From: Alphaproteobacteria bacterium | GTDB taxonomy: Bacteria; Pseudomonadota; Alphaproteobacteria; JAQWUY01 | NCBI GenBank assembly: GCA_029250225.1 | Contig: JAQWUY010000005.1 | Span: forward strand, 1 to 43,511 | DNA: 43,511 nt | Direction: 5' to 3' | Shown: positions 1-43,511 of the stretch, piece after piece | Layout: every line of letters begins with the position of its first letter | Numbering within the stretch: position 1 is the stretch's first letter | Position numbers and translations under genes: made by a program | Notes under the pieces: model-generated | Told to the model about the DNA's origin: nothing | The model's database searches: none | What the model saw: the letters and a program-made list of their open reading frames with translations, nothing else

Positions 1-348
1 ATTATTTACATTTAAATCAATAACATAACTCCAAATCTTTGCTAAGGTTTTGGCTTGCATATCAAATTTTATTTTTTCAGTTTCTAGTGATAACTTGCCA
101 TTTTCTATTTTTGTCTGATCATTTAATATGATTATACGCCATAATGCCAGCAAAATACCCATACCAGCAGAAATACCCAATGAAATGTTGCGGATAATTT
201 CATAATATGTAGATACGGAATATTTTTCTGAGTCACTAAAATCTAACCAAGAATAAATTGCTTCATTAAAGTATACAATACTTCCAAAAATAAGAATTAT
301 AGCTAGAATGCCAAAGAGCAATACACAATTTTTAACTAGTTTAAGCAT
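1..348 (-). CDS. Hypothetical membrane protein, 3' end cut by window edge
   Basis: A minus-strand reading frame opens with ATG at 348 and stays open for 116 codons to base 1, so the C-terminus lies outside the window. It begins MLKLVKNCVLLFGILAIIL, a hydrophobic segment (about residues 5-26) that looks like a membrane anchor. A second hydrophobic stretch at about residues 52-72 (RNISLGISAGMGILLALWR) is followed by a charged, probably helical region. The RNI..G...G..LALWR pattern resembles the second membrane helix of some alphaproteobacterial pentapeptide-repeat proteins, but no pentapeptide repeats are visible here, so function is unassigned. It lies 86 bp downstream of mnmE on the same strand, with an AAAGG Shine-Dalgarno-like sequence about 10 nt before the ATG. 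Confidence 0.6.
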   Translation of the reverse strand, partial: MLKLVKNCVLLFGILAIILIFGSIVYFNEAIYSWLDFSDSEKYSVSTYYEIIRNISLGISAGMGILLALWRIIILNDQTKIENGKLSLETEKIKFDMQAKTLAKIWSYVIDLNVNN

Positions 349-434
349 AAGTTTTTTTCCTTTGTTCAGGTAAGACAAAGAATAAATAAGCTTTATCAAA
401 TAAAAAATCAAGTGCTTTTAAACTATAAGTAGAA

Positions 435-1769
435 TTATTTACCTATACAGAAGTCTTTAAATACGACATCAAGTAATTCTTCCACATCGACTGTTCCGGT
501 TATAATGCCTAGGTGACGAAGGGCAATTCTTAAATCCTCGGTCACTAGTTCAGGAACGGGTGCGGTTTGTGATTGTATTAATGAATCTAAACAATCTTGT
601 AAGGCTCTGCGGTGACGGTTGCGGGTTATGATTGGTTCTGAATCGGTTGCAACTAGTCCAGAAATCAGGTCGTATAATTGATTTACAAGTTTATCAATTC
701 CATCACCCGTGTATATTGACATAGGAATTATGCTTTTACTTGTCTGTGGTGTATTAAAGCCGGAATTTTCATTTTTATTGGCTAAAATTACCAATGGAGC
801 ATTGTCATTTTCAATACTTTTAGTATTTTGTAAAATTAGCTCATCATTTATTTTATTTTTCACTCCGTCGATAACTAATATTATCACATCGGCTTGATTT
901 GCTGATTTTACCGCTCGTTTAATCCCCTCGGATTCAACAACATCATCTGATTCACGAATGCCGGCGGTATCGAACAAACGAACAGGGTATCCTTTTATAT
1001 CTAGGTTTACTTCTATGACATCGCGGGTTGTTCCGGCTTGCTCTGATACTATTGCAACATCGCGTTTTGTTAGTGCATTAATTAGTGATGATTTCCCCGC
1101 ATTGGGCGAACCAATAATTGCCACTTGAATACCGTTTCTAATTCGTTCACCGCGGTTATTATCTTCTAGGTGATTTAATATGCTAGAAATTAAGTTTTGA
1201 ATTTTTTCGTCTGTTTGTTTTTTAACACTTTCGGGTAAATCTTCGTCTGGAAAATCAATATAAGCTTCGCAGTGGGCAAGCAAGGGCAACAATTCATCAG
1301 CCCAAGAATTATATAAATCTCTTAAAGCGCCTTGGGTTTGGCGTTGTGCTTGTCGCATTTGTGCTTTTGTTTCTGCATTGATTAAATCAATTAACCCTTC
1401 TGCTTGGGTTAGATCCATTTTATTATTCGCGAATGCTCGCTTAGAAAATTCGCCTGGTTCAGCTAGCCTTGCCCCTTGTTTATCAAGTTCATCGAATAAA
1501 ACATTTAGGATTGCCTGTGAGCCGTGAATATGCAATTCAACAACATCTTCACCTGTAAAGCTGTTTGGGTTTTTAAAGGCAACCGCCATAGCCTCGTCAA
1601 TTAAATCACCGTTATTGGCAAACAGGTTTGTTCGTGCTAATTTATTCGGAGTAAAATTTTTCACTCCAAGTTGTTTAGCAAAATCAAATGCATTGTCGCC
1701 TGATATTCTTACAACTCCGACCCCACTACGGCCAACACCGCTGGCAAGAGCATATATTGTTTTACTCAT
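435..1769 (-). CDS. mnmE: tRNA modification GTPase MnmE
   Basis: With MnmG, MnmE installs the (carboxymethyl)aminomethyl group on wobble uridine 34 of certain tRNAs. The 444-aa length is normal. The N-terminal formyl-THF-binding domain starts MSKTIYALASGVGRSGVGVV. The G domain sits in the middle, with P-loop GSPNAGKSS (about residue 222), switch TTRDVIE and DTAGIR. The extreme C-terminus is FCIGK, the family signature with the conserved cysteine. The usual G4 motif NKxD reads NKNE, a D-to-E change. The ATG overlaps the trxA stop by 8 bp (ATGAGTAA), indicating co-transcription and possibly coupled translation. mnmE is commonly close to the origin in alphaproteobacteria; mnmG is not in this window. 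Confidence 0.97.
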   Translation of the reverse strand: MSKTIYALASGVGRSGVGVVRISGDNAFDFAKQLGVKNFTPNKLARTNLFANNGDLIDEAMAVAFKNPNSFTGEDVVELHIHGSQAILNVLFDELDKQGARLAEPGEFSKRAFANNKMDLTQAEGLIDLINAETKAQMRQAQRQTQGALRDLYNSWADELLPLLAHCEAYIDFPDEDLPESVKKQTDEKIQNLISSILNHLEDNNRGERIRNGIQVAIIGSPNAGKSSLINALTKRDVAIVSEQAGTTRDVIEVNLDIKGYPVRLFDTAGIRESDDVVESEGIKRAVKSANQADVIILVIDGVKNKINDELILQNTKSIENDNAPLVILANKNENSGFNTPQTSKSIIPMSIYTGDGIDKLVNQLYDLISGLVATDSEPIITRNRHRRALQDCLDSLIQSQTAPVPELVTEDLRIALRHLGIITGTVDVEELLDVVFKDFCIGK

Positions 1770-2100
1770 TTAAACTTTCATCAACCCAATCAATTAATAC
1801 TTTTTTATTAGCAGAGCCTACATTATTTGCTATTACTTCGCCGTTGCTAAATAATAACAATGTCGGAATTCCTCTGATGTTAAACTTTCCGGCTAGTTCT
1901 TGATTCTTATCAACATTTACTTTTGCAATCTTGATATCTGGACGCGAAACGGCAACTTCTTCTAGGATAGGGGCAAGCATTTTACACGGCCCACACCAAG
2001 GCGCCCAAAAATCTAGCACTACAGGTTTATCAGATTTTATAACCTGTTGTTCAAAGTTATCTGAATCAATTTCAATTATGTTACTTTCATCGTTTGGCAT
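1762..2100 (-). CDS. trxA: Thioredoxin
   Basis: A 112-aa cytoplasmic thioredoxin that reduces disulfides using electrons from thioredoxin reductase. The active site WCGPCK lies at about residue 36 and is preceded by the usual FWAP context; the cis-proline motif GIPTLLLF is at about residue 78. The ATG at 2100 has an AAGGAA Shine-Dalgarno sequence about 6 nt upstream. It sits between addA and mnmE on the same strand, and its stop overlaps the mnmE start by 8 bp. Placement of trxA directly after addA is a familiar alphaproteobacterial arrangement. A short acidic N-terminal extension (about 10 residues) precedes the thioredoxin fold. Confidence 0.97.
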   Translation of the reverse strand: MPNDESNIIEIDSDNFEQQVIKSDKPVVLDFWAPWCGPCKMLAPILEEVAVSRPDIKIAKVNVDKNQELAGKFNIRGIPTLLLFSNGEVIANNVGSANKKVLIDWVDESLNE

Positions 2101-2142
2101 TTTAATTTCCTTGTCTATTAATTCTTGTATTATACATAATTT

Positions 2143-5100
2143 TTATTTTATTGCTATATCCATTAAATCAAGGCTGTATGTCCATAATAATTTAGTTTTT
2201 ACTTGCTTGTCTAAATATATCTGTTCAATTATTTGTTTATATATTTCTAGCTGTCTTATGTATACAAGTGGTACTTCATTTTGATTGCTCGGCGGGTTAA
2301 TATTTGATTTATAATCAACAATCCATATTTCATCATCAATAAAACAAAGTCTATCAATAAATCCGCTTACTAGGCGTTTTTCATCATCAATTTTTACAAC
2401 ACCTGAAACTGGTATTTCTGCTTTTGAATTTTCATCAAATAAATATGGGTATTCATTGATTACATCTAGTATCTTAGCAAGTATTTTATTTTTATCAACT
2501 GTATTTAATTTTATGTGCGGTAAATATAAATAATTTTTAATTGCTGATTCACGGTTTTTAGGTTCAATATCAGGTATGAATTCCAAACACCTGTGTATAA
2601 TTATACCTATTTGCAAACCGTCATAATCATCTTTTTTAATCAAGGGCGAAGGAATTGCCGGCGGTGAATATTGTATTGATTGTGACGGGTTAATTTTTGC
2701 GTATTTATCCGCTTCATTAGGGGCGTTTTCATCAATCCAAAAACCATAACTTATATCATTATCGTTTTCTTGTTTTTTATTATTAGCTTCATTGTTAGTA
2801 TTTACATTATGCTCATCAAAATTAGTATATATATATTCATAAGCCTCGTCGTCTTTGTTGGGTGAATATATATTTTTTATATCATTCCATATTTCACTAT
2901 TTGAGCTCGGAATAAATTTTCGCTTTTCTAATTTATCAAATTTATTTATGCCTGCGAATAATAAATCATACCATAATATTTCTTGGCTTTCTTTGCCTTT
3001 TTTACCAACTCCACCACATATAAGCACATCTTTTGCTCTGGTCATTGCCACATATAACAACCTTTTGCTTTCTTCAAACTCATCTGTTTTAAAATCTTTT
3101 TCACCATTAAATAAATAATCTTTAACTTCGTTTAATTTTTTAGAGTTTTTATCAATAAATAACATATTGTTTTTTTGACCCCACACAATACGATCTTTAT
3201 TATTATTTGCCTCATACATAGTGCTTGGTATGATTACAACCGGTGCTTCCAAGCCTTTTGAGGCGTGAATTGTCATAATGCGGACGCGGTTTTGTCGTGC
3301 GTCTTGTTCGCGTTTAATCTCGCGTTTTGATGAATCAAAATAATTTAAAAATCCTTGCACTGTTGGCGGACTTTGCATTTCAAATTTTTGGATTTCTGTT
3401 AATAAATCATTAATAAAATCAATACATATTTTACCTAGTCTTGCTTGAAATGCCTGATGAGCATTTATGTTTTTACCGGTATCCATTACACTAGATATCG
3501 GGCAATAATTATTTAATACATAATTGATTAATTCAAGAGGGCGGATATAATCAATCTTGTTTAAAATATCATTTAAATAATTTATCGTCGTAGCGTGCTG
3601 TGGGAAACCTCGCAAAGATTGCCACAATGATTTTTTACCCCTTGTATTTGCAATATTAAATAATTTTTCATCATCAAAACCAAAAATTGGACTCTTTAAC
3701 AAGCAAGCAAGGTTTAAATCATCATTAGGAAACACACCAAACCTTAACAAAGATAATAAATCCTGTACAACTATTTGCTCGTTCAATATAACCCTATCTG
3801 CACCATCCACAGGAATGTTGCGGTTTTTTAATTCGCGAATTAAAGCATTAGTAAAATCATCTCGTTTGCGAACTAATACTATTATATCGCCCGCCCTAGC
3901 GAAATCACCTGTGCTAGGTAAATATTGCGATCCGATAATTGATATTATTTCTTCGGCAATTAACTTTGCATAACAAGGTCTAGCTTTTATACTTGATCCT
4001 TTTATAATTTTTAAGGCTGGTAATAATTTAACCATACCCAATTCATTTTCACGATTTGAAAAATGATTTATTTCATCATCTGAAACACCGTCATTATTAG
4101 CAATAAATGTATTATCAACCCATTGTAATACCGGCAGAGATGTACGGAATGACAAATCAAATTTTTCATTAGCAAAATCAACGCTAGCATTTTTTGTAAT
4201 ATTTTCTATGTCATTTCTAGTATTAATAAATCCATCGCGATATGCCCCTTGGAATGAATAAATAGATTGTTTTTCGTCGCCAACAACAAACAATGAATTA
4301 TCCCCCGCATTATTTGTTCCATCAAAAAATGGAGTAATAATACGCCTTATTATTTCCCATTGTGATGGTGCCGTGTCTTGGGCTTCGTCTAGTAAAAGGT
4401 GTTTGTGTCCATAATCGGTTTTAAACAATATCCAATTTGCAATGCTTTCTTTTTCAAGCAAAGATTTAGTTTTGATAATTATATCATTAAAATCTAGGAC
4501 ATTATGTCGCTGTTTTATATCATTATATTTTTTAATAAAATAATCAGATAAATCATATATATTATTTGTATTAGACAATAATGTTTTTAAAACAAGATGC
4601 TTGTTATATTTGTTATAAACCTCAAAAATAAGGGAAAAATTTTCTTGGTTGTCTTTAAAAAACTTTGTATTCTTATTGACATTTAAACAACTTTTTAAAG
4701 TTTCCGGATCTTTTGTTTTTTGATATAAATCTATGCCTTCCTTAAATTGAATAATAGCTTTATTTTCTTTGTATTCATTGCATATATTTGTAAGCTCAAT
4801 AATAATATTTTGTATAAAACTAGAATTTAATTCTGCGACAAGCCAATTTTCATCACATTTTGATTCCTCTATACTATTAAACCAATTTTGTAATTTTGTT
4901 TTTTGTTCTTCGCAATTTATTTCACTAAAATTAACTACATTTATTGAATTAGATAACAATTTAAACAAATCTTCTACACTACCGCTAGCCTGTATAGAAT
5001 AACTTCTAATTAATTTTAAAACATCTTGGTTTTTTATTAATTCTTTTTTTGTTTTTTGTATATATAGTGTTTGATCTTCCAACACACTAAAACCTTGTGA

Positions 5101-5529
5101 GACCCCAGATTCTAATGGGAATTTAGCTAGTAAAGATTGGCAAAAACTATGGATAGTTTGTACCTTTAATCCGCCCTTACTATCAAGAACTCGCGCGAAT
5201 AAAGACCTTGCTCGGTTAATTTGTTTTTGAGTTGGTTTTTCACCAATTATACTTGTTAATATATTTTGTAATTCTGCTTCTTCGCATACCGCCCATTTAT
5301 TTAAATCACTAATAATGCGGTTTGACATTTCATTAGCGCCGGCCTTTGTGTAAGTAATGGCGGTAATATTTTGCGGACTAACATCGCTTCGTAATAACAA
5401 GCGTAATATTCGTTGTACCAATACATAAGTTTTTCCAGATCCAGCTGATGCACTAACCCAAGAATGAGTATATGGGTTTGATACTCTTTTTTGTTTTTCG
5501 GTAGTAATAATTAAAGGGGTTTTATTCAT
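2143..5529 (-). CDS. addA: Double-strand break repair helicase-nuclease subunit AddA
   Basis: AddA is the UvrD-like helicase and 3'-strand nuclease of the AddAB (RecBCD-equivalent) complex that resects DNA ends for RecA. Visible motifs in order are Walker A SASAGSGKT near the N-terminus, LLLDEAQDT (Walker B), GDEKQSIYSFQGA, TIHASKGLEAPVVII, LLYVAMTRAKD and a C-terminal RecB-type nuclease core SGFIDRL...WIVDYKSN. Upstream in-frame ATGs exist up to 5547, but the ATG at 5529 follows a GGGGGA Shine-Dalgarno by about 8 nt and overlaps the addB stop by 8 bp, the same junction type as trxA/mnmE. I therefore start it there (about 1128 aa, slightly short for alphaproteobacterial AddA). It is in the same minus-strand run as addB and trxA. 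Confidence 0.95.
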   Translation of the reverse strand: MNKTPLIITTEKQKRVSNPYTHSWVSASAGSGKTYVLVQRILRLLLRSDVSPQNITAITYTKAGANEMSNRIISDLNKWAVCEEAELQNILTSIIGEKPTQKQINRARSLFARVLDSKGGLKVQTIHSFCQSLLAKFPLESGVSQGFSVLEDQTLYIQKTKKELIKNQDVLKLIRSYSIQASGSVEDLFKLLSNSINVVNFSEINCEEQKTKLQNWFNSIEESKCDENWLVAELNSSFIQNIIIELTNICNEYKENKAIIQFKEGIDLYQKTKDPETLKSCLNVNKNTKFFKDNQENFSLIFEVYNKYNKHLVLKTLLSNTNNIYDLSDYFIKKYNDIKQRHNVLDFNDIIIKTKSLLEKESIANWILFKTDYGHKHLLLDEAQDTAPSQWEIIRRIITPFFDGTNNAGDNSLFVVGDEKQSIYSFQGAYRDGFINTRNDIENITKNASVDFANEKFDLSFRTSLPVLQWVDNTFIANNDGVSDDEINHFSNRENELGMVKLLPALKIIKGSSIKARPCYAKLIAEEIISIIGSQYLPSTGDFARAGDIIVLVRKRDDFTNALIRELKNRNIPVDGADRVILNEQIVVQDLLSLLRFGVFPNDDLNLACLLKSPIFGFDDEKLFNIANTRGKKSLWQSLRGFPQHATTINYLNDILNKIDYIRPLELINYVLNNYCPISSVMDTGKNINAHQAFQARLGKICIDFINDLLTEIQKFEMQSPPTVQGFLNYFDSSKREIKREQDARQNRVRIMTIHASKGLEAPVVIIPSTMYEANNNKDRIVWGQKNNMLFIDKNSKKLNEVKDYLFNGEKDFKTDEFEESKRLLYVAMTRAKDVLICGGVGKKGKESQEILWYDLLFAGINKFDKLEKRKFIPSSNSEIWNDIKNIYSPNKDDEAYEYIYTNFDEHNVNTNNEANNKKQENDNDISYGFWIDENAPNEADKYAKINPSQSIQYSPPAIPSPLIKKDDYDGLQIGIIIHRCLEFIPDIEPKNRESAIKNYLYLPHIKLNTVDKNKILAKILDVINEYPYLFDENSKAEIPVSGVVKIDDEKRLVSGFIDRLCFIDDEIWIVDYKSNINPPSNQNEVPLVYIRQLEIYKQIIEQIYLDKQVKTKLLWTYSLDLMDIAIK

Positions 5530-8449
5530 TGTCATATCCCCCATCACTTGATTTTAAACCCCATTCGTTTTGGCGGAATAAATGTTCATAATCATTATAA
5601 CTTGAATTGGCTTTTTCATAATAATAAGGGGTATTAATATCCGAATATAAATCAACTTGTTCACATAATTTTTCATAAGATATTTCAGGAATTTCTTTAT
5701 TTTTACCATCAACATTTGTTGTTAATTTAAAGTCTTTTTTAATTTCCCAATAATTTAAATCAGATATATTTTTATTTTTATTTTTAAGGGCATATGCCGT
5801 TAAGCCTAATTGAGGTTCTTGTCCGCTTCTAACATTTGTTTTGTTAGGTAGGCTTCCTGTTTTATAGTCAATAATTCGCAATGAGCCATCTTGTAAAATA
5901 TCTATGCGGTCTGCTCGACCATAAAAGTTAAAATTATTATTTTGTTGGGTTGTTAAATCGAATGATATTTTTTCCTCGACAATATAACTATCGGTGACTT
6001 CATTATCCTTTTTAATGGCTTGTGATAAATTAGGCAAAGCATTTAAAAATCTTGGTAACCAAACAGATTGCGCCTCAACAATATTGGTATATTTATCATA
6101 TTCTGCAATTGCTATTTCTGTTAAATTATTTTTAATATCTGCGCTACTTAATTCATTTAATTTTTTATGTGTGCCGTATTGCTTATAAAAAACTTCAAGT
6201 ATTTTATGAACAATATTACCGTTTATATTTGCTTGTCCCTGAACATCTAGGCCACCAACAGGAAATAGCTTTAAAATATATCTAGCATATATTTGATACG
6301 GGTCATTATACCATTTCGTAATATTTGTAACACTCAAAGACTTAGGTCGTGATTCTAGGGGTGGGGTGGGTTTAGGCTCGGATATTACAAGATTTTTTTC
6401 ATTATAAAAATCTATGTTATTTGCGATATTAACATAATAATCTTGTAATATTTTTATGTTACAGGCTTTTGCAACGGCTTCAAATCTTAGCCACCATCTA
6501 GATGGGATTGTTTGGCTGTTTGATTCAATATTTGCCTTAGTAAATTTTATTGTTTTAGCATTACAACAACTTATTAAATCGTGAGCCGTTAAACCTACGC
6601 TGTTATCAAAGCTTGGCAATCCCATTTTCTCAACTATTGTGCTTGATAAAAACGGGCTGGATATTATTTTGGCTGGCATAGTATTTTCCAACATACCGCC
6701 TATTATGACATTATCAACTTGTTGCAAGCGACCTTCCATCAAACCCCATATATAAAGCCTTGGGTGAAAACCAAGTGTGGAGCGGACACTTTCACCCACA
6801 ATTAAATTAGTAAAAGCGCTAGCATAATCGTTAATATCATTAGGCTCATATTGATTGCAATTTTCATAAATATCACCAATTATTTTATTGAGTGCATTAC
6901 CATCATCGCCCGCCCATAATTTATCGGCTGATGATAAGTTTTCACAAGCATTAATATGGCTTTCTATTATTGTTTTAAAATCATTATTAGACTTGTTTTT
7001 TAACGGACTAATTTTTTGTTTAAAGCTATCAATAAATTCTATTAATTCTTCGGCCTTTTGTTTATCTAGCTCTTTATTAAATTCATTATCAATTTGTTCA
7101 TAAATAAAATCGTTCATATTTTCCAAGGAAATATTGCCAACAATTTGCCTAAGAACTAGTTTTTCAAATAATCTACTTTTTTGTAAAAAATCACCGCGAT
7201 TATCGCCACTATAACAAAATGGATGTTTGAATAAATCAACCAATGATACAGCCGAGAAATCCTCGCTTATTAAATTAGCAACCAATCGCATAAACACCGC
7301 TGGCGGTGTTTGGTGTAACGGCATACCTGAACTATCATCTATGCTAATATTCCAACGCTTCAAATTACTTGCAACTAATCGGGCAAGATTTCTATCATCG
7401 GTAATAAAGGCCGTCGTCTCATCTTCTTTTTCAAGTGAGTGTCGCATCATAAGAGCAATTACCATCGCCTCATTAAATGAATCTTCGGCCTCAATAAATT
7501 TTATATTATTAAATCCATCTTTACTTGGGGGATTGTTTTTCCACTGCTTAGTATCTTTCGCAGGCAAGAATGCCTGAGTAAACAATTCTTGTCTTTTTGG
7601 GTTTTCAGAACAAAAATCTTGGATATTCATATTACAGCTATCAACAAATTTTTGTATGTTGTGTAATGGGTGGGTTTGGTCTTTTAATACATTTTGTTGT
7701 TGCTCTTGGGTTAAATTCCCATCATAAGCATTTATTATTACAACTCCATTATCATAATCAGCAACAGATTGCATAAACCTTTGCAATGCTGGATAAAAAG
7801 GGTTTAATCCTGCTAGTATAACTTTTTTATTTTGCTTATAAATATATTCACTTAACATGCTTAATGTTGATGCTTTATAAGAGCCTATATTTTGCAAGCC
7901 TTGTTGTTTTAGTGTATTATCCCAATCAGGCTTTATATATTGTATAAAAGTTTTATTTATTTCCCAGTGTGCTGATAAATCAAGCTGTTTTATTAGCTCA
8001 TCAATACAATCTAGGTCTGTTTCATATAAATCAATATCATCAAATAATTTTGCGACAATGTCTGCACTTTTTAATGCCATCGACATTGTTATATTTTGTG
8101 GTTGCGGTAATTTTGCATAAAAATTTCTAATCATACCGGCAAGCCAAAACCTGCGATATGTTTTATTAACAGGCTCATTTTTTATTGCCCCGAAATTAAA
8201 TGACATATAATCAGATTCATAAGAATCGCCACCCAAAACTTTTATTTGAGGCATTATTATTGGCTTGTAATTGTTTGATTCTACTATCTTGTCTTGCAAT
8301 GATTTTACCAACCTAGAACTAGGTAAATAAACAATTGTATTATTGGCAACATCAGGGTTGTTTAACAACGATAAATCATCGCCGTAAACAACCTTAATTA
8401 AGTTAGATAAAAAATCATTTCCAACAGGGCAGTTATAAATCTTGCCCAT
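5522..8449 (-). CDS. addB: Double-strand break repair subunit AddB
   Basis: AddB partners AddA in processing DNA ends. The 975-aa protein has the alphaproteobacterial form: N-terminal VYLPSSRLVKSLQD in the inactivated helicase-like region, and a C-terminal nuclease domain with the Asp and Asp-x-Lys signature in YGRADRIDI followed by RIIDYKTG. I do not see the four-cysteine iron-sulfur cluster arrangement that frames the nuclease domain of the Bacillus protein. The start ATG directly abuts the stop of the MurU-like gene with no intergenic base, and the 3' end overlaps addA, consistent with one transcript and stoichiometric synthesis. Confidence 0.93.
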   Translation of the reverse strand: MGKIYNCPVGNDFLSNLIKVVYGDDLSLLNNPDVANNTIVYLPSSRLVKSLQDKIVESNNYKPIIMPQIKVLGGDSYESDYMSFNFGAIKNEPVNKTYRRFWLAGMIRNFYAKLPQPQNITMSMALKSADIVAKLFDDIDLYETDLDCIDELIKQLDLSAHWEINKTFIQYIKPDWDNTLKQQGLQNIGSYKASTLSMLSEYIYKQNKKVILAGLNPFYPALQRFMQSVADYDNGVVIINAYDGNLTQEQQQNVLKDQTHPLHNIQKFVDSCNMNIQDFCSENPKRQELFTQAFLPAKDTKQWKNNPPSKDGFNNIKFIEAEDSFNEAMVIALMMRHSLEKEDETTAFITDDRNLARLVASNLKRWNISIDDSSGMPLHQTPPAVFMRLVANLISEDFSAVSLVDLFKHPFCYSGDNRGDFLQKSRLFEKLVLRQIVGNISLENMNDFIYEQIDNEFNKELDKQKAEELIEFIDSFKQKISPLKNKSNNDFKTIIESHINACENLSSADKLWAGDDGNALNKIIGDIYENCNQYEPNDINDYASAFTNLIVGESVRSTLGFHPRLYIWGLMEGRLQQVDNVIIGGMLENTMPAKIISSPFLSSTIVEKMGLPSFDNSVGLTAHDLISCCNAKTIKFTKANIESNSQTIPSRWWLRFEAVAKACNIKILQDYYVNIANNIDFYNEKNLVISEPKPTPPLESRPKSLSVTNITKWYNDPYQIYARYILKLFPVGGLDVQGQANINGNIVHKILEVFYKQYGTHKKLNELSSADIKNNLTEIAIAEYDKYTNIVEAQSVWLPRFLNALPNLSQAIKKDNEVTDSYIVEEKISFDLTTQQNNNFNFYGRADRIDILQDGSLRIIDYKTGSLPNKTNVRSGQEPQLGLTAYALKNKNKNISDLNYWEIKKDFKLTTNVDGKNKEIPEISYEKLCEQVDLYSDINTPYYYEKANSSYNDYEHLFRQNEWGLKSSDGGYDNE

Positions 8450-9133
8450 TTATAATTTCCCTTTTTTATTAATAGCATCTACATCTTGGGGAGTTGAAAT
8501 ATGATACCATTTTCCTGTGTGGACTAATGCCTTTAAGCGGTTTTTTTGTTCTAATTTATCGTATATCAATCTTAATGAAAAAGCCCCATCAGGAGTATCA
8601 TCAAAACAAGATTTTCTTAGTATTTGTACACCGCAAAATACATACTTGCCATTTGGGTTGAAAATTACATTCCCATTTTCCCCAATATCTAAATCGCCCG
8701 TTCCTGTGTAATTATTTGCTTTTTCTTTTTCAATTACCAACAACAGGCCATCAATACTATCATCAAAATCTTGTATCATTTCATTAATAAAATTATTCTT
8801 ATCAGGTATAACAATAGAATCCGTATTAGCAACAACAAACACATCGCCTAAGTAATCAAGAATATTTTTAACCCCGCCACCTGTTTCTAGCACCTTGCCT
8901 TCAACAATCAAAGTTGCATCAAGATCTTTAAAATAATCAACCATTTTATCAGACAAATAATGCGCATTAACAAATATATTTTTAATTTTAGAATCTGCAA
9001 CAGTATCAAAAATATATTTTATTTGTGGTTGCCCACAAACTTCAATTAATGGCTTTGGCACAGTTTTTGAAAGAGGCATCATTCTTGTTCCAAATCCCGC
9101 ACCTAATAATATAGCATTATTTATTTTTTTCAT
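8450..9133 (-). CDS. murU: MurU-like sugar-1-phosphate nucleotidyltransferase
   Basis: A 227-aa nucleotidyltransferase of the NTP_transferase fold. The N-terminal signature LGAGFGTRMMPLSKTVPKPL carries the nucleotide and Mg-binding residues, and ETGGGVKNIL (about residue 83) is the sugar-phosphate-binding segment. In alphaproteobacteria the gene at this position between tsaE and addB is typically MurU, which makes UDP-MurNAc from MurNAc-1-phosphate in cell-wall recycling. Its partner kinase AmgK usually lies between tsaE and murU, but here the ATG overlaps the tsaE stop (ATGA) and no kinase gene is present. Without AmgK the substrate is less certain; a mannose-1-phosphate or glucose-1-phosphate specificity cannot be excluded. 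Confidence 0.8.
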   Translation of the reverse strand: MKKINNAILLGAGFGTRMMPLSKTVPKPLIEVCGQPQIKYIFDTVADSKIKNIFVNAHYLSDKMVDYFKDLDATLIVEGKVLETGGGVKNILDYLGDVFVVANTDSIVIPDKNNFINEMIQDFDDSIDGLLLVIEKEKANNYTGTGDLDIGENGNVIFNPNGKYVFCGVQILRKSCFDDTPDGAFSLRLIYDKLEQKNRLKALVHTGKWYHISTPQDVDAINKKGKL

Positions 9134-9609
9134 TTTTTCTCATCACCGTTTATTAACTTATCTAATTTTTTTTGTTTAAACTTATCGCCTAAAAAAACTA
9201 TATTGCGAGAATTCAAACAATCCCCATTTTCTATATTAATGTTCATTATTTCGCGAGGTAAAAACCCTTGTCCTTTTTCTGCCCATTCAATTAAACACAG
9301 GCTATTAGAAAAAGCTTCCTCTACACCCAGTTCTATTATTTGTGTTGGTTCTTCTAGGCGATATAAATCCATATGCCATATGTCAAATTTTTTCGCCTCA
9401 TATGTTTGTACAAGCGTAAATGTGGGACTTGGAACATTAGTTTCATCACCTAAAAACGATTGAATTATAAATCTAGCAATAGTTGATTTTCCCGCCCCTA
9501 AATCTCCGTTTAATGCGACAACATCGCCGGCAACAAAAATCTTTGCTAGGTTGGTGGCAAGTTGTTTCATTTGACTTAAATTAATATTTTTTAATTCGTA
9601 TTTATACAT
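9130..9609 (-). CDS. tsaE: tRNA threonylcarbamoyladenosine biosynthesis ATPase TsaE
   Basis: TsaE is the small ATPase needed by the TsaB-TsaD-TsaC system that forms t6A37 on ANN-decoding tRNAs. The 159-aa sequence has Walker A NGDLGAGKST (about residue 35), SPTFTLVQ and the WHMDLYRL segment, then LCLIEWAEKG, all family hallmarks. tsaD is in this window on the opposite strand (13558-14601). The stop overlaps the start of the nucleotidyltransferase by 4 bp, and hemY lies 26 bp upstream, so it seems to belong to the long hemC-to-mnmE minus-strand transcription unit. Confidence 0.95.
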   Translation of the reverse strand: MYKYELKNINLSQMKQLATNLAKIFVAGDVVALNGDLGAGKSTIARFIIQSFLGDETNVPSPTFTLVQTYEAKKFDIWHMDLYRLEEPTQIIELGVEEAFSNSLCLIEWAEKGQGFLPREIMNINIENGDCLNSRNIVFLGDKFKQKKLDKLINGDEKK

Positions 9610-9635
9610 ATATAAAACTATACCCTAGCTGTCTT

Positions 9636-10682
9636 TTAAACGGAAGTGTATTTTATGCTTTTTTGCACAAAATCATATTTTTTTTGATCCGTAATTTTAT
9701 CCCATCTAGATAACATTAATTCAGTCTCAACCATAGCTAATAAATTATTGTTTTCATCATTTGCAAGATTAACGGCATTATTAAAATAATCATTAGCAAC
9801 ACCGTACAGCGGTACTTTTAAGGCAATTACGGTAATCAGCAAAGAACCTTGCCAAGTTTTTTTGGTTATTGATTTTTCAATTTTTTTGAATTGTTTTGCT
9901 GTTATTTTATCAACATTTTTTAAAGATTCTAGTAATTCAACCATATAAAAATTTATGTATTTATCTTTTTTAATTTTTTTCCAAATATCAAGAACGCCCT
10001 CAATAGCATCTTCTTGATTATAGTTTAATTTTAATAAGTACAAATTAAATGAATATGTATTTTTTGTTATTCCTTTTAATTTTGCTAAATCCAGAAATGC
10101 CTTAGCCTTATCGAAGCTTTCTTGTTTATAACAATTATGAATATCTATTAATGCCGATGAATCATTGTCTGAATTTAATTGCATAGTTAACTCTTTATTT
10201 ATTTTTTCATTATCATATTTTAATATTTCAATAATAATAAGTTTTTTTAGTGAGGCGCTTAATTCATTATTTTTAATCAATTTTAGCAAAATATAAATTC
10301 TATTGTCCTTATCCTGTAATTTACAATCGATAAATTCATATATATTGCTGTTTTTACCTAATTCACTTTTTATTTTCTTGTTTGTGATTTCTAATAAATT
10401 AATATTTTTTGTTAAAACAGAAGCAACAATATCATCTGTCAAACTTGCCTTTTTTTCTAGTTTGCGTTTATTAAAAAAATTTCTAGGCACATAAAAAAGC
10501 CAATCTATAACTCTGGCAAACTTCCAAATAACGAAAATAAACAATACTATCAACAACACAAATAATGTACTGTGCATATGTATTTCATACCCAATAAAAG
10601 ATAAATCAGTTTTACCTTGTAACGAAGTTATAAAAACAGTTAAGGTTACAATTAATGATAGCTTTAAAAAAAATATAAACAT
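9636..10682 (-). CDS. hemY: HemY-type TPR membrane protein
   Basis: A 348-aa inner-membrane protein of the HemY (porphyrin-associated, non-enzymatic) family. Two transmembrane helices fill the first 65 residues (LKLSLIVTLTVFITSL and STLFVLLIVLFIFVIW), separated by a short loop, in the usual HemY_N layout. The rest is alpha-helical and probably forms TPR-like repeats, with DNCYKQESFDKAKAFL-like helical pairs. Function is poorly defined: the gene is recurrently linked to hemC/hemD but is not the protoporphyrinogen oxidase of the same name. The start is 3 bp after the stop of the Mic60-like gene, so the two are probably co-translated. Sequence is highly diverged; the assignment rests on topology and position. 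Confidence 0.75.
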   Translation of the reverse strand: MFIFFLKLSLIVTLTVFITSLQGKTDLSFIGYEIHMHSTLFVLLIVLFIFVIWKFARVIDWLFYVPRNFFNKRKLEKKASLTDDIVASVLTKNINLLEITNKKIKSELGKNSNIYEFIDCKLQDKDNRIYILLKLIKNNELSASLKKLIIIEILKYDNEKINKELTMQLNSDNDSSALIDIHNCYKQESFDKAKAFLDLAKLKGITKNTYSFNLYLLKLNYNQEDAIEGVLDIWKKIKKDKYINFYMVELLESLKNVDKITAKQFKKIEKSITKKTWQGSLLITVIALKVPLYGVANDYFNNAVNLANDENNNLLAMVETELMLSRWDKITDQKKYDFVQKSIKYTSV

Positions 10683-10685
10683 TAT

Positions 10686-11789
10686 TTATTCCTGTTCTGT
10701 CCAATCAGTTAAAGCATTTAAAGCAACCAATGTATTTTTTCTAGAAATAATTAATTGTTTTAAATTATTAGAGTGTTTTGAGTTCGTTTCTTCAAGCAAA
10801 TCAATAATTTTATCAAAATCATCTTGCTTAACATAATTTATAATGTCTGAAATTTTATCATTGTTTTCTTTCGAACGAATATAAATAGCACCGCTGATTT
10901 TTGCTTTTATTTTTTCCAATGGAGTTTTTGCATTTTTATAATTAATATGCTCAGACAATGCTAGTATATTGTCATTTATGTATTTTATTAACATTTGTTT
11001 TGTATAAATACCAGATTTATTGATTTCTAAAACACTCAATGCTTTTTGCACATCAGGATTATCCGAAGAAATCCCCCTTAATAACAAAGAAAAATCTTCG
11101 CCACTAAGAGCAACGGTGACAATTTGCCTTACTTTTATTACTTTTTCATTGCTAGATTCTAGAATAGAATTCAATCCATCACTGTTTTTCTTGATGACAA
11201 TAGAGCTTTTATCTAGCTCTTGTTGAAACTTATCAATGTTGGTATTTACATCTTTTACAAAAGCCTCAATATTTAAAAACGGTTTTTCGTCATTTTTGCC
11301 CATTTTTATCACTTTTTTGTCCATTTTTGCTGTTTTTTTGTCAAAAATGGCCATTTTTTGCTTAATTTTGTATATTTCACTTTGTAAATTTAAATTACTA
11401 TCAATTTTTGAATTATTGTTAAATTCTGGAAACACAATTCCTCGCCATAAATGGCTTGTTACGGACAATACAACCGCTAAAACAGATAAAAATAAACTAA
11501 GATATAATAGGAAATTATTGTTTTTGGGTTTTTCGGAATTATTTTCGTAATTTTCAGAATTATTTTCGATATTTTCAGTGACCTGCACATCTTCATTGTT
11601 ATTTTTTACATTTTCATCAACATCATTTGTAAATATACCTTGGCCTAATATATCCTCAATGCTTTTTCTTCGCCCAACTGGTATATGATTTCGTTCTTTC
11701 CAGCCCTGAACAGTTGAAACAGCAACTCCAAGTTTGCTAGCCGTAGGACGAATTCCACCTAATTTAGAAATTATTTGTTCAACTTGCAT
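10686..11789 (-). CDS. Mic60/mitofilin-like membrane protein with N-terminal HTH domain
   Basis: This 367-aa protein occupies the hemD-hemY position where alphaproteobacteria carry their Mic60 (mitofilin, COG4223) homologue, a membrane-shaping protein related to the mitochondrial cristae organiser. The first 48 residues form a compact helix-turn-helix-like domain (IISKLGGIRPTASKLGVAV, then TVQGWKERNHIP, then GRRKSIEDIL), a module seen at the N-terminus of such proteins in this class. A low-complexity Asn/Glu linker follows, then one transmembrane helix (about residues 93-114), a Lys/Met-rich coiled-coil segment and a helical periplasmic C-terminal part. Whether the HTH still binds DNA is unknown. 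It is 44 bp downstream of hemD on the same strand. Confidence 0.72.
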   Translation of the reverse strand: MQVEQIISKLGGIRPTASKLGVAVSTVQGWKERNHIPVGRRKSIEDILGQGIFTNDVDENVKNNNEDVQVTENIENNSENYENNSEKPKNNNFLLYLSLFLSVLAVVLSVTSHLWRGIVFPEFNNNSKIDSNLNLQSEIYKIKQKMAIFDKKTAKMDKKVIKMGKNDEKPFLNIEAFVKDVNTNIDKFQQELDKSSIVIKKNSDGLNSILESSNEKVIKVRQIVTVALSGEDFSLLLRGISSDNPDVQKALSVLEINKSGIYTKQMLIKYINDNILALSEHINYKNAKTPLEKIKAKISGAIYIRSKENNDKISDIINYVKQDDFDKIIDLLEETNSKHSNNLKQLIISRKNTLVALNALTDWTEQE

Positions 11790-11833
11790 TAAAAACCGCC
11801 TAACATTGATTTATAAAAATATCTTACAAAATA

Positions 11834-12571
11834 TTAATTTTGAAAATAATCATTTATCTTTTGCATCAAGCTGTCATTAGTAGGTGTTTTTGCAACAACA
11901 ATATCAGCACCGAATCCTGAACATTTTGACGCAACAGCATCACTTAATGAAAATATTACCATACTTCGTACGTACTTGTCTAGTCCGTACGTACGCATAA
12001 GGCGTACAAAGATGTCAGCAGTACGAGGAGACATTAACAGAACTCCTTTTATTTCCTTGTTTTTAATGCTTTTACGCATATCTTCGCTAATATGGTCACA
12101 CGGCAATGCATCATACAAAGGTACGCGTCGTACGCTATAACCAAAACTATCTAATAATGCGCCTAGGTCTTTTGCAACTATACTTCCGGCACTGTGATAC
12201 AGTATACCATTGTTTGGGTTTAAGTTTTCCTTTATAGTGTCGCTTAAATCATTTATATCACCGTTTGCACTAACTACTGACTTAAAGCCATACTCCAATG
12301 CTTGTTGCCTTGTTGCTTCACCAACAGCATAGGCCGGCAAGCTTAAATCTCCTTTGTTTTGTACAAAAGCTCTAATTCCGTTCGCAGATGTAAAAATAAC
12401 GGCTTGGCAATTACTAGTATCTACTTCTTTTTTATGTATTTTAATATCTAGTAAGCTAAAACAAACCGTTTCATAGCCATTATCTTGTAATATTTTTTGT
12501 TGATTTGGGACATCTAGGGCAGGGCGAGTGACCCACAGCTTAACCTTATCTTTTTGTTTTTCTTTTATCAT
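11834..12571 (-). CDS. hemD: Uroporphyrinogen-III synthase
   Basis: HemD cyclises and inverts ring D of hydroxymethylbilane to give uroporphyrinogen III. The 245-aa length is usual, and the recognisable family patterns are VWVTRPALDV (N-terminus), AVIFTSANGIRAFV, AYAVGEATR, and LYHSAGSIVAKDL followed by VRRVPLYDA. HemD proteins are poorly conserved, so the position directly after hemC strengthens the call. The segment at about 11967-12134 is unusually rich in GTACG/CGTAC, coding for the R-T-Y and K-Y-V-R region, and stands out from the AT-rich surroundings. The start ATG at 12571 lies 35 bp after the hemC stop. Confidence 0.9.
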   Translation of the reverse strand: MIKEKQKDKVKLWVTRPALDVPNQQKILQDNGYETVCFSLLDIKIHKKEVDTSNCQAVIFTSANGIRAFVQNKGDLSLPAYAVGEATRQQALEYGFKSVVSANGDINDLSDTIKENLNPNNGILYHSAGSIVAKDLGALLDSFGYSVRRVPLYDALPCDHISEDMRKSIKNKEIKGVLLMSPRTADIFVRLMRTYGLDKYVRSMVIFSLSDAVASKCSGFGADIVVAKTPTNDSLMQKINDYFQN

Positions 12572-12606
12572 TTTTTGTAAAATTTATTTTTTATTTAATC
12601 TAAAAT

Positions 12607-13479
12607 TTAAGATTTTAATTTTATTTGTTCCCCTAATTTATAACAATCTTTTGAAGATTTTACAATTTTTATTTGCTTGTCTACACTCTTGCCAAACTCG
12701 TCACCGTAGAAGGTATGTAATAAAACAGTGCCATCTGTTTTTATATATGCATATGCACCAACAGGGGTTTTACAATCACCATTTACACCAGATAAGAATG
12801 AGCGTTCATAAGACAATTGTAAAAACGAATTTTTATCATTTATTTTTTGTAATAGTTGCTTTATTTTTATATTTGTTTTCAATCCTTGTATCGCAATCGT
12901 GCCTTGCCCTGATGAAGGTATAAAATCAAATTCTGATAATTTTTGCCATTTGTCTGCATTTATTCCAAGTCTGTTTAATCCAGCCATTGCCAAAAATGTT
13001 GCATCGAATTCACCTTGTTCTATTTTCTTTAATCTTGTTTCAACATTACCGCGAATAGATTTTATAACTAAATCATCTCGGATATTTAGTATTTGGCTTT
13101 TTCTTCGTAAAGAACAAGTTCCAATCACAGAGCCAGAAGGGATATTTTCAATTGTATATTTACTTATAAAAACATCACTAACATCTTGGCGGGGTAATGT
13201 CGCGAAAATTTCAGTCCCAACAGCTAATTCAGTTTCCATATCTTTTGCAGAATGAACCGCTATGTCGCACTCTTTATTTATTAATGCTTTATCCAGCTCT
13301 TTACAAAATAAACCCTTACCGCCGATTTCCCAGAGGGGTTTATTCTGTATCTTGTCGCCACTAGATTCTATTTTTATAATTTCAGAAAAAACGCCTATTT
13401 TTTCTAGGGCATTTTTAACTAATTCAGCTTGTTTTAATGCAAGTAAAGACTTTCTTGTGCCTATTTTTATAATATTCAT
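12607..13479 (-). CDS. hemC: Porphobilinogen deaminase (hydroxymethylbilane synthase)
   Basis: HemC joins four porphobilinogens into hydroxymethylbilane, the substrate of the neighbouring HemD. The 290-aa protein starts MNIIKIGTRKSLLALKQAE, has the catalytic-Asp region AVHSAKDME (about residue 80), the arginine-rich CSLRRKSQIL and GNVETRL segments, and NGDCKTPVGAYA with the cysteine that binds the dipyrromethane cofactor. It is the first gene of the long minus-strand run and is divergent from tsaD across 78 bp. No clear Shine-Dalgarno sequence precedes the ATG. Confidence 0.97.
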   Translation of the reverse strand: MNIIKIGTRKSLLALKQAELVKNALEKIGVFSEIIKIESSGDKIQNKPLWEIGGKGLFCKELDKALINKECDIAVHSAKDMETELAVGTEIFATLPRQDVSDVFISKYTIENIPSGSVIGTCSLRRKSQILNIRDDLVIKSIRGNVETRLKKIEQGEFDATFLAMAGLNRLGINADKWQKLSEFDFIPSSGQGTIAIQGLKTNIKIKQLLQKINDKNSFLQLSYERSFLSGVNGDCKTPVGAYAYIKTDGTVLLHTFYGDEFGKSVDKQIKIVKSSKDCYKLGEQIKLKS

Positions 13480-13557
13480 AATACATGTTTAAAATATTTT
13501 TAATATTTTTGCTATATATTTTTAGATTTTATTATTAATTTATGATATTTTTCATAT

Positions 13558-14601
13558 ATGAAAAAATATGTTTTAGGAATTGAAAGCTCTTGTGACGAAA
13601 CAGCTGTAAGTGTTGTAAGTGATGATAAAAAAATACTCTCTAATGTTGTGTATTCACAAATAAAAGAACACAAAGATTTTGGCGGAGTAGTTCCTGAAAT
13701 TGCAGCTCGCTCACATCTAGATTCAATATCTTGGGTAATAAAACAGGCAATGTTAGAAGCCAACATCACATTTAAAGATTTATCAGCTGTGGCCGGTGTT
13801 TCAGGCCCTGGTTTGATAGGTGGTTTATTAGTTGGTATGCAATCAGCAAAGGCAATAGCTTTTGCAAATGACATTCCATTTATTGCCATTAACCACCTAG
13901 AAGCTCACGCATTAACAGCTAGATTAACAAATGATGTATCATTTCCATTTTTACTATTATTGGTATCTGGCGGACATACACAAATACTTCAAGTAAATGG
14001 GGTTGGTGATTATAAGGTTATTGGAAAAACTCTTGATGATGCGGTTGGTGAGGCATTTGATAAAACAGCAAAAATATTAAATATAGGTTATCCTGGTGGC
14101 CCTGAACTAGAAAAGCGCGCGAAGCTTGGAAATCCAAATAATATTAAATTACCTAGCCCTATGGTTGGTAAACAAAATTGTGATTTTTCGTTTTCGGGTT
14201 TAAAAACTCGCGTTCGTCATTTATATGATGAAAATAAAAATAATATTGATCAAGAATATATAAATGATATGTGCGCATCATTTCAGGTTGCTGTTGCCAA
14301 GTCTATTAATAATAGATTAGAAAAATCTTTTAAAATATTTAGAAAAAACAAAGAGAACAAAAAGTATGATTTTGTTATTGCTGGTGGTGTTGCTAGTAAT
14401 TTATATTTAAGAGATGAAATCAAAAAATTATGTGAAAAAAATAATTTTGAATTTAATGCTCCGCCTGTAAATTTATGTACAGATAATGGAGTAATGATTG
14501 CTTGGGCTGGGGTTGAAAACTTAAAAGTAAATAATTTTTCTAGCTTTGATATGCCTGCTAATCCAAGATGGAATTTAGAGGAGTTAAAAAATGAAAAATA
14601 A
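13558..14601 (+). CDS. tsaD: tRNA N6-adenosine threonylcarbamoyltransferase TsaD
   Basis: TsaD transfers the threonylcarbamoyl group to A37 of ANN-decoding tRNAs, working with TsaB and the ATPase TsaE (encoded here at 9130-9609). The 347-aa sequence has the ASKHA-fold start VLGIESSCDETAVSVV, the Fe/Zn-binding HLEAHALTAR (HxxxH, about residue 112), LLVSGGHTQ, and FVIAGGVASN with the C-terminal CTDNGVMIAWAG. It is the first gene of a plus-strand pair with gpsA, which overlaps its end by 11 bp. It is divergent from hemC, as in many alphaproteobacteria. Confidence 0.97.
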   Translation: MKKYVLGIESSCDETAVSVVSDDKKILSNVVYSQIKEHKDFGGVVPEIAARSHLDSISWVIKQAMLEANITFKDLSAVAGVSGPGLIGGLLVGMQSAKAIAFANDIPFIAINHLEAHALTARLTNDVSFPFLLLLVSGGHTQILQVNGVGDYKVIGKTLDDAVGEAFDKTAKILNIGYPGGPELEKRAKLGNPNNIKLPSPMVGKQNCDFSFSGLKTRVRHLYDENKNNIDQEYINDMCASFQVAVAKSINNRLEKSFKIFRKNKENKKYDFVIAGGVASNLYLRDEIKKLCEKNNFEFNAPPVNLCTDNGVMIAWAGVENLKVNNFSSFDMPANPRWNLEELKNEK

Positions 14602-15550
14602 GAATATCTGTATAGTTGGTGCTGGGGCTTGGGGAACAGCTATTGCAAAACAAATTTCTAGGAATGGACATAATGTTATTTTATATTGTCGCGAACCTAA
14701 CTTAGTTGATGAAATAAATAAAAAACAAGAAAATAAACAATATCTACCGACTATTAAACTTGAAAAAACTAAGGCAACAAATGATATTTCAATTACAGAG
14801 CAATCAGATATAATTTTTATGACAACTCCATCACAATATATGCGAAGTGTTTTAGAAAAAATGAAAATAAATAAAACTGCTGAAATAGTTATATGTTGTA
14901 AAGGTATTGAAAATGAAACACTTGATAGTATGGAAACAATAGTAAAAAAACATTTTCCAGATAACAATGTAGTGATACTTTCAGGCCCAACATTTGCGAT
15001 TGAAGTTGCAAAAGGATTGCCGACAATTGCAACACTAGCGGGCAAGAATTTAAAGAATATAGAATCTATTTTATCATCAAAAAATTTACGCCTTTATAAT
15101 TCCGATGATGTTATTGGGGTTGAAATGCTAGGAACCATTAAAAATGTTATAGCTATCGCCTGTGGTATTATTGCAGGTAAAAAACTAGGTGATAATGCAA
15201 AAGCATCATTAATCACAAGAGGGATAGCTGAAAGTATAAAATTGTGTGTTGTAATGGGAGGTAGTGAAAAAACAGTATTAGGGCCAGCCGGTATAGGTGA
15301 TTTAATATTGACAGCCTCATCAATTCAATCAAGAAATATGTCACTTGGGTATGAACTAGGACAAGGCAAATCAATAGATGATATTTTAAAATCAAGAAAA
15401 ACCGTTGCAGAAGGGATTGCAAACACTAAGTCAATAGTTGCAATTGCTAAAAAGAATAATATTGAAATGCCAATATGTAATTCCGTATACAATATTATTT
15501 ACAATAATAGTGATATAGACAAAGAAATTAAATATTTACTAATTCGATAA
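14591..15550 (+). CDS. gpsA: NAD(P)H-dependent glycerol-3-phosphate dehydrogenase
   Basis: GpsA reduces dihydroxyacetone phosphate to sn-glycerol-3-phosphate for phospholipid synthesis. The 319-aa protein has the Rossmann signature VGAGAWGTAIAKQI at the N-terminus, the second-half motifs CCKGIE and LSGPTFAIEVA, the catalytic-lysine region LGTIKNVIAIACGI, and the C-terminal GPAGIGDLILTA and SRNMSLG segments. Its ATG lies inside the last codons of tsaD. Its stop is one base from the stop of the convergent rho gene, leaving no space for a dedicated terminator. Confidence 0.97.
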   Translation: MKNKNICIVGAGAWGTAIAKQISRNGHNVILYCREPNLVDEINKKQENKQYLPTIKLEKTKATNDISITEQSDIIFMTTPSQYMRSVLEKMKINKTAEIVICCKGIENETLDSMETIVKKHFPDNNVVILSGPTFAIEVAKGLPTIATLAGKNLKNIESILSSKNLRLYNSDDVIGVEMLGTIKNVIAIACGIIAGKKLGDNAKASLITRGIAESIKLCVVMGGSEKTVLGPAGIGDLILTASSIQSRNMSLGYELGQGKSIDDILKSRKTVAEGIANTKSIVAIAKKNNIEMPICNSVYNIIYNNSDIDKEIKYLLIR

Positions 15551-15551
15551 A

Positions 15552-16814
15552 TTAGTTTTTACCCATACTATTAAAGAAATCGTCATTATTTTTAGTGTAT
15601 TTTAATTTATCGGTGATAAATTCTAGTGCATCGGCAGAATTTTGAGGTAATATGCGTCTAAGTACCCACATTTTAGATAATTTTTCTTTTACAACTAATA
15701 AGTCTTCTTTTCTTGTGCCTGATTTTTCAACATCAATGGCAGGGAATGTTCTTTTATCTGCAATTTTACGATCAAGAACAAGTTCTGAGTTACCTGTACC
15801 TTTAAATTCTTCAAATATTACCTCGTCCATTCTTGAACCAGTTTCAATTAATGCAGTAGATATTATTGTTAAAGAACCGCCTTCTTCTATGTTTCTTGCA
15901 GCACCAAAAAATCTTTTTGGTCTTTGTAGTGCGAAAGCATCAACACCACCTGTTAAAACCTTACCAGATGAAGGTATTACAGTATTGTAAGCACGGCCAA
16001 GTCTTGTAATTGAATCTAGTAGTATAACAACATCTTTTTTTGCTTCTACTAATCTTTTAGCTTTTTGTAGCACCATTTCAGATACCTGTACGTGTCTACC
16101 AGCAGGCTCATCAAATGTAGATGAAACAACTTCACCTTTAACAGATCTTTGCATATCTGTTACTTCTTCTGGTCTTTCATCTATCAATAACACCATTAGT
16201 ATAACTTCAGGATGATTTTCAGTAATAGAGTAAGCTATATTTTGCATAACTGTTGTTTTACCAGTTCTAGGAGGGGCAACAATTAATGATCTTTGGCCTT
16301 TGCCGATAGGAGCAACAAGTTCAATAACACGAGTTGTTAAATCTTTTTTACCAGTATTATCGTTTTCTACTTCTAAGTTAAGTTTTTCATTTGGATATAA
16401 AGGAGTTAAATTATCGAAATTTACACGATGTTTAGTTTTTTCAGGATTATCAAAATTTACTTTGTTAGTAACTTTTAAACCAAAATATTTTTCACCTTCT
16501 CTTGGTGGGGAAATTTCACCTTCAATAGTATCGCCTGTTCTTAAACTATTTTTACGAATTTGATTTGGTGAAACATAGATGTCATCAGGTCCAGCCAGAT
16601 AGTTTGATTCTACAGATCTTAAAAATCCAAATCCATCATTTAATACTTCAAGTACGCCTTCGCCATAAATTGGCTTTCCTCTTTCAGCCTCAGATTTTAA
16701 TATTGCATATATTTGTTCTTGCTTTCTTAATGAAGCAGGATTTTCAATATTCATCTGTTCTGCTTTTTCAAGTAATTCATTTGGTTTTAATTGTTTTAAT
16801 TCTTTGATATGCAT
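15552..16814 (-). CDS. rho: Transcription termination factor Rho
   Basis: Rho is the hexameric RNA-dependent ATPase that terminates transcripts. The 420-aa protein has the N-terminal helical domain ([20 protein letters not shown]), the cold-shock-like RNA-binding fold with GFGFLRS, P-loop APPRTGKTT (about residue 180), Walker [17 protein letters not shown], the Q-loop [11 protein letters not shown], and the arginine-finger region [12 protein letters not shown]-like sequence. An AAAAGGG Shine-Dalgarno lies 7 nt before the ATG. rho-hemJ-hemE next to the origin is a conserved alphaproteobacterial order. The 138-bp gap upstream is A/T-only-like and shows no further gene. Confidence 0.98.
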
Positions 16815-16952
16815 ATAGGAACCCTTTTAAGATAAAATTTAGTAATACTTAGGTTAATAGAGAATGTTCATTATTTATAAATAATTGTATTTTTTTTCTT
16901 TATTTTTTTATTGATTAATAAACAATATATTATTTTTATAAAATAATGTCAA

Positions 16953-17384
16953 TTAATAATATTTATGATAAGCGCTTGCTACAATTATAATTAGTAAAAC
17001 TGTTGGTACTTCGTTTATAAATCTAAAATATTTTTCAGAAAATTTATTTTTATTTTTTTTAAAATCATTTAAATGTTTTGTTAATAAGAAATGGTATAAT
17101 ACCAATAAAACAACACAATGAAATTTTATAGAAAACCATAGTGGGAATGACCAACCAATAACAAAAATTTTCAAATATAAACCCGTTAATAAAGCAACTA
17201 TCATTGCGGGATACATAATGTAATAATGTAATTTATATTCCATTATTTTAAAGGTTTTGCTGGTGGTTAATTCAATATTTTTATCACTATGGTAGACGAA
17301 CAATCTTGGTAAATAGAACAAACCTGCAAACCAAGAAACTATAGCTACCATATGAATTGATTTTACTGTTAAATAATATTCCAT
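16953..17384 (-). CDS. hemJ: Protoporphyrinogen oxidase HemJ
   Basis: HemJ is the heme-binding integral membrane protoporphyrinogen IX oxidase used by many proteobacteria that lack HemG and HemY enzymes. The 143-aa protein has four predicted membrane helices, the N-terminal KSIHMVAIVSWFAGLFYLPR with the conserved histidine, YHS, and the MYPAMIVALLTG helix, all typical. A TTG one codon upstream (17387) could also serve as start; ATG at 17384 is preferred because it is the standard start codon. An AAAAGGA sequence lies about 16 nt upstream, which is far. It is between rho and hemE on the same strand. Confidence 0.92.
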   Translation of the reverse strand: MEYYLTVKSIHMVAIVSWFAGLFYLPRLFVYHSDKNIELTTSKTFKIMEYKLHYYIMYPAMIVALLTGLYLKIFVIGWSFPLWFSIKFHCVVLLVLYHFLLTKHLNDFKKNKNKFSEKYFRFINEVPTVLLIIIVASAYHKYY

Positions 17385-17464
17385 CAAATATATTATTGTA
17401 TCCTTTTAAATAAAAAGTCAACATTTTTGATAAAAATAATTTTATGGAAAAATTGTATTTAATG

Positions 17465-18532
17465 TTATCTCTTGTATTCCCTTACGGTTTTAACTAAAAA
17501 CTCAACATTTTTGATAGGGGTGTCTTTATCAATACCGTGTCCTAAGTTAAAAATATGTGGAACATTTTTAAATAAATCTAGGATTTCTATAATTTCTTTT
17601 TCTAAATTAATTCCAGTTTTTAGTGTTTTACTACTTAAACAACCTTGAATTACTTTATTTTTAGGTAAATTATTTAAAATATATTCTTTATCAATTGTCT
17701 CCTCCAAAGAGATACAATCTATACCTGAATCATTAATAAGTAAAAGTGTTTTTTCATTATTATTTTCATTTTTATATTTTTTTTGAAACCCTATTATAGG
17801 TATATCAGGATAAACTAATCTAACATTTTTAACTATTTCTTTGGTAGGGTTAAGTGAATATTTAATATAATCATCACCTTGTAAAAAACCAGCCCAAGAA
17901 TCAAATATTTGTATTGCTTCACTACCTGCTTTTATCTGCATAATTAAATGTTCAGAAATAGTGTAAATCAATAAATCAAATATTTTTTTAGTGAATTGTT
18001 CATCATTGTTTAACTTATTTAAACAAATATTCAAATCCTGATTAGATTTACCAAGCAACATATATGTAATTATAGTCCAAGGAGCACCTGCAAAACCAAT
18101 TAATGTAGTTTTTTTTGGCAATTTACTTTTTAAATTATCTATTGTTTCATAAACAGGATTCAACTTGTTTAAAAAATTATCTAAATTACTAGGGATTAAT
18201 TTATTTAAATCTTGAATATCATCGATAACTTCAAGTAATGGTCCAGATCCTTCAATAAAATCAACTTTTTGTCCTAATGCATCTGGAATAACTAAAATAT
18301 CACTAAATACAATACTAGCATCAAAATCAAATCTATTAATAGGTTGTAATGATACCTCAGTTGCAAGTTTTGGGTTATAACAAAGATTCAAGAATGATCC
18401 TGATTTTTTTCTAATTTCGTGGTATTCCGGCAAATATCTACCTGCTTGACGCATTAACCAAATCGGGCGGGCTGAATCTTTAACAATATTTCCGCCGAGT
18501 GTTTCAATCACTAATTTTGAATCTTTTAACAT
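17465..18532 (-). CDS. hemE: Uroporphyrinogen decarboxylase
   Basis: HemE removes four carboxyl groups from uroporphyrinogen III to form coproporphyrinogen III, the substrate of HemN (40454-41800). The 355-aa length fits, and the URO-D signatures RPIWLMRQAGRYLPEY (substrate-binding arginine) and GFAGAPWTIITYML are intact, with IFDSWAGFL in the middle and NLGHGIDKDTP at the C-terminus. It is the first gene on the left of the probable origin and is transcribed away from it. In Caulobacter and Rickettsia hemE likewise flanks the origin. Confidence 0.98.
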   Translation of the reverse strand: MLKDSKLVIETLGGNIVKDSARPIWLMRQAGRYLPEYHEIRKKSGSFLNLCYNPKLATEVSLQPINRFDFDASIVFSDILVIPDALGQKVDFIEGSGPLLEVIDDIQDLNKLIPSNLDNFLNKLNPVYETIDNLKSKLPKKTTLIGFAGAPWTIITYMLLGKSNQDLNICLNKLNNDEQFTKKIFDLLIYTISEHLIMQIKAGSEAIQIFDSWAGFLQGDDYIKYSLNPTKEIVKNVRLVYPDIPIIGFQKKYKNENNNEKTLLLINDSGIDCISLEETIDKEYILNNLPKNKVIQGCLSSKTLKTGINLEKEIIEILDLFKNVPHIFNLGHGIDKDTPIKNVEFLVKTVREYKR

Positions 18533-18854
18533 TTATTTTTAAACCTATAACAATATACTATAATATATTTAATAAAATAACATTAGTAATAATGCTATGT
18601 ATAATACTAATTAAATTTTATCAACAGGTTATTAACATATTATTAGTGTAATTAAAAACAAATAATATTATTAAAAACAATGTTTTACAAGAATTATTAA
18701 CATTTTGAAAGTAAACCGGTATAAAATTACTAACATGTGTATAAAAAATATGAAAAAATCGAGATAATATGTTAGTGAAAGTTATCCACAATTTTATACA
18801 TATTATTTCAACAACATTTTACAAACTTTATAAAATAGTGCATAATATTTAATT
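18533..18854. other. oriC: Probable chromosomal replication origin (oriC)
   Basis: This 322-bp gene-free, very AT-rich segment lies between hemE and ppsR. It holds a perfect DnaA box TTATCCACA at 18782-18790, TTATACACA on the minus strand at 18736-18744, and near-matches TTATCAACA (18618-18626), TTATTAACA (18629-18637 and 18694-18702), TTACTAACA (18727-18735) and TTATACATA (18794-18802). The flanking part at 18541-18615 is almost pure A/T and could be the unwinding element. hemE points left and ppsR points right, and most genes on each side read away from this gap. The hemE-origin arrangement is established for Caulobacter and was noted for Rickettsia. I see no clear CtrA-type paired TTAA site. 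Confidence 0.75.
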
Positions 18855-19691
18855 ATGACTAAAGATAAAATAAAAATACACACCGTTTCTGATTCAACAG
18901 GTGAAACTGTGCAAGGAATAGCGAAAGCTGTTGGTGTGAATTTTGAAAATGTTGAAGAGTTTGATTGGACATTAATTAAAACATCTGCTCAACTTAAAGA
19001 AATTGGCGAAGCATTAGATGAAAAAAGCCTTGTGTTATATACTTTGGTTGATGGTTCACTAATTATTGAACTAGAAAAAATTTGTAAAAATAAAAAATGT
19101 AAAACAATGTCAGTTTTAAAATCAGTTTCAAGAATGGTTAAGTCTTTGGGAGCTATTGAAAAAGAAGCTGTGGTAGGCGCTCAGCACGCTATGGACGACG
19201 ATTATTTTGCGCGCGTTGATGCTATCGATTTTGCATCGGCTCACGATGATGGACAAAACTTCTATAATATTAAAGAAAGTGAAATTGTTATTATTGGTGC
19301 ATCTAGGACATCGAAATCACCAACATCTTTTTATTTAGCCAACAAAGGATATAAAACTAGCAATATACCATTTGTTGATGGTATTAAATTTCCTGATATA
19401 TTATTTAATTTACCAGAACAAATACTTGTTATTGGATTGGTAAGAGATGCGGAATCACTAGTAAATATTCGCCGTTCTAGATTAAATAGTATAAATTTTA
19501 AAAGCATCAACTCAGAAACTGATTACACAAATTTTGAAAAAATAGAAAAAGAAATGCTAGATTTTAAAAGAATATGTAATGCTAATAAGTGGCCTATAAT
19601 TAGTGTTCAAAATAAATCAATTGAAGAAACAGCAACACAAATTATAAAATATTTTCATCGTCATCGAAAAAAAATAAACAATCAGGATTAA
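18855..19691 (+). CDS. ppsR: PEP synthase / PPDK regulatory kinase-pyrophosphorylase (DUF299)
   Basis: Members of this family both phosphorylate (using ADP) and dephosphorylate a threonine of PEP synthase or pyruvate phosphate dikinase, switching gluconeogenic PEP formation. The 278-aa protein begins IHTVSDSTGETVQGIAKAV, typical of DUF299, and carries the ADP-binding P-loop GASRTSKSPTSFYLA at about residue 147. The target enzyme is not in this window. It is the first gene to the right of the probable origin and starts a tight plus-strand run with maf, aroE, coaE and dnaQ, as in many alphaproteobacteria. Whether it acts on PPDK or PEP synthase cannot be told from here. Confidence 0.93.
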   Translation: MTKDKIKIHTVSDSTGETVQGIAKAVGVNFENVEEFDWTLIKTSAQLKEIGEALDEKSLVLYTLVDGSLIIELEKICKNKKCKTMSVLKSVSRMVKSLGAIEKEAVVGAQHAMDDDYFARVDAIDFASAHDDGQNFYNIKESEIVIIGASRTSKSPTSFYLANKGYKTSNIPFVDGIKFPDILFNLPEQILVIGLVRDAESLVNIRRSRLNSINFKSINSETDYTNFEKIEKEMLDFKRICNANKWPIISVQNKSIEETATQIIKYFHRHRKKINNQD

Positions 19692-19694
19692 AAA

Positions 19695-20297
19695 ATGAAT
19701 AAAATTATTTTAGCAAGCAAATCAAAAGCACGCCAACAAATTTTAAAAAACGCAGGCATAGATTGTGATATACAACCATCAAATATAGATGAAAGTATAA
19801 TAAAAAAACAAATAATAGATAGTGATTTTGAAGACAAGGCTATTAACATTGCAGGCGAGCTAGCAATTAAAAAAGCTTTGTATGTTTCAAGTCTAAATGA
19901 AGATAGTATTGTTATTGCAGGCGATCAAACATTATCACTAAACGGGGTTTTATATTTTAAACCAAAAAATAAACAAGATGTAATTAATCATTTAACTGAT
20001 TTTTCAGGAAATATTCACTTATTACATAGTGGTGTTGCTATCGCTAAAAATAATGAGATAATATTTAATGGTGTTTACGATGCTAGTATGAGTGTAAAAA
20101 AATTAAGTGACGAATATATTAATTGGTATGCAGATTTATGCGGTGATGATGTTTGTTCATCGGTGGGTGGATATCATTACGAAGGGTTAGGGGCACAACT
20201 ATTTGATAAAGTAGATGGTGATTACTTTACGATACTTGGATTACCAATGATGCCAATAGTTTCTTTCTTGCAAAGACAAGGCATTTTAAAATGTTAA
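19695..20297 (+). CDS. maf: Maf-family nucleotide pyrophosphatase
   Basis: Maf proteins hydrolyse non-canonical or excess nucleoside triphosphates to monophosphates. The 200-aa sequence has the N-terminal signature IILASKSKARQQILKNAG and the catalytic-aspartate segment IAGDQTLSLNG (about residue 75), followed by GVYDASMSVKKLSDEYINWY and the GGYHYEGLG loop. I cannot decide between the dTTP/UTP-type (YhdE) and m7GTP-type (YceF) subfamilies by eye. It starts 3 bp after ppsR and its end overlaps aroE by 7 bp, so the run is probably one operon. Confidence 0.93.
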   Translation: MNKIILASKSKARQQILKNAGIDCDIQPSNIDESIIKKQIIDSDFEDKAINIAGELAIKKALYVSSLNEDSIVIAGDQTLSLNGVLYFKPKNKQDVINHLTDFSGNIHLLHSGVAIAKNNEIIFNGVYDASMSVKKLSDEYINWYADLCGDDVCSSVGGYHYEGLGAQLFDKVDGDYFTILGLPMMPIVSFLQRQGILKC

Positions 20298-21106
20298 GGG
20301 CTTGTGTAATAGGATATCCCATTCAACAAAGCTTATCGCCAAAAATTCATAATTATTGGCTTAATAAATATGATATTAAAGGACACTATACAAAAGCCGA
20401 AGTTAAGCCTAATGAGCTTGGTGATTTTGTAAAAAATGCAAAAAAAGAATTATTAGGATTTAATATCACAACACCACACAAAGAAAAAATAATTAGTTTT
20501 TGCGATCAATTATCACAAACAGCAAAAAAAGTTGGTGCGGTAAATACAGTATATATAAAACACAATAAACTATATGGCGATAACACAGATGTTTACGGCA
20601 TAGAACAATGTATATTAAAAAACACTAATAACTTGAATAAAAAACAAGCATTAATAATTGGAGCCGGCGGGGCTTGTCGCGCTTGTTTGATTGCATTGAA
20701 AAAAATGGGATTTGAAAAAATTATAATTGCTAATCGCACAATAGAAAAAGCAAAAAAATTAAGTAAAGAATTTCAAGACGAAGGTACATTGATAGAGGCA
20801 ATAGGTCTTGATGATTTAAATAATAATTTATCTTGTACTACACTTTTATTAAATTCATCATTAGCAGGAATGAACGATAAAAATAAATTGTGTATTAATT
20901 TTAAAAATGCGAATAAAGATATGATAGTATGTGATATAGTGTATAAACCATTAATAACACAATTGTTGTTAGATGCACAAAAATACAAATTACATACAAT
21001 CGAAGGAATTGATATGTTGTTATATCAGGCAGTTGCAGGCTTTAATTATTGGTTTGGCGTTAAGCCTGTTGTTGATAAAGAATTAAGAAAAAGAGTGTTA
21101 AGATGA
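20291..21106 (+). CDS. aroE: Shikimate dehydrogenase (NADP+)
   Basis: AroE reduces 3-dehydroshikimate to shikimate in aromatic amino-acid synthesis. The 271-aa protein has the substrate-binding IGYPIQQSLSPKIHN, NITTPHKEKI with the catalytic lysine, AVNTVYI, the catalytic-aspartate motif GDNTDVYG, and the dinucleotide-binding IGAGGACRACLIAL (about residue 120). The C-terminal segment GIDMLLYQAVAGFNYWFG is also typical. The ATG lies within the last codons of maf, and the TGA stop overlaps the coaE ATG (ATGA). Its presence implies the cell makes its own chorismate, unlike Rickettsia. Confidence 0.96.
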   Translation: MLRACVIGYPIQQSLSPKIHNYWLNKYDIKGHYTKAEVKPNELGDFVKNAKKELLGFNITTPHKEKIISFCDQLSQTAKKVGAVNTVYIKHNKLYGDNTDVYGIEQCILKNTNNLNKKQALIIGAGGACRACLIALKKMGFEKIIIANRTIEKAKKLSKEFQDEGTLIEAIGLDDLNNNLSCTTLLLNSSLAGMNDKNKLCINFKNANKDMIVCDIVYKPLITQLLLDAQKYKLHTIEGIDMLLYQAVAGFNYWFGVKPVVDKELRKRVLR

Positions 21107-21684
21107 ATTTAGTAATAGGTATCACAGGAAGTATTGGATCTGGAAAATCAACGATTGCAAAAATGTTTGCCGAAAAAGGTTTTGCACTCCAAGATGCAGA
21201 TAAAGTTGTTCACGAAATTTACGAGCAAGATAAAAAAACAATTAATAAAATAAACAAAGAATTTTCAGGCTGTGTAAAAGATGGAAAAGTTGATAGAAAT
21301 AAATTAAAACAAATAATTGGCAACAATCCAGAAAGTAAAAAAATATTAGAGCAAATAGTTCACCCAGAAGTTGCAAAAAAACGCGACGAGTTTATAGAAA
21401 AAAATAAAAAATGTGTACTTGATGTTCCTTTATTATTTGAAGCGGGAGTTGATGAATTTTGCGATGTAATAATAACCACTTATTGTCCTGATGATATTCG
21501 CCGTAAAAGAGTTTTAAAAAGGGGATATAATGCCGATATTTTTGAAAAGTTAAACGGTTCACAAATGCCTCAACTCAACAAAATTGAGCGTAGCGACATA
21601 GTTATTGATACATCAAAATCAATTATAATAACAAAACAAGAAATTAACGAAATATTATATTACCTAGAAGGGGATTTTTCTTAA
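21103..21684 (+). CDS. coaE: Dephospho-CoA kinase
   Basis: CoaE phosphorylates the 3'-hydroxyl of dephospho-CoA, the final step of CoA synthesis. The 193-aa P-loop kinase has Walker A GITGSIGSGKSTIAKMF at the N-terminus, DADKVVHEIYE, a central VLDVPLLFEAG and C-terminal RRKRVLKR, all standard. The start overlaps the aroE stop by 4 bp, and its TAA shares a base with the dnaQ ATG (TAATG), a configuration that favours translational reinitiation. Confidence 0.96.
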   Translation: MNLVIGITGSIGSGKSTIAKMFAEKGFALQDADKVVHEIYEQDKKTINKINKEFSGCVKDGKVDRNKLKQIIGNNPESKKILEQIVHPEVAKKRDEFIEKNKKCVLDVPLLFEAGVDEFCDVIITTYCPDDIRRKRVLKRGYNADIFEKLNGSQMPQLNKIERSDIVIDTSKSIIITKQEINEILYYLEGDFS

Positions 21685-22379
21685 TGCGCGAAATAATATT
21701 TGATACTGAAACAACAGGGTTTAACCCATATAGTAATCAAGGTGATAAAAATGACCGTATAGTGGAAATAGGCGCAATAGAAGTAATAGATTTAAAACCA
21801 ACAGGCAAGATTTTTCATCATTATATAAACCCAGAAAGAAGCATACCTGATGAAGTTGTAAAGATTCACGGAATAGATGATGAAAAGGTAAAGGACTGCC
21901 CAACTTTTGATAAAATTGCTCAAAAATGGCTAGATTTTGTGGGTGATGATGCAAAACTAGTAGCACATAATGCAAAATTTGATATGAAATTTATTAATGC
22001 AGAATTGATTTGGGCTGGTAAATCTGGGATACAAAATGAAAGAGTTGTTGACACTTTACCAATGGCTCGCCAAACCTTTCCAGGGCAACAAGCAACACTA
22101 GACGCACTTTGTAAAAAGTTTTCTATTGATAATTCCGCGCGCACATATCACGGAGCATTACTAGATAGTGAATTATTGTTAGATGTTTATATTGAGCTAA
22201 GGGGCGGTAAACAGCGAGGATTTGAGCTTGCAAGCGAAGCAACCAATAATAACAATAAAAGCATTGTTTCAAAAAATAGACCTTATCGTGAATTTAAAGC
22301 TAGCCAAGAAGAGTTAAAAAGCCATAATGAATTTATAGAAAAACAGATAGAAAATTCTCTCTGGAAAAAAAATAATTAA
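21684..22379 (+). CDS. dnaQ: DNA polymerase III epsilon subunit (proofreading exonuclease)
   Basis: DnaQ is the 3'-5' exonuclease that proofreads for the replicative polymerase. The 231-aa sequence has Exo I FDTETTGFNP, Exo II VAHNAKFDMKFINAEL and Exo III YHGALLDSELLLDVYIEL (HxAxxD, DEDDh class), so all catalytic residues are present. The C-terminal tail that contacts the polymerase alpha subunit is short and Lys/Asn-rich. It ends the ppsR-maf-aroE-coaE-dnaQ run and overlaps the convergent ABC permease gene by 4 bp. In other alphaproteobacteria secB is close by on the opposite strand; here secB is about 8 kb away. Confidence 0.96.
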   Translation: MREIIFDTETTGFNPYSNQGDKNDRIVEIGAIEVIDLKPTGKIFHHYINPERSIPDEVVKIHGIDDEKVKDCPTFDKIAQKWLDFVGDDAKLVAHNAKFDMKFINAELIWAGKSGIQNERVVDTLPMARQTFPGQQATLDALCKKFSIDNSARTYHGALLDSELLLDVYIELRGGKQRGFELASEATNNNNKSIVSKNRPYREFKASQEELKSHNEFIEKQIENSLWKKNN

Positions 22380-23167
22380 GATTTTATTTTCCAACCAATA
22401 TCAAGTAAAATTTTTGTAATTATTATAAATATTATAGATAGTGTTGAAATAATCAACATACTAATTAAAACATTACCGTCTGATTGTCCGGTCATTGCAT
22501 AACGGAAACCATCAACCATATAAAAGAATGGGTTTAGTTGAGCGATCCCTTGAAATTGTTGCGGTAGTTGATTAATTGAATAAAATGTTCCAGATAAAAA
22601 TGACATTGGCATAATTGCATAACTAGATATTGCTGCTATATGATCCCATTTTTCTGACCACATTCCAGCCACTATACCAACTGTAGACATTAACATAGAT
22701 CCAAAAATTACAAAAAATATCGCATATGCCCACGAATATACATATATATCAATAAACAAATACATTGCAAGCGCGTTGGATATCGAAATTATAACACCTC
22801 TTGTAATTCCTGCGCCAATAAACCCAATTAATATTTCTGAATTGCTTAGCGGGGGAGTTATCATATCATTTATTGCCCCTAACATTTTTCCAGAAACAAT
22901 AGCTGTCGAGGTTGAGCTAAAAGAGTTTTGAATCAGGCTCATCATTATTAACCCTGGAATTAAAAAGATTATAAAATCAAGTTCGCCTACGCGAGAATTT
23001 AACCTACCTATTGATAGATGAAATATTGATAAAAATAACAAGCTATTAACCATTGGCGCTAGGATTGTTTGTGTTGGTATAGACAAAAATCTTTTTACTT
23101 CTTTGTAATAAAAAGTTCCAAGTCCTAGCAAGTTTATTCTTTTAAAAAATAAAGGATTGTTGTTCAT
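22376..23167 (-). CDS. ABC-2 type transporter permease
   Basis: A 263-aa integral membrane protein of the ABC-2 permease family (YadH/NodJ-like). Six hydrophobic segments are visible, with the conserved FLIPGLIMMSLIQNSFSSTS, a TPPLSNSEILIG cytoplasmic coupling segment and MSFLSGTFYSINQLP followed by NPFFYMVDGFRYAMTG near the C-terminus. Such permeases pair with a separate ATPase, often encoded next door; none is adjacent here (neighbours are dnaQ and recX). Substrate is unknown: lipid-linked or antibiotic export is typical of the family. Confidence 0.85.
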   Translation of the reverse strand: MNNNPLFFKRINLLGLGTFYYKEVKRFLSIPTQTILAPMVNSLLFLSIFHLSIGRLNSRVGELDFIIFLIPGLIMMSLIQNSFSSTSTAIVSGKMLGAINDMITPPLSNSEILIGFIGAGITRGVIISISNALAMYLFIDIYVYSWAYAIFFVIFGSMLMSTVGIVAGMWSEKWDHIAAISSYAIMPMSFLSGTFYSINQLPQQFQGIAQLNPFFYMVDGFRYAMTGQSDGNVLISMLIISTLSIIFIIITKILLDIGWKIKS

Positions 23168-23205
23168 ATTTGAAAAACCTAATACTATTATGTTAATATA
23201 ACTAA

Positions 23206-23763
23206 ATGGTAAATAACTTTAACACAAAATCTAACATAGACAAAACGAAAAAAACAATTAAAGTAAAGAAAATAACTTTAAAAAGGCTAGAAAATATATC
23301 TTTTCATTATTTAAATCGTTTCGGAGGAACTGAAAAGTCTTTACGCGACATTTTAAATAAAAGAATTAAAAAATCAATGCAACATAATACTGAACAAAAC
23401 ATTGACCAAATAAATGAATGGGTTAATGAGGTTGTAAAAAAATGCAAAGAGTACAATTATATTAACGATTTAAATTTTGCAATGACAAAGGCAAAGTCAT
23501 TCTATAATAAAGGAAATTCATTTAAAATGATTGTTGCAAAATTAGCTCAAAAAGGTATTTGCGAAGAAGATATAAAAATAGCACTAGATGAACTAGGAAT
23601 AAATAGCGACCTATCATCTGCTATTTATTATGCAAAAAAAAGAAAACTTGGCATATATAGTTTAAAATTTGACGGTAATGTTGATAAAAAAGATTTGGCA
23701 AAAATGGCAAGACGTGGATTTTCATATGATATATCCAAGCAAGCACTAACAGAACAAAATTAA
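23206..23763 (+). CDS. recX: RecX family regulator of RecA
   Basis: RecX binds RecA filaments and limits their growth. The 185-aa protein shows the three-helix repeat pattern of the family: LENISFHYLNRFGGTEKSLRDI, then DLNFAMTKAKSFYNKGNS with AKLAQKGICEEDIKIAL, then AIYYAKKRKLGIY ending in ARRGFSYDISKQAL. The first about 20 residues are Lys-rich and variable. It is divergent from the ABC permease across about 38 bp and followed by a 126-bp gap before ihfB. recA itself is not in the window, so RecX is separated from its target gene here. Confidence 0.85.
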   Translation: MVNNFNTKSNIDKTKKTIKVKKITLKRLENISFHYLNRFGGTEKSLRDILNKRIKKSMQHNTEQNIDQINEWVNEVVKKCKEYNYINDLNFAMTKAKSFYNKGNSFKMIVAKLAQKGICEEDIKIALDELGINSDLSSAIYYAKKRKLGIYSLKFDGNVDKKDLAKMARRGFSYDISKQALTEQN

Positions 23764-23889
23764 ATACTATTTTCAAGCAATATACATTTAACCTTGATTT
23801 TTAAGTAAAAAAATAACTTTAAAACTTTATTTTTTATTGGTTTTGGGTTATACTTAAAATTGTGTAGATATATAATAAGGGTAAATGTT

Positions 23890-24183
23890 ATGGGGAATAC
23901 TACAAAATCAGAAATAATTCAAAGTATAAGTAATCAAAATTTAAATTTATCAAATCAAGATGTTGAGTTGATAGTTAATAAAATTTTTGCTGTCATATCT
24001 GAACAGCTGTCAAGTGGCGGTAGAGTTGAATTTCGTAACTTTGGGTGCTTTGATGTTAAGACTAGAAAAGCTGGAATGGTTCGAAATCCTCAAACAGGCG
24101 AAAAAATCGAAGTTCCAGAAAAACTAATTCCATATTTCAGGGCAGGAAAATTATTAAAAGAACGAATTAATAAAGAAAAATGA
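23890..24183 (+). CDS. ihfB: Integration host factor beta subunit
   Basis: A 97-aa DNA-bending protein of the HU/IHF family. The beta-type features are KSEIIQSISNQ at the N-terminus, GGRVEFRNFGCFDVKTR in the beta-saddle and RNPQTGEKIEVPEK with the intercalating proline arm. I prefer IhfB over HU because of the RVEFRNFG form and the ihfB-lapA-pyrF order known in alphaproteobacteria. The ATG at 23890 follows an AAGGG Shine-Dalgarno by 8 nt; the TTG at 23860, which would add ten residues, has no such support. The stop overlaps the lapA start by 4 bp. Confidence 0.88.
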   Translation: MGNTTKSEIIQSISNQNLNLSNQDVELIVNKIFAVISEQLSSGGRVEFRNFGCFDVKTRKAGMVRNPQTGEKIEVPEKLIPYFRAGKLLKERINKEK

Positions 24184-24425
24184 AAAATTTCTTATTTTCA
24201 CTCTTTTCAAATACAATAGGTAAGGTCTTTTATCTAGTTACAGCACTGTTCTTAATTTCTTTTGTTATTTCTAATAAAGAAACAGTTAACATTACGCTGT
24301 GGCCGTTTTCTTTTAACATTGAAGTATTATTATTCTTGTTGGTTTTAGTAGTTTTTTTAGCCGGATTTATATGCGGTTATATTTATAAGCTTTTAAAAAA
24401 TAAGGTTAGTAATGACAAATCATAA
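24180..24425 (+). CDS. lapA: LapA-domain membrane protein (DUF1049)
   Basis: An 81-aa protein with two membrane helices (about residues 13-32 and 44-68) separated by a short loop containing SNKETVNITLWPFSFNIE, the hallmark of LapA/YciS family proteins that help coordinate lipopolysaccharide assembly in enterobacteria. The cytoplasmic tail is short and lacks the long coiled coil seen in some homologues. It starts within the ihfB stop (ATGA) and overlaps the start of pyrF by 14 bp, so all three are probably co-translated. In alphaproteobacteria the ihfB-lapA neighbourhood is common but function is less studied. Confidence 0.85.
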   Translation: MKNFLFSLFSNTIGKVFYLVTALFLISFVISNKETVNITLWPFSFNIEVLLFLLVLVVFLAGFICGYIYKLLKNKVSNDKS

Positions 24426-25131
24426 AAAAATATTAGTTGCGCTGGACACACCAAATATATCAGCTGTGCAAGATACAATTGAACAAGTTGGTGAATTTGT
24501 CGGCGGGTTTAAACTGGGGCTAGAGTTTTTTAATTATAACGGAGTTGATGGATTAAAAACAGCAATGACGGGCAAGGATAACTTTTTATTTCTTGATTTA
24601 AAATTTCACGATATTCCAAATACGGTTGCCGGAGCAATTCGCGGTTGTATGAGTGGAGTTGTTCCTAATATGATAACAATTCATACAAGTGGTGGATTTG
24701 AAATGATGAAACGAGCAAAAGAAGAATCTGCGCTAGTTGCATCAAAACTAGGTGTTAAAGCTCCCTTAATTGTCGGAGTTACTGTATTAACCGCGCTTGA
24801 TAATAATGATATGCAAGATATTGGTTATTCTAATGACACAAAGGAACAAGCAATTAAACTTGCCAAGCTTGCTAAAAGAGCGGGGCTTGATGGCATAGTT
24901 TGTTCTGCATTTGAAATAGAATCAATAAAGAAAGCTTGCGGGGATGATTTTATATTAGTTGTTCCAGGTATTCGTCCGCAAGGTGTAGATTCAGGTGACC
25001 AAAAACGCATAATGACACCAGAACAAGCAATTGAAAAAGGCGCAGATTATTTAGTAATCGGCCGTCCAATTACCCAAGCACAAAATCAAAGAGAGATGGC
25101 AAAACAAATTAGTTTAAGCCTAGATAAATAA
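24412..25131 (+). CDS. pyrF: Orotidine-5'-phosphate decarboxylase
   Basis: PyrF converts OMP to UMP, ending de novo pyrimidine synthesis. The 239-aa TIM-barrel protein has KILVALDTPN at the start, the catalytic tetrad region FLDLKFHDIPNTVAGA (Asp-x-Lys-x-x-Asp), VTVLTAL, and the phosphate-binding PGIRPQGVDSGDQKR with VIGRPITQA at the end. The ATG lies within the last codons of lapA. A 70-bp gap then precedes accD. Confidence 0.97.
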   Translation: MTNHKKILVALDTPNISAVQDTIEQVGEFVGGFKLGLEFFNYNGVDGLKTAMTGKDNFLFLDLKFHDIPNTVAGAIRGCMSGVVPNMITIHTSGGFEMMKRAKEESALVASKLGVKAPLIVGVTVLTALDNNDMQDIGYSNDTKEQAIKLAKLAKRAGLDGIVCSAFEIESIKKACGDDFILVVPGIRPQGVDSGDQKRIMTPEQAIEKGADYLVIGRPITQAQNQREMAKQISLSLDK

Positions 25132-25156
25132 ACTTTTAAAATAAAATTAATTATAG

Positions 25157-25194
25157 TATAATGTGCTAGCAATTAATAATTATATTTAAAAGGA
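25157..25194 (+). promoter_or_regulatory. Possible promoter and RBS before accD
   Basis: A TATAAT hexamer at 25157-25162 in the 70-bp pyrF-accD gap could be a -10 element; the corresponding -35 (TTTTAA, 17 bp upstream) is weak. An AAAAGGA ribosome-binding sequence lies about 7 nt before the accD ATG. It may give accD-folC its own promoter. Confidence 0.35.
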
Positions 25195-25201
25195 TTTAAC
25201 G

Positions 25202-26056
25202 ATGAGCTGGCTAACAGACTTAAAACCAAAATTATCAAAATTACTTGGTGGTGATGATAATGTTCCTGAAAATGTTTGGTTGAAATGTCCAGACACTGGA
25301 ATGATAATTCATAAACGAGAGCTAGAAAATAATATGTATGTTTCTCCGCACTCTGACCATCATTTTGCAATGCCAGTACAAAACAGATTACAAAGTATTT
25401 ACGATGACGGTAATTATGAACTTATTTCATCACCAGCAACAAGAGATGATCCACTTAAATTTAAAGATTCTAAAAAATATACAGAACGATTAAAAATATC
25501 TAGAAAAAAAACTGGGTGCGAAGATGCTATTATCCTTGCCTATGGTATGGTTGGCGGTAACCCGCTAGTTGTTGCTCTGTTTAATTTTGCCTTTATGGGC
25601 GGTTCGATGGGTTCCGCTGTGGGCGAGGGAATTGTTAAAGCCGGCGAATTTGCAATTGAAAAAAAAGCAGGCTTTATGATTATTCCTGCTAGTGGCGGTG
25701 CAAGAATGCAAGAAGGCATTATTTCATTAATGCAAATGGCACGAACAACCGTTATAATTAATCGCATTAAAAAAGCTAAGCTACCGTATATTGTTTTATT
25801 AACAAACCCAACAACGGGCGGAGTGTCGGCATCTTTTGCTATGATAGGTGATATTCATATTGCTGAACCAAAATGTATTATCGGCTTTGCAGGTCGTCGT
25901 GTAATTGAACAAACAGTTCGCGAAACATTGCCTGCTGATTTTCAAACCGCAGAATATCTAGAAAATCACGGTATGGTTGATATGGTTGTGCATCGCCATA
26001 AACTAAAAGATGAGATTGCTAAAATCCTCGATTTATTAATGATTAAGAAAAAGTAA
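25202..26056 (+). CDS. accD: Acetyl-CoA carboxylase carboxyltransferase beta subunit
   Basis: AccD with AccA transfers the carboxyl group from biotin to acetyl-CoA, committing carbon to fatty-acid synthesis. The 284-aa protein has the carboxyltransferase motifs MGGSMGSAVGEGI, PASGGARMQEGI and NPTTGGVSASFAMIGD. The N-terminal zinc ribbon of the E. coli protein has four cysteines, but here only one remains (LKCPDTGM), and the second knuckle reads YVSPHSDHHF. Loss of these cysteines is common in alphaproteobacterial AccD and does not imply a pseudogene. folC follows on the same strand 10 bp later, the usual pairing. Confidence 0.96.
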   Translation: MSWLTDLKPKLSKLLGGDDNVPENVWLKCPDTGMIIHKRELENNMYVSPHSDHHFAMPVQNRLQSIYDDGNYELISSPATRDDPLKFKDSKKYTERLKISRKKTGCEDAIILAYGMVGGNPLVVALFNFAFMGGSMGSAVGEGIVKAGEFAIEKKAGFMIIPASGGARMQEGIISLMQMARTTVIINRIKKAKLPYIVLLTNPTTGGVSASFAMIGDIHIAEPKCIIGFAGRRVIEQTVRETLPADFQTAEYLENHGMVDMVVHRHKLKDEIAKILDLLMIKKK

Positions 26057-26066
26057 AGTCTAGCCC

Positions 26067-27371
26067 TTGCGAAGTGAAAAAATTTCTCGCACTAATCCTA
26101 AAATAGCCGATATTTTATCTAGGTTGCAAAAGCTACACCCACAAAATATTGATTTAGGTTTAAATCGCACCTTTAAATTATTGGAAAAACTTGGCAACCC
26201 GCAAAATAATTTACCGCCAGTAATTCATATTGCAGGCACAAATGGCAAAGGCTCAACACTATCTTTTATTCAGGCCATATTGGAATCAGCAGGCTTGACA
26301 GTTCACAGATACACCTCGCCTGAACTCGTAAAATTTAACGAAAGATATATTATATCAGGCAAAGAAATATCTGATGATAATTTATTAAAATATTTGGAAT
26401 TAGCAGAGCAAGTAAATAACGGCGATGCCATTACATTTTTTGAAATTACCACCGCCATTTGTTTTAAAATGTTTGCCGACAATAAGGCCGATGTTGTTTT
26501 ACTAGAAACCGGTATGGGGGGCAGGCTTGATTCAACAAATGTTGTCCCAAATACAGCCGTAAATATCATTAGTAATATTAGCCTAGATCACCAAGACTTT
26601 TTAGGCGATAACCTCGAAAAAATAGCAACTGAAAAATCAGGGATAATTCGCCCACAAGCAAGCGTTGTGATTTCTCCACAAAATGATATTAATGTTGATG
26701 CAACAATAATCTCCGTAGCTAATGCAGTGGGTGGAAACATCAACGCACATAAATTAAATTGGGAATATGAATTACTTGATGATGGGTTTGTTTTACACAC
26801 TAAAAAGGGGTCTTATAAATTACCTACCCCAAACTTGGTTGGCTTGCATCAATACGATAATGCAAGCAGTGCTGTTGTTGCTTGTCAGGAATTATCAAGA
26901 GTTGGCATAAAAATTGATTCAGTGCATTTTGAGACTGGATTAAAAAATGCAATTCACCGCGCTAGATTTGAAAAAATCAATATACCTAATGTTGGCAAGG
27001 ATATATATTTAGACGGAGGACACAATCCATCGGCGGGCTTAAAAATTGCTGAAAACCTAAAAGCATTAGGCGGGGTAAAAGTAAGCTTAATTTGTGGAAT
27101 GTTATCAGGTAAGGATGTGGATAATTTTATTAAACCACTAAAACCATATATTTTAAATGTATACACTGTTACTATAAAAGATAATCCATTTTCTAGCACC
27201 CCAGCAATTAAGGCCGATGAATTATCACAACACATATCAAACTTAGGTTTAAAATCAAACCCTTGTGAAACATTGCAACAAGCCTTAGTTAATGCAGATA
27301 ATGACGATGCAAATATTATACTGTGTGCGGGTTCATTGCACCTAGCCGGCAACACCCTAGATTTACTTTAA
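26067..27371 (+). CDS. folC: Folylpolyglutamate synthase / dihydrofolate synthase
   Basis: FolC adds glutamate to dihydropteroate and to reduced folates. The 434-aa Mur-ligase-fold protein has the P-loop HIAGTNGKGSTLSF (about residue 53), YTSPELVKFNERY, ETGMGGRLDSTN, SLDHQDFLG, and C-terminal DGGHNPSAGLKIAENL. Starts are limited: an in-frame TAG at 26061 and no in-frame ATG before the first conserved segment leave TTG at 26067 as the best candidate, with poor Shine-Dalgarno support. The gene sits 10 bp after accD and its stop is 7 bp from that of the convergent RloC-like gene. Confidence 0.94.
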   Translation: MRSEKISRTNPKIADILSRLQKLHPQNIDLGLNRTFKLLEKLGNPQNNLPPVIHIAGTNGKGSTLSFIQAILESAGLTVHRYTSPELVKFNERYIISGKEISDDNLLKYLELAEQVNNGDAITFFEITTAICFKMFADNKADVVLLETGMGGRLDSTNVVPNTAVNIISNISLDHQDFLGDNLEKIATEKSGIIRPQASVVISPQNDINVDATIISVANAVGGNINAHKLNWEYELLDDGFVLHTKKGSYKLPTPNLVGLHQYDNASSAVVACQELSRVGIKIDSVHFETGLKNAIHRARFEKINIPNVGKDIYLDGGHNPSAGLKIAENLKALGGVKVSLICGMLSGKDVDNFIKPLKPYILNVYTVTIKDNPFSSTPAIKADELSQHISNLGLKSNPCETLQQALVNADNDDANIILCAGSLHLAGNTLDLL

Positions 27372-27378
27372 AATAATA

Positions 27379-29787
27379 TTAATTTTTATAAGTCTTTAAT
27401 TTTGTAAAATCGACACTATGTTTTTCTTCAAAAAATTTTATTACTTCTTTGCAAATTTCTTCTAAATCGTCTTGTTTATTTAATGATGCTTCATCAGTAA
27501 ATTTACCATGACTTAATGAATTTGCGACTTGTTTTAATTTCACCCCATTATTTATAGACTGAATAAAATCGCCTAAATTTTCTTCTCTGCACTGTATGTC
27601 TTGTGCAATTTCTAAAACACAGCGAATTGAATTGCCTATAGTATGTACATTTTCATTATTTTCATCATTTTTTGGTTTTATAAAACTACAAATATCTTTT
27701 AGGTGTAATTTTAACATTGATTCTTTGCTAAAATTAGATTGATTAAGTTCTAAACCATCATTTTCTCTCTTTAATTCAAAATAACCCCCGCCGTCTTTAA
27801 ATATATTCTGCCGAATAAATGTATAAAATGTTGTGTCATGTGTTAATATTAAAGAATCTCTTTTGTTGTTTTTCCAGCTATCATTTTCATTATAAAATCC
27901 CTTTCCTATCTTATCATAACGGTATTTACTTAAATATTGCTTATAGTATTCAATAGAACTTGTTAAATTATAAAAATTATGGTAATCAACGCTAGAAACA
28001 GGGTCGTCCATTACAAAAATTATATTTCGTGCTTGTTGTACATTCTTCACTTTTTCAAGTGATGAAATCCAATAATATGCTAAGCTAATAATATTTTTCT
28101 CACCTGTACTTAAAATATTTTTATGGTTATTATCAATTTCTGTTTCACTAAGAACAAGCTTTCCGCTATCATTTATTTTAAATTTTTTACAACCTAATTG
28201 CGTTAAAAGATTATTAAAAATATCTTTACAGGCCATTAAAAAATTAACTTGTTCTTGATGTTTGACACTTAGTTTTTTTATTTCAGCGTCTAAATCTTGT
28301 TTAATTTTTTTTAAATCTTTAATTGTTTTATAAGTGCCATTGTTCTTGTGCTCGTTTATTTTTTCGCAAAGTTTAGAAGAAAGCCATTTTTTATTTAAAT
28401 TTGCTTTGTTATTATTCTTTTTCCCTGCTTCTGTCTTCAAACATTCTACATATTCATTATATTTATTTATTATATCTTTATTAAAGCCGTTAATTGATTC
28501 TGTTAAATGCTCTATTTTTATTTTTAACGGTGAAGTGGCTATTTTTATGTCCATTTGTTTATCTAATTTTTCTTTAATAAGACCCTTTTTATCACCCTCA
28601 TTTCCAACAATATCTGTTTGGTATTGCTCTATTCTTTTTATATGGTCTTCTAAGCTTGGCTCCATTACAAGTGGGTACTCAATAGTTAACAACTCTCTTT
28701 GGTCTTTTGTATCACCTATGTTTTTTGTAATTTTCTTCATTATGTCTTGGGGCTTTATCTTCTTTATTTCACTCTCTATATATTCAAGGCGCTCTTGTGC
28801 TTTTGCTCTATCGGAATCAATGAAGCCTTTTAGTCTTTTGATAGTTTTTTTTCTTAGTTCAACATCAATATTTTGTTCACATAATGGACATTTATGATGA
28901 TTTTCATTATCTATTTCATCCTTAGATTTTTCACACCAAGCACTACCTAGGTTTTCTAAAACAGTATCAATTTGTGGATAATTATTCTCTATTAATTTAC
29001 ATAATTCATCAGGTAAAAAGTTTATTTGTATTGCATTCTGTTTTTCAATTTCAATAGAATCAACTGATATTTCATCTAATTCTTCTAATTTTTTTTGTAT
29101 ATCTGAGGGGTTTCCTGCCTCCAAACCATCTATATTACCATCATATATTTGGCTTTTAATATTATTCCAATATTTTTTTGGGTCTCCTTTTGACTGGTTG
29201 TAGATTGTTACTAAGTCTTTTGTGAATCCTTTTTCCTCATCATCTTCATCAGATTTTGTTTTTCCTAAAATATTATTTAATTTTTTCTCGGTACTAGCAA
29301 GTTCAATTTCTTTATTTTCTAATTCCGTATCATCTTTAGTAATATTTGCTTCTACCATATTTTTGAATGCTCCGCTTTTTGAAAAGCTAGGGCTTAATGT
29401 ATTTAAAAAGTCATCACAGTATACATGTAATTTAGGGCTTTTTTGATATTTTGAAGAATCAGATATATCTATTATTTTTTCGTTATTAAATTCAATTTCT
29501 ATTATCAGCGATTGAGAAATAAATTCAATTTCAATTTTTGAATTCCCCCAATTTTTTATTGGCCTAAGTTTTTTAAATAATTCATTATAATCTTGATAAG
29601 CTTGATTTTTAAATTCTTCTTTATTATCAGTTTGAGATAGCTCTTGAAGCTTAGAAATTAAATATAAACAAGAAGAAATAGTAGATTTCCCAGTTCCGTT
29701 TTTTGCAAAAATTAAATTTTCTGTTTTATTGAATTTTGCTTCAAGCGATTTAATGCCCTTAATATTTGTTATTTTTACTTTTTTCAT
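27379..29787 (-). CDS. RloC-like Rad50-type ATPase, probable anticodon nuclease
   Basis: An 802-aa AAA_13/Rad50-like protein. Visible features in order: Walker A AKNGTGKS (residues 28-35), long coiled coils with a zinc-hook CPLC at about residue 300, the ABC signature LSTGEKNIISLAYYW at about 560, Walker B NIIFVMDDPVSSVD at about 590 and H-loop SLILTHD at about 647. The C-terminal part has IRCVLE (Arg-x3-Glu) and, 34 residues after the Glu, the His of NSLSHGKF. This matches the Arg-x3-Glu...His triad reported for the anticodon nucleases PrrC and RloC. RloC combines that nuclease with a zinc-hook Rad50-like ATPase and acts in phage defence by cutting tRNA. No hsd restriction genes are adjacent. 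ATG at 29787 with ACAGG upstream is preferred over TTG at 29802. Its last codons lie within one copy of a 16-nt direct repeat. Catalytic activity is inferred, not shown. Confidence 0.7.
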   Translation of the reverse strand: MKKVKITNIKGIKSLEAKFNKTENLIFAKNGTGKSTISSCLYLISKLQELSQTDNKEEFKNQAYQDYNELFKKLRPIKNWGNSKIEIEFISQSLIIEIEFNNEKIIDISDSSKYQKSPKLHVYCDDFLNTLSPSFSKSGAFKNMVEANITKDDTELENKEIELASTEKKLNNILGKTKSDEDDEEKGFTKDLVTIYNQSKGDPKKYWNNIKSQIYDGNIDGLEAGNPSDIQKKLEELDEISVDSIEIEKQNAIQINFLPDELCKLIENNYPQIDTVLENLGSAWCEKSKDEIDNENHHKCPLCEQNIDVELRKKTIKRLKGFIDSDRAKAQERLEYIESEIKKIKPQDIMKKITKNIGDTKDQRELLTIEYPLVMEPSLEDHIKRIEQYQTDIVGNEGDKKGLIKEKLDKQMDIKIATSPLKIKIEHLTESINGFNKDIINKYNEYVECLKTEAGKKNNNKANLNKKWLSSKLCEKINEHKNNGTYKTIKDLKKIKQDLDAEIKKLSVKHQEQVNFLMACKDIFNNLLTQLGCKKFKINDSGKLVLSETEIDNNHKNILSTGEKNIISLAYYWISSLEKVKNVQQARNIIFVMDDPVSSVDYHNFYNLTSSIEYYKQYLSKYRYDKIGKGFYNENDSWKNNKRDSLILTHDTTFYTFIRQNIFKDGGGYFELKRENDGLELNQSNFSKESMLKLHLKDICSFIKPKNDENNENVHTIGNSIRCVLEIAQDIQCREENLGDFIQSINNGVKLKQVANSLSHGKFTDEASLNKQDDLEEICKEVIKFFEEKHSVDFTKLKTYKN
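27384..27399. repeat. 16-nt direct repeat, copy 1 (3' end of RloC-like gene)
   Basis: The sequence TTTTATAAGTCTTTAA occurs here and identically at 29857-29872. This copy encodes, in the minus-strand frame, residues near the C-terminus of the RloC-like protein and lies 13 bp from the folC stop. Its twin covers the stop of the carbonic anhydrase gene. The two copies bracket almost exactly the RloC-like gene, as attachment sites or a duplicated target would. Confidence 0.6.
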
Positions 29788-29836
29788 AATTAACCTGTTC
29801 AATTAAAAATAGTTTTTTTGTTGATATAAATGAATT

Positions 29837-29859
29837 AAAGGTAATAGAGGTTTACCTTT
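29837..29859 (-). terminator. Hairpin just after carbonic anhydrase stop
   Basis: AAAGGTAA and TTACCTTT form an 8-bp perfect stem with a 7-nt loop directly after the carbonic anhydrase stop codon. There is no U-run immediately after it on the minus strand, so it is at best a weak intrinsic terminator or an mRNA 3'-end stabiliser separating this gene from the RloC-like gene. Confidence 0.35.
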
Positions 29860-29872
29860 TATAAGTCTTTAA
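29857..29872. repeat. 16-nt direct repeat, copy 2 (3' end of carbonic anhydrase)
   Basis: Identical to 27384-27399 (TTTTATAAGTCTTTAA). This copy spans the last codons and stop of the carbonic anhydrase gene, read in a different frame from copy 1. Insertions that duplicate the 3' end of a gene typically leave it intact, as here. Confidence 0.6.
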
Positions 29873-30506
29873 CAACTTTGCTGATTTCAAGTTTTTCGGC
29901 ATCTTTGTTATTTGCGATTACACAATCGAGGTCTTTTAACAGGCCGTCTTTAATGTCGTATATCCAGCCGTGAATAATAAGGTCTTGTCCGTTTGCCCAA
30001 GCTTCTTGCACCATTGTTGTTTCAGTTAAATTACGAACTTGTGTTTGTACATTTAGCTCACATAATTTTCGTTCTTGTTCTTCACCAGACAAACCGCTTA
30101 ATGATTTGTCATTTTCGCGGATTACTTGACGAATATTATGTACCCAACTATCTACTGTGCCGAAACTATCACTAGATAGTGATGCTTTTACTGCACCGCA
30201 ACCGTAATGTCCTGTTACTATAATATGTTTAACTTTTAAAACTTCAACCGCGTAGCCAATTACCGCACGAATATTGCTGTCTGAATGTGAAATTACATTT
30301 CCTACATTGCGATGTACAAATACCTCGCCTGGTTCAACACCAATTATTGTGTTTGCAGGAACTCGTGCATCGGAACAGCCAATCCATAAATATTGAGGGG
30401 TGTGTTGTTCTAATAGCTTTTCAAAAAAATCAGGATCAAATTTTAATCTGCTTGCAACCCATTTTTTATTATTTTCTAATAATTTATTAAGTTTTTTATC
30501 GCACAT
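29859..30506 (-). CDS. can: Beta-class carbonic anhydrase
   Basis: This 215-aa zinc enzyme interconverts CO2 and bicarbonate, supplying bicarbonate to carboxylases such as acetyl-CoA carboxylase (accD is in this window). Zinc ligands are visible as the Cys of IGCSDARVPANTI, and the His and Cys of VTGHYGCGAVKA; the Asp-Arg dyad of the C-S-D-x-R motif is present. PGEVFVHRNVGN and the C-terminal IHGWIYDIKDG segment are also typical of the bacterial can/cynT clade. The ATG has an AAGGG Shine-Dalgarno 7 nt upstream. Its 3' end overlaps a 16-nt direct repeat also found at the end of the adjacent RloC-like gene. Confidence 0.95.
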   Translation of the reverse strand: MCDKKLNKLLENNKKWVASRLKFDPDFFEKLLEQHTPQYLWIGCSDARVPANTIIGVEPGEVFVHRNVGNVISHSDSNIRAVIGYAVEVLKVKHIIVTGHYGCGAVKASLSSDSFGTVDSWVHNIRQVIRENDKSLSGLSGEEQERKLCELNVQTQVRNLTETTMVQEAWANGQDLIIHGWIYDIKDGLLKDLDCVIANNKDAEKLEISKVVKDL

Positions 30507-30604
30507 ATTTTTCCCTTATAATAAAATTTTTATTTTAATATATTAATACATTAAACTATATTTCTTTTTTTTGTAATAATTTTTTATTATTAAGTATATA
30601 TTAC

Positions 30605-30634
30605 AATAAAAAACCCCATATAATTATGAGGTTT
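30605..30634 (-). terminator. Intrinsic terminator of secB
   Basis: On the minus strand, AAACCTCAT and ATGGGGTTT form a nine-position stem with one mismatch and a 6-nt loop, followed by TTTTTT. It begins 5 nt after the secB stop and has the form of a rho-independent terminator. Confidence 0.75.
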
Positions 30635-30639
30635 ATTTA

Positions 30640-31125
30640 TTAATTATTATTTTGTGCTTGTTCCATAAACATACCCAAGAAATCAACCGGCTTCAATGTT
30701 AGTGGAACAAATCCACCACCGCTGGTCGTGCTAGCAATAACTTCTCGTGCGAATGGGAACATTAATCTTGGAGCTTCTACCATTAATAATGGCACTACTT
30801 CTTCTTCTGGGAAGCCTTGTACAAGAACTAGCCCTGAATATTCAAGCTCTAAGATATAAATAGATTTCTTTTTTTCTTCGTCTTTTGCTTCGACTTTAAA
30901 TTTTAGTGTTATTTCGCTTACACTATCATCTACTTTTTCAACTAGTAAGTTTAATTGAATGTCTCCTGTTGGGGAAAATTCGCCTTTTAATAATTCTTTT
31001 GCTGATAAAAGATTTTCAAAAGATAAGTCTTTTGTATATTGGTGTATAACGCCAAAACCTTTTTCAACTTTTTCGGCTTTTTTTGGTTTTTCAGCCTTTT
31101 TTGCTTTTTCTTTTTTATTTGCCAT
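30640..31125 (-). CDS. secB: Protein-export chaperone SecB
   Basis: SecB holds preproteins unfolded and delivers them to SecA for export. The 161-aa protein contains IHQYTKDLSFENLLSAKEL, VDDSVSEITLKFKVEAKDE and the C-terminal FPFAREVIASTTSGGGFVPL with LKPVDFLGMF, all standard. The first about 22 residues are a low-complexity Lys/Ala/Glu run (KKAEKPKKAEK), more basic than the acidic N-terminal extensions usual in alphaproteobacteria. A terminator follows closely. It is divergent from the smr-xre pair across 109 bp. Confidence 0.94.
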   Translation of the reverse strand: MANKKEKAKKAEKPKKAEKVEKGFGVIHQYTKDLSFENLLSAKELLKGEFSPTGDIQLNLLVEKVDDSVSEITLKFKVEAKDEEKKKSIYILELEYSGLVLVQGFPEEEVVPLLMVEAPRLMFPFAREVIASTTSGGGFVPLTLKPVDFLGMFMEQAQNNN

Positions 31126-31234
31126 AGTTTTAATTCCTTTACAAAAATATATAATTTAGATACCATAAAGTCCAAATATATACAACAATATAATGTTAGA
31201 TTGTAGGAGTGTTACACAACATTAACAAAGGATT

Positions 31235-31780
31235 ATGTTATTTGTAATGACAGATGAAACAGATGATAGCAAGGTTTGGCAAATTGTTAAAAAGAGCGTT
31301 AAGCCATTAAAAAAGCCTAATATTTATATTGCTTCAAAAAATAAAAAAACCATAAATAAAAAGCCTGCAAAATTATCTGCTGATTTAAAAGAGATAAGCT
31401 TTAAAAATTTTGGTAAAAGCACTATAAAGCCGAAAACAACAATCAGCCTCCAAGAAAAAGACATTGGCAATACAGACAATTTAAATAAATCACATGCAAA
31501 AAAATTGAGAACAAAAAATTTAAATGTAGATATGACTTTGGATTTACACGGCCACACACAAGCCCAAGCCTATACAGCAATTAATGATTTTATGTACAAA
31601 GCACATAATAATAATTGTTCCACTATTAAAATTATAACAGGTAAAGGCAAGGGGGTTTTACAAACACAAGTCCCGCTGTGGTTAAGTGACTACCCAAACA
31701 TTTTAAGCATTGTTCACGCACCACAAAACCAAGGCGGAAGCGGTGTGCTATTAATTGCATTAAAAAGAAAGAAAGTATAA
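31235..31780 (+). CDS. Smr-domain protein
   Basis: A 181-aa protein whose C-terminal half is a Smr (small MutS-related) nuclease-like domain: MTLDLHGHTQAQAYTAINDF, then IKIITGKGKG, and SGVLLIALKRKK at the end. The N-terminal half is basic and unstructured. Family members cut or bind nucleic acids, and recent work links some to rescue of collided ribosomes; the role in alphaproteobacteria is not defined. ATG at 31235 has AAAGG only 3-4 nt upstream, so the in-frame ATG at 31247 (MTDETDDSK) is an alternative. It shares a base with the start of the XRE regulator (TAATG). Confidence 0.85.
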   Translation: MLFVMTDETDDSKVWQIVKKSVKPLKKPNIYIASKNKKTINKKPAKLSADLKEISFKNFGKSTIKPKTTISLQEKDIGNTDNLNKSHAKKLRTKNLNVDMTLDLHGHTQAQAYTAINDFMYKAHNNNCSTIKIITGKGKGVLQTQVPLWLSDYPNILSIVHAPQNQGGSGVLLIALKRKKV

Positions 31781-32145
31781 TGACACCATTCGGCAATAAA
31801 TTACGAATTTTACGCAATGAAAAAAACATTACACAAAAAGAACTGGCTCGTGCAATTGGAGTTAGCCCAGCTTATTTAAGTTCATTGGAGCGAGGCAATC
31901 GCGGTGTGCCAAGCGTTCAGATAGTAGAGGCTGTTTGTGCATACTTTAACATTATTTGGGAAGATGCCGATGAGGTTAGAAAGCTAGCTCTGCTCTCACA
32001 TCCAAAAACAATAATTAACACTAGTAATTTAAATAATCACAAAGCAACAGAGTTGACCAATTTATTGGCCAATAAAATAAATTATTTAAATAAAGAGCAA
32101 ATTGAAAAAATAATTAATATAATAGAAAATAAAGATTCTAATTAA
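31780..32145 (+). CDS. XRE-family HTH transcriptional regulator
   Basis: A 121-aa protein with an N-terminal Cro/C1-type HTH: FGNKLRILRNEKNITQKELA followed by the recognition helix region SPAYLSSLERGNRGVPS. The remainder is a helical extension (EDADEVRKLALLSHPKTI) that resembles short alphaproteobacterial regulators often found beside Smr-domain genes. Targets are unknown. Its ATG overlaps the smr stop by one base, and its stop overlaps that of the convergent flavoreductase gene by 4 bp. Confidence 0.88.
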   Translation: MTPFGNKLRILRNEKNITQKELARAIGVSPAYLSSLERGNRGVPSVQIVEAVCAYFNIIWEDADEVRKLALLSHPKTIINTSNLNNHKATELTNLLANKINYLNKEQIEKIINIIENKDSN

Positions 32146-34202
32146 TAGACATCTCTTACATATCGCTTTTGCTTTTTTAATTCGTTTATATAGTTGGTTG
32201 CTTTTTCAATAGACATTGCCCCGAACCTTGCAACAATTTCTAGTAAAGTTGCATCAACATCTTTTGCCATTTTTGATGCATCACCACATACAAAGAAATA
32301 CCCGCCTTTTTCAAGAGCGTTAAATAAATCGGCTCCTTCTTTCAGCATTAAATTTTGCACATATGTTTTTTGTTTATTGTTTTCGCGTGACCAAGCAAGA
32401 GATAAGCGAACCTTTCCTTGTTCTTGCCACTTTTCTAGTGTTTCTTGATACAAATAATCATTTTTTGTACGATCACCAAAGAATAACCAATTTTCACCGG
32501 TTGCATTGCACTCTATGCGTTCTTGTATAAAACCACGAAACGGGGCAATGCCTGTTCCTGGGCCAACCATTATCATAGGCGCGGTATTATCTTGTGGTAT
32601 AGAAAAAGATTTGTTTGGATGCATAAACAAGCCGACCTTGTCACCTTTTTTTAATCTATCGGCAAGGAAGCAAGAGGCAACCCCCTCACAATCTCTACCG
32701 TTAAATTTGTATTTTAATGTTGCAACAGTAAGGTGTACTTCACCAGAATGTGTTTTTGGACTTGATGAAATAGAATACAGGCGGTGTTGTAGCGGATTTA
32801 GTAATTCTAGAAATTCTTGTTCGCCAAATGAAACATTATAATCATTTAAAAAATCAACTATTTCACGACCCCAGATAAACTTATCCATTTCTTTTTTATT
32901 TTCGTGTAATAATTTTAATTTTGTATCGCTTGATTTTGTAGTTACCGCTGATATAAAATTTTTGTTTGGCAGGCGAATTTCTTTTTCATTTAATAAAATA
33001 TCACTAAACTTTTTACCATCTATTTCTTTCTCGCCATTGAATTTGCCAGCGGATAAAACATCATTAACCAAAGCTTCGCTATTTATCGGTATTACCCCTA
33101 TTGAATCGCCAGCCTCATATTGCATTTCACCATCTTTTGCTTCAAATTCAAAGTGAATAACTTGTTTGTCCGAACCTTTTTTTGATAATAATTCACTTTT
33201 TAAAAGCTCACCCATATAAGGATTGTTTTTAGTATATATAGATTTATATGTAATTTCTTGAGCTTTTTCTATCGTAGGTGCAGATGATTTTTTTTGTACA
33301 TAAGAAAATGTTGTTTTAATATTTTCAATCCAATCATTTGCCTGCTCTTCGTAATCTACATCAAGTTTTAAAGTTTCAATTTTTCTATTTGCTCCTAGAC
33401 TTGAAAAGAAATTATCCCAATCTTCGGCTGATTTACAAAAGAAATCATATGCCGTGTCACCTAATCCTAATATTGCATAGTCACAAGATAATTTATCCAT
33501 ATCTTGCACACTATTCCATAGTATTTGTCCGTTGTCTGGGTGTTCACCCTCACCATATGTCGATGTAATTATTATTACATTTTTAAATGATTTCAAATCT
33601 TCGCTAGATATGTCCGCCATATCATAGACGGTTCCTGATGTTGCACTAGCAAGATCGTGGGCAAGGTTTTCAGCGTTGCCGGTTTGTGAAGAAAATAAAA
33701 TGCTTAGGCCGGAATTATCGCTAGGCTTGCATTCTTGTTCTTTTTCTTCTTCTTGCCTAGAACTAAATTCTGATTTAACAATTTCAGCCCAATCATTTGC
33801 CTGCTCTTCGTAATCTACATCGAGTTTTAAAGTTTCAATTTTTCTATTTGCTCCTAGACTTGAAAAGAAATTATCCCAATCTTCGGCTGATTTACAAAAG
33901 AAATCATATATGGTGTCACCTAATCCCAATATTGCATAGTTACAAGATAATTTATCAATATCTTGCACACTATCCCATAATATTTGTCCGTTATCTGGGT
34001 GTTCGCCATCACCATATGTTGATGTAATTATTATTACATTTTTAAATGATTTTAAATCTTCGCTAGATACATCCGCCATATCTAGGACAGGGCTATTTAT
34101 TTTATGTGCTAAGTCGTGGGCAAGGTTTTCAGCGTTGCCGGTTTGCGAAGCAAATAAAATATATGTTTCTTTTTCGTCTTGCCTAGAATTATTGTTATTC
34201 AT
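32142..34202 (-). CDS. cysJ: CysJ-like diflavin reductase with duplicated flavodoxin domain
   Basis: This 686-aa NADPH-dependent diflavin reductase passes electrons through FAD and FMN, in CysJ to the sulfite reductase hemoprotein. It has two flavodoxin domains (about residues 12-150 and 166-303), nearly identical and each with intact FMN motifs SQTGNAENLAHDLA, STYG-GEHPDNG and LGLGDT-YDFFCKSAEDWD. They are followed by the FAD domain (RLYSISSSP and GVASCFLADRL) and the NADP domain (VGPGTGIAPFRGFIQER), ending RYVRDVY. Removal of one copy (153 residues) leaves about 533 aa, near the size of compact CysJ-type proteins. No cysI is adjacent, so the partner could be sulfite reductase or another acceptor. 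The start ATG at 34202 is preceded by a 274-bp gap shared with uppP. Confidence 0.85.
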   Translation of the reverse strand: MNNNNSRQDEKETYILFASQTGNAENLAHDLAHKINSPVLDMADVSSEDLKSFKNVIIITSTYGDGEHPDNGQILWDSVQDIDKLSCNYAILGLGDTIYDFFCKSAEDWDNFFSSLGANRKIETLKLDVDYEEQANDWAEIVKSEFSSRQEEEKEQECKPSDNSGLSILFSSQTGNAENLAHDLASATSGTVYDMADISSEDLKSFKNVIIITSTYGEGEHPDNGQILWNSVQDMDKLSCDYAILGLGDTAYDFFCKSAEDWDNFFSSLGANRKIETLKLDVDYEEQANDWIENIKTTFSYVQKKSSAPTIEKAQEITYKSIYTKNNPYMGELLKSELLSKKGSDKQVIHFEFEAKDGEMQYEAGDSIGVIPINSEALVNDVLSAGKFNGEKEIDGKKFSDILLNEKEIRLPNKNFISAVTTKSSDTKLKLLHENKKEMDKFIWGREIVDFLNDYNVSFGEQEFLELLNPLQHRLYSISSSPKTHSGEVHLTVATLKYKFNGRDCEGVASCFLADRLKKGDKVGLFMHPNKSFSIPQDNTAPMIMVGPGTGIAPFRGFIQERIECNATGENWLFFGDRTKNDYLYQETLEKWQEQGKVRLSLAWSRENNKQKTYVQNLMLKEGADLFNALEKGGYFFVCGDASKMAKDVDATLLEIVARFGAMSIEKATNYINELKKQKRYVRDVY
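33330..33701. repeat. Tandem flavodoxin-domain repeat, unit 2 in reading direction
   Basis: This block and 33789-34160 align without gaps at an offset of 459 bp (153 codons), differing at scattered, often third-codon positions. Between the two is a short more variable linker (about 33702-33788). The similarity at the DNA level points to a fairly recent intragenic duplication or to ongoing gene conversion. Confidence 0.9.
33789..34160. repeat. Tandem flavodoxin-domain repeat, unit 1 in reading direction
   Basis: Partner of 33330-33701 at an offset of exactly 459 bp. It encodes the N-terminal flavodoxin domain. The least conserved part is around 34080-34115, which encodes the helix after the first beta strand. 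Confidence 0.9.
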
Positions 34203-34476
34203 ATTATTCTTTTAACCTAAATTGCAAAAATACCATCCATATAAAAAAGATTATTTAATCTTTCATTCGTTGTTTAATTCCCATTTTGTATGTTAACATT
34301 TCTTGTAATAAATTTTTTATGTTTTATTTATTGTAAGTTAATGCTAATTGTTTTATTATTTAGTTTGTACTGGTTATAATAGTACTTGATATAAAAAAGG
34401 TCAACATTAATGGCTAATTTTTTAGATTTTTTATAGATTATAAAATAAAAACATAAATACAAAAAGATTACAAAAA
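34203..34476. promoter_or_regulatory. Divergent control region, flavoreductase / uppP
   Basis: This 274-bp gap has no gene. A dyad GTACT (34367-34371) and AGTAC (34381-34385) encloses a TATAAT hexamer at 34375-34380, a plausible -10 for uppP with a weak -35 (TTTATT, 34352-34357). The dyad could be an operator. No recognisable riboswitch is seen; the rest is A/T-rich. Confidence 0.35.
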
Positions 34477-35280
34477 ATGACAGATTTACAAATACTTACA
34501 TTATCATTAATTCAGGGAATAACAGAATTTTTACCTGTTTCTTCTTCGGCTCACCTAATAATTACTTCAAAACTTTTTGGTTGGTCAGATCAGGGATTGG
34601 CAATGGATGTGGCGGTTCACTGTGGCACATTATTAGCTGTAATATTGTATTTTTGGGATTATGTTAAAAAAGGAATAAACGGCGGGATTGACATTGTGCA
34701 AAAGAAAAAAACCGAGGACGCCTCATTTGCAATGTTGATTATAGTTGCAACAATTCCTATTGTTATAATTGGTTTCTTGTTAAAAGACTCTATTTCAGGA
34801 TCATTCCGCCAAGAAAATATAGTTTCGGTTATTGCTTTTACTAGTATTATATTTGGGGCTTTGCTATGGCTAGTAGATTATGCAACCCCAACATTTTCTA
34901 AGGTTGAAAACCTTGATTATAAACACGGAATGTTTTTGGGATGTATGCAAGTAATTGCATTAATTCCTGGTGTTTCTAGATCTGGGATATGTATGACAGC
35001 AGGGCGATTGTTGGGTATGGAAAGACCTGAATCAGCAAAACTTTCAATGTTAATGGGAATGCCAACTTTGTTTGCTGCTAGTGTGTTAATTGGATTTGAT
35101 ATTTATACCGCAGAAAGTACATTTTTCCATTACGGAGTAATGCTTGCTGTGGTGATTTCATTCTTGTTTGCATATATTACAATCGGCACAATGATGAAAT
35201 TACTAGAACATTTCAGTATGGCTGTTTTTGCAAGTTATCGTATTTTATTGGGGATAATACTTTTAATTTATTTCACATAA
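34477..35280 (+). CDS. uppP: Undecaprenyl-diphosphate phosphatase (BacA/UppP)
   Basis: UppP dephosphorylates undecaprenyl pyrophosphate so that the lipid carrier of peptidoglycan precursors can be reused; its overproduction gives bacitracin resistance. The 267-aa polytopic protein has both family boxes, SLIQGITEFLPVSSSAHLII at the N-terminus and PGVSRSGICMTAGRLLG at about residue 170, with the catalytic Glu and Arg. About eight membrane segments are visible. Its 3' end overlaps that of the convergent mntR by 13 bp. Confidence 0.96.
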   Translation: MTDLQILTLSLIQGITEFLPVSSSAHLIITSKLFGWSDQGLAMDVAVHCGTLLAVILYFWDYVKKGINGGIDIVQKKKTEDASFAMLIIVATIPIVIIGFLLKDSISGSFRQENIVSVIAFTSIIFGALLWLVDYATPTFSKVENLDYKHGMFLGCMQVIALIPGVSRSGICMTAGRLLGMERPESAKLSMLMGMPTLFAASVLIGFDIYTAESTFFHYGVMLAVVISFLFAYITIGTMMKLLEHFSMAVFASYRILLGIILLIYFT

Positions 35281-35687
35281 ATAAATTTTTTAAATATTTC
35301 TAGTGTTTCAGAACTTATATGGTGTTCAATTCCTTCCGAATCGATTTCAGCAATATTTTTAGGAACACCAATTTTTATTAAAAAGTCATAAACTATTTGA
35401 TGTCTTTGCTTACATTTTTCAGCTAGCTCTTTGCCCTTAGGCGTTAATGTTATGGGTTGATAGGGTTGGTGGTTTATAAAGCCATCTTTTTTTAGTTTTA
35501 ACAGTGTTTTTGAAACAGTTGGTTTTGCAACCCCTAATTTTTTAGCTATGATTGTTGTTTGCGCTTTGCCAAATTTATTAATCAAATCGCTGATTAATTC
35601 AACATAATCCTCGGTGTTTTCTGATAAGTGCGCCTTGCGAACAGATTCAAACCTAGCAGAAGTAGCTTTTACAATATTTTTTACCAT
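35268..35687 (-). CDS. mntR: Manganese-responsive regulator MntR (DtxR family)
   Basis: A 139-aa metalloregulator that binds DNA when loaded with Mn(II). It aligns well by eye with enterobacterial MntR: RFESVRKAH, then DYVELISDLI, a winged HTH with KKLGVAKPTVSKTLLKL, and metal-binding segments RHQIVYDFL and DSEGIEHHIS. It lacks the long N-terminal tail of the E. coli protein. It is divergent from a ten-TM exporter gene, which it probably controls. Minus-strand TTGTTT (35720-35725) and TATATA (35697-35702), 17 bp apart, could be its promoter; the implied transcript would be almost leaderless, and no Shine-Dalgarno sequence is seen. Confidence 0.9.
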   Translation of the reverse strand: MVKNIVKATSARFESVRKAHLSENTEDYVELISDLINKFGKAQTTIIAKKLGVAKPTVSKTLLKLKKDGFINHQPYQPITLTPKGKELAEKCKQRHQIVYDFLIKIGVPKNIAEIDSEGIEHHISSETLEIFKKFIYVK

Positions 35688-35773
35688 AATAAATTATATA
35701 TATAGTTTTTTTATATAAAAAACAATCCTAGTTTAAAAACCACCTGATAACTAAGCATTTGTTAATTTTGTTA

Positions 35774-35802
35774 TTGACGAGAAATTTAAAAAATAATATA
35801 AA
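35774..35802 (+). promoter_or_regulatory. Predicted promoter of the metal-exporter gene
   Basis: TTGACG at 35774-35779 and TATAAA at 35797-35802 are separated by exactly 17 bp, a good sigma-70-type match. Transcription would start at about 35809, directly at the first of two dyads. Confidence 0.6.
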
Positions 35803-35808
35803 AATATT

Positions 35809-35848
35809 GTTAGCAATCACTAACTTTTAGAATTCAATGATTCTAAAA
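35809..35848 (+). promoter_or_regulatory. Two adjacent dyads, candidate MntR operator or leader hairpins
   Basis: GTTAG (35809-35813) and CTAAC (35820-35824) form a short dyad with a 6-bp spacer. Immediately beside it TTTTAGAAT (35825-35833) and ATTCTAAAA (35840-35848) form a perfect 9-bp dyad with a 6-bp spacer. They start at the predicted +1 and end 23 bp before the exporter ATG. They could be repressor sites or RNA hairpins. Confidence 0.5.
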
Positions 35849-35871
35849 ACACATTAATTTAGGCATATGAA

Positions 35872-37035
35872 ATGACAGCATTATTAAGAATTTATAAAAA
35901 AGAAGCACTTTCTTTATTTAGAATATTAATAATTTTTGGTTTTGTTGGTTGGTTGCCTTCTTTTACTCCTGAATTGGGTGGAATTATATACCAAGCTATA
36001 TCAGATGCTTATGTTGCTGTATCGGTTTGGGTTGGATTGACGCTGATTGTTTTTTACACATTAGAAAAATTTTTAAAAATTAATTTTGCAACATTAATGC
36101 AAAAACACAAAAAATCACAAGTATTAATAGGAGCCCTTCTTGGCGGTGTCCCTGGTTGTGGTGGGTCAATAATTGTAACAACACAATATATTAAAAATAA
36201 TGCATCTTTTGGTGCGCTGGTTGCCACATTGACGGCAACGATGGGTGATGCAGCATTTTTATTAATTGCTTCTAGTCCAACAACGGCATTTTATGTTATT
36301 AGTGTTGGTGTAATAGCTGGTATAATAACAGGTTATATCGTTGATGCATTACCAAATAATAAGTGGATTGAAAAAGATAAGCGCCGACAATACAAGTCTG
36401 AGGATAAGCCTGATACAATAATTGATGCTTGGTTTTGGAAAATATTGGATTTTGTTTGGATGGTATTGTTAATTCCCGGATTCACCTTAACAATTGCCAA
36501 CTCAATGAATATTGATATTAATAAAGTTTATAGTTTTATATCCCCGCATTTTGGATTTGATTTATCTGTATTTTTAGGCGCTTTAACTATTGCTATATTT
36601 TTTGCTCGCCCTAGTGAAAACAATCCCATAGATTTATCTAGTCGTGAATATGTTCCGATTGTGCGCCGAGTTGTTGCTGAAACTTCGTTTATTGGCGCTT
36701 GGGTTTTATTAGGATTTTTGATATATGAAGTTACTATATATGTTTCAGGATTTGATTTAAAACAATTATTTGTAACTATTGCTCCAATAGTTCCGCTAAT
36801 TGGCGTTTTAATTGGCTGGTTGCCTGGTTGTGGCCCGCAGATTTTAGTAACTACATTATATATAAATGGGATTATACCTTTTTCTGCCCTTATGGGTAAT
36901 GCTATATCAAATGATGGCGATGCATTATTTCCTGTCCTTGCGATAGCTCCAAGAGCAGGAATTTTGGCTACATTGTATAGTAGTATTCCTGCATTAATAG
37001 TTGCTTACCTAATTTATTTTGTTAACGGCATTTAA
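35872..37035 (+). CDS. Ten-TM putative metal (manganese) exporter
   Basis: A 387-aa polytopic protein with about ten hydrophobic segments arranged as two related halves. Each half contains a PGCG motif: LGGVPGCGGSIIVTTQY at about residue 88 and GWLPGCGPQILVTTLY at about residue 318. Related GDAAFLLIA and GDALFPVLAIAP segments also occur in both. This is the pattern of the putative ten-TM heavy-metal exporter family (ArsP_2-like, often annotated putative manganese transporter). The divergent mntR gene supports Mn(II) as the substrate. No yybP-ykoY-type riboswitch is recognisable upstream. Arsenic or another metal remains possible. Confidence 0.68.
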   Translation: MTALLRIYKKEALSLFRILIIFGFVGWLPSFTPELGGIIYQAISDAYVAVSVWVGLTLIVFYTLEKFLKINFATLMQKHKKSQVLIGALLGGVPGCGGSIIVTTQYIKNNASFGALVATLTATMGDAAFLLIASSPTTAFYVISVGVIAGIITGYIVDALPNNKWIEKDKRRQYKSEDKPDTIIDAWFWKILDFVWMVLLIPGFTLTIANSMNIDINKVYSFISPHFGFDLSVFLGALTIAIFFARPSENNPIDLSSREYVPIVRRVVAETSFIGAWVLLGFLIYEVTIYVSGFDLKQLFVTIAPIVPLIGVLIGWLPGCGPQILVTTLYINGIIPFSALMGNAISNDGDALFPVLAIAPRAGILATLYSSIPALIVAYLIYFVNGI

Positions 37036-37060
37036 AAATACTTTTTTACTTAAAAAATAT

Positions 37061-37089
37061 TTGCAAATTAAAAAATACTTGTATAGTAT
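37061..37089 (+). promoter_or_regulatory. Predicted promoter of metK
   Basis: TTGCAA at 37061-37066 and TAGTAT at 37084-37089 are spaced by 17 bp. Initiation would be at about 37096, at the base of the leader hairpin, so the whole leader would be about 68 nt. Confidence 0.5.
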
Positions 37090-37095
37090 GTTTTT

Positions 37096-37163
37096 GAGCA
37101 ACTTGCTGTTCGCGCAAGTTTTTTTAACCCACCACCGGATAGGCTTTTAAAAAGGGGGTATCT
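37096..37163 (+). promoter_or_regulatory. Structured metK leader, possible SAM-responsive element
   Basis: AACTTGC (37100-37106) pairs with GCAAGTT (37114-37120) around a 7-nt loop and runs into seven T residues (37119-37125), which looks like an intrinsic terminator or attenuator in the leader. Downstream, ACCC (37127-37130) can pair with GGGT (37156-37159), which is part of the strong AAGGGGG ribosome-binding site 5 nt before the ATG. Leaders controlling metK are often SAM-sensing, but I cannot align this to SAM-II, SAM-V or SAM/SAH classes with confidence. Confidence 0.45.
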
Positions 37164-38354
37164 ATGACAAAATATTATTTTACATCTGAATCAGTATCTG
37201 AGGGACACCCAGACAAAATATGCGATAGAATTTCTGACGAAATTTTGGACTTGTGTTTGCGCAAAGATCCATTTGCAAGAGTGGCTTGTGAAACTCTAGC
37301 TACAACTAACCATATTACACTAGCAGGCGAAATTCGCGGTAATGGAATTACTGATGAAAACGGCAACATTCTTGAAGCCGTGAAATCGGAAATGGACCAA
37401 GTAGTCCGCTCTGCTGTTAAAGAGATTGGCTATGAACAAAACGGATTTCATTATAAAAACTTAACTATCGATAACAGATTACACGGGCAATCACCAGATA
37501 TTGCACAAGGTGTAGATGGGGGAAGTGGTAAGCACAAAGAAGAAGGAGCTGGCGACCAAGGCATTATGTTTGGTTTCGCAACAAATGAGACAGAAAATTA
37601 TATGCCACCGGCTATCTATTATAGCCACCGCATTTTACAAGAATTATCAATAATTCGCCGAAGTCCTAAAAACCCTGGTTTTGGCCCTGATATGAAATCA
37701 CAAGTAACACTAGAATTTGTTAATCATAAAGCAGTTGGAGTAGGAAACATTGTTGTTTCTACACAACATACAGAAGAGTTCGAATATGATGATTTACGAA
37801 ATGTTGTAAAATCTGTTGTTGATGATGTTTTACCTTGGCCTGTACAAGATGAAAATTTATTTGTAAACCCAACAGGTAAATTCGTAATTGGAGGCCCTGA
37901 TGGCGATGCAGGACTTACGGGGCGAAAAATTATAGTTGATACTTATGGTGGATCTGCACCGCACGGTGGCGGAGCTTTTTCAGGTAAAGATCCAACAAAA
38001 GTTGATCGTAGCGCAGCTTATATTGCAAGGTATATTGCAAAAAATATTGTTGCTGGTGGCTGGGCAGAACAATGTATGATTCAGTTGTCATATGCTATTG
38101 GTGTTGCAAAACCAATGTCTATTTTTGTTGATACTTACGATACAGGCACAGCAAGTGACGAAAGAATTATAGAAGCAATCAATAAATCAATAGATTTATC
38201 ACCTTATGGAATACGAACTCATTTGCAATTAAATAAACCTATTTATGCATTAACAAGTTCATATGGTCATTTCGGAAGAACACCTACAACACACGGTCAT
38301 TTTCCATGGGAAAAGAATGATTTAATTGATGAGCTTAAAAAGCACTTAGATTAA
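37164..38354 (+). CDS. metK: S-adenosylmethionine synthetase
   Basis: MetK makes S-adenosylmethionine from methionine and ATP. The 396-aa protein has [20 protein letters not shown] at the N-terminus, [12 protein letters not shown] (ATP-binding loop), [17 protein letters not shown] and the P-loop-like [19 protein letters not shown], all intact. The C-terminal [15 protein letters not shown] is also conserved. The start has a very strong AAGGGGG ribosome-binding site, which the leader may sequester. A long hairpin follows the stop. Confidence 0.98.
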
Positions 38355-38373
38355 TCTTTTAAGATATCTTACG

Positions 38374-38430
38374 AGCCAGTCTTGATACTTATAAATTATA
38401 AATATCAGATTGGCTTGTTTCTTTATATTT
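38374..38430 (+). terminator. Long hairpin after metK, probable terminator
   Basis: AGCCAGTCTTGATA (38374-38387) pairs with TATCAGATTGGCT (38403-38415) with one G-U pair and one bulged T; the loop is 15 nt. A T-rich stretch follows (TGTTTCTTTATATTT). The U-run is imperfect, so termination efficiency is uncertain. Confidence 0.55.
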
Positions 38431-38432
38431 AT

Positions 38433-38466
38433 AAAAAAATCCCCTATTTTTAAATAAAACAGGGGA
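38433..38466 (-). terminator. Strong intrinsic terminator on minus strand
   Basis: On the minus strand TCCCCT and AGGGGA form the base, an A/C mismatch and a TTTT/AAAA segment extend the stem around a 5-nt loop, and TTTTTTT follows. It lies 217 bp beyond the ald stop, the only upstream minus-strand gene, so it ends either the ald transcript or a small RNA. Confidence 0.7.
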
Positions 38467-38682
38467 ATTAAGTTTAATAGTACATAGAAAGATATCTATT
38501 AAAACAGATTAGTAATAAAATATTTCTAATCCTTATTGAAAGAACTAGCGAGTTTTTCAATATTAATACTATACATAATCTAAAGTAGTATATGGTTGCA
38601 AATTTTATAAAAATACAACCTAAACACACAATAATTTTAAACTTTTTATTAAATGTTTAAAATAATATGCACATTGCTTGGC
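38467..38682 (-). ncRNA. Structured gene-free region, candidate small RNA or ald 3' UTR
   Basis: No plausible protein gene lies between the minus-strand terminator and the ald stop. Successive dyads are present: TTTAATAG/CTATTAAA (38473-38503), a 12-bp stem with one bulge and an AGCG tetraloop (38534-38562), and GGTTG/CAACC (38594-38620). Ending in a strong terminator, this could be a small RNA processed from or transcribed after ald, or just a long 3' untranslated region. I do not recognise a known RNA family. Confidence 0.3.
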
Positions 38683-39798
38683 CTAGTTTTGGATTAATGA
38701 GCTTGGTTTTATAAAGTCATAACCTAAATCATCAGCAACTGCTTTGTAAGTTATATTACCGTTTGCTACATTTAACCCATTTAACAAGTGCTTGTCATCA
38801 GCCAATGCTTTTTCCCAACCTTTGTTAGCAATGTTAATGATAAAAGGTAGAGTTACATTTGTTAATGCAAGAGTTGCTGTTTGTGCGCAACCGCCCGGCA
38901 TATTTGCAACGCAATAATGTACAACTCCACCGATTGTATAAGTTGGGTTTTCGTGAGTTGTTGGTTTTGATGTTTCAAAACACCCGCCTTGGTCAATGGC
39001 AACATCCACAAGCACCGCTCCTTTTTGCATTGTCTTTAACATTTCTTTTGTAATTAATTTAGGTGCTTTACTTCCAGCCACTAATACAGCCCCAACCACT
39101 AAGTCGGCTTCTTTTATTAATTCCGAAATTGTTTCTTTGTTAGATATTGCTGTTTTTAATTTTGGATATTTTTTAGATAATTCTTTTAATCTTTGTTCGT
39201 CACGATCAAGAAGTGTTACATCTGCACCAACCCCTAATGCTACTTCTGCTGAATTTTCACCTACAAATCCACCACCAATAACAACTACTTTACCAGCTTC
39301 AACTCCTCGTACACCGCCCAGTAATACACCAAGACCACCCTGAGCTTTTTCAAGGCTATGCATTCCTGCTTGAATTGCCATGCGTCCGGCAACCTCACTC
39401 ATTGGTGCAAGTAATGGTAGTTTGTTGTTGTCATCTGTTATTGTTTCGTATGCAATTGCGATACATTCTGAATCAACCAAACCTTTGGTTTGTTTTGGAT
39501 CCGGTGCAAGGTGTAAATATGTAAATAATATTTGATTTGGCCTTAGCATTTCATATTCAGCTTTTTGTGGCTCTTTTACTTTTACTATCATATCTGCATT
39601 GTCGAAAATATATTTAGCATCATTAGTAATTTTAGCACCGGCCTCAATATAATCTTCGTCTTCGAATCCTATGCTCTTGCCGGCATTTTTTTCAACAATG
39701 ACTTGATGTCCGTCTTTAACTAATTCTTGTACTCCGTTTGGAACGATACCCACTCTATATTCGTGATTTTTGATTTCTTTTGGCACACCTATTTTCAT
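38683..39798 (-). CDS. ald: Alanine dehydrogenase
   Basis: Ald reversibly deaminates L-alanine to pyruvate and ammonia with NAD+. The 371-aa protein begins MKIGVPKEIKNHEYRVGI with the substrate-binding arginine, and has VKVKEPQKAEY, the catalytic FTYLHLAPD with its histidine, the Rossmann segment VVVIGGGFVGENSAEVALG, and DVAIDQGGCFETSKPTTH. An AAGGAGA ribosome-binding site lies 4 nt before the ATG. It is divergent from an Lrp/AsnC regulator across 163 bp, the usual arrangement in which the regulator activates ald in response to alanine. Confidence 0.97.
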   Translation of the reverse strand: MKIGVPKEIKNHEYRVGIVPNGVQELVKDGHQVIVEKNAGKSIGFEDEDYIEAGAKITNDAKYIFDNADMIVKVKEPQKAEYEMLRPNQILFTYLHLAPDPKQTKGLVDSECIAIAYETITDDNNKLPLLAPMSEVAGRMAIQAGMHSLEKAQGGLGVLLGGVRGVEAGKVVVIGGGFVGENSAEVALGVGADVTLLDRDEQRLKELSKKYPKLKTAISNKETISELIKEADLVVGAVLVAGSKAPKLITKEMLKTMQKGAVLVDVAIDQGGCFETSKPTTHENPTYTIGGVVHYCVANMPGGCAQTATLALTNVTLPFIINIANKGWEKALADDKHLLNGLNVANGNITYKAVADDLGYDFIKPSSLIQN

Positions 39799-39961
39799 AT
39801 TATCTCCTTGTTCGTATTGTTTTTATGTTAAGATGAGTTATATATTATATTCAGTTATTAATAAAAATTGGTTGCAAATATTGTATAATAACTATAATAT
39901 TAAACAATAAATAAACTGATAATATTAAAAATAAGCAATAAAATATCAATGGAGTAATAAA
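39799..39961. promoter_or_regulatory. Divergent ald / lrp control region
   Basis: The 163-bp gap is A/T-rich. A dyad TATTGT (39879-39884) and ACAATA (39904-39909), 19 bp apart, is a possible Lrp-type operator. GGAG precedes the regulator ATG by about 8 nt. No clear promoter hexamers could be fixed. Confidence 0.3.
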
Positions 39962-40414
39962 ATGGATAATATCGATAAAAAAATCCTTGTTGAATTACAA
40001 AAGGATTCTAGAATTACAAATGTTAATTTAGCACAAAAAGTATGTTTGTCGCCTTCGGCTTGCTTGCGTCGTGTTCAATCCCTAGAACAAAGAAAAATTA
40101 TTTCAAAATACACGACAATATTAAATCAACAAGAACTAGGACATAAAACGCAGATAATTCTCCAAATTACTTTGGCTGATCAGGGTTCTAAAAACCTAGA
40201 AAAATTTGAAAAGTCTATAATTGAAATCCCGCAGGTAATCAGTTGTATTTTAATTGGTGGAAGTTATGATTATTTGGTTAAGTTATTAGTTCGAGATATT
40301 GAGGATTACGAAGAATTACATCGAACAAAATTAAGTCAATTGCCAAACATTTCATCTTTACAATCTAATTTTACTCTTAGACAAGTTGTAAAAAGAATTA
40401 ATCCAATTTTATAA
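39962..40414 (+). CDS. Lrp/AsnC-family transcriptional regulator (probable ald regulator)
   Basis: A 150-aa feast/famine regulator. The N-terminal HTH reads IDKKILVELQKDSRITNVNL followed by CLSPSACLRRVQSLEQRKII, and the C-terminal RAM domain contains VISCILIGGSYDYLVKLLV with the ligand-binding loop, ending in RQVVKR. By location, divergent from ald, and by family precedent (AldR, BkdR-like), it probably senses alanine or another amino acid and activates ald. It forms octamers in known homologues. Confidence 0.93.
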   Translation: MDNIDKKILVELQKDSRITNVNLAQKVCLSPSACLRRVQSLEQRKIISKYTTILNQQELGHKTQIILQITLADQGSKNLEKFEKSIIEIPQVISCILIGGSYDYLVKLLVRDIEDYEELHRTKLSQLPNISSLQSNFTLRQVVKRINPIL

Positions 40415-40453
40415 TTTATGAAATAAAAAAATATTTTATATAAGTATTTAATT

Positions 40454-41800
40454 ATGAACAAAATAAAAAAACATATCGAAAAAAGTAATAAGGTTCCAAG
40501 ATATACTAGTTATCCAACCGCTCCACATTTTAACGAGGGTGTTGATAGTGATCTAGTTAATGTATGGTATAATAATTTGTACAAGAAAGTTGATAATATA
40601 TCTTTATATGTACATATTCCTTTTTGTGAAAAGTTATGTTTATTTTGTGGTTGTAATATGAAAGTTGTAAATAAATACGACCCAATTCAACAGTATTTAG
40701 ATTTGCTAGAAAAAGAAATATTATTAATCAGTAAAGCATTAAAAAATTGTCCGCACATAAAACATTTGCATTTTGGTGGTGGTTCGCCAACGGCTTTAAA
40801 AGGAGCTGATTTTAGAAAACTAATGCAAGTGTTAAAAAAATATTTTCCTATTGATGAAAAAACTGATATTGCCGTCGAGATTGACCCTAGAACTGTTGAT
40901 GATGAAAAAATGACATCTTATACAGATTCTGGAATGAATCGTATTTCATTGGGGGTGCAAGATTTCAATGAACAAGTGCAAAAATCTGTTAATAGGGTTC
41001 AGCCGTACGATTTAATAAAATTAGTAATTGATAAATTAAAAAAACAAGGTGTTAAGTCAATTAATATGGACATAATGTATGGCTTACCATTTCAAACACT
41101 AGAAACATTAGATGACACACTAGAAAAAGTTTTATCCTTATCACCGGACAGATTATCTGTGTTTGGTTATGCTCACGTTCCTTGGATGAAGGCACATCAA
41201 AAATTAATACCAGAAGAAGTATTGCCCGACACAACATTAAGATTACAAATGTATGAAAAAATTAAAAATTATTTTGTTAATAATGGTTATAAGGCAATCG
41301 GCCTTGACCATTTTGCAAAAGTTACGGACACAATGGTAGAAGCCCTTGATAATAAAAAATTAAACCGTAATTTCCAAGGTTATACAACCGACACAGCAAA
41401 TGCATTAATTGGTATTGGGCATAGTTCAATAGGATACACTCCCGATGGATATATGCAAAATTACCTTGAGCCTCAACAATATAAAAAATCTCTAGAAGAT
41501 GGTAATTTGCCAATTAAAAAAGGGTTTACTGTTTCTGATGTTGATATATTCCGCCGTAATATAATTAACGAGATTATGTGTTATTTAGAAGTTGATTTAA
41601 AAAAATATAATGATGATTGGAGTAATTTTTTCAGCGATGAAATATCTCGACTTGGTGAATTAATTGACGACAATTTAATAAGTCTTGATGATGGGGTTAT
41701 TAGAGTGCCGGACACATCAAGAAGCTTGATTAGAATTGTTTCTGCTTCGTTTGATACTTATTTAAATAATGGCAAGGGTAAACATTCATCAGCAATCTAG
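40454..41800 (+). CDS. hemN: Oxygen-independent coproporphyrinogen III oxidase
   Basis: HemN is the radical-SAM enzyme that converts two propionates of coproporphyrinogen III to vinyl groups without oxygen. The 448-aa sequence carries the HemN-specific cluster motif HIPFCEKLCLFCGCN (Cys-x3-Cys-x2-Cys-x-Cys), HFGGGSPTAL, ISLGVQDFNEQVQKSVNRVQ and MDIMYGLPFQT, so it is true HemN rather than HemW. It follows the Lrp gene by 39 bp, may be independently transcribed, and overlaps the convergent AsmA-like gene by 4 bp. No FNR-type site was recognised upstream. Confidence 0.95.
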   Translation: MNKIKKHIEKSNKVPRYTSYPTAPHFNEGVDSDLVNVWYNNLYKKVDNISLYVHIPFCEKLCLFCGCNMKVVNKYDPIQQYLDLLEKEILLISKALKNCPHIKHLHFGGGSPTALKGADFRKLMQVLKKYFPIDEKTDIAVEIDPRTVDDEKMTSYTDSGMNRISLGVQDFNEQVQKSVNRVQPYDLIKLVIDKLKKQGVKSINMDIMYGLPFQTLETLDDTLEKVLSLSPDRLSVFGYAHVPWMKAHQKLIPEEVLPDTTLRLQMYEKIKNYFVNNGYKAIGLDHFAKVTDTMVEALDNKKLNRNFQGYTTDTANALIGIGHSSIGYTPDGYMQNYLEPQQYKKSLEDGNLPIKKGFTVSDVDIFRRNIINEIMCYLEVDLKKYNDDWSNFFSDEISRLGELIDDNLISLDDGVIRVPDTSRSLIRIVSASFDTYLNNGKGKHSSAI

Positions 41801-42534
41801 AAAAGATTTTTAATTACATCGTTTAATTCTCGTTTTATTTCTTTTTCTATTGTCTTTTTTATAATTTGTTTAGCCACAATATCGTATAGGATTTTTTTAT
41901 TCAGCTCATTAATTATTATCCCGCCAATTTTACTAGCCGGCAGACCTTTTTCACCACCTACATTATAAATATTTATTTGCCCTAGGGTTACTTTATAATA
42001 TTTTTTATTAATATTTGTAAAATCAAGATGAACTTCAACATTTCGTAATGAAACTTGCTTAACAATCATATTTGGATCGTACTTTTGAGTAGGCGCCATT
42101 TTCATTTGGTTTTTTGGCTTTGATTTTTTTAGTTTTTTGTTTATTTGCTGTTCTAGCTTTGCAATGTTAATTTCACCGTTTTTATCCATATAAACGAAAA
42201 CACTTATTCCGCTAGCTTCAATACTATTAATTACTTTTACTGAATTAATAATTTTTGACATATCAATGTCTAATTTGATTTCACCAAGAACAAATATATT
42301 TTTATATTTATGACTGCGCGGACTAAGAATTTTTAAATTTTTTATACTTCCCGTGCCTTGTGATAATTTAATATCAACCGAACCTACGACGACTTTTTGA
42401 CCTGTAAGTTCTGAACCTTTTGATTGAATTTGTTGTTTAACAATATTATCTATATCAACATTGTTTATTACCCAATATGCAGAAATGCCAATAACAGAAG
42501 TAATTGCTAATATAGCGAGAAACCATTTTTTCAT
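41797..42534 (-). CDS. AsmA-like membrane-anchored protein of unknown function
   Basis: A 245-aa protein with an N-terminal signal-anchor (KKWFLAILAITSVIGISAYW) followed by a predicted periplasmic, beta-rich region. It contains the GTGSIKNLKILSP and ISVFVYMDKNGEINIAKLEQ patterns seen in AsmA/DUF748-type proteins, which are thought to act in outer-membrane lipid transport. A Lys-rich low-complexity segment lies at about residues 133-145, and a basic amphipathic helix closes the protein. The match is to the style of the family, not to a specific member. It is divergent from miaA across 69 bp. Confidence 0.6.
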   Translation of the reverse strand: MKKWFLAILAITSVIGISAYWVINNVDIDNIVKQQIQSKGSELTGQKVVVGSVDIKLSQGTGSIKNLKILSPRSHKYKNIFVLGEIKLDIDMSKIINSVKVINSIEASGISVFVYMDKNGEINIAKLEQQINKKLKKSKPKNQMKMAPTQKYDPNMIVKQVSLRNVEVHLDFTNINKKYYKVTLGQINIYNVGGEKGLPASKIGGIIINELNKKILYDIVAKQIIKKTIEKEIKRELNDVIKNLF

Positions 42535-42603
42535 TTTAGATATTCCCCATTCTTATTTTTATTTATTGATAAATATCACCATACAATATAATAATACATT
42601 ATT

Positions 42604-43511
42604 ATGAAATTTAATTCTATATATATTATAGGTGCAACAGCATCAGGAAAATCAAAAGTTGCAATTCAAGTGGCACAGAAATTGAACGGTGTTATTATTA
42701 ATGCCGATTCAATGCAAGTTTATAAAGGTGCAAATGTTGTTACAGCTAGCCCAAGTGATATAGATAAAAAATCAACCCCGCACAAATTATATAATGTTAT
42801 TGATCCATTTGATGATTTTAATGTTATTGATTGGGCAAAAATTGCCTTGGCAGAAACACAAAGCGCTATCAAAAATGATAAGTTACCTATTTTATGTGGC
42901 GGTACAGGTTTTTATACAAACAGCTTTATTAATGGCATATCTCCTATTCCAGATGTAGATGAAAATATTCGCAATGAAGTTCGCACCCTAGCCAACAATT
43001 GTAAGGGCAAACTATATGCTGAATTAATGAAGCTTGACCCTAAGATGGCAAAACAATTACAGCCGAATGACACACAAAGAATTTGCCGTTCACTAGAAAT
43101 AATCAAAAGCACAGGCAAGTCTTTATTGGATTTTCAATCTTTACCAAAACAAAAAATATCTGGCGATTTAAAACCGTTAATAGTCGGGTTGTTACTCGAT
43201 AGAAAAATTGTTTATGATAATATTAATCGACGATTTGAAGAAATGTTCGATGCTAGCGTTATTGAAGTTGAAAAATTACTAGAAAAAGGACTTTCACTAG
43301 ACAGCCAACTTATGCGCGCAATAGGCATACCTGAAATTGTTAAATATGTTCGTGGAGATTGGGATAAAAAAACTGCGATTGAAAAAGCACAAACGGCAAC
43401 TCGTCGCTATGCAAAAAGACAAATGACATTTATTCGCACTCAGTTAAACCCAGATATCGTAATTAAATCAGAAAGCGAAATCGATCAGGTTATAAATAAA
43501 TTTATTAACTA
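42604..43511 (+). CDS. miaA: tRNA dimethylallyltransferase MiaA, runs off right edge
   Basis: MiaA adds a dimethylallyl group to A37 of tRNAs reading UNN codons. From ATG at 42604 the frame is open for 302 codons to the last base; the window stops after TA of the next codon, which may be a TAA or TAG stop given that the length is already typical. Motifs: P-loop IIGATASGKSKVA, INADSMQVYKG with the catalytic Asp, PHKLYNVIDP, LCGGTGFYTNSFINGI, DTQRICRSLEI, and the C-terminal RAIGIPEIVKYV and ATRRYAKRQMTFIR. It is divergent from the AsmA-like gene. Confidence 0.93.
   Translation, partial: MKFNSIYIIGATASGKSKVAIQVAQKLNGVIINADSMQVYKGANVVTASPSDIDKKSTPHKLYNVIDPFDDFNVIDWAKIALAETQSAIKNDKLPILCGGTGFYTNSFINGISPIPDVDENIRNEVRTLANNCKGKLYAELMKLDPKMAKQLQPNDTQRICRSLEIIKSTGKSLLDFQSLPKQKISGDLKPLIVGLLLDRKIVYDNINRRFEEMFDASVIEVEKLLEKGLSLDSQLMRAIGIPEIVKYVRGDWDKKTAIEKAQTATRRYAKRQMTFIRTQLNPDIVIKSESEIDQVINKFIN

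Follow-up and report, generated by a model that had tools for sequence, protein, structure and literature searches.

The closest described relatives of the protein treated here are the anticodon nucleases RloC and PrrC, in both of which an ABC ATPase is combined with a HEPN nuclease, for RloC as described in PMC3710099. RloC (Davidov and Kaufmann 2008) has a split ABC ATPase with a zinc hook, ranges from 658 to 897 residues in length, and has as its hallmark the excision of the wobble nucleotide from tRNA, activated by DNA breaks and ATP. The catalytic triad of G. kaustophilus RloC, Arg692/Glu696/His737, was proven by mutation (PMC2610378), and activation by DNA breaks was shown for RloC in A. 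baylyi (PMC3874168). Because two RloC genes are reported in P. aeruginosa PA14 (PMC2610378), and PADLOC assigns two PDC-S06 to the same strain (PMC11878078), the PDC-S06 class corresponds at least in part to RloC. RloC genes are usually unlinked to restriction-modification genes. Ten of 73 were reported to lie in possible transposons, and the G. kaustophilus gene sits in an IS4-family transposon (PMC2610378).

With respect to genomic setting, two kinds of described locus are relevant. CIMEs are decayed integrative elements that retain their att sites (PMC5704250), whereas the hotspots of E. coli and P. aeruginosa harbour defence loci between core genes (PMC10121019, PMC10250203). Homologous recombination is the presumed route by which chromosomal defence islands not carried on mobile elements were acquired (PMC12829572). 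How lone defence genes that lack an integrase enter chromosomes is an open question.

The locus described here is part of a window of 43,511 nucleotides (69% AT), which constitutes one entire contig of an alphaproteobacterial genome of 1.20 Mb in 48 contigs. The genome is rated 100% complete, and is the sole representative of its order among the genomes compared. The fetched genome is partly N, with about 1.02 Mb of readable sequence, and the N stretches alter the chance rates given below very little. The features of the locus are the following:

26067-27371, plus strand: folC (folylpolyglutamate synthase; Pfam Mur_ligase_M and Mur_ligase_C), left neighbour, convergent with rloC
27379-29787, minus strand: rloC, predicted RloC-type ABC-ATPase/HEPN anticodon nuclease of 802 aa (PF13166, PADLOC PDC-S06, motif alignment)
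27384-27399, plus strand: repeat copy 1, TTTTATAAGTCTTTAA, which also codes LKTYK near the RloC C-terminus
27508-27510, minus strand: His760 (SLSHG), predicted third residue of the nuclease triad, corresponding to His737 in G. kaustophilus RloC
27610-27624, minus strand: Arg722-CVL-Glu726, predicted first and second triad residues, corresponding to Arg692/Glu696 in G. kaustophilus RloC
28879-28890, minus strand: CPLC zinc-hook motif, conserved as CPxC in full-length homologues
29788-29856, minus strand: rloC 5' leader of 69 bp, lying within the repeats, with an AGG ribosome-binding site before ATG 29787
29857-29872, plus strand: repeat copy 2, TTTTATAAGTCTTTAA, covering the final codons and stop of can
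29859-30506, minus strand: can (beta-carbonic anhydrase; PF00484, 181 bits), right neighbour

As for other members of the RloC family, the window protein is predicted to combine a split ABC ATPase, a zinc hook and the nuclease triad, and at 802 residues it falls within the known size range. It matches Pfam AAA_13 (PF13166) with 83 bits and PADLOC PDC-S06 over its full length with 126 bits; a sequence comparison with the PDB gave no meaningful match. The ATPase motifs identified by alignment are NGTGKST (Walker A), LSTGEK (ABC signature), VMDDP (Walker B/D-loop), and LTHD (switch histidine), and the LS-GEK, DDP, and LTH elements are invariant across the RloC alignment. In the long insert between Walker A and the signature, which is a putative coiled coil, CPLC aligns with CPFC or CPYC of the homologues. 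Arg722, Glu726, and His760 are invariant in the seven homologues aligned. The assignment as RloC-like that had been made from the open reading frame is thus borne out by PF13166, PDC-S06, the Walker motifs, CPLC, and the R-xxx-E...H pattern, so that by sequence the framed gene is classed as RloC-type, a known kind of anti-phage gene. The likeness to the family is recognised here from sequence, and the protein shares only 19-25% identity with the other members in the alignment; a defence function and anticodon nuclease activity would follow by analogy. PrrC has the ABC ATPase, HEPN nuclease and triad in common with the window protein, but the window gene has double the length of PrrC, encodes a zinc hook, and is not linked to a type I restriction system. 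As is usual for RloC, the gene is unlinked to restriction-modification genes and is surrounded by housekeeping genes, folC and can among them. The most likely start codon is ATG 29787, rather than TTG 29802 (which would give 807 residues), because of the AGG ribosome-binding site upstream. No promoter-like site above background was found in the 69-bp leader (29788-29856).

The gene is framed by TTTTATAAGTCTTTAA, which is present, as the earlier note had it, at 27384-27399 and 29857-29872 with zero mismatches. The match ends at exactly 16 bases. A longer, decayed repeat was ruled out, since local alignment of the 200-bp flanks with normal scoring gives no extension, and so was a dispersed genomic element, since exact matching across the entire genome gave these two copies and no third. 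Copy 2 does run across the can stop codon (29859-29861), and copy 1 does provide codons of the RloC-like C-terminus (..LKTYK..), the end sequence of rloC at this copy being TTAAAGACTTATAAAA. The placement of copy 1 adjacent to the end of folC also holds, the copy beginning 12 bp past the folC stop (27371). According to the alignment, copy 1 may simply encode the protein's own C-terminus, which would speak against a footprint: the homologues terminate at about the same distance past the catalytic histidine, while the repeat-coded tail itself, comprising the last few residues, is not conserved. The last approximately 20 codons of can are likewise not conserved. Both copies are therefore situated within the coding sequence of unconserved protein tails, and because of this the coding overlap of the repeat is neutral. 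The repeat is short, AT-rich, and not located at a tRNA.

By itself, the repeat is unremarkable. In Markov simulations, about 3 exact direct pairs of at least 16 bases arise per window by chance, and about 0.7 pairs of this length or longer with a spacing of 0.8-6 kb, and for this reason repeat length alone is uninformative, and a claim of significance based on it was rejected. Less ordinary is the way in which the copies bracket one gene at its two ends. When codons and intergenic composition are preserved in shuffles, one gene framed by a 16-mer is expected 0.12 times per 1.08 Mb. Unlinked gene boundaries in the same genome have a 16-mer in common in 2 per 10,000 cases (2.0e-4 per gene), corresponding to an expectation of 0.008 per 41-gene window and 0.19 for the 955 genes of the genome. 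Because the framing was singled out post hoc, these figures are suggestive and do not amount to proof.

Deletion of 27384-29856 would place the stops of folC and can about 15 bp apart in convergent orientation. The tight junction proposed earlier is thus recovered, and the spacing is normal for this genome, where convergent gene pairs are separated by a median of 12 bp. Both proteins are intact in the integrated form and would be so in the predicted excised circle, in which the rloC stop codon would directly follow the repeat. No case of folC beside can was found in the other class members compared, and the best FolC match elsewhere is about 44% identical. In other alphaproteobacteria, accD, folC, trxA, addA, and addB lie together. 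In the window, trxA-addA-addB (1762-9609) is found apart from accD-folC (25202-27371). Given this difference, gene order on the downstream side of folC was probably reshuffled in the lineage.

In composition and distribution, rloC stands out as the window's only defence gene of foreign appearance. Its GC content is 26.4%, compared with 35.7% for folC and 35.8% for can; among 445 long genes it ranks 31 in AT-richness, AT-rich genes not being rare in this genome. Recognisable relatives occur in 3 of 384 other class members, with 26-29% identity. Because of the low GC content relative to the approximately 36% of its neighbours, and the scarcity of relatives in the class, the gene looks horizontally acquired. 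Five distant relatives (27-29% identity) were found on alphaproteobacterial plasmids, and none in phage records or viral contigs. Framing repeats comparable to TTTTATAAGTCTTTAA were absent from the five RloC homologues examined.

Only rloC lies between the repeats, with no integration or transfer genes, in agreement with the proposal of a one-gene cargo without an integrase. At the level of the genome, Pfam searches of the approximately 1.02 Mb of readable sequence detected neither a tyrosine recombinase (PF00589) nor a serine recombinase (PF00239), and E. coli XerC and XerD as queries found no match in the readable genome, whereas the UvrD and RecJ controls did. The suggestion that the gene was inserted by site-specific or repeat-mediated recombination is accordingly upheld in part: the foreign character of the gene and the spacing of the junction fit an insertion, but current site-specific mobility is disfavoured because no recombinase of either type was detected. 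A recombinase helper may possibly have been lost after insertion.

We give an even chance to the reading of the 16-bp repeat as an insertion footprint of rloC, and lean slightly towards it over a chance match. The principal competing explanation, which we consider plausible at somewhat below an even chance, is that homologous or illegitimate recombination brought in rloC, for instance on transduced DNA with common flanks, and that the AT-rich gene ends match by coincidence. In its favour are the pairs of at least 16 bases expected in the window, with 0.7 at gene-like spacing, and the 0.12-0.19 chance-framed genes expected genome-wide. A coincidence is also compatible with the position of both copies in coding sequence for unconserved tails, with the failure to detect a recombinase, and with the route envisaged for chromosomal defence islands outside mobile elements (PMC12829572). 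What speaks against it is the low rate per gene (2.0e-4) taken together with the fact that, among the genes of the window, it is the single foreign one that has the match, and the presence in the same genome of other accessory genes with longer framing repeats that are beyond chance. The closest category for a coincidental match would be the defence loci between core genes that have no identifiable mobile element (PMC10121019, PMC12829572); as in the E. coli and P. aeruginosa hotspots, an accessory defence gene is here located between conserved genes with no evident way of moving.

Two further explanations deserve less weight. If rloC were an old resident around which the folC-can arrangement of this lineage was built, no insertion would ever have taken place. 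This would accord with a junction that is lineage-specific among the class members compared, but genes of the rloC type occur rarely and sporadically in the class, and the GC content of rloC is below that of its neighbours, which makes such an origin very unlikely. Even less probable is a target-site duplication produced by an rloC-bearing transposon or insertion sequence. The transposon-associated RloC genes mentioned above, that of G. kaustophilus included, provide a precedent, but there is no transposase in the insert and no terminal inverted repeats are found inside the 16-mers (the best match is 7 bases). Moreover, 16 bp exceeds the usual length of target duplications.

If the repeat is taken as an insertion footprint, rloC would have arrived by horizontal transfer as a single anti-phage gene and settled between folC and can, both of which are conserved. 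The crossover would have fallen at the 3' terminus of can, duplicating the 16 bp while keeping can intact. The resulting locus, in which a lone cargo gene is flanked by att-like sequences and accompanied by no recombinase, would resemble a decayed integrative element. CIMEs are the closest known category for a footprint of this kind. As in a CIME, direct repeats are found at both ends, the position is the 3' end of a gene, that gene is intact, and the cargo has no recombinase. Unlike a CIME, the locus has candidate att-like ends of only 16 bp, in a genome in which no integrase was detected. In analogy to characterised RloC, the protein would stay inactive as long as its ATPase detects no DNA breaks, and once activated it would cut tRNA anticodons, whereupon translation would stop. 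For this locus, we infer both the DNA-break trigger and the role of the repeat as a footprint.

The prior for an insertion of rloC is raised because the same genome, over its approximately 1.02 Mb of readable sequence, contains other repeat-framed inserts, with repeats of 41, 78, and 66 bp that cannot be due to chance. Contig C14 carries, at 44437-46419 (L154:4437-6419), a single GmrSD-type gene (PF03235; PADLOC HEC-05, 521 bits) enclosed by two exact 41-bp repeats, with the repeat-framed stretch at C14:44574-46419. The copies consist of the second half of the tRNA-Ser(TGA) terminator and downstream sequence, and no integrase is present. As a one-gene defence insert framed by repeats, this is a far stronger case than rloC. 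On contig C25 (L218:10782-14425), the gene for a TonB-dependent receptor is enclosed together with a membrane ORF, again with no integrase, by 78-bp repeats that are 91% identical and correspond to the terminator and 3' end of a tRNA-Leu. On contig C5 (L169:1-2460), a DUF4917/PDC-S21 gene and small ORFs are situated amid imperfect direct repeats of 66 bp, also without an integrase; a second repeat family is found inside this region, which looks like a small cassette array. Repeats at C14:97781 were rejected as cassette ends, since they are partial copies of the start of a T5orf172 gene.

It is conceivable, though in our estimate unlikely, that minimal repeat-framed cassettes, several of them for defence, are moved in this genome, which has no detected recombinases, by a mechanism or helper that has yet to be recognised. 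That the GmrSD gene at tRNA-Ser, the DUF4917/PDC-S21 gene in its 66-bp repeats, and rloC at a protein gene would together form such a set is a similarly speculative proposal. With lone defence genes framed by exact direct repeats, and with no recombinase detected, the genome would offer a clean place to study the entry of such genes, for which rloC alone is a weaker case than GmrSD at tRNA-Ser.

Two minor observations concern other parts of the genome. The window also codes for a CysJ-like flavoprotein (32142-34202) with two N-terminal flavodoxin domains, a pair that derives from a recent tandem duplication with a spacing of 459 bp and exact repeats of up to 87 bp. Elsewhere, several short contigs carry or overlap tRNA sequence (C29, C12, C7, C38, C17, C15, and C23, with loci L170, L207, L203, L221, L211, L209, and L216, respectively), and these tRNA-linked contigs hold restriction systems, namely hsdR with PrrC, hsdM/hsdS, a cytosine methylase, and a type III system. 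PrrC adjoins hsdR on C29. Because C12, C29, and C38 have tRNA-Met sequences in common, strain variation or tandem insertion at tRNA-Met is suggested.
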